Shown: positions 1-64,000 of the stretch, piece by piece
Position numbering within the stretch: the stretch's first letter is position 1
How the letters are laid out: each line of letters starts with the position of its first letter
Assembly: GCA_015501585.1 (NCBI GenBank)
Contig: JADNRY010000126.1
Location: 115,469-179,468 of the forward strand
DNA: 64,000 bases
Source of the DNA: Rhodocollybia butyracea
Lineage: Eukaryota; Basidiomycota; Agaricomycetes; Agaricales; Omphalotaceae
Direction of reading: 5' to 3'
Notes under the pieces: model-generated
Database searches by the model: none
What the model saw: the letters and a program-made list of their open reading frames with translations, nothing else
Told to the model about the DNA's origin: nothing
Made by a program: the position numbers and the translations under genes

Positions 1-198
1 ACAGGTGATAGGCCAATGGAAAAGTGCCGCATTCATCCTTTACCTCCGTAAACATGCTCAGATAATGGCCCCCTACATGCAGCCCAAGCTACACCATGAA
101 CTCATACGATATACCATGCCCCCAGTGCGCTGAGCGCCCTCCTACTCATAGGGAATCCACGGTCTTCTGGATGCGTCGTGCACTCCTACTGATTGGGT

Positions 199-373
199 AT
201 CGCAGCCGACCGTGAATCTCCTTAGATGCTGGGACCCGAAGGCCTACGGCCTTCTCCCATACACGCAATAATAGCAGACTACTTAAACATTATTACATGT
301 TACGCAATTACCTACTAAAGTATTCATCTACTTAGTAGCTACTCAATCTCAAGCATCACTTATAGTTCCAAGA
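199..373 (+). repeat. 175-bp direct repeat, copy 1
   Basis: A 175-bp segment that recurs at 670-844 with no difference that I can see. It contains a perfect hairpin (stem AAGGCC, loop TAC). The flanks differ. The identity suggests a recent duplication. It could be a solo terminal repeat, but it lacks TG..CA ends, so I leave it unclassified. Bases 1-198 upstream show nothing that I recognise. Confidence 0.85.
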
Positions 374-669
374 TGGCAGTTTGCAAATGAGTGAAACAAG
401 CGCGGCAAAACTTGAGTCTTAGTATGGACACGTGATGCGGCGTCTGCTCACTTTCGCCGCTACAGTCGTGTCCGTCGAAAGACTCACTACTACTAGCATA
501 GCTCACTGTCTTTTCTTCCACACCCTCCCACCCAGAACGCAGTGCTCGGAGTCTCCCGATTCAAACACTGAACGTGGCTGTGTTGCACCACCATATGAAT
601 CGGAAGATACCGAATCGACTACTCAACACCGCAAGTCCGAGCACAGGAGCTCATCGGCCCGCCCGCCCT

Positions 670-844
670 ATCGCAGCCGACCGTGAATCTCCTTAGATGC
701 TGGGACCCGAAGGCCTACGGCCTTCTCCCATACACGCAATAATAGCAGACTACTTAAACATTATTACATGTTACGCAATTACCTACTAAAGTATTCATCT
801 ACTTAGTAGCTACTCAATCTCAAGCATCACTTATAGTTCCAAGA
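670..844 (+). repeat. 175-bp direct repeat, copy 2, abutting Gypsy-1 Gag
   Basis: Second copy of the 199-373 repeat, 471 bp downstream. Its right end joins directly to the reading frame of a Gag C-terminal domain, so the boundary at about 844 is also where the 5' part of the retroelement has been lost. The 296 bp between the copies hold only a short ORF (from 435) that I do not trust. Confidence 0.85.
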
Positions 845-1956
845 CTGGAGCAAGTCCTGCACAGACAAGCCATGGTGCGGATCGCAGCTGCAACAGCTAC
901 CATAACCGAAACCAGGATAACCGACACCAACAGAGTCGACCTGGTAACGGTGGTAAGCATTCCGGTCAGAATAATCGACCATATAATCATAACAGAGGCT
1001 CTACCTCCAAGGGATCCGATGGCAACTGCTATAAGTGCGGCCAGCCGGGTCACTTAGCACGTAACTGCCTGCAGAATAATATGGTAAGCTCAGGTGCGAG
1101 CGGACCACCAGGCTTATCTGTGCACAGAATGCAATTTCCGTTGACTGACAAGTCATCGGAGTTACTTGCTCAGCTTGCGGATACAACGCAGAGAGCAACA
1201 GAACTTACTTTGAATATGATGCACTTTGGCCCGTTCAGCAATGAGTTCTATGAGACACTTGGATTCGAGGACTTGTCTGATTCTGATTCTGCAAGCTGTA
1301 CCAGTCTTGCAACACCTACCCCAGAACCTACCCTTGGTTCAGAGAGTGAGGATAGCTCACTGCCGCCATTGTTACCCTCAACGCCTACAGAGTATATTGA
1401 GGATGAGGACGGGATGCCCCCGCTCCAATATGTCTCTGATTCCAAGTGCAAGAAGGACAATGAATTTGACTTTGAGTCAGATTCCGAGGTCAACTTACAC
1501 AGCTCTGACCTCTGGCCGCAGTGTACAGACTCTGAACCAGAAGGAGAGGATGATGAACTTGAATTGGACTTGGATGGAATGCCCCCACTCCAGTATGTCT
1601 TGGACTCTGAGTATGGAGATGACAATGAATACGAGGGGATGCCCTCCCTCCAATGTGTCTCCGACTCTGAGAGTGAAGGCGGTGAATTTGACAATGAGCT
1701 ACAATCAGAGATTGACTCGCCAATAGATTCTATCTGTTTCACAGTAGGGGAAGACGGCAAACCCGAATATTCATTCGTGGATGCTGCTAAAGATATCTTT
1801 GGATATCCTGAAACACCCTGGTCAAACTTTTTCTTGCACGGGAAGGTCAAACCTGAGCAGTGGCATAATCACATTAGTGATTTTATTAGTTTGACTACTA
1901 CATTCATACTGAATCATTACGCACTGTACCCTGGTGATGAAATTTACTGGGGATAA
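845..1956 (+). pseudogene. Gypsy-1 Gag C-terminal part with CCHC zinc knuckle
   Basis: The frame is open from 790 to the stop at 1954. Residues encoded at 1027-1071 read CYKCGQPGHLARNC, a CX2CX4HX4C nucleocapsid zinc knuckle, preceded by an Asn/Gln/Arg/His-rich basic stretch typical of nucleic-acid-binding Gag tails. After the knuckle comes an acidic region with three imperfect repeats built on DGMPPLQYVSDSE (about 1410-1440, 1573-1605 and 1636-1668). The capsid part is missing, lost at the 175-bp repeat. The stop at 1954 lies at the edge of an inverted segment, so it is probably not the original end of this frame. Confidence 0.85.
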
Positions 1957-2445
1957 ACGCTTACGCCACCAGCCCATTAAGTTGAACTTGGTGTTTTGTA
2001 ACTGCGTAAGACTTAAACACTCACTGCAGACTCCAACTTCTTGGTCTGTAAAATCATAATAAATTTCAGATCCTATATGCAACTGATGTACAAAGAAATG
2101 TTCTAGTGGATCCTCAACTGGAGGGATTTGGCTCTTCAGATAAGCCGGTATTCCACAGGTGAGTACAAACATTATTCCTCCCTGGTACACATCACCGATT
2201 TTTCTACTTTCAAGGCAATGTGGTGAGTTAATCTCACAGTCAAGAAGCTGAGCCCGCTGCCCTGCATACCACGTGGCGGGCCGAAACTCTGGATTTAACA
2301 AAGTCTCAGTTGAGATTAGGAGCTCTCCATAGTTGGAGTCCTCATCAAGAATAGCATAAGTATCTGTATTTTTCTTATAGACACTGAAGTCGTAAGAAGA
2401 CTGCAATCCAAAATTATTGCGGAGCAGGACCTCCACTATCACCGT
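1953..2445 (-). pseudogene. Inverted segment of the Gypsy-1 gag-pol frame
   Basis: This gap between two + strand ORFs is closed on the + strand but open for its whole length on the - strand. The - strand peptide has ordinary composition (for example HFFVHQLHIGSEIYYDF and FNLMGWWRKRL). Turning the segment round in place makes the frame continuous at both ends: ..GDEIYW runs into the - strand start and ..WWRKRL runs into MKQSAERKAF at 2446. I infer an in-place inversion of about 490 bp inside the element. The peptide itself has no domain that I recognise; it would lie between the zinc knuckle and the protease. Confidence 0.65.
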
Positions 2446-3025
2446 ATGAAACAGTCAGCTGAGCGTAAGGCATTCCGTGAAGCTAGGAGACTTAACTGGT
2501 CACATTGCCGTCAGGGGGAACTGATGGCTCATGCTGTTGAAGACTGGCTTGAGCTTAGCCAGCCTTTCCCAGGAGACAGCAAATTACTTGAACTGGGATA
2601 CACTCGGTTTTCACCTTGGCGCACGCAGAGTGGTCAGTCACTTGTGGTACTTGACCATCTCCAAAATCTAAAATGCTGTATTCCAATGTGGTTAGTATGC
2701 CGCCCAAGCTTTGTCCCAGGGGACCATTGGAATGAAGTTTGTGCCATTGACGCAAGCTTACCTGAATTCGAGGATATGGACTATCCCAGAATGGGGAACG
2801 TACTGGCTGTTGTGGCCAGAAATATGCTTGCCCGCCACGTTCCATTTATTCCTGACTTTGACGATCCGGAATATACTAGTAGACATAATTATGATGTTTA
2901 CGTTGACCAGGAAGTACCTTCATTGTACATCATTGAAGACAAAGGTCGTGACTTCAAGACACACATATCAGTAGAATTTTTTACTGAATCCAGATTTTAA
3001 CTTACCAGATTGGTATAACAAACGG
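2446..3025 (+). pseudogene. Gypsy-1 linker between Gag and protease
   Basis: Open frame of about 184 codons with no named domain; Trp- and acidic-rich. It ends in a stop at 2998, but the adjacent frame continues without a break as NPDFNLPDWYNKRLKVAHDE into the next ORF. A single frameshift near 2985 therefore separates two halves of one polyprotein. Confidence 0.6.
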
Positions 3026-3690
3026 TTGAAGGTAGCCCATGATGAGCTCCTTAACCGACTTAGGGGACCTGTTGAATACAAGTTCCTTCCAGGTTTTCTA
3101 TACGGCACGCCGGAGGGCGGGTTTGAATGTGAATTAGACCAATTTGTTGAATATTCGGACGCAAATTTACATTTGCTCTTTGGAAACCTGCATTGGGAAG
3201 AACAAAATGGATCAGTTCATGTAACTAGTATTGCGAGTTCATATATTGAACCATGTACCTATCCAGGTCTACAACGCAACTCTGGAATTGTGAAGAGTGT
3301 TGGGCAACTTGTTCCCCGACCTATTGTGATAGTTGTAAAGATTAACGATAGGCCTGCGCATGCATTAATTGACTCAGGTTCACTGGGAGATTTTATGTCT
3401 ACCCAGTTAGCTGATCAATTGAAGGTAGAAAAGAAATATATGCCTACACCTTTACCTTTGCACCTTGCTATCCAAGGATCACGCTCAAGAATCCTTTGCG
3501 GGACTACAGTAAACCTGAAATATCAGAAAATTAATGCCCCGCGCTACTTTGATATTGCAAATGTGTCAAACTATGATATTATTCTGGGTACACCTTGGAT
3601 ATATACGTACAAGGTACAGATAGGATTAAACCCAACAACTGTTGACGTTGGTAGCGACGTTCCTCTCCCTATTCAAGGAGACAATGTCAG
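3026..3690 (+). pseudogene. Gypsy-1 aspartic protease
   Basis: Retropepsin-like protease of the Gag-Pol polyprotein. The catalytic motif is at about 3367 as ALIDSGSLGDFMS (DSG in place of DTG, usual in this group) and the C-terminal flap/hydrophobic motif is YDIILGTPWI at about 3571. It is preceded by IVIVVKINDRPAHA, the usual beta strand before the catalytic Asp. The protease is continuous with the start of RT in the same frame. Confidence 0.85.
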
Positions 3691-4765
3691 CAAGATACAC
3701 ACTCAATCTATTTCCTTAGAGGAAGAGAACTTAGAGCGTGTGCATGAGCAACTGCATGCATACGCAAAACCCTTGGGCAAGTCCATGGATGAGACGAGTT
3801 TACCTCCTCTCCATCGGATAAACCACACTATTCCTTTGATAGATGAGAATAAAATATATCCCTGGTGTCCCTCACGGTGTCCAGAGGTGTTCCGTCCTCA
3901 ATGGGATGCTAAGTGTAAAGCTTATGTGGAAAGTGGCCGGTGGGTCGTCACTTCATCTCGGAACACAGTCCCGATGTTTATTCCTAAAACAAAGGATAAG
4001 AAAGACCTTTGCGTAGTGATAGACTTGCATGCATGAAACGCAAATACTCACAAGATTGCTTCACCACTTCCTAACATAGATGGAATACTACAGCGAGTTG
4101 CAAAAGCAAAGTACTGAAGCTTAATTGACAGAAAGGATGCCTATGAGCAAATCCATATAATCCCAGAGCATGTGCCCCGCACGACGGTCTCAACTCCTGA
4201 CAGCAATATGGATAGTCAGGTTATCCAAATAGGAGACTGTAACGGCGGTGCAACTTACCAAGCAATAATGAATGATTCCTTCTCATCTTACATCGGTGTT
4301 TTCATGGATGTATACTTAGATGATATAGTCATCTACTCTGAGACTCTGGAGGACCATATCAAGCATGTTAAATTGGTTCTAGATGTCTTGAAGCGTGGAA
4401 AATTTTATCTCAGCAAGAAGAAATTGAATTTCTTACCAAAAGCACTCAAGATATTGGGTCAAGTCATTGATAACAATGGTGTCCATATGGACCCAGAAAA
4501 AGTTGACTTGATCGCCAATTGGAAGGTCCCAACCTCAAAAGAGATGTTAGCAGGATTTCAAGGTGCGGTTGGCTACCTGACTGACAGCTTACCTCAAATC
4601 CGGGGCCCAATGGGAATTTTGCATGCGCGTACAGGTGCTGCGGTTCCGTTTCAGTGGACATTCACGGAACAACGAGCTTTTGACAAGATAAAGGAAATTG
4701 ATCACTGTTGGAGAGACCATGCATGAGTTCCGTTAGACTACTCGCCGGGCCAGAAGCCGATATGG
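3691..4765 (+). pseudogene. Gypsy-1 reverse transcriptase (broken)
   Basis: RT begins with IYPWCPSRCPEVFRPQW, then AKCKAYVESGRW and VPMFIPKTKDKKDL (fingers). A stop at 4034 and a TGA where Trp is expected at about 4114 break motif A, still readable as DRKDAYEQI. The catalytic YLDDIVIYSE motif lies at 4315, followed by FLPKALKILGQVIDNNG (thumb). A further stop precedes the RNase H. Because motif A and the YxDD box are in separate frames, no active enzyme can be made. Confidence 0.88.
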
Positions 4766-5130
4766 GTGGTCATGGATGCTTGCTCTGCAAGCATAGTGGG
4801 CTTTGTCGGTCAAGGGGATGACTGGCGTGATGCGAGAGTGGCCGCGTTCTACTCAGAAAAGCTGAGTTCTGCACAGCAAAATTATGCTGTGCATGAATTG
4901 GAGATGCTGGCCGGCCTTGAAACAATGCTACGCCATCATGATATTCTCCAAGGTGCGAGATTCACCTGGATCACAGACCACAAGGCGTTGGTCCATCTTC
5001 TGGAGCAGAAGAATTTGTCTGGCCAGCAAGCACATTGGCTAGAGAAGATCGGCGAATTTGATTATGACATTGAATACATACCAGGTGAAGAGAACATCCT
5101 CTCGGATGCTCTATCACGTATGTATCTTAA
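4766..5130 (+). pseudogene. Gypsy-1 RNase H domain
   Basis: Ribonuclease H fold of Ty3/Gypsy Pol. Visible acidic residues are in VVMDACSAS (start), VHELEMLA (Glu), ITDHKALVHLL (Asp) and ILSDALSRM (last Asp). This domain removes RNA from the RNA-DNA hybrid during reverse transcription. The frame is open and continues through a Ser/Thr/Asn-rich linker of about 230 residues (5130-5800) to the integrase. Confidence 0.88.
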
Positions 5131-5799
5131 TGACGCTCCGGGCACTGGGCGTGCCCAGTCAGAATATACTGTACACAATGACAACGTGGACAACTCACAT
5201 CTCAGCATGCACTCAGTCTCAATGCTGGTGCTCACGGGTGCTGAGGCTCGTACTCGACATGTTCGAAAACCAGTAGAATCTGCTGATACAGGTCGGCCAG
5301 AAACATCGTGTGAATTTGCCGCACGTATGAAAGACCATGTTCGCGTCATTGGACCTCGTTCTCGCGGCCAGGAGGGCGGGAGTACCATAGAAACTTTGTC
5401 AAATAAATCTGGCATGACTTCAGAATCTAATACTTCACAGTCAAGTGAAAAACTTACTATTGAAATCCCTGCCAGGTCAAAAGCAAGGAAAGAAAGTGAA
5501 GGAACAACCTCTGCAGTTGGGGGGCTTCAGGAAAGCGAGAATCGGCGACTCTCTAGTATATATGAGAGCCCCGAAACCTTCTCTGACAGCAATGCTGTAA
5601 ATAATAATGAGGCCGTTAACTTAAATGTTGATAGTGCCATCAATTCAATGACACCTGTTAATCTGTCCAATGCAACTCTATTAAATCTTCTCAGTAATAC
5701 TGACAAAGGCTTTGACTTGCATGCCTCCATTAAGGGAAGATATAAGGAGGATTCTCCGTTCAGAAAAATCCTTGAGTCTCCAAAAAGCTTCAATAATTT

Positions 5800-6980
5800 T
5801 GAAGTATTGAATGACTTGATTTACCTTAAGCAACAAGGTCACCATGTATTGTGTGTACCTTGTATCGTTGTCAAGGGTCGGGTCATTCAGGAAGTGATTA
5901 TTTCCGAGGCCCATTCATTATTAGCTCATTTGGGTGCCTCGAAAACGATTGACTATCTTTGGGATCATGTCTGGTGGAAAGACATGGTCTCAGACACAAA
6001 ATCTTATTGTGAGACTTGCCATATCTGTAAGATTAGCAAGTCAAGTACTACTAAGCCCCATGGGCCTCTACATCTGCTCGAAATTCCTACCTACATGGGA
6101 GGCAATTGGTGTAGACTTTGTTGGACCTTTACCTGAGTCCAAAAATCATGATGGCACCATCTATGATTCGATGTGTGTTATAATCAATTTGTTTAGTTCA
6201 ATGGTACATATTGTACCATGTAAAACTACTTATTCTGCTCGTCAGTTTGCAGAGTTAATGTTTGAACATGTGTACAAGTTACATGGTTTACCGAAACGAA
6301 TTATTAGTGACTGAGACTCGCTATTCACTAGTATTTTTTGGAAACGGCTCCATGAATTAATTAGATCAAACCTTCACATGTCCAGCTCATACCATCCGCA
6401 GCATGATGGTGCTACTGAGCATGCGAATTGCGCTGTGACACAGATGTTACGACAATGTGTGTCAGCTACTCAAAAAGATTGGGTACCGAAATTCACTGCA
6501 ATTGAGTTTGCTATAAATTCTGCACATTCAGAGTCTACAGGTTATGCGCCGTTTGTACTTAGCAATGGCTGTATGCCTCGTGCAATGGTCTGGAACTCAG
6601 ACCTCAGCAATGAATATCCGTCTGTACAGACTTTTGCTTGCCTCCGAAGACTAGCTATAATGGCTGCACATGATAGTATCTTGGATGCTCAGGTCAAGCC
6701 GACTCATGCGGCCAACTGGAAACGGCGGTATGATCCCTTCCAGGAAGGAGATTTAGTATATGTTTCAACTAAAAACTTGACATTTGAGAAAGGATAAGCT
6801 TGTAAGCTTATCCCCAAGTACATTGGTCCTTACAAAATTACAAAGGATTTTGCAAATCACTCATTCCGAGTTGACCTCCCAGACAGTTTCATTCAACGTG
6901 GAGTACATCCTGTGTTCCATGCTTCGTTATTATGGGTTCACGTCCCTAACGATGATAGGAGGTTCCCAGGGAGGCTTGAC
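5800..6980 (+). pseudogene. Gypsy-1 integrase (broken)
   Basis: The N-terminal HHCC zinc-binding domain is present at 5905-6040 (EAHSLLAHLG ... CETCHICK). The catalytic core follows after a frameshift near 6090, with IGVDFVGPLPESKN carrying the first Asp and LPKRIISD the second. A TGA at 6312 replaces the Arg codon expected after ISD. The third catalytic residue lies in HPQHDGATEHANCAVTQML at about 6390. The C-terminal GPY/F-type module reads PKYIGPYKITKDF after a stop at 6796. Confidence 0.88.
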
Positions 6981-8350
6981 ACTCAGCTCCGTGAAACCCC
7001 TGAAGCTCAGGCCCAATGGCAGATTTAGAAAATTTTATCTCATTATGGCTCGAAAAATTCAGCTATTTTCCAAGTACGATGGAATACTGGTGACATTACC
7101 TGGATGCCTAGTGCTGAATAGAGATGTCCACGAGTCCGGATCCAAGTATACTTGGATCCGGAGCGCAAGTACTTGTGGCCTAAAAGGCCTGACTCATGGG
7201 AAACAGGTCACTGACTCGCAAGTACTTGTGGATCCGCACACTAATCAAGTAGTTACAGCTATATTCACAAGTGTTTACCATTATTTACTTGCATACAGTG
7301 ATTTTACAGTGTATAATGCTATTAAAAACCTGTACTTTACTTGTTACACTAATTTCATACTATGGTATGAAGTAAAAATGTACTGACAGTTAGGCTTTGG
7401 ATTGTAGACAGCCTACGGCGATTGGGCGCTAAAATAAGCGCTCAGTCGCTGTGAGCTGTCTACAACCTCAAACATGTGTGGCAGTACTTGATAAGTACTA
7501 TAATAAATATGATACTATTAATTACTGTAAGTTTTGATCACCAACAACAAATATATGAGTTCATATTGCTTGCACAAGTCTCACAAGTACTTGCAAGTCA
7601 ACCGAAAATTGCAAATGTCTGACTTGTGACCCGTGCCTGACCCGTGGGAAATGGATCCTGGGATCCGCGAGTCACATACTTGCGGGTTTTCCCACGGATC
7701 TTACCTGCGAGTACTTGTGAAGACTTGGACTCGTGGACATCTCTAGTGCTGAAATCCAGGATCTACCTTGTCTGAGCAAGTACTTGGACCTTTTGGATAT
7801 TAATTCCTTGGCACTCCTCCCCAAAGGTACAGGCGAGGCGCCGGATGAGGTGAAACTCGAGTTTGGATTTGGCTCCATCTCATTTCAAGATGAAAATTTA
7901 TTTTTGCAATCCGATTTTTGTTATAAGCAAGGGAACTTGTCGAGTCTCCCCACCACTGAGCCTGCTACCTCTCGTTTGTCATCACACACCTCACGCACTA
8001 TGTCAAACTCTGACTATGAATTCAAAAAACTCCGGCATGTCTCCGCTTCGCGTTTTGAAGTTGCAAAGAAGAGCCGGGATGGGGACCACACTACATTTTC
8101 ATCCCAGCAGGTCCGACTGTATCTTAGGTACAATAAGGCTGTTAGGGCCGAGGCGGGACTTCTTTTGTGGTACCCTGCGGGTTATGACTCCTTTGCCGCA
8201 GCCTTCAACGGCAAAGACTTGCCCGAGAAGCTTGTCACCATGGAATTCAATGATGACAACGTGGTTACTGGTCTTTTACATTTAGAGGACCCGTCGCCGA
8301 GGGTCAAGATGTTCGGGGTTAACCCCATTCAATGCTTCCAGAGGAGGTAA
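6981..8350 (+). pseudogene. Gypsy-1 chromodomain-like tail and 3' ORF, split by a MITE
   Basis: After IQRGVHPVFHASLLW the Pol tail reads FQVRWNTGDITWMPSAE, a chromodomain-like segment. It is cut within PSAE by the MITE at 7119-7745 and resumes at 7746 as AEIQDLPCLSKYLDLLDI. Gypsy-2 has a matching ending (KWNLGDITTEPSTTCKD..LDRYLELQGI). The frame then runs on to a stop at 8348 and includes a Met at 7999 (MSNSDYEFKKLRHV). The last 117 residues may be a separate ORF following Pol. A stop at 7026 also interrupts the tail. Confidence 0.75.
7119..7745. mobile_element. 627-bp hAT-type MITE in Gypsy-1
   Basis: Perfect 19-bp terminal inverted repeats (TAGAGATGTCCACGAGTCC at 7119-7137 and its complement at 7727-7745). 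An 8-bp target duplication, GTGCTGAA, flanks it at 7111-7118 and 7746-7753. An 8-bp duplication and ends starting TAGAG fit the hAT superfamily. It encodes nothing. A perfect 28-bp palindrome at 7135-7162 lies next to the left end, and the palindrome CAAGTACTTG recurs inside. The insertion sits in a codon run of the Gypsy-1 Pol tail, so it is younger than Gypsy-1. Confidence 0.93.
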
Positions 8351-8786
8351 ACTCGTCTCATCCATGGACTTGCACAAGGGTTTTGCCTTTTAAATAAAAA
8401 TTCACATAATGCGCTGATACGCCCCGAGACTTTTTGAGTCTAAAACTAGACTTAAAGCTCACTACTGGATAGTCTTTGCATGATACGTAGTGTTCATACC
8501 ACTTGGAGGACTTCTCCCAGTGCTGTGTTCACTGAAACCCAAATTGGACAAGCTTGTACAACGCCTGTATTGCCACCGCTTCACGCGCACGACGGCCTAA
8601 CATTGATATCAAAACATCAGCCATTTCGGCCCATACTCTCAATTTGATATAATTGATTTACTTGAAACCACCTCACCAGGAGGCCGTTTTCTATGAAACC
8701 TTCGATGTTGCAGACCGTTTGGACGATTCTTACATCGTTTCACTAGTTAGCACTCAATTACAAGCTTTCCCTTCCATAGGAAATGC
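8351..8786. other. Stretch without a recognisable gene
   Basis: The 436 bp after the Gypsy-1 stop hold no LTR start that I can see. A short + strand frame at about 8680-8800 (ending LQAFPSIGNAYSE) may be a further element remnant, but no domain can be named. Confidence 0.4.
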
Positions 8787-9850
8787 TTACTCAGAATGAT
8801 AATACCTTACTAAGGGTATAAAACTTAGAACATGCAAAAGGGCAATCTGGGCAAGAAATAAAATGTACCAGAGACCCTGAAGCACTAGAACGAACGAAAG
8901 CAGTGCATAGGCATCCGACGGCATCGAAATACCGGTATCCAGGGTACTTCTCTGGTCCCAGAACATGGTTACATCAGTTGTTGGGATAAATGCCTCATTT
9001 TCAAATAATTGCATAGCATGATGATACAGGACAAGAGTGGGGGTCAAACCGAGTCCGAACAGGTCCCGTCGACGTCCCCTGCCCTCCCGCATTATACCCC
9101 ATGAGTCCCCCGACCATAGAGACGAGATTTGAGTAGGTACTAGGAGGAGACATACCTATATGTCTATAGATATGCTCATACTTCAATGCCCATCAATCAG
9201 AGACCTTAGAAAATTTATGAACCCTTGAAACGAGTTTATACAAGTTGGAAATACGGTACAACGTCCCGATACCGGGTGGTTTTCCGATGCTCCAGCATAG
9301 AACTGAGATCTGTCCCCTTGGAGCAGTATTTCAAAGATTAGAATGAAACTTGATGTTGCAGGGCTTAGATGACAATTATCGAAGCGAGAATAGCTGAGAT
9401 ACATTGTTCTTCAAGTCCTCCCTCACTTATAGAACCTGTGAACTACTGGTTCACACTTACTTACAGTCATAAGTCACTGTAAGTACTGACAATCAAGAAT
9501 GAATGAAAAAGAACATACCAAGAACTCGAGATTGAACATCTATGATCCGAAATGGAACTGAATAGAGTGAAACGACCTCATGGGGCGGTCTCTGTTCACC
9601 GCTTCCGGGTCTGATGTAAAATTTCACAATAGAATTGACCATATGATGCCATACAGCCTCGTATGCAGAGCACATGCTCCCCTTACCAATACTCTTGGCT
9701 TCCTTGGGTATATAATCAAGGGGAGACCTCCAGAAAGAGCAGGCATCCCTCCCCCCCAGGTTAACAAGCTTGCTGTCAAGCTTGTAGTAATAGGGTGCTT
9801 CTGGCAGAAGAAAGAACAGAATTATTCAGAGTGCTTTTGCTTCTGACAGA
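8787..9850 (-). pseudogene. Unrecognised spliced gene or gene remnant
   Basis: One exon is well supported on the - strand: 9800 down to 9519, with acceptor CTTCTGCCAG after a pyrimidine run and donor GTATGT. It encodes about 93 residues including KLDSKLVNLGGRDACSF, YEAVWHHMVNSIVKFY and VVSLYSVPFRIIDVQSR. Further - strand open segments follow at 9404-9183 and 9186-8787. The last contains a hydrophobic stretch (SFVLVLQGLWYILFLAQIALL) that could span a membrane. I cannot join the exons with confidence or name a family. It sits between two retroelements and may be a fragment. Confidence 0.4.
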
Positions 9851-9902
9851 ACTTGAATGAACTTGGATTGCATTTGAACAGACAAAGAAAGAGACCTTGC
9901 AC

Positions 9903-9920
9903 TTGTTGTTGTTGTTGTTG
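9903..9920. repeat. (TTG)6 microsatellite
   Basis: Six TTG units at 9903-9920, upstream of the 8.8-9.9 kb remnant on its own strand. Confidence 0.9.
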
Positions 9921-10245
9921 ATTGATTGAAAGTTAAAGTCCCAGTCTTGTCTTGTTTGAAAGTTTTGAAGTCCAGAGTCTTGTTTTGAAAGGAATAGTTA
10001 AAGTACAAAGAGAACCCCAGAGACTATAGAGCATTTTGTGCAATAGAGTCCATTGATCAATCTTGAATTACCCCAGAACTCAAAAGTCTGATTGTGTGTT
10101 TGTGTTTGTGTTGTTTTGCCTTCTGCCCACATACCCATAGTTAGCCCTATCAGCGCTCCACGCACTTAAAATTTGTTACATTTTTTGCTTACTTACTTTT
10201 ACTCTTGACTTTTGTGTGGTCTTCTTTGTAGACCAGGAGGGCATA

Positions 10246-10386
10246 TGTAACAGTACAGATCAATCCCTGCCGGACCGATCCTTCCACCCTATATAAGACT
10301 TGATTGTACATAGATAGAGATTAGTTTACTTTGAATCCAGCGCTATCCCTGTCATTCCGAGTATCTCTTCATGTGACTACTGTCAC
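10246..10386 (+). repeat. Possible short LTR with TATA box
   Basis: The segment starts TGTAACAG after a purine-rich AGGAGGGCATA and ends CTGTCACA, so its termini are nearly complementary. It holds CTATATAAG at about 10292. This would be a 141-bp LTR or LTR fragment. No matching second copy is in the window and I see no target duplication. It could belong to Gypsy-2, whose Pol fragment begins directly after it. Confidence 0.35.
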
Positions 10387-10394
10387 ATATTTTC

Positions 10395-11177
10395 TTTACA
10401 ATTGGCCAAATCCTATGGTCAATGGTCGAAGCAGACCAAAAAGACTGGGTAGAAAAATGCCCAATGATGGAATTCACATTGAATTCCAGTGTAAACAAGA
10501 GCACAGGGTATGCTCCCTTCGAGGTAGATAAAGGGTACATGCCATCCATGGTTCGCAAATACCCGAGCGATGCAAAAGTCTCGCCGGGTGTATGCAAATT
10601 CGCAGATTGTGCCCTTCAGCACCTCTCTGATGCCCACAATAGTCTTATCAAGGCAAGGGTAAAACAAACCTTCCATGCTAATAAGCACAGAAGGGATGAA
10701 CCCAAAATTAAACTAAATGATTTAGTTTACCTATCGACAAAGAACTTAAATTTGCCGAGGGGGAGGGCTACCAAGCCCTTACCAAAACTCTTAGGACTGT
10801 ACCCCGTCCTCGAGGTACACCCAGATTTGTCTAACTACCGAATCGGATTGCCAACAGAGTTGGCAAAGCATGGAATACACAATAACTTCCATGCATCACT
10901 AATACGCAAGCATCATCCTAACAATGATGCATTATTCCCTATGCGCTCTGTAGCAGAGCCATACAATTTTGGCAAACCATCCACAGTGGAATGGTTAGTC
11001 GATGAAATAATTGGACATCATTGGGATGGCCAAAAAATACTACTCCATGTTAAATGGAATCTTGGTGATATCACCACAGAACCGTCCACAACGTGTAAGG
11101 ACCTAGTTGCTCTAGATAGATATCTAGAACTTCAAGGCATCAATGACTGGCAACAACTTCCACGGACAACTGGTTAG
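10395..11177 (+). pseudogene. Gypsy-2 integrase C-terminus and chromodomain
   Basis: The 5'-truncated Pol end of a second Ty3/Gypsy element. The frame is open for 251 codons from about 10422 to the stop at 11175. It starts inside the integrase core (ADQKDWVEKCPMMEF, NKSTGYAPFEV), passes ANKHRRDEPKIKLNDLVYL and NNFHASLIRKH, and ends with a chromodomain segment (VEWLVDEIIGHHWDGQKI, HVKWNLGDITTEPS). The same region of Gypsy-1 matches in order but is diverged. The intact frame contrasts with the missing 5' part. The DNA is unusually rich in short perfect hairpins, for example stem TTGCCAAC at 10848-10866 and stem AACTAAA at 10711-10727. Confidence 0.88.
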
Positions 11178-11325
11178 GTCTCCATTCCAATCAAAATATT
11201 CTATATAATAGAATCACACAGAAGCAACGGCATTTGCTTCTTTTAGTAAAAGATTGCCCCAACAATCACATTTGGTGGCTGTACCTTATGTACAACCATG
11301 ATTGGGCAACACCTCATGTCGTGCC

Positions 11326-11333
11326 TATAAAAA
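11326..11333 (+). promoter_or_regulatory. TATA box of the Gypsy-2 accessory ORF
   Basis: TATAAAAA lies 44 bp before the ATG at 11377. The stop of pol is about 150 bp upstream, so the accessory ORF probably has its own promoter rather than relying on the LTR. Confidence 0.5.
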
Positions 11334-11376
11334 GGGAAAGAAAAATTTATCTTTCCCAACTTACTCTTTCACCATC

Positions 11377-13619
11377 ATGGAGAAAGACACGCCGTCGAAA
11401 GACAACAAAACACCGTCGCTGCCTTGGCAGCAACAATGACAAAACAATGGCGCTGGGCAACCAGCGCTATCTCCACCTTCTATACTGGCTCAACTGAGCA
11501 ATCAGTTGATGCCTAATCAACGAACGGTTGGCGTGTCAACAAACCCGCCAGCACAGCTTGTGTTCAGCACAGCAAATGCATATCCTGCTGAACCAGTGGG
11601 ATTACAACAAGCCAGTAACATGGCAGGTACGGGGTCATCATTGATGGCTTTCAACCAGGTATCCAACAACATTGGACACCAGTTATTGTGGACATTCCAC
11701 CCTAATATAGGGTGTTGTCTTCAGGAGATTTTGAACATGGGGATTTGTCCTCATTGTTTGACGGAGGCATTCGTTATGGCAGACCCTAGTTGGACCGCCA
11801 CTGGTAATGCTCAAGAGGAGTACTACCGGCAACACCATCGACACAATGTGTTGAACAACAAAAAGAAATCAGTGGTGCAGCTGGCCATCCAGCTTGGCAC
11901 CGCTAGCCATGACTTATCATCTCTTATGAGATGGTATACTGATTTACAGCGCGACTACAATGATGCAGCACGTGCAAAATTTGCAGCATCCAAGAGAGGT
12001 GCGACAGATACTCAGACAAGTTGGAGGGATACCGCCAGTATTTGTCTGCAAGACATGGCCATGGCTCTCCTTGTTACGAGGAGGAAAGCCAGTCTGGGAA
12101 ACATCGACAGGTAGAAGCTCCGGCTTCCACCATATTCTTGTCTAACGACGACTCAATGTCATTTGACATTGATAGTAGCGCAGGTCCAATGGACCTGGAT
12201 CCATCAACGACAGGAGCACCTACTCCATTTTCTTCCTATGCAGGAGCGGTACTTAGTACCAATCCTGCTTCATCTTCCACCATTCCTCCTGAAACTCAGG
12301 AGGATGCTCCGGCAGTACTGCCAGAACTCCCTCATCAAAGGAGTGATGGTGGCTACTTTGCCACCGATAGCTGGATTTGCTACGGCGAAGATGCCAATCT
12401 CGTCAAAGTCAATGACAATTGACAACTTCCCATTTCATATGGGATTCACACCGCTTGCAAGGCTACCCTCGCTAGAGCAGAAAATCTTATATCTGAGGAT
12501 ACTTTGCAAGTAGACATGGGTACAACACCTCATGGTGTTGGACCCTATACCTGGTCTTAGACCAGGAAGTCCGATCTCTCCGAAGAGGAGAGCTAACTCA
12601 CCTAAGTGAGTTACAATAAACTCTGCTCGTCAACTGCTTTGAACCAGTTTTTGTATTGATTGCCTGTACTGCTAAGCAGGACAAGGCTGCTAGCATCACT
12701 GCTGACACTCTGGATGGAGAAAACTCCGCCCAAAAGAAGAAAAAAGGGAAAGGCCGTATGAAGCCCGCCCCTGTAGGCTGGTCCAGCAGTACTTCTGCCA
12801 GACCCTCATCCATTCAAATGGCTCCTGCGGGCACTGCACCACGAGCCAAACTCTCACTGCCGTCCCAAAATGGTACAGCTGATGCCTGGGCGGCATATCT
12901 CGTCACCCCACAAGGGCTGACAGTACGCCCTTCAGGCATCATGTACCGTGAAGACGGTGCAGTAAGCAAGCGCTCCATTTGTGGACACCAGCTGATCAAT
13001 CCAAGGCGGCCTGATCCGCCTCCTGGAACCGCTCTGGACGTATTGTCCAGATATTTGCTTTTGGCGGCGGAGGTTATCCTCTGTCACCATTATTATCGCC
13101 ATTTAGTGGCTACGGGCAGATTACAATCGCCTCGCCTCCTCCGCCATGAACATTGTTTGCTAATTACCTCAATGGCACCATTGAGGATGTTGCCCGATTC
13201 TTTGCTGAGAAAGGAATCTCTGTTGCGGAACTCGAAGATTCTGCTTTGTATGCAGCCACCTGGCTGCAAACATTCAACCCGCATAATACGGAAGCAGCAT
13301 TAGCTGCTTCTATACTCAGGGAGCGCATGCCCCTCATCTTCGTCTCCCTGGTGGGATCAACGATCACTATTGTACTCTTATGGGTACGATAGACAATTGT
13401 CCGCCGGCCATCACAGATGTCCAGCTTACTCCAATGGTGGTGCCTACAGCACTGCAAGTGTTCAACCCGCCGCCTGTGCCTGTGCCACAGGCTTCATCTA
13501 TTGCATCAACTTTGTCGATGACAACTAACACTGCTGCTGGAGCCACTGCTCCAGCTCCTGCCGGACCTTCTTCATCATCTGGAGATATGTCTCCCCAGAT
13601 GGATGAATCTGATGGATAG
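11377..13619 (+). pseudogene. Gypsy-2 accessory ORF between pol and 3' LTR
   Basis: Starts MEKDTPSKDNKTPSLPWQQQ, meets a TGA at 11437, then stays open in the same frame to 12112. The sense switches frame near 12010 (EGYRQYLSARHGHGSPC), is scrambled around 12420-12650, and resumes in pieces to 13617 (LNGTIEDVARFFAEKGISV; SSSSGDMSPQMDES). A CPHCL motif occurs at about 11749. No known domain is recognised; it sits where retroviruses carry env. Hairpins with loops of 2-6 nt recur throughout the coding DNA, and a block of four lies where the frame is most disturbed (12523-12613). It could be a Gag-like or a virion accessory protein. Confidence 0.55.
12523..12613. other. Four consecutive perfect hairpins
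   Basis: Within 91 bp: stem CAACACC (12523-12540), stem CCTGGTC with loop TTA (12550-12566), stem CTCTCC (12576-12592) and stem TAACTCAC with loop CTAA (12594-12613). Every stem is perfect. They fall in the most frame-disturbed part of the Gypsy-2 accessory ORF. Confidence 0.9.
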
Positions 13620-13691
13620 TCCCCCCAGTAATACATCTTACTGGGGATTTATCCCATCATATTGTTCGATTAGTACCCTAGGTACTAATCT

Positions 13692-13703
13692 AGTGGGGGA
13701 GGG
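13692..13703 (+). promoter_or_regulatory. Polypurine tract of Gypsy-2
   Basis: AGTGGGGGAGGG ends directly before the TGTAAC start of the 3' LTR. This is the expected primer site for plus-strand synthesis. The same purine run next to an LTR start recurs in the inverted relative at 24219-24231. Confidence 0.75.
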
Positions 13704-13959
13704 TGTAACGCCTCCTCCCCATCTTGCCTGATTCCCTTCTGGCCGCGCCTTATGGCGCGGCCTTAACTGTTGTCGCATCACGACTCTTATCTTATCTTAT
13801 CTCACGATTAGATATCATTTCTATTCTATTCATTTTGATTACTATAACTAGTCAAATTACATAAATTACTGTAGTTCTTCTACACTACAGGTACACAATT
13901 GCATAGCCTTTGCCATGCTCTTTCGTGTGACCGTAAGACTCTCGCCTAAGGGCGTTATA
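13704..13959 (+). repeat. Gypsy-2 3' LTR (256 bp)
   Basis: Begins TGTAACGCCTCC after a polypurine tract and ends GGGCGTTATA. It aligns with the complete LTR at 23953-24218 on the other strand, whose ends are TGTAACACC and GGTGTTACA. It contains perfect hairpins at 13741-13762 and 13869-13890 and a CGCC-TAAG-GGCG hairpin near its end. The next 360 bp (13960-14320) hold no gene. Confidence 0.75.
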
Positions 13960-14326
13960 ACACTGCCGAGCAGAACAGTCCTTTAAACTCTAGGTTCTGG
14001 CTTGCTGTGCAAGCCACAGTCTCACCAATAACTCAAGAGAGTGGCCTAGTTCAGACACAGAGAGTGGTAATAAATAACTTCACTTCTCACAATAGAGTAA
14101 GCAAAGGCCAAATGTGTTTAGTATACTGAGAACCTAGGAAATGCCAACTTGAACCCAAGTCTAGGTATTTGGCTTACTGTGCATTTCACAACAGTTCAAG
14201 GAACAAGAGCTACTTAGGCAAGAGGAAAGAACAGAAAGTAATATACAAAAGAATAACTTAAAGAGGACAGTAAAGGGGGGGATAAGCCATGGAAAATATT
14301 ACAAAAAAGCGCAATAAAATAAAATA

Positions 14327-15270
14327 TCAGTCCAGGTCTGCTAGGCAGATCATTGTAGGGGAATGAACAGATACCACCAATGAATCAGTGGAAGATAGTG
14401 GGGAATGGAGATCATGAATGTGTGGAAAGTCAGGAGAGATTTCCCAACTATTTGAGAAAGTGACTGCAGAGAACTGTGTAGCAAAGCCTACTGGATCAGA
14501 TACCTCTTCTTTAAACTGCTGGAGAGCACTGTAAATCTCATCCAAGGTATATCCAAGCTGGTCCTGGATGGTGCTAACCATAGCAAGAGCCGCCGAAATC
14601 CTCCTAGCCCATGTATTATCCCCTTCAGAGTTAGCTTTGTCATGTAACTCTTCAAGAAAGAGAAATAGGGAGTAGGAATCATCAATGGTAGCCTCCAGAA
14701 AAGGTTGAACATCTGCTTGAGCAAAGCAAGCTAAACCATTGGCAAGACACTAGAGTTGAGCCAAGATACATTTAGGACATAGTAAAGAATATTATAAGCA
14801 AGAACTACTTACTTGGCGATCCCTGATCAGTTTTGCCTGTGTGTCAAGAAAATCTGGATATCCGCTCAATTCCCGGTCATTCCAAAGATCAGAAACTTCA
14901 GTAACCAACTTCTTGTTGGTCTGTTCAAGATGTTGAGAGTACAATTGCCATGCTCTGGCACTGTCATGATGTTCACGGCCATTCTGTATCAACTCTGTGA
15001 TAGTTCTACCAATGAACTGAGTCAGAGAGATTATTTAACAGGAAGCAATACAACATACTGGTCTCGTCAAGTCAACTCATCCTTGATCCACCCCAGGAGA
15101 CCATTGAGGTCAGTTGCAGCTTCAGGTGATGAAAATTGGGCAAAGAGACAAGAAGCGGCAGGATGCAGATACAATTGTGTAAACATAACCAGCAAGTTTG
15201 CAGTGTCATCAATAGGAGAAGGAAATCCAGTAGTAGACAGACTGGAAGGGTTGTTATGTGTGGAAGACAT
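14327..15270 (-). CDS. Three-exon gene of unknown function, antisense beside an LTR
   Basis: Starts at ATG 15270 (MSSTHNNPSSLSTTGFPS). Exon 2 is 15016-14813 and exon 3 is 14749-14327. Intron 2 (63 nt, GTAAGT..CTAG) joins them in phase. Intron 1 (15058-15017, GTATGT..CAG) is only 42 nt. A TGA at 15067-15069 in exon 1 and a one-base phase error before intron 1 would both vanish if one T were missing from the sequence near 15070. About 280 residues; the middle and C-terminal parts look helical (LWNDRELSGYPDFLDTQAKL; EEVSDPVGFATQFSAV). No family recognised. A TATA box lies 39 bp upstream. It may be a Gag-like or accessory gene of a retroelement. Confidence 0.6.
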
Positions 15271-15308
15271 GTTGTTTGAGTTGGAGAAAGAAAGAAAAAT
15301 TGATACAG

Positions 15309-15316
15309 CTTATATA
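15309..15316 (-). promoter_or_regulatory. TATA box upstream of the 14.3-15.3 kb gene
   Basis: On the - strand TATATAAG stands about 39 bp before the ATG at 15270, followed by a pyrimidine-rich leader (TTTTTCTTTCTTTCTCC). This is a good fungal core promoter arrangement and supports the chosen start. Confidence 0.6.
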
Positions 15317-15419
15317 GGAGGGAGTTTTCACACAAACCCAGGACAAGACACAACTTCAATTGATGGGTTTCGAGCCAACATGGGTTGAAACAGCGAGTCA
15401 TTGACTCATGCTCACTGAT

Positions 15420-16158
15420 TTTTCCAAAAATACACCCACAAAGTCCCAGAAACCGGAATAAACATGAGATTCAACTGCCCATTTAAGCTAGAATGCTCAC
15501 TAATACACTCGGAAATGAACCCGAAACTCCACAAAGATGATTAGTTTTGAGTCTGCATGAGATTCCACTTCCACTTTAATATTTATTGCTCAATAATCAA
15601 CTTGGAAATGAACCTGAAATACCAGATGTGGAAATCTCAAAGACACTCCAAACTTGAAACCAATTAATGACGCCACAAAATGAAATCTCTGATTAACTGT
15701 GATGCACTCAAAACCTTACTAGACCAATGACATCAAACATTCCCATGTAATCCACCAATCAGCCACTACTCATAATGACCATCATATCATTGATACACGA
15801 ACATTTCTATACAATCAACAATCATGATGGCTAAAGTAAATCTGATCCATGGAAATAAGGATACCGGTGGAGACTCCAACACATCACAATCATGATGTTA
15901 ATGCAACATGTGATTTGCCAACATTGGCTTTGACAATACTCGAGCAGGACAAGTGCAAAACCACACAAACCCGGCAATGCCGCCGCTAACACCAAAATGA
16001 TGAGCTTTCACACATATTCCAATTGACGTGAAATGTTCATGTAAACTCGAAACATGAATGGCAAGCTCAAAACTCAACCAACTGCATCCAAATAAAATGC
16101 CACAGTGACAGAATGTTTGCCCAAATCCATAAATGGCCTCAGAGGGTTTCGGCCTTAA
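15420..16158. other. Non-coding stretch before an LTR
   Basis: No gene seen. AT-rich, with scattered short repeats such as GGAAATGAACC-type words at about 15510 and 15604. It ends in the purine run at 16159-16166 and could be the 3' internal region of the element that owns the LTR at 16170. Confidence 0.4.
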
Positions 16159-17860
16159 GCGGGGGGTACTGTTATGACCCAATTCTACACTATAGGCATA
16201 TACACACTCTTTTTTCATTTATTAACAACCACTGATATGGCCCAGAATTGTTTGGGCATAAACATGCAGTATATGTGTGTTTTTGGCGCCAAGTCATGCT
16301 GTATTAGACATATGCACTGTACGAAGTATTCTAGAATCTGCCGTTACCACGCGGCATCATTAAAAGACACAGATGTTAATTGTTGATGACATCAAAACTG
16401 AGTCTCGGCAACAGAACACAGTTGTATTCAATGATAGTGCAAAGAATACTGAAACCCACCACAAATATGACTTATATTCAGACTATTGAAGCGATCCAAA
16501 GGGTATCGTATTACAACTAGAAGACTACTAGACAGAAGGAACAAGTATCAACGTTAAACGGTCCAAGCAGGACTTCCCATCAGAAATTGATGTGAGATTA
16601 ATGTATTGCCGACCCCGAGGAGATTGATGTATGAAGATTGATGTGCCGAGGTTCCGGGATCATTCCCAGATCATGCCGCGGCGTCCCGCAGATTTAAGAC
16701 AGCGCGTGAAATAAATATTTCATGAGCTATTTATTGAATAACAAGAGCATATGTACTCCCACACAACTCATATGGTGTATTTACACTGTGATATTGAAAT
16801 ACAGTATATAAGAAGGTGTTCCAGATGAAATGGAGGCAAGCACTTTCCTCCCCCCATTCCTGTTACAGGCTTGGTGTGGTTGGTTTGTGTCTTCTAGTGG
16901 CAAGTGCACATTAAACAAGACTACAAGTTAAATGAAATAAGAAAGTATAAAGAAAGAAAACCAAAGTCCTCAGTAACTACCTTATGCTCCAGAAAGTAAT
17001 AGCAGCGAGAGTGTTGTGAGTAGCGCATACTCTCTCTGTCAATTGTACTTTTAGTGTAAAGTCTAAGTTCAGGCAATTGAAAGATAAAGATTAAAGCATG
17101 CCTGAGTTTGTTAGAATCTTGAGACAGAAAATCTATCACAACCTTGTAAATATGATGCAGATGTATGTACTTGCAATAAGAATTCTGATTTGTTCAATGA
17201 TAACCCCCTTGAACTCATGTTAGTCTTTGGTGTGTGTTGGTGTTGGTGTGAGGTATTCAGCTTCATAGTAGCATTTTATGCATAGCCCAGAGCCGGCATA
17301 TCACCACCATGACTATCATTAATATTTTACTACCTAACACTATCGCATACATTCATTACTTATCTTCTCAACACAACTTGGGATAATGCTATTAGAGGTT
17401 GATCAATAAGGCAGACAGTGTACACAACACTGTTAGTAGGCTCTGGTCACACAGACACAGAGGAGATGAAGGTCCAGACACAGACACAAACAGAGAAAAC
17501 ACAACTTTGATATTTCACAAGTACATACAGGCTTAAATACGAGTCCAGCGAGTTAATAATAAGTACAACACGTGAAGCGTTCACAGACGGAGTGAGAGTA
17601 ATAAGACGAGAGTGGAATGGAGCACAAGGTAAGTAAGTAAGAATAGACCAGAGCACAATAATAAAGCAATGGCGAGTGGGCAGGATAAAGATAGTACAAC
17701 TAGTTCACATGCCAGTAGATACAGCGAGAGAGAACGTTCCATAGATAGTAACAAAGTGAGAAGACTGTTCCATAGTAAGTATAATGAAGATGATAGATGA
17801 CGAAGTCCAGCAAATGCTGCACATTACCATGGAAGCTGCAAAGACCCTTCCACACAGTAT

Positions 17861-18050
17861 TGACTCATTATTAGTCAACTCCAGTTCCACTAAATGACTC
17901 AATATCAGTCATCCATGACTCTACTGAATGACTCAACATCAGTCATCCACAGTTCCGCTTAAATGACTCAGTAACAGTCATTGCACACCATTCCACAGTC
18001 ATGATGACTGATTCGCAGCATTTCCGCAGTTATGACTCAAGTCTAGTCAT
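17861..18050 (+). promoter_or_regulatory. Cluster of TGACTCA palindromes upstream of a TATA box
   Basis: Five exact TGACTCA sites at 17861, 17895, 17929, 17964 and 18033, mostly spaced 33-35 bp. Most are followed 6-7 nt later by AGTCA so that each unit can also fold (stem ATGACT). TGACTCA is the binding site of Gcn4/CPC1 and AP-1-type bZIP factors. The cluster ends about 36 bp before TATATAAG (18086-18093), so it is placed like an upstream activating array of an LTR promoter. Confidence 0.6.
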
Positions 18051-18085
18051 TCTGCAGCATCTCCTAACTAGTACATATTAAACAG

Positions 18086-18093
18086 TATATAAG
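18086..18093 (+). promoter_or_regulatory. TATA box of the 16.2-19.1 kb LTR
   Basis: TATATAAG at 18086-18093, just downstream of the TGACTCA cluster. A start about 30 bp further would place the hairpin array at 18193-18506 in the transcribed leader. Confidence 0.55.
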
Positions 18094-18192
18094 GAAGCCA
18101 TATTTACCAATGTACAGTAGACATATTATTTTCTTAAATCCAAACCCCCACTTGTTTGCTGTTATCACTTGTGTGAATCACCAGACCAACTC

Positions 18193-18506
18193 ATTGTATC
18201 TTGTTGAGCTATCTCCAAGCTACAATACACATTTATACATCTTGTTGAGCTAACTCCAAGTTGTATCCACTAATATTCACCTGTTGAGCTATCTCCTAGT
18301 GAATATCTCTTTAATTGCCACTTGTTGAGCTATCTCCGAGTTGCAACTTCCTATTACTTGTTGAGCTATCTCCGAGTATTAGACACTACATTCACTACTA
18401 CTTGTTGAGCCATCTCCGAGTATTAGTTCTGATCCATATTACCGCTTGTCGAGCTATCTCCGAGGGTAATCTTATTATTATTTGTCGAGCTATCTCCAAA
18501 TAATAA
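18193..18506 (+). repeat. Array of eight hairpins with a conserved cap and covarying stems
   Basis: Units: 18193-18226, 18235-18266, 18273-18306, 18315-18346, 18351-18382, 18395-18426, 18438-18470, 18475-18506. Each has a near-constant centre, CTTG-TT-GAG-CTAT-CTC-CRAG, in which GAG pairs with CTC round a CTAT-type tetraloop and CTTG pairs with CAAG or CGAG. Outside it the arms change from unit to unit yet stay complementary: ATTGTAT with CTACAAT, ATACAT with TTGTAT, ATATTCAC with GTGAATAT, TTATTA with TAATAA. Pairing is 8-10 of 10-11 positions per unit. Confidence 0.9.
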
Positions 18507-19194
18507 CTTCTGTGAGTTTTGTATTACAAACTAGTTACTAACTGTACTTGAGCCTAGTTGTTTGAGTATATATTTTTTGCCTAGCGGTTTCAACAAACGG
18601 AAAGGCTTGCTCTATAATCTCATTGTTGAAGCCTGACCCCGTTACTATTAGGAGTCCCGCTTCTCGGGCCCGTTGCCGGTATAAGGGGAGGTACTTCTCC
18701 ATTCATGATTGTTTTTCCTTTTCTTATCTTACAGGCAAATCCTTTACCTTTGCCGCTTTATCTTTACTTACGTGCCTCATTGAAAAGCCATCAATACTTT
18801 ATTTATATTTTGATACTTTCCATTATTTCCCTCAGTCGTTGTACACTCTTGTACTACTGAGGGTAAGCTTACTCGTCTATTTACTTGTGATCTTTGTACT
18901 GATATTCACTTATAGTTTAGATTACTTACTAAGTTCACAGGTACTTATATTCCACAATACACAGTCGTTGTACACTCGTGTACTACTGAGGTTTAGATTA
19001 CTTACTAAGTTCACACTCATTAATTTCTCTTATCATTTTTACTGCCGAGTTACGTACTGTGAAGGTTTGGACGGGACTATTGATTGAGTCATAACAGGTA
19101 TCCGTTTCCCACAGATCACAGCGGGTCACAGGTATCACTTCAAAAAAATTAAGCTACTTGCAGGTACTTGCAAGAAGCCAAAAGCACCTTGTGG

Positions 19195-21110
19195 GAGGTA
19201 ATACGCAGATTTTGCGCTTAGGCTTGTAGCCATATATTTTGACAATGTATATGCGCTATACATACAATAATAGGGTTATACGGAGCCTGAATGTGATAAC
19301 TGTAGCTAACACTTAGTATCTCAGCGATAATACTGAGTTAGTTGTGATGATACACCCACAAGTGTAGTCTGATACTAAACTAGTGAGGATACTCGAGGTG
19401 CCCAGAGACATCAACACTAGATTGTCAGTCTAGTTTCTACCCACCCCAATGTATACACAAATCCGCATACTTGGATGTCTCAAAGTGGGATGAGTACTGG
19501 CGGCGGTGTTACCCAGGGAAGGCATCAGAAGGGGAATGCAATCCTCATACTGCGCTAGCGGAAAGACAGATGCCAGAGGATAAGATCTACGATTGCCTTA
19601 CGGACCAGAAGGAAGATCTTAACATGTTACAATGACTAGTTGGGTTGCAATGCGGCACAGCTGCTAGATGATTAAGCTAGGCAAATTTGATATTTGATTA
19701 TTGGCCAACTATTGACTAGGAAAGTCCTACTGCAATAAACCCGACAATCTTACAGTGGATAGGGCATTGCCAAACTGAAGCTCTGATGGTCCAAAAGCTC
19801 TGAGCATTGTGCTAGTGCACATAACTCTGGGATTCTTGGTATCTACTCAAAGCTAAGGAAGTGAACTATTGCTGCGAAATATTATTATCTTACTAGGGGA
19901 TTGAGCTGGACTTGCTCAAAACCTACCAGACAACTTCAAGGATAGACATGCAGACATGTACCTGTGTGGAGCCATGAAACATCTGATGGAAGGAACAGTT
20001 ATTTGTGGTACAAGATTCCGCAAGGACCAGAATATGTTAAGTTAACCCATTTTAATTTCTTTTACTTTGATACCCAAATCGGGACTGTACCTAAATTGGG
20101 ACAGTTTTCTAGATAAATGCACAATATGTCTGGGCTAGAGTTTCCTTTCTTAGCTAAATTCCTCTCTTTCTCAAATTTCTATCTCACTCTGTTTCTCTCT
20201 GACTCTGTTTCATCTCTTTTTGTATTGAACTAGTGGAGACCCAGTATATAAGCATGACATATTTATCTCGTAGATCAGGTTATCTTGCTACCTCTCATAA
20301 CCACCTGTTGTGACAAAGTCAAAGGTCTCTTCACCACCGGAGTCTGCTAGCCCTCTTAATTCCCCCTGGTTTAAAAGTACCGAGTCAATCAAACACCATA
20401 ACTGGGCGTTTGTTTAGGGTGCATACAGAGTCTAGCTTTCTCTTTGAAGTTAATATTATATTCTATCTTATAAAGTTTGGATTGGTGTAATAGAAGCCTC
20501 GTAACAGCTTTTGTGCCCGCTTAAGATTGAGTTAGATCTTTTGCATGAATCTAGTTGCTTCCTTAGAGGGGACAGCTTCTAGTAAGGAATTATTCGGCTC
20601 CAGAGTGAGGGTTCCTTAGCTAGCTCTAATGAGTATTAGCGAGCCACTAAGATTGTGGTACAAGTTCCTAGTGATTAAGTTCACTCACAGTTTTGTAGGT
20701 TGACCCAGAGTTTGGTCAGGGACGTTACGGCATTACACTAGCTGGAGCCAGAGTTTGCCCAGGAGTGTTTCACAACCTTGTTTCTATTGCGCTAGTTGGA
20801 GCCAGAGTTTGCCCAGGAGTGTCCTAGTTGCGTTGTATTGGTTTTGGTTTTGGTTATTGTTGGACACACACACACAACTTAGATGATAGTCTACGCTAGT
20901 TCAGTTCATAGAACTTACTAGACCTTGTCACACTGCACTAGTTCAGTTCTTTCACTACACTGGCTGGTGTATCATCTTACATTTGATATCTTAACTTTCT
21001 TTGGGGAATCTTTGACAACCCAGCCTCGCTCCCTTTAAATAAATTGATAGTCTGGTTAGCCGCAGTCTTGTATTTGTTAGGTTGTTTTCTAGCGCCTTTC
21101 ACATACCAGT
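19195..21110 (+). repeat. Diverged copy of the 1842-bp solo-LTR-like repeat
   Basis: Aligns along its length with the 41092-42933 element: both share GGGTTATACGGAGCC-type and GATAATACTCAG-type words at the left, CTAGTTGCTTCCTTAGAG in the middle, and three GCCAGAGTTTG units near the right end, closing with CTAGCGCCTTTCACATACC. Many differences and indels show it is old. No target duplication found. It carries no ORF. Confidence 0.75.
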
Positions 21111-21424
21111 ACAAACCAAGCCAATTAGAGGGCAAGAATATTTTTTTTCACACAAATAAAGGCTGAAATATGCTCTCCTCCATGCAATAGACCTTGTTTG
21201 AGCAGCTCATATGCCCACCTAGCATGTAGCAAGTTATAAGTGGCTATATGCACTATAGTACACTATGATGAATATAGTCTCTCTTTAGCTTCTAGACTTG
21301 TATCAGTCAAGGACTACTGTTCTCTACCTACATCATGCTCTAATCTATGCACTAGGCACCTACTGAGTATCTTACACTCATACCTTGCATGTAGTAACCA
21401 TTTTATTATTATTGTAAGTACTAA

Positions 21425-22239
21425 ATACTTGTGAATACCTGTGTTGGCTGGGATCCGCAAGTATCCACAAGTACTTGTGTTAAACTACCTGCAGATCTGG
21501 GTATCTGTTTCCCACAGATATATACAGGTCACAGGTAGCCCCTTGAGGGCCACAAGTAGGGATCCGCACCGTACCGTATACGGCTGCGGCCGTACAGCTT
21601 ACGGTTTCATATGGTACTTGGTAGTACCGTAGCCGTACTGTATATTTTCTTCAGAAATGCCTTACAGTACGGTACAAGTAAAAATATGGGTTACAGCCGT
21701 AAAAACACATTTTATTAAAAAGATATTCTACACCTTTAAACCATCCTTGAGTGCTTTCCTCTTAAGCCTGAGTTGATGTTTGTACAGCATAAGTACGCAA
21801 ATAGTCTCAGGCTTCAAGCAAGCTCAACAGAGGGATATGGTATCTCTTCCACCTGAGAATATCTACTCTACTGCAACTGCTGAGCCTTGCATGAAGTGAG
21901 CATTTGAGAGAAATAACGCAATAAATAAGTACACACCTTGGATTGCCATAAAATTGCATGCCATTTGATACAACTGTGAGTCAACTATGGCTACAATACT
22001 GGTAATAAAGTACGGCCGTATTGTAGCCGTACACGGCCGTCTTTTACGGGTCTATATGGTATCAATCCCGTACCCAAGCTGTACCGTATAGTTGATGTTG
22101 AGAAGCGATATGGTACGGTTACGGCTACCCCCGTAACTGTACTGTCAACCATATTATACGGTTATGGCACGGATCCCTACCCACAAGTACCCATGCAACG
22201 GATCCGGTACTACTTGACCCGGACTCATGGACATCTTTA
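21425..22239. mobile_element. Relic of a hAT-type MITE related to the one in Gypsy-1
   Basis: The right end (22221-22239, GGACTCATGGACATCTTTA) matches the terminus of the 7119-7745 MITE at 17 of 19 positions. Preceding it are the same AAGTACTTG, GGATCCG and CCCACAGAT words. The left end was not found; the limit at about 21425 is set by the first such words. It is interrupted by another element at 21557-22179. Confidence 0.55.
21557..22179. mobile_element. 623-bp hAT-like non-autonomous element
   Basis: Ends TAGGGATCCGCACCGTA and the complement of TAGGGATCCGTGCCATA are imperfect inverted repeats. The flanks are GCCACAAG (21549-21556) and CCCACAAG (22180-22187), an 8-bp duplication with one mismatch. 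TAGGG ends and an 8-bp duplication fit hAT. Both subterminal regions are full of CCGTA/TACGG words (for example GTACGGCCGTA), possible transposase-binding repeats. No coding capacity. Confidence 0.8.
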
Positions 22240-22587
22240 AGATTTCCACCTAGATCCTTACATGGTCCTTGTGATTTCACCCATTGTATCTCCTGTTCCG
22301 AGGTTCAAAGCATGGCCCAAGCACCTGGTTCTGCAAATCAGATGAAATGAAAATATGAATACAAGACAAACATACATCAGTAGTAGACCCTGGGTTTTAC
22401 TAGTATATACAGTCATTCCCATGTCCTTTGAACAGGCAAATCTAGTTTGCCTTTGGAATCTATGACCTTCTTTCACAAACTAAGTTGGCAGAAAGTTGGA
22501 AGACATCCCATTGAACAGTCTTGAGCATTTATATTTACACTTGGTGGATGGCCATGTATCTGATTTAAGCTATCAGTTCAAGCTTTC

Positions 22588-22662
22588 TGTAACACCCCTA
22601 GGGTGGTTGTCCTTAATTCACACGAGAGAACATGACAAGGCTTTGCAATGTGTGTACTACAG
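22588..22662 (-). repeat. LTR end fragment of the Gypsy-2 family
   Basis: A 75-bp segment starting TGTAACACCCCTAGGG that is nearly identical to 23953-24027, then diverges. It is the terminal part of the LTR found complete at 23953-24218. Confidence 0.85.
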
Positions 22663-22825
22663 GTTAGCTGCTTCAGTAGCATTATTTAAATACCCCCAGT
22701 ACCTGTTGTGGAGATTATGATAATAAACCACTTCAGGCAACCACATATTTGGTCTTATTAGTCTACACTTTTGTTACATTGACCTTACTAAAAAGACCCA
22801 AAAACCTAGGCAAAACCTGGGCAGC

Positions 22826-23280
22826 TAGGTCATGACCTTGGGATTTAGGTCATGACCTAGAAAATAGGTTGGTCTTTTCCTGGGGTTGGTAGGTCATGGC
22901 CTGGGGTGAGATAGGATATGGCCTAGGTAGGGCAGGGCATGGTCTAGGTGAGGGAGGGCATGGTCTAGGTGAGGGAGGGCATGGTCTAGGCAAGGAAGGG
23001 CATGGTCTAGACAAGGGAGGGTATGGTCTAGGAGGAGGAGGGTAGGGGGAGATATAGTCTAAGAGGTGTAGGGTGAGAGTGGAGGATGGTGAGATAGAGA
23101 ATATAAACAAGAATGAAATTTTTAGAAACATATTGGGATTTTTTACATATCTGTAGATTATGACAAGATTAAGCTAAGTCACAGTGCCCTTTTCTGGGTG
23201 GTCAGGGAAGCATGGGACTTACCTGACCTAGCTGATTCAGGTCATGACCTACCTAACCTAGGTCATGACCCAGGCCAATT
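22826..23280. repeat. 20-bp minisatellite bounded by AGGTCATGACCT palindromes
   Basis: Between 22905 and 23040 a unit of about 20 bp built on GGGAGGGCATGGTCTAGG is repeated six to seven times. The palindrome AGGTCATGACCT or a close variant occurs at about 22829, 22852, 23246 and 23266, on both sides. The whole could be a foldback element that has gained a minisatellite. Confidence 0.65.
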
Positions 23281-23295
23281 TAAAAATTACGTGGG

Positions 23296-23900
23296 CATGG
23301 ATTGGTACACGTTTCACTGCTGGTATCCGGACAAATGGCCAACCAGAGGTTGAGAATTGTATTATGAAACTCCTTAGTGGTCCCATTGAAGATGACTTTT
23401 TTCCAAGTATTTAAAGCTTTGGTATGACACTCGGAGGATCAGAACTCGCAAGAACTTATTCGTACTTGACAGGTGAGAATCAATATTGACATACCAACTC
23501 CCTTTGTTTCCTAACTGACCAATGATGCAGGCTTCACATTGTCAGCATGTTTCACAAATAGAACAAGTATTTGGTGAGATTATTAAGCTCTTGCATCTAT
23601 TTGTTGGTCCATTTGCTTTGCAAAAATGCTAGTTGGAAATGGACAAGGCCTTGTTTTATAATGTCAAAGTGATACAACTTCCACCAGGAGTTTCAAGCTT
23701 TGTATGTCGACCCAGCCACTCCATCTCTGTTGGGGCTAACATCACCTCTCTAGTGCAATTATTTCATTGACAGGCACGATGAAGCAGGGTTTAAGTGGGA
23801 AAATAAAGTTACGAGAGGCTATGAGGACTATCCAAGTTGGCAGTTTACAATTTTCTGAGATGGTATTGGCTGGGCTTGCTAGAGCTTACTTACTAGGTGA
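23296..23900 (+). pseudogene. MULE transposase fragment (+ strand)
   Basis: The first 190 bp are an inverted copy of 24818-25000 and encode FTAGIRTNGQPEVENCIMKL-type sequence, part of the Mutator-like transposase region where WAWAWI precedes FTAGIRTNG in the other copy. Downstream is CRQASHCQHVSQIEQVFGEI-type sequence with interrupted frames. Only the C-terminal half is present. Confidence 0.6.
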
Positions 23901-23952
23901 ACTGAGGCATTAGGCTGCACTTCTTGTAGGTGGGCAGCGTTAAAAGCCAGTT

Positions 23953-24218
23953 TGTAACACCCCTAGGGTGGTTGTCCTTAATTCACACGAGAGAACACGA
24001 CAAGGCTTTGCAATGTGTGTACTACAGGTGTAAAAAGAACTACAGTACGTAAGCGCTAGATGTGAGTTTTATACTATGCATGACTTAATAGATATGATTG
24101 ACTATTAAATAGGCTGTTATCACTAGATAACGGCAATGTGTGATTAGATGGAGCACTATCACTTATTGATAGCGCCAGCGGGTCAGGACTAAGTCCATAA
24201 GACAGCGGAGGTGTTACA
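23953..24218 (-). repeat. LTR of the Gypsy-2 family, inverted (266 bp)
   Basis: Read on the - strand it starts TGTAACACCTCC at 24218 and ends GGGGTGTTACA at 23953, giving 9-bp perfect inverted termini. The purine run GTGGGGGAGGG stands directly before its start (24219-24229), so this is a 3' LTR whose internal region lies at higher coordinates. It holds perfect hairpins, for example stem GTTATC (24117-24132). Confidence 0.8.
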
Positions 24219-24790
24219 CCCTCCCCCACTAGATTAATATCTCAGATGTTAATTGAATAACTGAAGCCAGAATATGGACTCCTAGTGATGGTGTATCACT
24301 AGTGGGCATTGAGTGTTGGCATAACACTCGCAATCCAGCATTGATCCGGCAGTAAGCCTACTGTAAAAACAGCGGTGTATAATAATTAATGTAGCAGGAT
24401 TTTATTCCACTACTTGCGATGCTACAAGTACTAAGTAGTACAAGTCAAGTAAGTCAACTGTAATGCGGGCCGACGGTCCAAGACACGTGACTGGCCTGGA
24501 CTTGTGTCAAGATGACCAGTTTTCAGGCCACTGACTTGATATGGGTTTTGCGCCCCTCCTGTTGCACTTGCATCGGAAATTTCTGCTTCAACCACTAGTG
24601 GGACAATGCCCATGGCAGGAAACTGCTCAGATACATCTGAGAGTTGAATTTCAGTAGTATACTCAAGATTTTTGAGTACTGCAATCGACTACTAAATTCT
24701 TGCTGAGAATTTAATATGCGGAACTTCCGCTTGGTCCTCCCCCACAGAAAGAGAAGCTGCTACCTTCCCTTTAATGGCATCTTTCTCAAA
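24219..24790 (-). mobile_element. 3' internal remnant of a Gypsy-2 relative
   Basis: Sequence preceding the LTR on the - strand. No ORF beyond about 60 codons. It shares with Gypsy-2 a high density of perfect short hairpins: stem CTAGTGAT with loop GGTGT (24283-24303), GAGTGTT with loop GGCAT (24310-24328), TCAGAT (about 24628), ACTCAA (about 24661), AATTCT (about 24696), GCGGA (about 24719). The hairpins are at different places and of different sequence from those of Gypsy-2. Confidence 0.6.
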
Positions 24791-24829
24791 ATCGAGTTTG
24801 ATGCTGTGCTGATTCTCACCTGTCAAGTA

Positions 24830-26664
24830 CAAATAAGTTCTTGCGAGTTCTGATCCTCCGAGTGTCATACCAAAGCTTTAACATACTTGGAAAAAAGTCA
24901 TCTTGGGACCACTAAGGAGTTTCATAATACAATTCTCAACCTCTGGTTGGCCATTTGTCCGGATACCAGCAGTGAAACATGTACTGATCCATGCCCACGC
25001 CCATTGATCTCGACAAGGATAGATTTCTTCATCTAAATATTTAACCACAGAAGGAATGGGGAAGCAATGTATGGGAAACACAGGTGATCATCAAAAGTTA
25101 AAAGCTATATCTTCGTAATTAGGCATCTGTTTGCAGACATGAGACAGCGTGACAACTTGGAGTAGGCGCTGTGCCAAGTGGACATATCACCAGTGCAAAT
25201 ATGCCTGGAATTAGAGCATATTTGCAGAGATTTGCAGTTGGCTTGGTGACATTGGCATCTCCTCGCTACATCATAAAGTGCCAAGCTGGTGGTCATAGTC
25301 CGCGATCACTGTATGACATAGCAAGGAGACTGAACTGACAGCTAATGCATGCAATAAAAATGGCTAAATTAGGAAGGTAACAGTGTTTCCAATAATGTCC
25401 ATGACCACCTGTGTTTCCTAAGGTTTTCAAAAAAGACAGTAAGATGGTTATGAAATACCCAGTTATGTGTGTCTATATCTTTGCTTTCATGGAAGGCATA
25501 CCAGATATTGCAAGACCTCCCATCACTGGCAACAACAATGCCAATGTCTGTTGGATAGCCATACTGATTATGATTGTAGGAGTTGTCATTTAGCAAGAGA
25601 TCCCAGTACCGTTGAGCAAGCTTGACTTGTTCTGGGGACATCCACCAAATCCCCATAACTTTTTGCTGAGCATCTAGCATTATGTCATAGTGCCAGTCTT
25701 GGCCTTCATCCAAACGCTCTCGAATGTATTGTAAGATGGCTGGATTGAATGTCACCTCCAATGTCACCATGAGCTTCCATACAAGCTTTATTGATGATAT
25801 TGGTGGTTTGTCAGGGCTCAAGAGAATTTTTGGGAACCTGTTACATGCCAAAGCCCCTGTTGAATTTGGTTGACATTGATGTGTGCAGTGCAAGATGTTT
25901 TAATGCTTCTGCCACACTGGTGATTGGAAGGGTCAACAGATTTTGAATGGAGAGGAATATACTTTTGAGCATGGTGGCAGTGTAAGGTAATCTTCGTCAG
26001 ATGCCCAGATGCATCCTTCTTGGACTGGTCAATTTTCCAGATGTGACCCAGCTTCTCTTCAGCTATAACAACCGCTGTTCATGCATCTTTCCAGCTTTTG
26101 AACACAGCACCAAGATGGATGACTGTATTATTAACCTGAGGCATGCATCCAGCATCTCTAGCATTTGTGAATGGATCATCATTGTCAGATAGCAGAGAGA
26201 TAACATGAGAGGCTGAATCTCCAGTGGAAGCAACTGGAGACAATGCTGTTAGATCAATGATCTGTGGTATTTCTTCCTTGATGGGTGGGAACCACAATGG
26301 CAAAGGTGAAGCTGGTACCTTCAATGGAGCAAAGTCAACCAAAGGCATCAGAGATTGAATGGGCAGCATAGTAGTACAAGGCAGTGCAAACACTGGCAAC
26401 TGTGGCGTTGCAACATTCGCTGAAGATAATGGTGATTGAAGTGGTGGAGGAGTAGCCTGGGTAGGAGTATGAGATGTAGACAAAAGCAAGGATTCCTTTG
26501 TCGTAGTACTGAGCTGAGATTGAGTTGCCAAAGATGAAATCATAAACTGGATGTAGCTGCTGTATTGAAGATAAGATACAGACAATGAGAGTATCAAAAA
26601 TTACAGTCGGACAGACAAGGTTATAATTGTCATACTTGATTTCAAATTCTGTTCCAATATCCAT
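24830..26664 (-). pseudogene. Mutator-like (MULE) transposase
   Basis: DDE transposase of the MULE type that would cut and move its own element. Starts MDIGTEFEIK at 26664. At 26150-25900 a FAR1/WRKY-GCM1-like DNA-binding region reads HLGAVFKSWKDA, then TLHCHHAQKY and CTAHINVNQ. The middle (25893-25369) has VTFNPAILQYI and a catalytic-core segment ending IDTHNWVFHNHL. The C-terminal part at 25081-24878 reads WAWAWI then FTAGIRTNGQPEVE. Stops (about 26080, 25260) and frame changes break it. The split Ulp1-like gene lies just upstream on the same strand. Confidence 0.75.
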
Positions 26665-26800
26665 ATAGGTATTGCTCGGAACACAAGAATGACTCAGGCA
26701 GGGTTGTGTCCACTCATTCTGGCATGTCTACTTGTGTTTACGGAAAAAAACGGTCCGGCATTGTTTTGTGATGTATTTTGTAATGTAGATTATTGACAAA

Positions 26801-27250
26801 TTATGGATTCACACCAGATTCTGAGTAGGTGCATAAGTGGTATTCATGTACATCAGCCTCCTGAAGAGGTATGGAGCCTGTAATACATGTACGAGGATAA
26901 TAAATATGAGCGAAATAAAAAATAGGCATACAAGCCGGACTGTTTTTTTCCGTGGCCACGAGTAGTTCCCAGTGAGAAATATATGGAAGATCGATAGCCA
27001 AACACACTTACAGCATACAAGCTCTCTGAAATCATGTTGTACTTTAAAAGATCAAATAAAGCATTGTCGCGATGAGCTCCTGAAGTTTCATGAGTCCAGA
27101 CAGGGATATTGGGGTCAACCTTGTGTTTGATCCATGTGAAAGCACCTATACCACAACTTCCCGGCTCAGGGCCCTGAAGCCCAATTTCTCCTTGGACAAT
27201 GTCTGAGATTTGAGCTACATTGATGCCATGGAATAGCTGACATGTGGCTG
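26801..27250 (-). pseudogene. Ulp1-like cysteine protease gene, 3' half (split by Gypsy-A)
   Basis: Exon 27250-27012 reads ATCQLFHGINVAQISDIV, then LQGPEPGSCGIGAFTWIK, WTHETSGAHRDNALFDLL and YNMISES. The Gln upstream of SCG and the Cys itself match the end of the Ulp1/C48 catalytic site; the expected His and Asp would lie in the other half and are not clear. A GTAAGT donor at 27011 and CTTCAG acceptor at 26861 lead to a last exon (26860-26801) ending SESGVNP. The frame at 27250 continues exactly into 45545 across the 18.3-kb retroelement. Ulp1-like genes accompany some MULEs, and a MULE transposase follows directly. Confidence 0.6.
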
Positions 27251-29417
27251 TGTGAAGCCTGTGCGCAAAAGTATCCTGTAAGCCTGAGAGAGGGAATGGA
27301 AGGGTAAGGGAGTTAACAGCCGTCAGCTGTTAGAAGTGAACAAAACCTGTATCCCTGGTCGAGGGTCGCGTGACCCGACAAAAGGGAGCTTGTGTCGTTG
27401 CTTAACGTCGCATTACCCAACGAAAGGGATCTCGAGAGCCTGAAACTAGGGATTTATAGAAAAGAGAATAGTAAAAGTAAACATAAAATTGTAGTAAAGT
27501 AATCTCTTTAGCGCTATTTGGGTATTTATGTGTAGGGATGCGAAAGGTGCTATAAAACAACCTAACAAAAACACTACCGCACCTAACCAGACTATCGATA
27601 TGTAAGGGAGCGAGGGCGGGTTGTCAGAGATTGCCCGAGGGAAAGCTTTGTAATATCGGGTGTACGCACGTGACTGCTCCAGGTTCAAGACTGTAGCGCT
27701 AACGTGGGTAACTAAGCTTAGACAACTCTTAGAACTAAGTCGAGAGAAGCCTAGTTGGGGTGTACGAGTGTACGAGGGAACCAGGTGTATATGTCCAAAT
27801 CAATTAACCAAAACCAAAACCAATGCAACGAAACTAAGATTCTCCTAGGCAAACTCTGGCTCTAGCTAGAATAGTAATCTCAAGGTTTGTCAACAACCCT
27901 AGGCAAACTCTGGCACTAGCTGCTGTGATGCCATAAAGTCCTCGACTAAACTCTGGGCCAAGCTACAATATTGTGAGTGAACTTAATCACTAGGAACTCA
28001 TACCACAATCTTAGTGGCTTGTCTAACTTCGTGAAGAAGTCAACTAAGGAACCCTCACTCTGGAGCCAAATAATCCCTTACTAGAAGCCGTCCCCTCTAA
28101 GGAAGCAACTAGATTTAAGTCGATCTGGAGTTCGAGAGAACTCTACACACTTAAATTCGATCAAGATATAAATGGGCTTTGCGAAGCACGTGAAGTTTAT
28201 TACTTTCTTAAGATAACCAAGTCAGGAGGCGTCACGCTACTGATCCCGTGGGGACGTTCTACGGAGCACTGGTCTTAGCAGTCAAGTCGAGGGCAAGAAA
28301 CTTGTCTTATTGAATAAATATATCTGGCTTATATACTGAGTAGAGAGAGTTTAATACAAAAAATAGATGAAACAGATACGGAGAGAGACGGAAAGAGAGT
28401 GGAACAGAGGAATCTGGCTCGGAAAGGAAACTCCAGCCTATATATGGTACACACGATAAAGAAATAGTCTATTCTTGGGTATATATCAGAGGTAAAATAT
28501 GATTTCGTGAGGGTTTAACATAGTTTTAGAGTGTTTTGATCCGAGCGAGGTTTCTCTGATTACTCCACAATTCTCCGGGGTCAGGAGTACCTTTGCGCTT
28601 CATGATCACTTGCCGCCCGGTTTCCCTTGGGTGAGTTTCATTCTATTCCTCGGATAGTTCTGTCCATCCTGAGTGTGATTAACATTCTCTCGAGAAGGCC
28701 TGTTATCTAGCTTTCCAATGACACCACTTATGATAATCTCGAGCAACTGCGCTGAGTATGTACAAGTGATTCCCGATAGTCGGCTTTAACGGATAAGACC
28801 TTCCGTGTATGATTTCTAAGATCAAATGTTTCGATTTGCCAAGGCTATCCCGGCGCGTAGCTTTCCGTGGGACTGCTAAGTATGTTTCTACTGTCCTCAC
28901 GGTTACGACCGGTGCCGCGAATAGACCTCTACGGTTTCCCTCGGGATTGTTCTGGTCCATTGTTACGGACTGTAAAGTCCACATCTTAACATAGCTCGTT
29001 GGGGGTCTTATTGCGAGGGATGCCTTCCCTCATAATTCCTTCCCTCGAGTAACGCATTGGCTTAGTACTTATCCCGCTTCGAGATGTCCTGTAGTTTAGA
29101 GAGTATGCACTCTTGGGTATAACTAGATTGACGATCTAGCGTTACATCTCCGGGCAGCCCAGGTATCCTCGCTAGCTTGGCTCTAGGCTACGCTTGTGGG
29201 TGTACCTTCACGGCTCGCTGAGTATTATTGTTAAGTTCTTTGCCTCGGTAACAGCTATCACGCTCGGGCTCCGTATAACTCTCTTATTGCATTGTATAAC
29301 ACGTACAAAGTGTCAAAATGTACGGTTACACGCCTTAGGCCGATTTTAGGCCTAATAGCGCTCTAGCGCTTACTACTTAAAGATTGGTAACATGACCGAC
29401 TGTACCCATCCGTCACA
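27251..29417 (-). repeat. 3' LTR of Gypsy-A, interrupted by an 1842-bp element
   Basis: Outer parts (27251-27515 and 29358-29417) match the uninterrupted 5' LTR at 45225-45544 almost base for base. The start TGTGACGG (29417) follows a purine run GGGGGGCAC. The ends TGTGA..TCACA are complementary. The LTR is otherwise about 320 bp. Confidence 0.92.
27516..29357 (-). mobile_element. 1842-bp solo-LTR-like element, copy in the Gypsy-A 3' LTR
   Basis: Flanked by GCGCT on both sides (27511-27515 and 29358-29362). Read on the - strand it starts TATTAGGCCTAAAATCGGCC and ends ACCCAAAT. Same length and nearly the same sequence as 41092-42933. No ORF is conserved as a protein. It carries a TATATAAG about 1.0 kb from its start and a 5-bp duplication, so I read it as a solo LTR, though its termini are not TG..CA. 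Confidence 0.88.
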
Positions 29418-31643
29418 GTGCCCCCCATGTTAGCTATCTTATCTAAGTTAGTCCATGAGTTTGTTTTTGAATGAGGGTCTATGCTGGAGGTCCTAAGTAT
29501 GATTGCGCGATGATCTTCCTGCATCCTCCTCTGTCTGCTTTCTGCTTCTTGTTCTTCCTCTCCTCCATTCCCAAATCTTTGTGCTCTTGAGTGAGATGGT
29601 GTGGGGTTTGGGCGGTCTGAAATGCGGTCAGTCAATGGTAACCATTCTGCTAATTGATCTCCTATTGACGATGAGCTTGACAATTGATCTTCCAATGAGA
29701 TATCCATTCTAGAGAATAGATTCTTGGGCTTCTCCATTTTTGAGACCTTTCGGATCTGAATCTTGTTTTCCCATTGCTCTAATACCATCCCATCAGACTC
29801 TTTCAGCCTGATGTAGTCATCATGGAAAGCAAAGGAAATGAGCAGCAGGTGATCGACATTTCTCTTCATGTGGTAAGCTTCCTTGAATCTCTTTGCCTGA
29901 TGTCGGTCGAAGAACTTGATGAAGAATAAGGGGCTGTCCCCACCGTTAGTCACTTTAAAGATCACTGTGGGTGTGAGGCCTGGTACTGCTTGACTGATCC
30001 ATGCCTTGAAGTCTGTGAAAGACTGAGTTCCAATGCCTGCGATCCAAAGGTATGGGGATGTACCATCCCTTACTTGTTGGTCCTTCAGAACTTTCTCCAT
30101 TGGTTCTAAATCGTCTGGTTCGGCTGTTGTAGGTGTCATAAGGTTTGTTGTCAGAAGCAAAGGTGAAGGGGTGTCGACAACCATGAGGTCCTCTGTTTCC
30201 GCCGTGACCTGGCTCTGAGTCTCTTGTGGAGAGATTGTTGGGGATGGGTTGGGGTGATCGTTGTCTCCTCCCTTCGTGGTGCGTTCTGGAATCACTGTTG
30301 GTAGAGAGCCTTCATCGCTTCTCTTGGGTTCTTGGTCAAAGTATACCCAAGTCAATTTCCCCATTTCAGTTTTCAGATCTCTCCCATTGAAGAACGGAGC
30401 TTCAAGTTCTAACAGAAATCCAAATGTCCTTGAGTCGAACCATACTTTTGCTGGAATTGTCAGATCGTCGGAGCAGTGTAGAATCCTTTTGCGTTCTCAG
30501 TCATAGTAAGTAATCTCCATGTCCTCTACTATCCTTTGATTGTTTCTTCCTACCAGAAAAAATGCAACTTTATTTCTGTAGTCTGTCATTGCAAAGTGTT
30601 CCCAGCTACCCGTCGCTTTGGCTTTCTTTACTGGAGGAGGATGGAAAGAGGGGGAGATAGTCATAGAGGACTTTGTGGGGAACGGGTTTGACGTAGGCTG
30701 TCATTGAATTTCCTCTGGTGCAGGCATGTTCCACTGTTCTCCCGGAAAGTTTGAGTGATTAGCTCTGGAAAAAGATCGCCATCGTATAAGTTGGTCCGTT
30801 GGCTGAGCTGCTTGGGTGTTGACACCTACTTTCCAAGATAAGTTTGATCTGAGTTGTCCTTTGCTAGCTTCTAGCATATCGTGGAAGCGAAGAGGGATCA
30901 GAGTGAATTCTAGGTCACAGTTGTCAAAAGGGAATCTGGAGTAGGTGGTTTCTTTGTTGAAAAACTGGGCGTCCACTTTCGACTGAGTCTTATGTACTAC
31001 AAACACTGGTATTCCCATTTCTATGAACCATACTGCGACTTTTTCCTCCGCCCCATTGATCCATAGACCCATACTGTGTCCCTTGGAAAAAGGAATTGAC
31101 AATCCCTCAGTGAACTTAGATTTGTTCGGAGGTGAGATGATTAGAGAGCGACCCATCTTTACCCATGCCGCCAGCACCTTGAGCTCGCGTTGTAGAGGGA
31201 CCAGTTGTGATATAGCTTCTTCAAATTGGATCTGTGTGACCATTTTCACCAAAATCTTTAACTTCAGGATATCTAGGCAGAGCCTCTACAAAGCCCGGCC
31301 ACTTTCTGCATTCAGAGGATTTCGCAATTTTCTCTGCCTCCTTGCGCAGAGATTTACACCAATCCAAAAGCGCGTCCCAATAATGGCCCGGAATGCATCC
31401 TCCGTTCTTGCTCGGGGGATCCTCACTGATCCATACCTCATACACTGGAATGCATTCGTATTCATCAGCTGGGTATATTCCTGAGTGAGTGTCTGAGATG
31501 AAGGCTAGATGGGGAAGGTGCTGTTGTTGTAAAGGGGGAAAATTCAGATACAAGCTACGCTCATCCTCCAAATGTGGGGACAAAAGCACACCAGAGGGTA
31601 GAGATGGGTAAAGCCCTGGGTCAACAACCCAATGGGATCTCAT
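29363..31643 (-). pseudogene. Gypsy-A ORF3, accessory protein in the env position
   Basis: Starts at ATG 31643 (MRSHWVVDPGLYPSLPSG). A frame change near 31245 leads to a segment from 31252 to 30704, then TGA stops at about 30704 and 30500, after which the frame runs to 29363; about 760 residues in all. Recognisable stretches are IPVYEVWISEDPPSKNGG, GLWINGAEEKVAVWFIEMG, FPFDNCDLEFTLIPLRFHD, AKVWFDSRTFGFLLELEAP and a Ser/Pro/Gln-rich hinge. No signal peptide or membrane helix, so not an envelope protein; no known family. Its last codons lie in the LTR, past the polypurine tract. It has its own TATA box (31692) and upstream bZIP-type sites. Confidence 0.55.
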
Positions 31644-31684
31644 TCCATAAAACTAGGTACTTAAATACCATACAACTGTATACT

Positions 31685-31692
31685 ACACTATA
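31685..31692 (-). promoter_or_regulatory. TATA box of ORF3
   Basis: On the - strand TTATATAG stands about 42 bp before the ORF3 ATG at 31643. The leader ends in a tiny upstream ORF, ATG GAA TGA, whose stop overlaps the ORF3 start (ATGA). Confidence 0.5.
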
Positions 31693-31741
31693 TAAGGGAA
31701 TTGACTTGCTATAATTCCAGGCAAGTCATGTAAAGTCATTA

Positions 31742-31860
31742 TGAGTCATTTAGAATCATTGCACAGTCATGCACAGTCAATGACTCAATGCACAGTAACT
31801 ATGTACTACAAATGAGTCAATGCAATATTGACACATTATGACTCCAGTTCATATGAGTCA
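31742..31860 (-). promoter_or_regulatory. Cluster of TGASTCA sites upstream of ORF3
   Basis: Four exact sites: TGAGTCA at 31742, 31813 and 31854, and TGACTCA at 31781, plus half-sites (AGTCAT, GACTCC). TGASTCA binds Gcn4/AP-1-type bZIP factors. The cluster is 50-170 bp upstream of the ORF3 TATA box. A similar cluster stands upstream of the TATA box in the unrelated LTR at 16.2-19.1 kb. Confidence 0.55.
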
Positions 31861-31958
31861 GTCCAGGTTTGTACACGGAGGCACTTGCAAATATTCCAGT
31901 CCAAATTCCTACAGGTGCAGGTTGTAGTATTGAGGGGAAACTGTCAGGTTGAATGGCC

Positions 31959-32294
31959 CTACATGACCATCTTGGTAAGGAAAAGGTGGCAGAAGTATCG
32001 TCGATAGAGGTCCCGGTATTCTTCTACCTGGGAAAAAGGGCTTTCGTATCGAGTTTGGAGACCAAAATTCCAAGCGAAGGGTGCATCATCCACCCATTCT
32101 GAAGAGGATTCCCAGGACATGTTTCTTAGTGATTGGGAGCAAATGTCCAGAGGAAGATTCGGGAGGTAGAAGGATAAGGAATCGTCCACGCAAGGGTTGT
32201 AGTCATAACCGTCGCCGTGACCTAGGTGTGTTGAAGAGAAGACCCTGGTGTCATTGTTGGATCTTCCAGCGTGATGGGACCAAGACCTAATCAT
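31959..32294 (-). CDS. Small ORF between pol and ORF3 of Gypsy-A
   Basis: 111 codons from an ATG (MIRSWSHHAGRSNNDTRVFS) to a stop at 31959. Acidic and Trp/Tyr-rich in the second half (WESSSEWVDDAPFAWNFG). No family recognised. It lies upstream of the bZIP-type cluster and could be an extra leader exon or peptide of ORF3, or chance. Confidence 0.35.
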   Translation of the reverse strand: MIRSWSHHAGRSNNDTRVFSSTHLGHGDGYDYNPCVDDSLSFYLPNLPLDICSQSLRNMSWESSSEWVDDAPFAWNFGLQTRYESPFSQVEEYRDLYRRYFCHLFLTKMVM

Positions 32295-32304
32295 CTCGAT
32301 ACGG

Positions 32305-32491
32305 AGTGCTAGAGGAGCACTTCCTTTTGTGTATAATTGGGGTTCGAAGTGCTAGAAGAGCACTTTCGTGGTCTTGTTGTGAAGGAGTCCTGAGATTCGT
32401 AAAGATTGAAGTGCTAGAGGAGCACTTTCAAGTGACGATCTGACTGCCTGCTTAGATTTTTCTAAATTTGGAAGTGCTAGAAGAGCACTTT
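32305..32491 (-). repeat. Cluster 1 of four AGTGCT..AGCACT hairpins
   Basis: Four copies at 32305, 32347, 32409 and 32472 of a hairpin with stem AGTGCT and a 5-nt loop (CTTCT or CCTCT on the - strand), about 60 bp apart. The same hairpin recurs in two other clusters of four in this element (34338-34517 and 44743-45137). Confidence 0.9.
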
Positions 32492-32640
32492 CTGCGAGAT
32501 AGAGAGTTCTTAAAACTAAGCAGGTGACGTGTCCAGGAGAGAGAGAGAGCGATAATGAGTAAGTGCCCTCGGGTAAGCAATTAAGCGCCTGGGCCTTTCT
32601 TTGAGCTTTAGTGAAAATTGGGAAAATATATACAAAATAA

Positions 32641-32860
32641 TCTATTCTACGTCAGTCCTGAGTCCTGTAGATACCGTCTGCGTAATTCGGGAGCGTTCCT
32701 AAGAGCATATTCAGAGATCCACGAGTCCTCAGTCGGTTCGAAACCTTTCCATCAAACGAGATACATCCTTTGATTTCCTCTTTTCTTTGGGGTCATTCTG
32801 TGGCCTAAAATGGCTTCAACCTCGTATTCGTCTGATCCTGCCAATATGTCTCTCAGCTGA
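32641..32860 (-). pseudogene. Gypsy-A chromodomain
   Basis: Reads DEYEVEAILGHRMTPKKRGN, then QRMYLV, a TGA in place of the expected Trp codon, WKGFEPTEDSWISEY and APELRRRYLQDSG. This is the chromodomain that ends chromovirus integrases and may guide insertion to marked chromatin. The invariant aromatic residue of the LVxWKG motif is the one lost to the stop. Confidence 0.85.
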
Positions 32861-34791
32861 TATAGTTTTTCTCAATCTCCAAATTTGGGAGGTGATATGT
32901 GATACTTCTTTAGATGAGCTATATTGACAATCGAGTGCATTGGATAATTGTCCGGCAAACAGAGTCAGTAAACCATGGATTAACCTTTTCCATGACCTCA
33001 AATGGACCTACCATCCGTTGTACTAATTTCTTTCCTGTGCCTTCGACTTCTATCAGTTTCAATGAATGAGGATTAATGAGCACCCATTTTCCCGGGAGAA
33101 ATTCTTTCACTGGGAGTCGACCTTTGTTGTAAGCCTTGGCCTGTCTTTCCTGGGCCAGCAATAAAGCATCCTGTGCAGCCCTCCGATGAACTTCTAATCC
33201 TTCCACGAGTTCTGAAGCTAGTTGGCTGGCTATGAATGGTCGATCTGGGGTGTCTTCGGGGGGTACAAATTCAGATACTGACGTGCTGGGATAGAAACCC
33301 ATTAGAAGGAAGTCGGGCCTTTGGCTAGTCGAGGAGTGCACTGAACTGTTGTAAGCAAAAGTTAGTATTGAAATCCATCTTGCAATCCACGTAAGCTCTC
33401 AGCATTTGTTTGAGGGTAGTGTTCAAGATCTCAGTTTGCCCGTCTGTTTGAGGGTGATGAAAGGAAGCTAAGGCGAGAATACTGCCATATCATCTGGTCA
33501 CTGTCTTCCAGAAACCTGTTGCCCATTTCTTGTCACGGTCAGATATGATTTGAGAGGGCAATCCATACACAGATACTATCTTCTCAAAGAATATATCTGC
33601 AAAACCTTCTTGACTTAGAGTGTTGTAAGTCAGGACCACAATTGCAAACTTGGTCAATTTACAGACTATAACCAATATTGATGTGAATCTTTGTATTCCT
33701 GACGGCGGAAGTCCCGTGATGAGGTCTAACGACACTGTCTTGAAGGGGCGGGAGGGTACTCCAGCTGGTCTCAATCCTCCCATCTTCTTCCCATGGTCGG
33801 TTTTGATCTTCTGGCAGACGTTGCAGGAGTGAACGAATCTTACGGCAGCGTCTTTCAATGAAGGCCAAAAGGATTGGGACTGTAGTCGAAGTGTGAATCT
33901 GTGTATTCCTGTGTGAGCTGATTCGAACAGAGAGTCATGGATCCATTGTAATACATATGCTATTTTCGATTTTGGGACACATAAGCATGTATTCCATCCT
34001 GCATCTACGAAATAGAGCAATCCTGACTCGCCTCTTTTGAAGTGGCTAGGCGTAAGCAATTTCTCAGTGTTGGGGAGGCTTTCAACATAACAAGGTTTGA
34101 AGAAGGGATCTTCCAGATAACCTTCTATGAATTGCTTAATGACCTCGGGATTGGCAGATACGAGGATATAAGGGTGTGCGTTCCATTCATTGTCTACCTC
34201 CTTGTCTTTGGGCATGGGTCTGTCTCTTCCTACAGGTCTAGACCAGTTGTCAATAATTGGTACGTCAATCTGTCCCAATTCTCCCTCTATGATGGAGCCT
34301 TCTGGACGGAATTTGTGCTTTGAGGATGAATCTGGATGTGCTAGAGGAGCACTGTCTTTCTCTATAATCCCCGGTATTGCTTCAGTACGACATGCTAGAA
34401 GAGCACTGTCATCTTTGTCTTTCCCAGAATTGGATTCTGAACAACGTGCTAGAGGAGCACTGTCTGATTTCGCTTTAACATTCTTCCCTTTTCTCAACGG
34501 ATGTGCTAGAGGAGCACTATCCTGATTTCTCCTGGTGGCCTTAGACCTGGTGTGAGCCACGTTCCCATGTATCTCGATAAATTCTTCCCACCCCGATAGG
34601 AACGCTGCTCTGTTAGCCGGAGCATAAGTACCCCAATCCTCAAACTCTTGCGCTTTGTGTTGTGTTGATTTGTCAGGGATGATACTAGGTACTAGGTGTC
34701 GGGTCGGAAGAGGGTGAAGTGTGTCTTGGAATCCTAGGTAAGCGAGAAATTGGGTCCACGTTGGAGTGTACGCAACCTGCTCTGTGTACAA
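32861..34791 (-). pseudogene. Gypsy-A integrase with inserted hairpin-coded repeats
   Basis: The HHCC domain reads SAHTGIHRFTLRL ... CNVCQKIK (about 33930-33800). The catalytic core has VSLDLITGLP, YGLPSQIISDRD and, after a stop at 33490, HPQTDGQTEILNTTLKQML with the last Glu. The C-terminal part is AYNKGRLPVKEFLPGKWVL and GPFEVMEKV. Upstream, at 34520-34330, four copies of the AGTGCT hairpin are translated as DSAPLAH, DSAPLAR, DSALLAC and DSAPLAH within a charged spacer. One frameshift lies between the core halves. Confidence 0.88.
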
Positions 34792-35511
34792 TTCTTAGTC
34801 CAGGATATGCGGTGAATACCGCCCCCCAGGCAGCAAGTCTCCGATTAGTGTTCTCGTATACTCTTGCCCATTGTAGGGCAGTGTGGTCAGTGATGAGGAT
34901 GATTTGCTCGCCTTTGATAAATGGTTGAAATCTGATCAGAGCTTCCTTGGCTGCTAGAGCTTCTCTCTCCATCACGCTGTATCTTTTTTCGGCTGGTTTA
35001 AATGATCTGCTCCAGTAGGCTATGACTCTCTCTACTCTAATTTCTGTGTCATCCAAAGATTTTTCCCATGTACCTGGATTTTCTGGATAGTCTTTCACAT
35101 TCTCGTCAAGCTTGTTCAAGAATAGCGGGGGGTTTGGTTCTTTATCCAACCATGCCTTTCCCAGTTTTTCATATGCCGAGGTCCCCTTTAGATCTCCTAT
35201 TTGCATGGTTTGTACTTGCTGTAGGCATGATCCTAGTGCTACATCTGATGCGTCTGTATATAACCGGTAAGGCCATCCTGCTTCGGGATGTCCTAATACG
35301 GGAGCGTCAGTCAGCGCTAATTTAGCTTGTTCGAAAGCGATCTCGTGTTCAGCTTCCCAGTGCCATTTCACTCCTTTCCTTAGAAGAGAAAATAGAGGAG
35401 CTGCGATGAAGGCGTAATATGGAATGTATGAGCTGAAATACACCACCATTCCAAGAAATTTTTGCAGATCATGTACTGAATGTGGGCAGTCTAATTCGTG
35501 GATTGCCGCCA
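34685..35511 (-). pseudogene. Gypsy-A RT end and RNase H domain
   Basis: Begins within the RT thumb (HSVHDLQKFLGMVVYFSSYI). The RNase H is visible as YRLYTDASDVALG (Asp), SVMEREALAAKEAL (Glu), LITDHTALQWA (Asp) and HSNVDPISRLPR (Asp). Frame intact. It overlaps the integrase ORF by about 100 bp in another frame, so a frameshift or programmed shift joins them. Confidence 0.88.
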
Positions 35512-37055
35512 CTAAGCCAACGCGTTACTCAAGGGAAGGAATTATGAGGGAAGGCATCCCTCACACTAAGACCCCCAACGAGCTATGTTAAGATGTGGAC
35601 TTTACAGTCTGTAACAATGGACCAGAATGATCCCAAGGAAACTGTAGAAATCTATTTGCGGCACCGGTCGTAACTGTGAGGACGGTAGAAACATGCTTAG
35701 CGGTCCTACAGAAAGCTACGCACCGGGATAGCCTTGGCAAATCAAAACATTTGATCTTAGAAATCATACACAGAAGGTCTTATCCGTTAAAGCCGACTAT
35801 CAGGAATCACTTGCACATACTCAGTGCAGTTGCTTGAGATTATCATAAGTGGTGTCGTTGGAAAGCTAGACAACAGGCCTTCTCGAGAGAATGTTAATCA
35901 CGCTCAGGATGGACAGAACTATCTGAGGAATAGAATGAAACTCACCCAAGGGAAACCGGGCGGCGAGTGATCATGAAGCATAAAGGTACTCCTGACCCCG
36001 GAGAATTGTGGAGTAATCGGAGAAACCTCGCTCGGATCAAAACACTCTAAAACTATGTTAAACCCTCATGAAATCATATTTTACCTCTGATATATACCCA
36101 AGAATGGACTATTTCTTTATCGTGTGTACCATATATAGGCTGGAGTTTCCTTTCCGAGCCAGATTCCTCTGTTCCACTCTCTTTCCGTCTCTCTCCGTAT
36201 CTGTTTCATCTATTTTTTGTATTAAACTCTCTCTACTCAGTATATAAGCCAGATATATTTATTCAATAAGACAAGTTTCTTGCCCTCGACTTGACTGCTA
36301 AGACCAGTGCTCCGTAGAACGTCCCCACGGGATCAGTAGCGTGATGCCTCCGGACTTGGTTATCTTAAGAAAGTAATAAACTTCACGCGCTTTGCAAAGC
36401 CCATTTATATCTTGATTGAATTTAAGTGTGTAGAGTTCTCTCGAACTCCAGATCAACTCAAATCTAGTTGCTTCCTTAGAGGGGACGGCTTCTAGTAAGG
36501 GATTATTCGGCTCCAGAGTGAGGGTTCCTTAGTTGACTTCTTCATGAAGTTAGACGAGCCACTAAGATTGTGGTACAAGTTCCTAGTGATTAAGTTCACT
36601 CACAATATTGTAGCTTGGCCCAGAGTTTGGTTGAGGACTTTATGGCATCACAGCAGCTAGTGCCAGAGTTTGCCTAGGGTTGTTGACAAACCTTGAGATT
36701 ACTATTCTAGCTAGAGCCAGAGTTTGCCTAGGAGAATCTGAGTTTTGTTGTATTGGTTTTGGTTTTGGTTAATTGATTTGGACATACACACCTGGTTCCC
36801 TCATACACTCATACACCTAGGCTTCTCTCGACTTAGTTCTAAGAGTTGTCTAAGCTTAGTTACCCATGTTAGCACTACAGTCTTGAACCTGGAGCAGTTG
36901 CGTGCATACATCCGATATTACAAGACTTTCCCTTGGGGAATCTCTGACAACCTGCCCTCACTCCCTTACATATTGATAGTCTGGTTAGGTGCGGTAGTGT
37001 TTTTGTTAGGTTGTTTTATAGCACCTTTCGCATACCTACACGTAAATACCCAAAT
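35512..37055 (+). mobile_element. Truncated copy of the 1842-bp repeat replacing the RT active site
   Basis: Matches 41384-42933 from CTAAGCCAACGCG to the terminal ACCCAAAT but lacks the first 290 bp. It sits between RT sequence ending KRMAFG (37056) and RT thumb sequence (35511). The segment of RT that would carry the YxDD box is missing, so one deletion seems to have removed both the left end of the repeat and part of RT. Compared with the 41-kb copy most differences are CG to TG or CG to CA. Confidence 0.85.
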
Positions 37056-37568
37056 ACCGAACGCCATTCTTTTGAATTGGAACAGTCCTAGATGGCAACA
37101 GAAAGCTGTCTTTTCCTTAGCTTTGTCAGCCATTTGAATCTGGGTGAATCTAGACAGTGTGTCAAATGAAGACAGAACTTGAGACCCCAATAGAGCTTGT
37201 ACTATTTCAGATTGGCGTGGGATAAGAAATTCATCCGGTATCGTCTGCGCGTTGAGCTTTCAATAGTCAACAGCAAAGCGTGGCTTTCCTTTCTGAAATA
37301 TCACCACTACCGGGAATCCCCAAGGACTAGCCGATGGTTCTATCACGTCTGCCTCCAACCAGCTAGCGACTTGCTTGTCTATCACTTCTCTCTTCAAAGG
37401 GGAGGCAGCATACATAGGCAGGGATACCGGCTGCAAACCTTCCTTCAGGTTCAAAGGAACTTTTGCTGGATAGTCTCCCAGACAACCATCTAACCCAAAG
37501 GCTTCTTGGTTCTTGTTAAGGACATCCTTCAGATGGGGTAATACATTCTTGGGGATGTCTGGTCCCAA
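37056..37568 (-). pseudogene. Gypsy-A reverse transcriptase, N-terminal part
   Basis: Reads PLKREVIDKQVASWLEADVI, EPSASPWGFPVVVIFQKGKP and RFAVDY, a TGA where Arg (CGA) is expected, KLNAQTIPDEFLIPRQ, LSSFDTLSRFTQIQM (motif A) and KTAFCCHLGLFQFKRMAFG. It then stops at the nested repeat. The catalytic YxDD motif is absent. RT cannot function. Confidence 0.88.
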
Positions 37569-38171
37569 ATTAATGAGAGAGGGATATCGGTGCCTGTGTC
37601 TTGATCAGAAGGGTCTGGCCAGGCTGTTGTTTTCGGACCTGAAGGGCCTTCTTCTTCTTCTTTGGAACGAGGGGAGGGAGGTTCTTGATAAGACAGTGAG
37701 TCTACCATATCTTGGGCCTGTAGGGTACCTCTAATCTGTGTTCATATGATGTCGATCGAGGCTGCATATCTTTTCGTGTCTTCTGGGGTTGAGGGACTAT
37801 CAAGGGACGTTGGATCTACAAGATGGCCCATAATGTCTCCTTCCTTTATGATCCAAGGTCTAGGAGAAGTATTTGCCAGAGGCACATAGGGATGCTCTAC
37901 ATTAGCCCATGTTAGAGGAGTGGCCAATACGGATGAATTGTCCATTCCGATAAGTAATTTCTCAATCAGCCAATCCTTTCTTCCTTCGAAAGAGCCTGAG
38001 ATGTGGATGTTGCATATAGAATTTGGGGCTATGATATAGTCTTTGGAAGCCGTTACTTCCGTTGAGGTTTCAGATACCTTATTTTTGCGGATATTCGCTC
38101 TCCTCGCAGCCTTGTTTCTCCCATAACTGCTGTTTGTGAACCCCTGTCAAGTATTAAATCCAATATCCACG

Positions 38172-38878
38172 TTATGCAAAGTTGAGGCTGGAATTGTTCT
38201 CCCTGATCTTCCCAAGGACACTACACAAGATCCTGATTGGTTCCGTGATACGCCTAGCTTGTATGAATAGAAGAAGAACTAGAAACAATAAATGAGGAAT
38301 CCGATTTTGAAAATCTTCTCCCAGAAGGAGAGGTACCTTCATATTGTGTATGACATATGCCTTGGTGTCGAATTGTATTATTGTCCCTTCAAACGATTCC
38401 ACAAACATCGGAAATACCACATATCCCAGTACTTTTGCTTGCCCGGTGAGGTGGTATAAACTCATCCTTAATCCGGTCTTCGGATTTCCAATTCTGGTAG
38501 AGCCTTCCACTGATCCTCTGATATGAGAGTTATGTCTGCGCCTGAGTCAAGATGTGCTTCTATCTCTTGATGGTTCAATGAACATAGCTTAGCTTTCATG
38601 TGGAGAGCTCTTGTTCCCAGAGAATGCATCCCTTCCAGAAGAGCTCTGGCTTTAATGGCTCTTTCCACTATTATTCCATCAACTTCTTTGCGTATAGTGT
38701 TCGAAGGTTTTAGAGGCAACCCCTTCCTTGACTCCGACCTTGACCTGACTCTTTGATGGGAATGCTCGTTGTCTTTCCCTTTCCCTTCAAGAACCTGGCG
38801 GTTGATGATTGCTGACCACTGAGTCATCCCTTTCGAAGGGAGGTTTGGATGGCCAGGCTGGACGGGAATTTCTATCAT
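38172..38878 (-). pseudogene. Gypsy-A aspartic protease
   Basis: The catalytic motif is AHLDSGADITLISEDQWKAL (DSG), and the C-terminal motif is MKVPLLLGEDFQNR after a one-base frameshift near 38490. The protease follows Gag in an overlapping frame (38787-38878), consistent with a separate Gag and Pol joined by frameshifting. From 38170 to 37570 the connecting sequence to RT is disrupted. Confidence 0.82.
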
Positions 38879-39671
38879 TGGATGAAGGGTTAGGAGTCTT
38901 TCTTCCTCCAGGGTTTCCCATTGTGTTGGCTAGAGCTTCCCTATTGTCATCTCTCAAGGGTGAAGCTTCTTGCTCCTCCTCCAATTCCTCAACATTGCCC
39001 CCTTCGAATTCATCATTCGAGACCATGAAGGCTTGGTTTCTTGTTACATTTGTTCCGGATCTGTTTTTGCTCCAAAAGGTCAGGGGTCTCAATGAAGTAT
39101 ACAATAAACGAGAGGCTTTCCATGCCGTCGACAGAAGAGTCTTGCTGGTCTTGGCTTTGGTGATGAGAGCGAAGACATTGGGACAGACTTGAGGGTTGAT
39201 GTAAGGTTCCCAACCTGAGGGAGCGGTCTGAAGTATACGTGTGACCAGGAGAGGTTCATCCCCCAGCCCCCCAATTGGATAGAGGAACAACGCATATTGT
39301 TGTCTTCTCTGAATGAATTTCAGAGGAGATTCATCTTCACAGCCTGTCCCTGTCCTAAATTGCATGCTGTCGAATTCCACCGTTCTAGCCTCAACCCAGG
39401 CTCTGTCCATGAAAAAAGCATGTATATCTTCGAACAATGTCAACCATGATTGTGAATAGTATAACCTTGAGTCTGGCGTCAGAATCTCCCACCAGTCCCT
39501 AGCGTCTCTTGAGAATTGCGAAGGAGCCCATTTTCCTAGATCCAGCATCATCTGTTCAGAGAGAAGGGCTAGTTCTTGCATCTGTATGAGATATTGGATA
39601 ATGGCTTTTCCATTTCCGTCCCACTTGGGAATAGACGAAGGCGGGAGTTTTCTGTTAATCTGCCAATCCAT
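38787..39671 (-). CDS. Gypsy-A Gag, capsid-like part
   Basis: 294 codons from MDWQINRKLPPSSIPKWDGN. The segment ALLSEQMMLDLGKWAPSQFS, RDARDWWEILTPDSRLYYSQ, SWLTLFEDIHAFFMDRAWVE and ESPLKFIQRRQQYALFLYP has the spacing of a Ty3-type capsid (W..L...F). It ends in an acidic and Pro/Arg-rich tail without a clear zinc knuckle. The upstream frame runs into it through the collagen-like repeat (39674-39925), so the ATG at 39671 may not be the original start. Confidence 0.7.
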   Translation of the reverse strand: MDWQINRKLPPSSIPKWDGNGKAIIQYLIQMQELALLSEQMMLDLGKWAPSQFSRDARDWWEILTPDSRLYYSQSWLTLFEDIHAFFMDRAWVEARTVEFDSMQFRTGTGCEDESPLKFIQRRQQYALFLYPIGGLGDEPLLVTRILQTAPSGWEPYINPQVCPNVFALITKAKTSKTLLSTAWKASRLLYTSLRPLTFWSKNRSGTNVTRNQAFMVSNDEFEGGNVEELEEEQEASPLRDDNREALANTMGNPGGRKTPNPSSNDRNSRPAWPSKPPFERDDSVVSNHQPPGS

Positions 39672-39673
39672 TG

Positions 39674-39925
39674 AGTTATTTATTGCAGGAACTCCACAAC
39701 CGCCAGGAGGACCGCCGTAACCACCTGGAGGGCTGCCATGACCTCCTGGGCCCCCTGGAGGACTGCCTGTACCTCCTGGGCCATCTGCCAGAGGGCTGCC
39801 TTGACCGCCAGGACTGCCAGGGCCACCTGGAGGACCGCTGGGACCGCCTGGAGGGCCACTGGGACCACCGGGTGGGCCGCCTTGACCACCTGGAGGACCT
39901 CCAGGACCACCTGCATCAGGAAAAG
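39674..39925 (-). repeat. Collagen-like Gly-Pro-Gly repeat region of Gag
   Basis: A GC-rich minisatellite of 9-12 bp units (GGTGGTCCT-like) encoding GGPGGPPGGQGG and related Gly-Pro repeats, about 75 residues. A second short stretch of the same kind (GGDGGQGGLSGPGGPGGVGG) lies at about 40390-40290 on the other side of a foldback element, so the original repeat was longer. Confidence 0.8.
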
Positions 39926-40265
39926 CTGTTTTTGCCTAGATGACCCCAGAGTGGCCTAAGGCAAACTAGGTGACCTATGAATCCTATGGCATCCTAGGAA
40001 TTTGGGCTCGTCCCTTGCCAGTCAAGGCTCTTGAGGATTCCCTAGGCAAGCCTAGGTTTTCCCAGGTGCTCCTGGGGAACACCTGGGCAAACCTGGGCAA
40101 ACCTAGGCTTGCCCTGGGTTTGCCTAGGATACCCTAGAGAATCCTCAAGAGCCTTGACTGGCAAGGGACGAGCCCAAATTCCTAGGATGCCATAGGATTC
40201 ATAGGTCACCTAGTTTGCTTTAGGCCACTCTGGGGTCACCTAGGCAAAAACGGCTTTTCCTGATG
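39914..40265. mobile_element. 352-bp foldback element inside Gag
   Basis: Two inverted arms of 127 bp (39914-40040 and 40139-40265) differ at about three positions; the 98-bp centre is itself rich in CCTAGG and CCTGGG palindromes. It ends CATCAGGAAAAGC. It interrupts the collagen-like stretch of Gag. I do not see a convincing target duplication. No coding capacity. Confidence 0.85.
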
Positions 40266-41091
40266 TGGCAGACCTCTGTGGGGAAATCCTGGGACTGGTG
40301 GAGGACCCATGGACGGTCCTGACAAACCACCTACTCCTCCTGGACCTCCTGGGCCACTCAGGCCCCCCTGACCACCATCACCTCCAAACATTCCTGTTGG
40401 GCCATGTTGAATAGGAAGAAACCCGGCCTGTGTAGCAGGAGGGGCGGTCGACACGACCGTAGCCTGGTTGACGTAGGTATAAACATGGCTCGTCCATGGT
40501 TCTACTTGGGATAATTGTACTGGTCCAGGCATATGAGGAGGAAGGGGACGGTTATCAAACCTGACAGGATTTGAAGGGAGGATGGGCCCCAATCCGGGTA
40601 GACGACTTACTACCGAACGTGATGGAGCAGCCGAGATTGATATAGGCTTGTTGACAAAAAGAACAAGGGGTTGGTTAACAATCTCCAAAGAGGGAGGGGG
40701 AGGTGGTTGGGAAGAGTCTGTGGTCCATGAGAAGGGGTTGTTTTGAGCGGAAAATGCATGAGAGACTGATTCGACTGTCAAATGTTCGGATTGTCGCCTT
40801 CAATGAGATACCAGACGAGAGGGCGGTAGTGAGGACTCGGTTGTCTTCGCAAACCCCTCAAGGCCGAGACACTATACTCTTGAGCTCCTGGTATATTCCT
40901 CACATACTCAGGTCTACTTAGAAGTTTTCCCAATTCCACCGGTCCAGACTCCTTACCGAACTGATCTCGCACTTCTGGCACTGTAGACATCAAGGAGCTC
41001 CCAACTAGGCTTTCGTTATCTGGAATCTCTAATCCGCACCTGCGCCTGATAGTATGAAGGTACTTCCAAATATGAGAATATGCAGCATCGG
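40266..41091 (-). pseudogene. Gypsy-A Gag, N-terminal middle part
   Basis: Continues the Gag frame upstream of the foldback element: SHIWKYLHTIRRRCGLEIPD, STVPEVRDQFGKESGPVELG, PHYRPLVWYLIEGDNPN, then after a one-base shift near 40785 a Pro/Ser-rich segment (PPPPSLEIVNQPLVLFVNKP). The left limit is the target duplication (ATCGG) of the 1842-bp element, across which the reading frame (ARADAAYSHIW) is continuous. Confidence 0.6.
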
Positions 41092-42933
41092 TATTAGGCC
41101 TAAAATCGGCCTAAGGCGTGTAACCGCACATTTTGACACTTTGTACGTGTTATACAATGCAATAAGAGAGTTATACGGAGCCCGAGCGTGATAGCTGTTG
41201 CCGAGGCAAAGAACTTAACAATAATACTCAGCGAGCCGTGAAGGTACGCCCACAAGCGTAGCCTAGAGCCAAGCTAGCGAGGATACCTGGGCTGCCCGGA
41301 GATGTGACGCTAGACGGTCAATCTAGTTATACCCAAGAGTGTATACTCTCTAAACTACAGGACATCTCGAAGCGGGATAAGTACTAAGCCAACGCGTTAC
41401 TCGAGGGAAGGAATTATGAGGGAAGGCATCCCTCGCACTAAGACCCCCAACGAGCTATGTTAAGATGTGGACTTTACAGTCCGTAACAGTGGACCAGATC
41501 AATCCCGAGGGAAACCGTAGAGGTCTATTCGCGGCACCGGTCGCGACCGTGAGGACGGTAGAAACATGCTTAGCGGACCTACGGAAAGCTACGCGCCGGG
41601 ATAGCCTTGGCAAATCGAACCATTTGATCTTAGAAATCATACACGGAAGGTCTTATCCGTTAAAGCCGACTATCGGGAATCACTTGTACATACTCAGCGC
41701 AGTTGCTCGAGATTATCATAAGTGGTGTCGTTGGAAAGCTAGATAACAGGTCTTCTCGAGAGAATGTTAATCACACTCAGGATGGACAGAACTATCCGAG
41801 GGATAGAATGAAACTCACCCAAGGGAAACCGGGCGGCGAGTGATCATGAAGCGTAAAGGTACTCCTGACCCCGGAGAATTGTGGAGTAATCGGAGAAACC
41901 TCGCTCGGATCAAAACACTCTAAAACTATGTTAATCCTCACGAAATCATATTTTACCTCTGATATATACCCAAGAATGGACTATTTCTTTATCGTGTGTA
42001 CCATGTATAGGCTGGAGTTTCCTTTCCGAGCCAGATTCCTCTGTTCCACTTTCTTTCCGTCTCTCTCCGTATCTGTTTCATCTATTTTTCGTATTAAACT
42101 CTCTCCACTCAGTATATAAGCCAGATATATTTATTCAATAAGACAAGTTTCTTGCCCTCGACTTGACTGCTAAGACCAGTGCTCCGTAGAACGTCCCCAC
42201 GGGATCAGTAGCGTGACGCCTCCTGACTTGGTTATCTTAAGAAAGTAATAAACTTCACGCGCTTCGCAAAGCCCATTTATATCTTGATTGAATTTAAGTG
42301 TGTAGAGTTCTCTCGAACTCCAGATCAACTCAAATCTAGTTGCTTCCTTAGAGGGGACGGCTTCTAGTAAGGGATTATTCGGCTCCAGAGTGAGGGTTCC
42401 TTAGTTGACTTCTTCACGAAGTTAGACGAGCCGCTAAGATTGTGGTACGAGTTCCTAGTGATTAAGTTCACTCACAATATCGTAGCTTGGCCCAGAGTTT
42501 GGTCGAGGACTTTACGGCGTCACAGCAGCTAGTGCCAGAGTTTGCCTAGGGTTGTTGACAAACCTCGAGATTACTATTCTAGCTAGAGCCAGAGTTTGCC
42601 TAGGAGAATCTTAGTTTCGTTGTATTGGTTTTTGGTTTTGGTTAATTGATTTGGACATACACATCTGGTTCCCTCGTACACTCGTACACCCCAACTAGGC
42701 TTCTCTCGACTTAGTTCTAAGAGTTGTCTAAGCTTAGTTACCCACGTTAGCGCTACAGTCTTGAACCTGGAGCAGTCGCGCGCGTACATCCGATATTACA
42801 AAGCTTTCCCTCGGGGAATCTCTGACAACCCGCCCTCGCTCCCTTACATATCGATAGTCTGGTTAGGTGCGGTAGTGTTTTTGTTAGGTTGTTTTATAGC
42901 ACCTTTCGCATACCTACACGTAAATACCCAAAT
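41092..42933 (+). mobile_element. 1842-bp solo-LTR-like element, intact copy
   Basis: Starts TATTAGGCCTAAAATCGGCC and ends ACCCAAAT, with the duplication ATCGG at 41087-41091 and 42934-42938. Exactly the same length as the copy at 27516-29357. Contains TATATAAG at about 42113, three GCCAGAGTTTG repeats near the right end, and the inverted motif TAGGCC..GGCCTA at the left end. It has no coding capacity. Possible alternative: 1843 bp with a 4-bp duplication and 7-bp imperfect inverted ends (TATTAGG/TATTTGG). Confidence 0.9.
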
Positions 42934-42938
42934 ATCGG

Positions 42939-43954
42939 CTCGGGCTTGTAGTGTCTGTATTGTCATGAAGAGGACGTCGGATTGTTGTAAACTTCGAGAA
43001 TCTTAGTGAGCTTGAAGTTCGGGTCAAACTGAAAACGAGATCTAGCCCAGGATCAGCTATCATAGCCAAAGAGTCGCATACCTGGTTCAGACCTAGAGTC
43101 ATATGAGCTACGCTGAATAAATCCCTGCTTCCAACATCCATAGGTTTGAAGCTTGTCTGTCTACTGTATTTCAATATGGCACCACATGGTCTGGGGTGTA
43201 CTGGTATCCGATAAACCATTGGGTGAACTCTCGGAGAGCTAACCTGTGACCGTAGAGGGGCTCGATGGGGGGTTCGCACTCCCACCTTACCATAGCGTTC
43301 TGGAATAGATTTATTTCTTCTTCTGTCATGTCTGGTATAGACCTGTCCACTGCTCCGTAACCCAACAAAGGGTCATATTAATACTTGAGATATGAGACCA
43401 ATGGAGGCTCATCCCTAATCGGAATGAGAACGTGGAGTATCGAAAAGACAAGAGGATACAGATTGCCACCAGTCTCCAAAGATCCTGAGAGAAACATCCG
43501 AGAACCCTGGGCATTATGGATTTCCATGATTCAGGCTACGAATTCCTCATCAGCCATAGGGGAGAGTCGGTACGGGAGAGTTCAGTGAGTGGAGAAGATC
43601 CCATTCCTGAACTCGACGCATGAGTTTCTCCATCCTGAGCGGAGTTTTTGGTAACCACATTGGGAATACTCGGTCCAGTTTGTTTAGTAGGAGAGATAGT
43701 CTCCGTCGAGGATGCGGGCGATTTGGTATTTATGCGCGGAAACACCTGGTTCTGAAGAGGAGTGCAAGTTATCTGCACTTCCTCTTGTAGAGTGCGAGTT
43801 CTCCGCACTTCCACTAACAGGTGTACTGGTAGATACCATGGGACTTGGATTGGGAAGGGCTGGAGGAACGTCCGGCGCAGTGTTGGCTGTATTGCGAGAC
43901 GTAGATCAGGTATTCGGCCTGGAATCGCTCGTTGAGGAGTCCGAAACAGAATGA
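42939..43954 (-). pseudogene. Gypsy-A Gag, N-terminal part
   Basis: Frames readable on the - strand include LLGYGAVDRSIPDMTEEEIN, LFQNAMVRWECEPPIEPLYG, HRLALREFTQWFIGYQYTPD and a Ser/Thr-rich start (TPVSGSAENSHSTRGSADNL). Stops and shifts break it. It connects over the MITE at 43955 to the Gag start at 44657. Confidence 0.55.
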
Positions 43955-44527
43955 CACTACAGCGCGTTCTATAAACGGCACATGAAAAAGTCAGCGACAT
44001 GTACAATGACAAATTTTGACCAAAAATTGATGAACGTCCTAAGAAAAAGTGTACATTTATTATGCAGTAAAGTAAATGACATTTATGATTATTATTCTGA
44101 ACAATTGCGTGTGAAATTCTTCTCCTATATTGGGCGTAAAAGGCTTTGAAAATCAATTTCTTTGTCCCACGCCATTCATATTGTTTTTCGCGCGAAAAAC
44201 ACAAGCGGGAGGCGGAAATCAATTTCTTTGTCCCACGCCATTCATATTGTTTTTCGCGCGAAAAACACAAGCGGGAGGCGGTGGCATTTTATTTTGCACG
44301 CGAAAAACAATATGAGTGGTGTGGGCAACAAAGAAATTAAATTTCAAGGCCTTTTGCGCCCGATATAGGAGACAACTTTCTTGAAATAATAAGCTTAAAT
44401 GTCATTTACTTTATGGATGTGATAAATAAATACTTTTTCAGTGGAAGTTGATTAATGTTTGCTTAAAGATTGTCATTGTATATGTCAATGACTTTTTCGC
44501 GCGCCGTTCATAGAACGCGCTGTAGTG
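43955..44527. mobile_element. 573-bp CACTA-type foldback MITE
   Basis: Ends CACTACAGCGCGTTCTAT on both strands, with the 3-bp duplication TGA at 43952-43954 and 44528-44530. CACTA ends and a 3-bp duplication define the CACTA/CMC superfamily. The inverted repeat extends about 250 bp into each arm, so the element folds on itself. A 66-bp block with TTTTTCGCGCGAAAAA is tandemly doubled in the left arm (about 44151-44283). It lies in the N-terminal Gag coding region. Confidence 0.92.
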
Positions 44528-44657
44528 TGAGAAGCCGCATGGGATCCTCGAAACGGAGATAATCCACTCGGCCAGAGGGTCTGTCTATCCTACAGGACCC
44601 TACTCCCCATGCTCTTTTGGGTTTCTCTCCTTTCTTGCCTGAACCTCTTTCTGACAT
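44528..44657 (-). pseudogene. Gypsy-A Gag start
   Basis: ATG at 44657 followed by MSERGSGKKGEKPKRAWGVG and GRVDYLRFEDPMRLL, then the MITE. The basic start and its place after a hairpin-bearing leader support it as the Gag initiation site. Confidence 0.5.
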
Positions 44658-44742
44658 ATCGAGGGTCAGATACCACCGTTTCGAACAAGTCTATATAAGA
44701 CATTCAGGAGCCATATTTTCGGTTCTTCAGCCTTAACAGCGA

Positions 44743-45137
44743 GTGCTAGAAGAGCACATCTACAGGGGCTTTCCGTGTGAGGTTATGGCTCGAAGAATAC
44801 GTTTGGTCAATAATTATGGGGGTAATAAGTCGAGATGAAGGTGATGGATGTCAAAATGCTGCCACGTCTTTTGGTCACGGCAGCGAGTAATAGAATATGT
44901 CTGAAGTCTCTAGTCTTGGCGAGTCACAGAATCTTCTTGTGCTAGAAAAGCACTAAGGTGATGTCGAGAGTAAGACTTGAATTAAGCGGGAGTCGTGTTA
45001 TATTGTATCCTGCCGGGCTTGAGTTCATTCGATTGATATGTTTTACGTCCATTAGATGATACTCATGTGCTAGAGGAGCACTATAGGTAGTCCGTTATAT
45101 ACGAGATGATAAAGATCAGACTGTGCTAGAAAAGCAC
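44743..45137 (-). repeat. Leader hairpins of Gypsy-A (cluster of four)
   Basis: Four copies at 44743, 44939, 45066 and 45123 of the hairpin with stem GTGCT and loop CTTCT, CCTCT or TTTCT (- strand), in the leader between the primer-binding site and Gag. This is where retroelements carry packaging or dimerisation signals. Confidence 0.85.
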
Positions 45138-45206
45138 TACGATATGGGTGGCGGACTTGGTCCACCTGATCTTCATTAAACCACTTCAATTCCTAGGCAC
45201 GGAATT

Positions 45207-45223
45207 CCGCGGTACCCCCACCA
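45207..45223 (-). promoter_or_regulatory. Candidate primer-binding site of Gypsy-A
   Basis: Two bases after the 5' LTR end (..CTTCACA) the - strand reads TGGTGGGGGTACCGCGG. A TGG directly after the LTR is the usual complement of a tRNA CCA end. The tRNA was not identified. Confidence 0.5.
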
Positions 45224-45224
45224 T

Positions 45225-45544
45225 TGTGAAGCCTGTGCGCAAAAGTATCCCATAAGCCTGAGAGAGGGAATGGAAGGGTAAGGGAGTTAACAGCCGTCAG
45301 CTGTTAGAAGTGAACGGAACCTGTATCCCTGGTTGAGGGTCGCGTGACCCGACGAAAGGGAGCTCGTGTCGTTGCTTAATGTCGCGTTACCTGACAAAAG
45401 GGATCTCGAGAGCCTGAGACTAGGGATTTATAGAAAAGAGAATAGTAAAAGTAAACATAAAATTGTAGTAAAGTAATCTCTTTAGCGCTCTAGCGCTTAC
45501 TACTTAAAGATCGGTAACATGACCGACTGTACCCATCCATCACA
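45225..45544 (-). repeat. 5' LTR of Gypsy-A (320 bp)
   Basis: Starts TGTGATGG at 45544 and ends GGCTTCACA at 45225. It matches the two outer parts of the interrupted 3' LTR. It contains AGCGCTCTAGCGCT and a stem AACAGC-CGTCA-GCTGTT hairpin. The sequence next to it (45545-45549, GGCTG) is the target duplication. Confidence 0.92.
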
Positions 45545-46062
45545 GGCTGAGACTATACCCACCAAACAAGTATCACTCAGGACCAGACACGTGGAATGAG
45601 AATCTTCTGGAGCTACAGCCACCATTGGAGTGATGTTGGGGGGTGTATTTGAGAATACACCTGCAGAAGTTGTACTGTTTGGGACAATGTCTGCTGAAGG
45701 AACATTATTTGGGACACTGGGGGGTGTGCCCAGGACTATATCTGCTGAACGCGTATCACTCAGGACCAGACTTGTTGAACAAGAATATTCTGGAGTCATG
45801 GCTCCCAAATGAGTACTGTTTGGAGATATGCTCCTCGAAACAGCACAACTGAAGGCTACATTTGTCAGAAGACTGTTGTTAGGGACTACACTTGATGGTG
45901 GGGTGTTGTTCGGAACTACACCCATTGAAGGCATGTCATCGGAGACTACACTTGTTGAATGTGGATGAGGTTTGTTGGGCTCAGTGTCATCCAATGAAAA
46001 TAGTCCCTCAAACAGTGCATCAGATTCATTGGTAGAAGTGTGGGGCGAGTGAGATTTGTAAC
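45545..46062 (-). pseudogene. Ulp1-like gene, 5' half (split by Gypsy-A)
   Basis: A Ser/Pro/Asn-rich region with degenerate repeats (VVPNNTPPSSVVPNNS, STSLVLSDTRSADIV, STCLVLSDTCLVGIV). The frame ends VSA at the insertion and continues in phase at 27250 with ATCQLF. Upstream, HTSTNESDALFEGLFSLD is open to about 46090 but the true start was not found. The repeats suggest a disordered N-terminal region before the protease domain. Confidence 0.55.
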
Positions 46063-48238
46063 AGCAGCCTTTAATTGGCCTTTAGCAATTACAACATCAG
46101 AAGCTACAGGTATTGATATATTTATACCTACATGTCTAGCACTTCAAAAAAATACTTTCATGTAAGGTGTACTGCAGATTGCCATGTATGGCATGAAGCA
46201 GATATTTTTTTGGATGCAGAGAGGTGCCCCAAATGCCTGTATTTAGTAGTTTCTTTCAAGGATCTCAATACTCCACAGGTCACCGGTCTTTTGAAATCCC
46301 CAAACCCTGACCTGTGACTGGTTGTAACCTGTAGGAAACAGGTACCGGAACCGGCCGGTCTGTCAAGAAGTTATAGTCTGGGAGCATCAGGAAAATACCC
46401 CCCCCCCACTCCAGTAAACTTAGGGAGGCTAGGGCGCCTCCAGCGACCTAAAGGCCTCTAAGTTAGTCAAGATACTTAAGCTGCCAGAGACTGAGTCCAC
46501 AAGGTTGCTTTCACTCAGGCTGACCTCAAGCTTACTCAAGTCCAACTCAAGTTCACCAGGTCTACTCAAGCAGGCTTCTAAAGCTGCTCAGGTATACTTT
46601 AAACACACCTCAGCAAGCTGAAGAAGTTGTCAAGTCCACCTCAAGCCTGTCTAAGGCTATCCCAAGTTATCTAAGGTATGCTTGAGGTAGCCTCAAGTCT
46701 GTCACAAGCTCATCTCAAGCATACCTGGGCTTTACCCCAAGTATGCTTCAAGTGCAGCTAAGACATACTGAAGTTCACTGCAAGCAACTTGAAGTTACAC
46801 TTATACACACTTGATTAAATGATGAATTCTGAATCAGATTTATAAATCAAAGTCAGCCATTGTATTACTGCATAAAACTATTTAAGTACTCTAACTACAT
46901 ACTGCCAACCATTATTAAAGCTGCCAACTACATTACCCCCAATAAATACAGACACAGGGCTTGATAATAAAATAAACTTGAAAAGAGTGAATGTTTCATT
47001 AAATAAATAAAGGAGTGAAATTTTAAAATGTTCATTTAAGAGTGGATAGGAGAAGATTGAGGAGGAGACGAAGAAGGAAGTGTTGCATATTTAGACCAGT
47101 ATATGGTCATTGGTATGTACAGCCCAGTACTGAGTAGATATCATTTGTTTCATTTCTAATTCATTGATATGGATTTCTACTTATACTGTATGTATTGATG
47201 TTCCCTTCTTTTCCTCAGCCTTCATCACTTCTGGCTGAGGTATGTCTATTATACTTATGCTCTATGTCCATCATTTGTGTTCCCCGTAATGCAGCTGCCT
47301 ATGTAGACAAACTTGTTGGGACTTGGTTGGAGAGCTAAGGACAAGGGGAGGAATTGTTGTCATGTTTGGTGAGGTGACAAAAATTCTGCCTTGTATTTCA
47401 GGATAACACCTTCCTACCAGTCCATCATATGCTTTTAGAATCACATTCTCTAAGGGCTAGTTCAAAGGTCAGGATGGCTAAGGGGAGACAATGATCAATG
47501 GACTTACCATCCTAGAAATCTTAAAAGTCACAAGTCAAGTGGTAGAAGCAGGGCAAGGACACGGTCAAATAAGTAGATGTTTGGACTACCATAGCTAGTA
47601 AGAGAGGTGGTTTGAAAGGCGCAAAGTACCTACCAGGCAGTGGGAGTGTTGAACAATAAAAGGTTGGCTTGTCATAGAACCTGGGTTGCAATTGTCAGTA
47701 GTGGATGCCACACTATCAATAAGGGAATTATGCTCACCTGTACGGGTCCCAGTTCAGTGTTGAGCCAAATCTTCAATGTCAAGTTGAAACTGACTGAGCC
47801 GAATACTCTTGTCAACATAAAATCATTCGAGAAGAGGCAGAAGATAATCAGTGTTGAGCTGAATACCTAGTCAGTGTCAATGTCAAATTGAACCCTGAGT
47901 GGTCGAGTCTTGCATGAGGAACTTCTAACAGTGGAAGGAAGAGGCAATGGCTTGAAGGAAGAAAGAAAGACAGAGAAAGACGGACCTGATGAAAGGCGTA
48001 ATAAAGGAGGAAGTTTTTACCTTTTGCCTCAAGGCTGGTTCACATGCGGGTTAGAGATGTGAGTGGGCCAAAATGCATGAAGCACTCAAGTCTAGAGTGC
48101 CCATAGGAGCGCCTGAGTGGCTTGAGTCACCTGACAGCCAAACTCGACTCTTTCATCTCCCACCGCCCTCCCTCCCACCAGTCTCAACAAGGTCAACAGT
48201 CACCATCCAATTGATTTGGATGGTCGGCTTCGGGCAGC
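46063..48238. other. Repeat-rich stretch without a recognisable gene
   Basis: Contains a GGTACCTGTTTCCTACAGGT-type motif at about 46320-46350 (- strand; related words at 19097, 21488 and 50545), a poly-C run at about 46400, a region at 46500-46800 where CTCAAG or CTTGAG recurs about a dozen times, and AT-rich DNA from 46.8 to 48 kb. Short ORFs here have no support. Confidence 0.5.
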
Positions 48239-49056
48239 ATGAACTTGACGTTCATCTTGTCTCATTTCTCCTAGTCTCGAACTTGACGTTCCAGCCAGTT
48301 TTTTTGCTTGCCATTGAACTCGACATTCAACGGTGTCACGGAGATTTAATAGCCAGCTATATTCCGCCGTAAGCTCCCTTTTGCCCCTCTTGCTGCTCTT
48401 GATCTAACTAATACTTCTCTGTTGCTCTCTCTTCAATGATTCTTTCCTTCCTGGCTTCAAAGTACTCTGTACTTGGTACGATTTTCATGTCTTTTGCTAG
48501 TTTGTTGACTGACCTGAGAACCGCAAGGGGTATTTAACGCAAAGAGTATTAAACACTTGCAAGGAATCAACTGTGCTGGTAAGCTCGCTCTGGCCCTTTG
48601 AGCAGACAACGGAATTAATGGACCACTTTATTTTGCTTGAACATCTTTTCTTCTTGTAGGCGACATCGACATCACCCTGTAAGTCTTCCGTTTTACTGCC
48701 TTCATTGTCTGACCCAACATTTATATCCAGGATCACCATGGATTCAACCCGGACTAGGACAAGATGTTAGTGGAATTGTGAGTTTTTGTGTGGAAGCTCC
48801 ATTAGTATGCCACATTTAAGTATCATACTTTTATCCTTCAACTAACTTTCCTACAATAGACTCAGTGACCTGGTGGCCACATGGAGCATGTCATCTTTGA
48901 GTGTATCTCAATGGCCTAACTTTGTGTGGCTAGTCAGAACTTGACATGTTTACTGGTGCACTTCAATCTTGACTTTGTGGCTAGTTAGAACTTGACATTC
49001 TTACTGGACCCCCTTGCTCTGGGTTACATGCTCAGGACAGCTGAATTTGACGTTCA
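48239..49056. repeat. Six dispersed GAACTTGACGTTC palindromes
   Basis: Copies at 48239-48255, 48279-48291, 48314-48330, 48937-48950, 48988-49000 and 49041-49056, each GAAY-TYGAC-RTTC or close. Stems vary (TGAAC, CTGAA, TTGAA), the centre TTGAC is nearly constant. They lie 0.4-1.2 kb upstream of a Plavaka transposase fragment and could be subterminal transposase-binding repeats of that element. Confidence 0.7.
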
Positions 49057-49467
49057 GCTTCACATGTCTTGCTAGCTTGATGCCTTGCCAATCAGACCAT
49101 GTATCATTGATAAGGATCATTGGAGATATTCTCATTCTGCAATAATGACACCTTTGTGTTAGGTTCATTGATATCACTTTTTCATGTGCCAGATTTGGAT
49201 CAATAAGTACAAAAATCCCTCAAATCCTATGAATAAGTATGATGTGATTTTCGTTGGATTTGTTTTTAACTGGCTTGTGTTATTGCTCACCATCTCTTTC
49301 GCCATCCTCTCCCACCCCATAATCTTCTTGTCGGTTTTTCCCCACTTCAAATAGCCATTAGGATGCCTCTTTGTCCTGCTGACTGTGGACACTGGTTTGC
49401 CCACAACCATAGTCTCAACAGCCATCTGAATCAGGCTTGTTCCTGTTTGTGGTATCGATGACATCAG

Positions 49468-50450
49468 AAATCTGCGGCCATTGAGAACTTTGCTGCTCAG
49501 CTAGATCAAGAAGATCTCAGTGAAGAATTCATGGAGCAAGAGAATGGTGGTGTCCTTTCTCCAGAAATCAGTGACAGCAAGGCCGGAGAGCTCCTCCAAG
49601 AGATTGAGGAAGAGAACGACATCTTCCACTTTGTTCATATGGAAGATGACAAGCCTGTGGTACTCAGGCAAGCGGGTCCTGGTCCTTCAACGCAAGCTCA
49701 CCATGATTGTTTGGCTGATCATCAACTTGGAGCCAAAGTTCAGACATTCAACACTGAGGATTTAACCATGTTTGAAGTTGAGCATCCTACCAGTGCTGGT
49801 GCCCGTATTTGCATGGATGAGTCTCTGTATGAACAGTGGCAGTCATCTCATGATCTCTCCCATGATTATCCCATGGATGGTAGTGACACCAAGGCAAACA
49901 TTTATGCTCCTTTCACCTCAGAGATGGATTGGCGCATTGCAGATTGGGTGGTGAAAGATAACATTGGACATAATTCTTTGAATCAGTTACTAGAAATACC
50001 TGGTGTATGTTTTTGGGCTCCTTGTCTATTTTCATTTTTGACAGATCCATCTAGGTCATCAAAGAAACTTGGATTATCTTACCAGAACATCTCAGGTCTT
50101 CATAAATGTGTAGATTCTATTTGGCCTCGGGCTGGCAAGTGGAAGGTCCAGCGGTTGACATTTGTAGATCACCCAGAAGAAGAGTTTATTCTCCACCATC
50201 GGGATATTGTAGAGGTGGTTAAAAGCCTATGGGGAGATCCTTCTCTTGCCAAGCACTTGGTTTACTGTCCCAAGTCAGTGTTTCAGGATGCAGAGCACAC
50301 ACGGTGAACATATTCAGAGATGTGGTCAGGGAAATGGTGGCAATTCATCCAGGTGTGTTTATTTTGCCATTCACCTTGACTTAAATTTACTTTAGGACAA
50401 GCTACCTGATGCTGCTCTAGCTTTGAACGACCCTAATTTATTCAGAATCT
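49468..50450 (+). pseudogene. Plavaka-type transposase, N-terminal fragment
   Basis: The exon begins after an acceptor at 49467 (KSAAIENFAAQLDQEDLSEE). Diagnostic stretches are IYAPFTSEMDWRIADWVVKD, NQLLEIPGV, KLGLSYQNISGLHKCVDSI and HHRDIVEVVKSLWGDPSLAK, followed by YSEMWSGKWWQFIQ after a TGA at 50305 that replaces an Arg codon. These match the conserved N-terminal region of Plavaka transposases, a CACTA-related family described in Agaricomycetes. A donor at 50353 and acceptor at 50395 lead to KLPDAALALNDPNLF and then the frame is lost. The DDE catalytic part is missing. Confidence 0.75.
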
Positions 50451-51431
50451 TTAAAAGCACACTTTTAGATCTATTTTACCACCAATACTTCTAAAAACCT
50501 GCCAAAGTTTCATGCGGCAGTATACCTGGATCCGGCCAATCTGGGCCAGCTGGGTATTCCCACAGGTCAAACCTGCAGATCACCTGTTGGAAACTGGACT
50601 TGGGTCTTTACCTGGATCTGGACTTGTGTCCATCCTTGTTTTGAACATCCCTCAAGTGACTGCAATTCTGTGATAAACTATAAAAAGATCACCTTATCTT
50701 ATTGGAAAGTTTTCATCTTTACCATGTGAAATTCGAGTCCAGTTACACGTGATGTGATCATTGCTTGACAATGATGATCAATATCAATGCTGTCAAATTT
50801 TCAATGTGAAACTTTGCGAGGGCATTTGTTGCCGAATCAATGATTAGCAAGAATCACGGCTCAATTCTGGTCAGAACTACTACTTTTATTGAAAGTTGGC
50901 AGAAAGTAATATATATGACTAACGGGGAGATTATATACATCTTGCCGCCGTCAAAGACGCCAACTTGGTCTACTGTTACCTATTTGGAGATGTCCGTCGG
51001 TGATAGGTAGGTATTACATTGATTCACATGTGACAGCTGAGCACATGAACGGATTACTCAGCTCAGAGACCAAATAAATAACAATAAACGATCCTTTTCT
51101 TCTTTCTTCTTCCACCACCGTCTCTTCTTTTTTCGGTTGGAAGGTATGTTCAGATTTCGGGTATTCCCTGTTTCCCGTTGGCCTCCTTTCATACAATGGC
51201 ACCATTGAGTAGCTCGATCATGCTCTTTTTGACTGCCTAACCCGTATGCACTCCGTCACAAACTCAATCTTTTGAATTTTGTCACTATGTTTGCTTTGGA
51301 GATCAAATTTAGTAACAAACAACGTTATTCTCATTTCCGATCTCTATTTATCTCTGTTTACGGTTTATTCTCAACTTTTGGGCATCTAGGTTGACCTCTT
51401 AAATCTATACTCCAGGCTATACATCTTACAT
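50451..51431. other. Intergenic DNA
   Basis: Contains a CCACAGGTC/CACCTGTTGG repeat remnant at 50520-50610 and an AT-rich stretch with few repeats. Poly-pyrimidine runs at 51090-51130 and 51340-51400 precede the next gene and may belong to its promoter. No clear TATA box. Confidence 0.45.
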
Positions 51432-53496
51432 ATGAGTGTCGTGATTGCTCCGCACCTATCACCCAGCTTTGGTAGTTTGAATTTTGGGGATCATCATGGT
51501 GAGTATTAAGGCTGTTGTTACTTGGCTATCCTATTCATATTTCCTACAGGGTTAGAGGCTATACCTGTACTAAGTACAGGTTTAAGTGCTTCAATACTTC
51601 ATGTCACTGGCACAAACATCCCACCAGCCTCAGTTAAGTCTGTGGAATGGGTGCCAAAAAAGCTTGATGAAGATGAGCTAACGGAAATCACCAATATGTT
51701 CGAGAAAGGTCGTACTACTCCCCCGGCCCCAAAACCTCAATCTAGTGTTGATACCAGGGTTTACTTGACCTCCAAGAGCAACCAACAGACTCATCGTTTC
51801 TTCTCTCGAGACCTTGCTGTACTGCCCTTATCTCAAACTTCTTTATCCAATGTGGCGCCTGCAGCTTCATTTGATGGAGGACCTCTAAACATTTACCCGG
51901 TCCCCCCCAACAGCGGTCATCATCATGTTCCCCCGGTTTCAATTGGACGCCCGCTGAACTTCCCTATCACTGACAGCGAAATTGTCAAGCGCCCACGCGA
52001 ACGTCCACCTCCCGCGTACTCTACTGGGCATCCTAGAAAAAATCTCAGTATAACTGTCACACGACCCGTCGGAAAGCAAAAGAAAACGTCGATCTTCCCG
52101 CTCGATCAAAGTTCTCCGGCATCTAGTGGTTCGAACCCGCCTCTCGCCGGTACAGACCTTTCCAATGCCAAAGATTGCGAACCCTCTAGTGGTTCGAATA
52201 CCACCGGCATGAGCCTCGTTGGAGCCCTCTCTTCAGCATTCTCCGAGAATGCTGCCCAGAATTCTTCCTACGAGGTTCATAGTGCGCCGCACAGTCTCGT
52301 CGGTGCAATGACCTCCGCGTTCTCGGGTAACGTCCCCGAGAACTTCTACAGCGATAACGATCTCGGTGCAGAGTCACCCGAGTCTGATTCTGATCCTCAG
52401 ATCACCGAACGGCATTTTCATAAACGTCGCCAGGCGTTCAAGCCAGTTCCTCAGATTATCTCCCCGGAAAAATCACAGCTCCGTTCCAGACACACACCCA
52501 AAGGACCGTATCTTATTCCCTCAGAGCAAATACTGGAAAGGCACCTGGCTGTTGAAAAGTTACTTGCCCTCCCTCTACTGGGTACTTCCGTTGCTCGTGA
52601 AAACGCAAAGGAATACCTGGATATCGATGAGGAGGTATTGCTGGACCGTAAGTCTGGTGCGGAGGTCCATAAGTTGCAGAGGCGACAAGTGGACTTGGAG
52701 GCACGGCGGAGTATCTGGAAGAATAACCTGAGGTTCGTTATGAAGCAACGCAGTGCTTCTACTAGCACCCAATCGGGCCCTTTCCGGCAATACCATACTA
52801 GCTCGCTTGCATCTTCTACAACCTACCTCCAGCGCGTTCAAAGTGAGTGCGGGGAAGCCGCACTAGACGGGATCATGGCGAACTACCAAGCTGGGAAACA
52901 AACTTAAAACCTAGAAAGGTTTGTGCGTGTTCAGTCCATTGCAAGCAAGTGCTCATTTCTTTTGTGAATATAGTATCGGCGTGAAGTAGACGCGGTGCCC
53001 TCTGAAGCCGAGTCTGAGGAGAAGCATTCCGGTCCGACAAAACGCTCGCACTCCCATGAGATCCATCCTCGCAAGAAAGTAAAATTTTCCAATTCTGATC
53101 CTCGCACCTGCACAAGTAACGCAATCAACCATCAATTCAATGCGGTTCTCTGTGCCGAACTGTTACAGAAACTCGTCAAAGGAAAAGTGCGAATAACCGG
53201 GCAGGTAATTGAGTTCATACTTTCATTGTACGATCAAACTCACAATAAACTCTTTGCAGGAACTTGAACAGATTGCATTGTTCCTGGAAGACCCGTTGCT
53301 TGAGCGGGTAATGAAGGCATCGCCAAATAGAGACGTCGACATCGAGTATGATAAGGCTTGTGATTCCATCTGGCATGTGCTCCAGCGAATTGCACAATCT
53401 CCTCCCGACACCTTGGGAATTCCTGAAGACGTGGAACGTGTATTGAAGTGGCAGGCTGAGAAAATTGTGAGGAACGTGAAACTAGTACAAGCATAA
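51432..53496 (+). CDS. Four-exon gene, unknown nuclear-type protein
   Basis: Exons 51432-51498, 51550-52918, 52974-53204 and 53260-53496; introns of 51, 55 and 55 nt with GTGAGT, GTTTGT and GTAATT donors. Start ATG at 51432 (MSVVIAPHLSPSFGSLNFGD) is supported by the in-phase first intron. The protein is about 640 residues, Ser/Pro-rich and probably disordered, with two repeats SLVGALSSAFSENAAQ and SLVGAMTSAFSGNVPE, a basic cluster HPRKKVKF and a helical C-terminus (LLERVMKASPNRDVDI). A TAA at 52905 and a one-base phase error separate exon 2 from exons 3-4, which are coding-like, so a frameshift or sequence error is likely near 52850-52905. Not recognised. Confidence 0.7.
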
Positions 53497-56491
53497 GTAC
53501 GATGGTTTCTTTCCTCGACTATGCCTTTCTAAAATGTTCGTAGACTCCTAACGCAGGACTGAGTTGGCCGAAGGCACGGTAAATGAAGTCGGGGATCACT
53601 GTAGATGTAATAAAGATCAGGATAGCAAAAGGCAAAAGCGGAAGTAGAACGTGCGTTGAATAACAGAATCGTCCCTCCAATCTTTATACAATTTCATCCC
53701 TCGCCCGAGATCCATATCCTGCGTCGAGATCGCCGAAAAACTCCAATCAAACCCTTCCGCTACGTTATATTGAGATCATTACCGGATGAGTTTTGGATTG
53801 CAAAGATGGGAGGACACGAAGCCGAGAACGGAAAAGGAAGGCCGTGGAATTTCGTGGTACCTCGGTGTCGAAAAAATCGCCAAGAATTAGCAATATGAAC
53901 TGTCGGGGAAGGCAATATTCGTAAAAACGAAATAGAACTCCTTCCTTCCGTTTGTACATGATGAGTTCGTCCATGCGGGGTCGAGAGGATAGTAATGCGC
54001 GCGCGGGATCAAGATGCAGCCCCGTAGACGAGGATCTTGGAGCCTAGACAACCGAGCTGGACTATCACGAAGTTTGAATATCAGCTGATATTAGTGAGAG
54101 CGCACGGAAAATGGGTTATGTATAGTATACAAGTATGGATACTAAGGACAAGCAACGATGGTCAAAGCCGTATGAGACATTCGAAGGGTAACTGCGTTCG
54201 TTCGCTTGGGCCAATTCTGGCAGTCGAGTGCAAAGAGCGGACGTGGAGATCCGTAGCAGACCAGGAGAGATCGCTTATTTTTTGCTTATAGAAAAGACAA
54301 CGACCGCAGACGCGCCGCGCGTAGCGAGTAAAGAAATAAGATGAAAAGATAAAATACTCACCTTCGCAATGCATTCGCGTCTCTACATCATAGACAACAG
54401 CGGACACTCGAAAAGATTGGCTCGTTGACACCTCGAAAGGGGAAAAAAAATTTACCTGGACTGATGAAAGAAGTGACGTAATGATGTCAATGACGAAATG
54501 CTCGAAACGAGTTCCTCAACCAGTATAACAGCTGGGATACGCGATCCCCGACACCATCTAACAGAGTGGATGATCTGAAGCATGTATAGTACAAACTTGT
54601 TCAAGGAATCGTCACGGTGGTGTCGGTGTCGGTGTCGGTGTCGGTCCGGATGCTGCCGCCAGTTGAGTACCGTCTCATCCCGGCCCAGGCCCCATACCAG
54701 TACCTTGATATACTTCAAATAAAATGACTATCAATGAGACAGCAATGTAACTCCACTTCAGAGTAACTCTGGAGAGAGTAGTTAATGTAACTTCTATGTA
54801 CAGTCCAGGCACGTTTGGGAATTGGTAGGGTAGAAATGGAAAGTGTGAAGCGGAGACGTGGAATTAGCATAATGCATAGACTGGCCTCGAGGACTTGAAA
54901 TGGATGTGGGAGCTCTTCGAGGCTGCGATCCCGAGCTTGTTCACGTGGCCAAAGTCGGACGGTGAAAACGGAACCAGGAAGGGCGGCTTGATAAACAAGA
55001 TGAGGTGAAGAGTTGCCCAGGAAGATAGATGCTTGAGCTGGTCGCAGTTACGAGTCCAGTCTCTCTACGGAGCTTACACAAAGTTCTAACGCCACTGCCA
55101 TCCCCCAAAAAAACATATGATTCGCAGATATAAACCGGCGACTTCAGGGCTCAATTTTTATACAGATGATAAGTTTCAAAGACCTGTCACATGAAGTTAA
55201 TGATGCGCAAACAGTAGGGGTACATCAAAACAGAACCGGTCCATCGCGAACTTCCATACCGCCACAGATGAACGAGAAAAGATTAGACTAGGGAGGCACG
55301 TTATCCGGAATGGGAATACCCGCCGCTTTTTAACAGTATTAGCGCGGAGTATTGTATGGTGGGGCAGCATTGTTGGGATTCGCTGTAAATTCAATAGATA
55401 TAATAGAGGTCAGAACGGTGAGCAGTGAAACCCCTTCACATGATGTACACCCATGTTGCCCAGATATTCCGAATCTACCAAAGCTATACCGTCCGGTAAG
55501 GACAGAGAGATTGGCAGGAAGTGAAGACACGAAATAAGAGGTGGGACAGGTAACGGATCTGAATTCAGATTGACATCAAAGGACATGTAAAACGACGAGG
55601 TGTCATGGCATCATTCCCTTCATCCTTGAGTCTGGGACCTGGCTGTTTGGTGCAGATTTGGTTCCCTTGCGACGAGGAAGAAGCTTCCGGGAGCCAAGAC
55701 ACGAAGGCAGGCTGTTTAGACTCTCGGTAACATGGCGGGCGTCGGGAAATAGTCCCCTGTTACTGGGCAGCGAGGAAAGTCTTTAGAATAAAGTCATGAC
55801 TGCTTCTGGCAAGGGTGTGTAGATTTAAAAACTTGTATATCATGATGACTTTCAGCTATAAGAGCTTCCATGGCAAGTCCCATACTTTGACCTTAAGGGC
55901 TCCAGAGACCCCCCTCCCCTCTTCTCATGATGTGACCGAGCTGCCCGAGTCATACCCCTTGACTGCTTCCAGTGCTCGGCCAGTGTCTCCGCCCCAGCAT
56001 TACAACAGGCGTGATCATACTACCCACCTTGTTTTCTCATCCTGTTCACTTATTCGAAGATCAAATATAACACGTACCTAAGTTACCCTGAAGAATGGTG
56101 ATGTTTCGCTGGCAAGAGGATGCTTTTTGGATACCTTCAATTTTTCTCAACAAGAAAAGAGAGTGAGAATCGGAGGATGAGTCCTCAGTAGGGGTAAGGA
56201 GTAGGCACAACTTACAAGACAAAGGATACTGTACTGTTTCGACCAAGTGTTCACTCACGGGTCACTTTGGCGTGAAATGAACTGTTCACATCACGCACTT
56301 GCCACTCACGCGTCACTTTCACTTGTGAACACCGTGACGACCAGGTTAAAAATTTGTAAAATTTGTAAAATTGCCCAAAGTCGCTCTCGTGGTCCATGGA
56401 CTGCATTATGGGCATATAGTTATACTTATATTTACTGGGTACATGATTACATTCAAGGTTATATGCAGATTCCTTCACATCATATTCCGAC
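53497..56491. other. Intergenic region without a recognised gene
   Basis: No ORF with support on either strand. It holds a (GTCGGT)4-like hexanucleotide repeat at 54620-54645 and, at 56248-56330, an inverted pair GTGTTCAC..GTGAACAC enclosing two CACTCACG-GTCACTTT units that may be a tiny MITE. The sequence looks single-copy compared with the rest of the window. Confidence 0.5.
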
Positions 56492-59400
56492 TCATTCTCT
56501 AGTGTCCCTTATTATACTTTCATTCTTCTGCCTGAAGTCCTTGCATGCTCGAACGAGTTCTGGTGCACTGGATTCTTCAGCCGATTTTTGAACTGTATAA
56601 ACCAAATTAACATTGGAACACTGTTATAATTGACGAAACACTTACTCATGTCCAATGTCTCAGGTTGGATGAACAAATATTTGGTGGTAATCAAATATCC
56701 AAGTTTTCTCTTTAGCGGCTCACTGCCCCATTGATCAGCCACTGGTAGCAGCTCCAGTAAGGCTGCCAAAAGCTTCATGGCATCGTCACTCTCGTTTGAT
56801 CGTTCATCCTTGATGTCTCCAGTATAGAGAAGATCTGTGAATTTGGGAGGGATAAATTATCAGCCATTAGTGCTTATCGCATAAGTAGCCCATTTTGCTC
56901 ACCAAGAAATGCGCAGGCACCAAAATAAGTACCCGGAAATGAGTATACTCTGTTTGAAATCTCACTATAGCCTCCAGTCAGTCCATCTTCAATGTGTGGA
57001 ACATTTGCTGCGAGGAATGCAGCATGTGCTGTGAGACGACCTTCATCAATAATCTCATCGTCTTCTGGAAATTTGGGTTCCAAACTGATGTCCAGTAGCT
57101 TGCCCCTGGCACGAAGGCTCTCAAACCTCTTATCACCCAGCGTTGATTCATCGTCATGGGTCACATCAACACGTTTGCGAACCCCCGCTGCAAGCAAGAG
57201 CTCTCGAAATTCAATCAAGGCCGATTGAATTTTAAAGCAGCGCTGCGAGTCGTATGTGAGATTGAGCACAAGTTCATTCGCAGAACGCCACTGCCAAGGC
57301 TCCAAATATGATGCCATGTTTTCCACATTCAAAAAGATGGGAAGGTCCTGGTATTCCTGAAGCTCCCATTTAGCATCCATTCGATGATCCTGGAGCCAAG
57401 TATATGTTGCCTTCAGGTCCCTGACAAGAGTACGGTCATGTGGATGATCTCGAGCTACCTCAGTAGCAAGAACTACAAGATGAGCAACCTAAGATTTCTC
57501 AATCAGATTAGATTAGGGACAGATTGATATATAGATATGTACCACTTCTTGCGCTGTAGGAACACCGACTTCCGGATAGACTGCGATAAGATTTCGTGTG
57601 GGTTGGATGCTAAATTGTGCCCGTTGCGTCCAGATAATTGATTGGTACTCATCAAGGAACAGTTCGTTGAGTGAAACCACATCAGGATATTGCTTGGTAA
57701 AATATGGGGTAGGATCATATGCGATGTCTCGCAATGCAACTGTGCCGCGTGGGATGAAATGAATATTATCCAAGGCTTTCCAAAGATGTTTTTTAGTCAT
57801 GAACTGCGGCGGAAGATTGTTGTTGTAGTGCCCGTACACAACCGCAGCTCTAGCAACAATGTTTTCATTCTGTTGCAAATCCTGGTCATTGTGTATCGCC
57901 TGTGCACACTGGCGAAAGATGGTGAAGTCCACCACTGTCTTCAGGTCAAGAGAACGCTGGAATTCCCGGAAGTTAGGATGTATGAACATTTCATTCTGAG
58001 AGTAGTGAAATGCTGCACTGAAAAGCTCGTTCTTCACAAAAAGGTCACCAGGCGAACGCAAACGTAGTTGTCCATCGGGTACCTTCAAGTTTTCGCCTTC
58101 ACCTCTGATGAGTTCTCTCAGGAGATATTTGTAGCTGTCAATATCTGCTTGTGAAATGGAGTATGGCAAGAGAAGCATCCTCTCTAGCTCCGCGTAAGAA
58201 GACTTGTTCCTACGATTATCCTGAAGTGCCAACCACAAGCTATGAAGTTCAATTGCGTATTGCGCAATCGAGCGTGAGGATTTAGGAAACGGCTGATTGT
58301 AGATAGTGTGATACCTGCTGGCAGTGGGTGAATATCATTCGCGCAAAGGCGTTGAAAGGTGCCATTTTTTGTTGCCTTCCACAACGGTAGACTGGCAAGA
58401 AAAACTAGGTGAGGCTTTGGCAGCTGGATGATCCCGTAGGTAATCTGTTTCACGATCCATAAAGCAAGCCATTCGGCCATAGAACTATCAAGTTCTGCGA
58501 ATAGACTTTCACCCTTTTGCAACAAGCATTGGAGGAATGTTTTGAACGTAAATTTCATGCTCTCATGCCCAGGGAGCATGGGGTGGGTTCGTACAACGCA
58601 ATACCCAGATCAGACATGATATTCCGTAGTAGATGTTGATGCTGTTGATCAACATCAATTAATCCACTGGATGGATCAGGAAGAACACTGCCTGAACGAC
58701 AGCTTGCCAATGAGACAAATTCATACTCTTTATAGGTTGAAAAAAGAGGATAACTTTCCAGGTGCTCCAGCTTCAAGTCTTCTGGAAGTTTTTTTACCCT
58801 GGAAATATATCCAAAAGCGCCTAATCCATCGGACAGTTTTGGGTGAATGGCAGGTGGTGCTACATGGATCCCCAACAATCCCCTTCATGAATGTCAGAAT
58901 TGCAACACTGTTGAACTCTTGAACATTATATGAGGGAGAAGATGTAAGAAGTCTCCGTGTTGTATCGCGAAAGTTACTTGAGAGAAATTGGGAAGGAGGG
59001 AAAAGGCCATCAGGGAATAAACCGCCACTGAAATTATATATGGGTGAATTGGACTCATTAAAATGGCGCAAAACAAAGTCCCGTGTGACAAGAAGGGGAA
59101 GAGTATGTCCGTCAGGTGATTTTCCTTCGATAAGATATGCAATAGTTGCATCCATCATGAAGATCACCTTGTCCTGCTGTTTCGCATCATCAAAAAGGTC
59201 CTGTAGGCGCTGACCGATGTCAGGCTCTCTCAAAACCGCAGAAAGCAACTCTACGGTGAGCACAGGAAGGGGATTGGCCGTATGCTTCTTTAAAAGAGGT
59301 ATAACAGTATCTGGCAATACAACATAGTTGGAGATTTTGAGAAATGAGAGGAGCTTGCGAACAGGCTCAGTCTCATTTGATGATATGATTGCATCCGATG

Positions 59401-62400
59401 GAGCGACGAGAGTACCAGTCGCTCCTGGAAGAATACCCGTATTGACCTTGGTCAAGGAAGCATAAAATGCCTTTAGGACAGTTTCTGAGATGATATCCTT
59501 TGATCTTCGAGGCCACCAATCTGTAACCTTCTGATGACGTGATTTGTTGGTAAAGAGGCTCTGCAGCGCACGGAAGTACAATAGAGGAATTTCTTTGGAC
59601 AGTAACCATGCGTTGTACCCAGACTGTACAACACGCCTATCACCGTCGTCCGGGGGGTCAAATCGAATGCCGCGACGATCGCTGGAGATAGAAAATGCAG
59701 CATTTATGTGGACTGGAAGAGAGATGAGCTCAGGGAGCTGTAATCCTGCAAATAAGCGTCCATCCCACTTTGGTTTTCGATAATCGTAATCTAGATCAAA
59801 CGCCAGTGAAATTTCGATCCCGTCCGTAGCTTTCAACTGCTGAACAACGCCGATGAACTCTGGTGGAACTTGTGACATAGGGATTGAACCTTTGATAATT
59901 AGCCATTTTTGTGATTCCTTCTCACTACTAAGGTCCTCATGGTGGACTTGAAGACATGATTCTTCGATACTGTCTTCTGCCAAACTGGGACTCTGGCTCC
60001 TTTGCCCTTTGATCTCCCAGTGTGAGACCAATTGGCCATTCCCAAGCCGTTCCAGTGCTGTAATGGTGCTCAATGGTGTAAAAAAGAGGGCAGTTCGCGC
60101 CAGAGTTTGATACGTCCCTCTAATTAGGGCACGGCAATTAGCAGGTGACATGGCGCTTGCAGGAAGCAACCGCCCTTTAGCGGTTCTCAATGGAAGCCGA
60201 ATCAAAGTCTAGTAGAAGCACTTCAACATGAAAAACAATTAGGGGGGAGATGCATGGAACATACTCCAGGATATGAGTCCATTGATGCTGAGAAACCAAA
60301 TAATCCATCCAGAGGCTCCAAATGACTTGCATATAGCCTAAGTATTCCAATCTTTGTTAGATAGGAAAAAAAAATGACCAAATAGATAATAGACCTGCGG
60401 AAGTCCTTCAATTTACGGAAAATTGAACGCCGTGGAATAGAGCCTTTCCGTTTTGGTAGATATCCAGCTGAGGGATCCAATATCATAATGTTCTCTCTTG
60501 ATATGATGAAGGCAATCTAGATCACATCAGCCAGTTTGACTCTAAGTACTACTAAGAGGATATGAAACTTACATCAGAGAACTGGTAGAAGGAGAGAGCA
60601 CCTAACCCAAATTTTCCAATTGTACCAGTCTTTTTTTGCTTTCCTCCTTCGCCAATATGTCGGATTCCTGCGAAGTCTTCCTGGGAGAACATTGAATCAT
60701 TGAACAAGATCATAGCAGGTCTCGACTGGAAAATTTCCATTTCTGGACACAGGATCCGAGTAGTTCCAAAGATCTGAGCATCAAGAAGAACCTGGAAGCA
60801 AGAAGCTCCTGCATCAATGGCATTGGCCAGAAACTCATTGAATGAGTATTCTATATCATAGTCACGAAGAACATTCTGAATGCGTGTGACCAGTGATTCG
60901 GCCATGTCATCATCATCAATGTCACTGTCTTCATCCAGTCGCAAGGAACTGAGGAACGGGACACCTAAGCCTGCAGCAACCATTTTGGAAATGGCTGGAT
61001 GGAGAGGTAAGAGCACTGAGCTGTCTTGTAGTGCAACACCTGTTGAAAGTTCACCAATGTCATCGTAGTAGACTTGAGTTAGCTTTGTTATGGAAGCTTC
61101 AGAGTCACCTGGGACAAGCACACATTCACGCTGAGAGGATGTGACTTCACTTCCATGTGATGACAATTCTGAAAGAAGCAACAGCCTCTCTTCTAAAGAA
61201 GTACTGGATTTATTGAGTGCTTCAACAAGAGCCTCTATAGTTGGCCTAAAAAAATGCTCAGATGAGCAACAGATGATATCACACACACACACAAGATTGT
61301 GGCCTCGAATACTCACCGTTTACTGCAGCCCATTTCCCTCAGAAAATTGACACAATCAAGATCACGCAGCTTGCTGGGTATGGGGAAAAATGTGGATCCA
61401 ATCCCCTGCTCAAAACTCAGGAGTATGTGCTGACTCAACATCAGCCTTGATTCCCTCGAAGTTCGTAGAGGAATCCAAGGGCAATGTTGAACCATGTTTT
61501 TCAGTGATTCGAGGTTTTGGGGAGTCACTATACCATCAGACTGCTGCTTTGATATGTACTTGATAAGATGAAGTAACCTGTCCGGATGGCCTGGATTGTT
61601 GGGGTAGTCAAATATGGCTTGGAACTGTTGCTCCAAAACATCAAAGCTTAGGGGCGAACTCCACCCTAGTGCACCACGGACATTTTCGGAGACATTGCAC
61701 AAGACTTTAGCAAGGACTAGATCAAATAGAAAATGCTCTCCCTCTTTTCCACTGCGGCAATGCTGTCTTGGAAGTAGTTCACTATAACTTGTAGTTGGAA
61801 TCCAACAAGGAATCCAAGATACTGACTCCTCTGTCCGCAGTATTTCGGTAAATGATGGATCCCACTGATCTGCCTCCGATAATAAACAGAGCAGAGCCCT
61901 TGCTTTGTCAAAACATGAAGGGTCAGCAAGGCTGTTGGATGAAATATATCCAATGCGCTCATGTACTAGCTTAGGCGAAAGCTTGGAACAATAGAAGTTG
62001 GCTGCCTTCATCATTGAACGAAAAACACCCTGAGAGTAAGGAGGTGATGGGAATCGACCTGGTTCTCCTAGGAATAAGTTGGCAAAAGTGGACGCTGGGT
62101 CAATGATATCAACAGGAGCAACTCTTCTTTGAATTCCTACTGTGGGAACGAAGTTCTGATGCTTCAACTTTTCTCGAGTCTCAGATGTCAGGTCAAATAA
62201 GCGTGGAACAATCCTTTGCATCAGTGCATCTTGAAGCTCCTGTGGCTGGATTGCAAGATTCTTGACAGTAAGGTCCATGATGTCCAATTCGGTCAATATG
62301 TGGGGCTGAGCATCAAAGAGCAGGGCAAGGATACGAGAGGACTTTGACATGTCAATAAAGGTTGCATTGGGAATCATGGGTAAAGGGAAGTTTTCATCAG

Positions 62401-64000
62401 GAATATTGATGTAAAGAAGTCGCCCGTTACCCAATACCAGGATTTAATTTGGTGACAGGTGAAGGGACCTTTGGGATACGAGTGGGAAATACTGGCAAGG
62501 AGCAGTAATTCATCATTTGTGCAGCGGTCAAGGTTGGTGTCTTGAATCTGAATGCACTGAATAAGGTGTTCCTGAGTACAAGACGACTGTCCCGTCCTGA
62601 ATACCACTTGGATCCATGAGTCCCACTAGTTCGGTGACATTTTGATGAGGACAATAGCTCCATGGGCCAACATGGTGCTCCAAGAAGTTACAGAGGGGTG
62701 TAAAAATGGAACACAGCCATTCTGAGCACTCACAAATTTTCCTGCTCAGTGAAAGAATGAATGCTTTATCTGACACTTTCCGGAATGTATCATCAAGCAT
62801 TGGGAGGAGGTGGAATGGGACAAAATTGTGAAAAACTCTTCGAATTATGAGCTCTATCGATCCAATCCGAAGCATGGAACCAGACAGAGGTAAACTTTTG
62901 TTACACCAGGATAGCCAGGTTGGAGTTTCAAGCTGATGAGGTATCCCTTCAGAATATCCGGACTCAATTCAGTGACATTGAGCACATCCCTAGTAGAGTC
63001 ACCTCAAAACATCACAAACTTTGGAGGTAAGGATGAAGTGCAATCATAGCCGGGTCACATGAAAGAGAATAGGTCTGCTTCCATAGAACCAGCCAACGTG
63101 TATCTCCGAGTCCTCAGCTATATGTTGGCTGCACAAGTGAAATGCGATCGGGCAGCCAGCAATTGGAATAAGAGGTAACCCAAGAACATAAGAAGGTGAA
63201 GCACAAATGAGGTATTCCAGAATGCGGTCCTTGCTACTGTCTTCAAGTTGTCTTAGCTTGTTAATTTGTAGACTAAAAATAAATCAAGCTGTGCACAAAA
63301 TATTCAAGCAAAACCAATCTCACCTCATGGTTGAGGTGGTCAAAGAGATTCTGAGCATTAAAGACTTTAAGCCACAATTTGGGCCTCTGGAACGCAGCAG
63401 CACGTTGAATCATAGTAAAGATGTGCGAGGGGGGAAAGACAACTGCTATCCCGCAAGTGATACGCATGCCTTAATTCCTCTTCAACTGATGCATCGGCCA
63501 CTAACGCGGGCTGATCAGGCCCTATAAAAACATTCCCATCTTCTGAGCGGAAATATGTGCATGCAGCACGTCAAAGCTTCTTCCCGACCAAAGGAGCAAA
63601 TCTCATTGGGCCTATACGGCAGTAGATGGGGGCCAAGCAGCCCAGATGTCCGTAACATGATCATCTTCTATGAGAATATGGAAAGAGCTGAAGCCCAGAT
63701 TTTGGGAATTAGACCTTCAAAGATCATCTGGTTCCAAGACACAAGCAGCCTTTTGAGAAGTATCAGTTCTTAGTTTCATGCAGTTCTATGCCAGATTGTA
63801 CAATGACTACCTTTCCCGAGATTCATTGTTGATACCAAGCTCTTCCGGGTTTCGGAGATTTTGTCGGTCAGACGTGAGAGCAAAAATCCCATGAATATGA
63901 AGAGGAGACCAGTAGAGATAGGGAGTGGAAGGAGAGTGAACAGGTGTCCCTGAATGTCCTGAGGGTCACCCCTGACCCATGAGTGGAATTGCCAATGCAA
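56492..64000 (-). pseudogene. Sacsin-like GHKL protein with C-terminal BTB domain (partial; single-base lesions)
   Basis: Runs off the right edge, so the N-terminus is missing. A first GHKL/sacsin unit ends at 64000-63800 (GHLFTLLPLPISTGL, then HIHGIFALTSDRQNLR after a one-base shift). A second ATPase domain is at 61245-60573: EYSFNEFLANAIDAGAS (Bergerat N box), MILFNDSMFSQEDFAGI, IGKFGLGALSFYQFSD. Then IMILDPSAGYLPK, TLIRLPLR, LPVHINAAFSISSDRRGIRF. The last exons (57488-56903, 56834-56646, 56592-56492) are clean and encode a BTB-like end: RLTAHAAFLAANVPHIEDGL, YSFPGTYFGACAFLDLLYTG, GYLITTKYLFIQPETLDM. One-base shifts occur near 62590, 62445, 58880, 58590 and 58340. A chaperone-type ATPase is likely. 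Confidence 0.75.

Follow-up and report, generated by a model that had tools for sequence, protein, structure and literature searches.

A tandem hairpin array in the predicted self-priming leader of a Ty3/gypsy chromovirus from Rhodocollybia butyracea

Eight tandem hairpins were analysed at 18193-18506 of the window, i.e., the whole 64,000-nucleotide stretch of Rhodocollybia butyracea DNA considered here. Sequence alone settles that they belong to a chromovirus whose predicted leader is of the self-priming type, the hairpin array being placed between the primer and the primer-binding site (PBS). The function of the array is most likely multivalent docking, probably for Gag (i.e., packaging). 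We give a probability of about 0.55 to the reading in which the array functions in cis, as RNA, within the leader (R/U5) of a self-priming chromovirus and serves as a multivalent docking platform, most likely for Gag. The kind of element is known; the hairpin array appears to be a new part of it, for which no described counterpart was found.

The features of the window are given below. Each of the eight hairpins was delimited by unit alignment, fold and covariance model.

14197..16169, + strand: 3' internal region of the array-bearing element, ending in the polypurine tract AAGCGGGGGGTAC (16157-16169)
16170..19096, + strand: 3' LTR TGTTATGACC...GTCATAACA with 9-bp inverted ends (blastn of the L049/L050 LTR and end motifs)
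17861..18060, + strand: U3 with repeated TGACTCA/AGTCA palindromes ahead of the TATA box (sequence; TRF array at 17861-17980)
18086..18093, + strand: TATA box TATATAAG (sequence)
18119..18130, + strand: putative self-primer AGACATATTATT, for which most copies have AGACGTATTATT; it should lie close to the 5' end of the RNA
18193..18226, + strand: hairpin 1
18235..18266, + strand: hairpin 2, CTAA apical variant
18273..18306, + strand: hairpin 3, CCTG/CTAG variant with two middle pairs broken
18315..18346, + strand: hairpin 4
18351..18382, + strand: hairpin 5
18394..18427, + strand: hairpin 6, CCAT apical variant (GCC)
18438..18470, + strand: hairpin 7, one bulged G, TCGAG
18475..18506, + strand: hairpin 8, TTTG/CAAA, TCGAG
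18625..19015, no strand assigned: inserted DNA downstream of the array, with CTCATT on both sides (blastn)

A preliminary description of this DNA had placed the array in a candidate LTR, 100-420 bp after a TATA box. Both points hold: blastn of related LTRs puts the array inside 16170-19096, and the measured distance is 107-420 nt after TATATAAG at 18086. The array thus belongs to the RNA leader, provided that the transcription start is at the usual distance. The window LTR is present as the pieces 16170-16233, 17303-17390, 17813-18624 and 19016-19096, with further insertions at 16234-17302 and 17391-17812. Upstream of it, 14197-15749 matches copy L014 at 96.6%, 14197-16232 matches copy L019 at 89.9%, and the segment 15980-16233 is 93.7% identical to the 3' end of L050 (the C481 copy). 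Neither the PBS nor the 5' LTR of the element was found in the 64-kb window, and a tRNA scan of the window returned no tRNA gene. The TGACTCA/AGTCA palindromes of U3 resemble bZIP sites of the Gcn4/AP-1 type and look like an enhancer array, which would suggest regulated transcription of the element.

The family of the window array (F1) is described from copies in the window's own 95.6-Mb assembly (one genome). At least 39 other loci match the window array region at 93-98% identity (40 of 359 candidates scored, window included), and the 20-nt unit pattern has 1821 exact matches in the assembly vs. 0 for the reversed control. The homologues in related LTRs, for which the preliminary description had proposed to look, do exist, since matching arrays stand in many LTRs of the same genome. 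Uninterrupted F1 LTRs are 1069-1125 bp long and have the ends TGTTATGAC...GTCATAACA. Three of the four copies examined have target duplications of 5 bp (AGGGT, CAATC, GGCAG; L011 has none), so that F1 copies combine the paired LTRs, with TG...CA ends, and the short target duplication of LTR retrotransposons. The LTR pairs of three F1 copies differ at 0/1125, 0/1125 and 3/1069 positions, thus the insertions are recent. Two other candidates were rejected: a MITE or satellite, by the paired LTRs, target duplications and coding region, and a coding repeat, the array region preceding the gag ATG.

Pfam finds Retrotrans_gag (1.2e-7) and zf-CCHC in copy L012. The C481 copy (about 11.6 kb) contains RVT_1 (5.9e-39), RNase H, H2C2 and rve (7e-9), together with Chromo (1.5e-13) and SH3_Tf2-1 (2.4e-18), and its best solved relative is Ty3 (7q5b, 3.9e-96). 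Its domains follow the order of Ty3/gypsy chromoviruses, i.e., protease, RT, RNase H, integrase and then chromodomain, the protease match being below the curated cut-off (20.2 vs. 28.2 bits). Judged by these predicted domains, the array-bearing element is a Ty3/gypsy chromovirus. In both L009 and L012, the internal region (3.5 and 4.9 kb, respectively) contains a gag-like frame, with no pol among the frames listed. Of eight gag homologues found, seven come from Dendrothele bispora and are 44-61% identical to the query across 45-91% of its length; the eighth is a JGI protein.

Gag-only copies fall into two classes, one with a capsid domain and CCHC (L012, 2136-5534, + strand) and one represented by L009 (4610-6859, - strand), whose frame of 749 aa shows a CCHC-like motif by eye and has no Pfam match. 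The LTR pairs of both copies are identical, which points to recent mobilisation. Antisense frames occur between pol and the 3' LTR (window 14330-14749, - strand; L075 756-1181 and 1215-1454, - strand); they look alike by eye in the window and C481 copies, and no Pfam family scores above cut-off.

Most F1 leaders read AGACGTATTATT about 33 nt past TATATAAG, and AATAATACGTCT, complementary to AGACGTATTATT over 12-13 nt, sits just inside the F1 5' LTR. The distance between TATA box and primer is 33 nt in 18 of 20 sampled 5' LTRs and 32 nt in one; in the twentieth (L091) the stretch is without TATATAAG. From this place past the TATA box, the primer segment is inferred to be the RNA 5' end, and the F1 leader looks like the self-priming type, with an RNA 5' end complementary to the PBS. 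A pattern search gave 53 LTR-PBS junctions (50 ACGT and 3 ATGT). Primer and PBS were compared in 27 of them: 20 pairs are perfect, 3 have one G-U and 4 have one mismatch (L018, L028 and L029, with both parts known and primers AGACGTATTATT, were left out of this count). The mismatches are A for G at CpG in three cases and C for G in the fourth, thus some may be post-insertion decay. The both-side change of L045 is weak as covariation because both of its changes are CpG transitions.

Four other families (F2-F5) were taken from gag relatives (at least 109 matches; 108 of 284 candidates scored). Their putative primer/PBS pairs are: (i) AGACTTCTTATT/AATAAGAAGTCT for F2, in 8 of 9 stretches (L060 over 10 nt only); (ii) CTTTAGTCTCTATATT/AATATAGAGACTAAAG for F3, in 7 of 7 (L063 over 13 nt); (iii) TAGTCCTAATATT/AATATTAGGACTA for F4, in its single stretch (1/1); (iv) TAGATTGGAAATA/TATTTCCAATCTA for F5, in both stretches (2/2), one with the last PBS base changed. 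Longer flanks showed the primer in C567, C658 and C511, and that of L051 was recognised by its motif; in the F2 stretch L055 no primer was found. The strong covariation of predicted primer and PBS is between families, every family having a distinct matched pair at the same positions. Since the five families have different matched pairs, they look like self-primed elements of the Tf1/sushi type. Priming by tRNA was set aside as less likely: the first 40 nt past the 5' LTR contain no TGG in the F1 copies viewed, and a matched self-primer stands in its stead. Five chromovirus-like families in one genome are also a ready data set on primer/PBS co-evolution.

When the leader is folded without constraint from primer to PBS, it closes on the primer-PBS helix in L012 (z -3.69, 0/20 shuffles) and likewise in L056 of F2 (z -4.22, 0/100 shuffles). 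The minimum-energy folds of both leaders hold the hairpins inside this helix. In L049, an F1 copy with a primer/PBS mismatch, the predicted primer-PBS pairing falls to 0.03.

Primer and PBS flank the array, and the gag frame has its first ATG within about 25 nt past the PBS. In the L012 leader no AUG occurs in 599 nt vs. 9.2 expected (0/2000 simulations). The F1 leaders L012, L049 and L009 have 0 ATG each vs. 9.1-9.8 expected (0/2000 simulations), the expectation being that of a first-order model and copies of the same family not being independent. A fourth F1 leader, L045, has 4 ATG vs. 11.9 expected (P 0.0055). The three F2 leaders have none (6.2-7.8 expected, P 0.0005-0.0015), nor has the F3 leader L053 (4.5 expected, P 0.01) or the F4 leader (one copy, a count without control). 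No significant ATG depletion is seen on the reverse complement of any control-tested leader (11 vs. 10.4 expected in L012). This depletion, restricted to the sense strand, marks the stretch from primer to PBS as a sense mRNA leader.

All eight units of the array are present, with spacings of 41, 39, 41, 36, 44, 44 and 36. The string CTTGTTGAGCTATCTCCRAG, which the preliminary description gave as shared by all of them, is exact in units 1, 4 and 5 (3/8) and altered in the other five, by GCC in unit 6, TCG in unit 7, CTAA in unit 2, CCTG/CTAG in unit 3 and TTTG/CAAA in unit 8. Similarly, the CTTG/CRAG stem claimed for all units is interrupted in unit 3, where the two middle pairs are broken. An outer stem is found in each of the eight units, with a mismatch in some and one bulged G in unit 7. 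A covariance model built on eight F1 units recovers 5/8 window units with default filters and 8/8 with filters off.

The outer arms had been described as unlike and complementary, and this is confirmed by permutation: among the 40,320 arm permutations, the true pairing alone reaches the observed sum. Own arms pair at a mean of 5.75 of 7 positions vs. 3.46 for swapped arms (eight window units). An ungapped alignment of the eight units was then compared with 500 shuffles. Paired cells amount to 85.7% vs. 73.3 in shuffles (0/500), cells changed on both sides are 14 vs. 4.8 (0/500), and the covariation for which a test had been suggested is significant (0.357 vs. 0.143, 0/500). The excess is weaker when pairs changed on both sides are counted (6 vs. 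3.5, 17/500), and further pair types are not in excess in the eight window units (10 vs. 9.7, 279/500). Pairing drops to 30-47% when the partner strand is slid along the alignment. The sense strand of the array folds at -72.8 kcal/mol (z -4.07, 0/100 shuffles); for the antisense strand z is -1.68 (3/100 shuffles). Real double changes are almost absent inside F1 unit classes (2 cases, one of them at the mostly unpaired outermost column), thus the covariation is between units. Within unit classes, G-U and A-C variants (16 vs. 15) give no strand signal.

The fold was said to be maintained up to the cap, with GAG paired to CTC. Here the result is different. The GAG and CTC columns are constant in all eight units, so that the cap is without covariation evidence, and the predicted fold pairs GA/UC around GCUA or GCCA in 7/8 units instead of GAG with CTC. 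We read the tip as a conserved sequence shown off by the stem, however the tip itself pairs.

The number of units varies among copies. The 50 grouped F1 arrays, 43 of which are distinct (some stretches overlap), contain 7 units (3 arrays), 8 (27), 9 (12), 10 (5), 12 (1) or 2 (2 fragments), i.e., 7-12 units in 48/50. The 43 distinct arrays comprise 353 units, which represent 97 different 44-mers. Additional units are spaced at 44 bp, and those multiplied elsewhere resemble window units 5 and 6.

A separate array is found in F2. Six perfect hairpins of 7-8 bp occur in each of L056 and L051 vs. at most 4 in 100 shuffles, and L052 and L058 contain 3 each (reached by 2 and 8 of 100 shuffles); the loops include AGCGTTTC, AGCATATTC and AGTATTTC. 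Among six aligned F2 relatives (5 distinct), two pairs have compensatory UA/CG changes and one has a G-U change. Their covariation is 0.091 vs. 0.054 (2/500), and pairs changed on both sides are not in excess (2 vs. 1.4 in shuffles, 234/500). No clear tandem array is present in F3, F4 or F5 (the last by eye only). The F4 leader (C567) is nevertheless hairpin-rich, with 4 vs. at most 2 in shuffles (0/100) and loops that are unlike, and the F3 leader has 2 hairpins (9/100 shuffles). As F3-F5 have primer and PBS and no clear array, the array is not essential to this type of element. It should be noted that F1 is not distinguished by the count of perfect 7-bp hairpins (1 vs. 1.22 in shuffles, 68/100), because F1 stems are interrupted.

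The tips of F1 and F2 often read TGAGY...CC(A/G), a pattern written after seeing the data: it occurs 3 times in L012 and 7 times in L056 of F2 (each 0/1000 shuffles), once each in L052, L058 and F4 (70-92 of 1000 shuffles) and 0 times in F3. The F1 covariance model gives no match up to E 1 on 24 other-family or pol loci with default filters. With filters off on 7 loci it gives 3 matches, the best (E 0.19) lying on the strand opposite to the L052 leader and the best at an F2 hairpin reaching only E 0.73 (L058). Since the model makes no link between F1 and F2, a common origin of the hairpins is not established despite the like tips.

Retroviral and Ty1 leaders contain a few unlike stem-loops near the PBS, which are bound by Gag in packaging and dimerisation. 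The present leaders resemble them in having stem-loops near the PBS, and differ from them in carrying a tandem series of 7-12 near-identical tips whose stems are unlike. To our knowledge, self-priming is known from a few model elements, and the arrangement of the leader around the primer has been worked out mainly for Tf1. With Tf1/Tf2 of Schizosaccharomyces pombe, Tj1 of S. japonicus and the Tf1/sushi group, the elements described here share the Ty3/gypsy superfamily and a PBS-complementary RNA 5' end; an SH3 domain after the integrase core, as in Tf2, is found in the C481 copy. According to the accessible text of the sources, the RNA 5' end is complementary to the PBS in self-priming Tf1 and Tj1 (PMC7175516, PMC4600332), self-priming applies to several chromoviruses (PMC3601003) and it has been proposed for Tcn1 (PMC7175516). 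The complementarity is 12-16 nt here vs. 11 in Tf1, as given in excerpts of PMC7175516, and no hairpin array separating primer from PBS is described for the Tf1/sushi group in the passages available from PMC7175516, PMC4600332 and PMC3601003. Tcn1-like chromoviruses of fungi and plants are also chromodomain Ty3/gypsy elements; for SM-Tcn1, passages of PMC2864245 report evidence of neither tRNA- nor self-priming, and the word hairpin is absent from that paper.

No Rfam match was obtained for the window at gathering scores, nor for 18050-18650 when matches up to E 1 were admitted. Literature searches, in which few subscription papers are covered, named no LTR leader with an array of hairpins; the lone match for tandem hairpin concerns Ebola virus RNA. 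A scan of IMG/VR with the unit pattern gave one contig with a single match, which a rough estimate puts at chance level. The earlier statement that no such element is described is thus correct for the array, which is unlisted in Rfam and in the literature searched, and not for the element, whose type is known.

Multivalent docking is suggested by the near-invariant tip on free stems, the high and variable copy number and the location in the leader, and, among packaging, dimerisation, translation and protein binding, the last fits best. Gag is the likeliest partner because a zinc-knuckle gag is the only recognisable protein of L012, where no pol frame is listed; a host protein is a less likely candidate. 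The retention of the array in gag-only copies supports docking weakly, because those copies share the whole LTR. The RNA 5' end would fold back onto the PBS and would be cut into a primer as in Tf1. Every hairpin would offer the same tip to an RNA-binding protein encoded by the element, most likely Gag via its CCHC zinc knuckle. Docked Gag would select and condense the genomic RNA for particle assembly, and RNAs of gag-only copies with the same LTR may be packaged likewise. More tentatively, and with the odds somewhat against it, amplification of a leader hairpin, in two or more families, may have produced a tandem platform that picks out the self-primed genome for Gag packaging by up to 12 protein-binding tips on freely evolving stems, i.e., a natural, element-encoded counterpart of the MS2-type arrays engineered for RNA tagging.

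Hairpins in a leader could also act on translation, by slowing or redirecting scanning ribosomes (scanning/shunting) and so balancing the use of the RNA as mRNA or as genome. The absence of AUG before gag (F1 3/4, F2 3/3, F3 1/1 and F4 1/1, F4 without control) fits an mRNA leader, and the hairpins are moderate (-72.8 kcal/mol for eight). We consider this explanation unlikely: any stable stem would do, which leaves the near-invariant tips on free stems unexplained, and the F3 and F4 leaders are AUG-free though without a tandem array. A scaffold or insulator, which would cut the effective distance from primer to PBS and prevent mispairing of the leader, agrees with the position of the array between the two, with its local folding in the minimum-energy leader and with the hairpin-rich leader of F4. 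It is nonetheless improbable, since the predicted primer-PBS pairing is the same with the array dinucleotide-shuffled (40 shuffles each): 0.975 vs. 0.973 in L012 of F1, 0.956 vs. 0.955 in L056 of F2, and 0.029 vs. 0.060 in the mismatched F1 copy L049. In this model, the priming fold can therefore do without the array. Loop length may not be given its full weight in the energy calculation, thus the shuffling test is not final against a scaffold.

The docking reading has to be compared with two further explanations, both of low probability. Dimerisation of the RNA through the invariant tips, by the AGCU palindrome or by swapped GAG/CTC caps, is suggested by the GAGCTAT-CTC tip, with self-complementary AGCU in 7/8 window units, and by the packaging of yeast retroelement RNA as a dimer, as stated in the accessible text of PMC7175516. 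F2 loops such as AGCGTTTC and AGTATTTC are not self-complementary and the GCC variant of unit 6 breaks AGCU, which makes this explanation very doubtful. Slightly less credible still is an element acting as DNA, in which the palindromes would serve a DNA-binding regulator or be recombination debris, with no role in RNA. The U3 of the same LTR does hold a palindromic TGACTCA array, the unit number does vary, with extra units at 44-bp spacing, and the strand test on G-U variants (16 vs. 15) is uninformative; yet the array is downstream of the TATA box, AUG depletion is on the sense strand, the folding excess is mainly sense (z -4.07 vs. -1.68) and the tips are not palindromic across their full length.

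One genome thus supplies five families with different primer/PBS pairs, two of them with hairpin arrays in between. Should the tips bind Gag or RT, the array would constitute a multivalent packaging signal of natural origin, available in many natural length variants, and would offer a simple in vitro system for asking how translation, packaging and priming are kept apart by an element on one RNA.

Elsewhere in the window, an open frame at 10377-11177 (+ strand) looks by eye like the C-terminal part of another Ty3-type integrase polyprotein. A long repeat is present three times at about 92-97% identity (27512-29360, 35511-37059 and 41089-42937), one copy being inverted vs. the other two. A perfect tandem duplication at 44150-44281 has a 66-bp unit containing TTTTTCGCGCGAAAAA.
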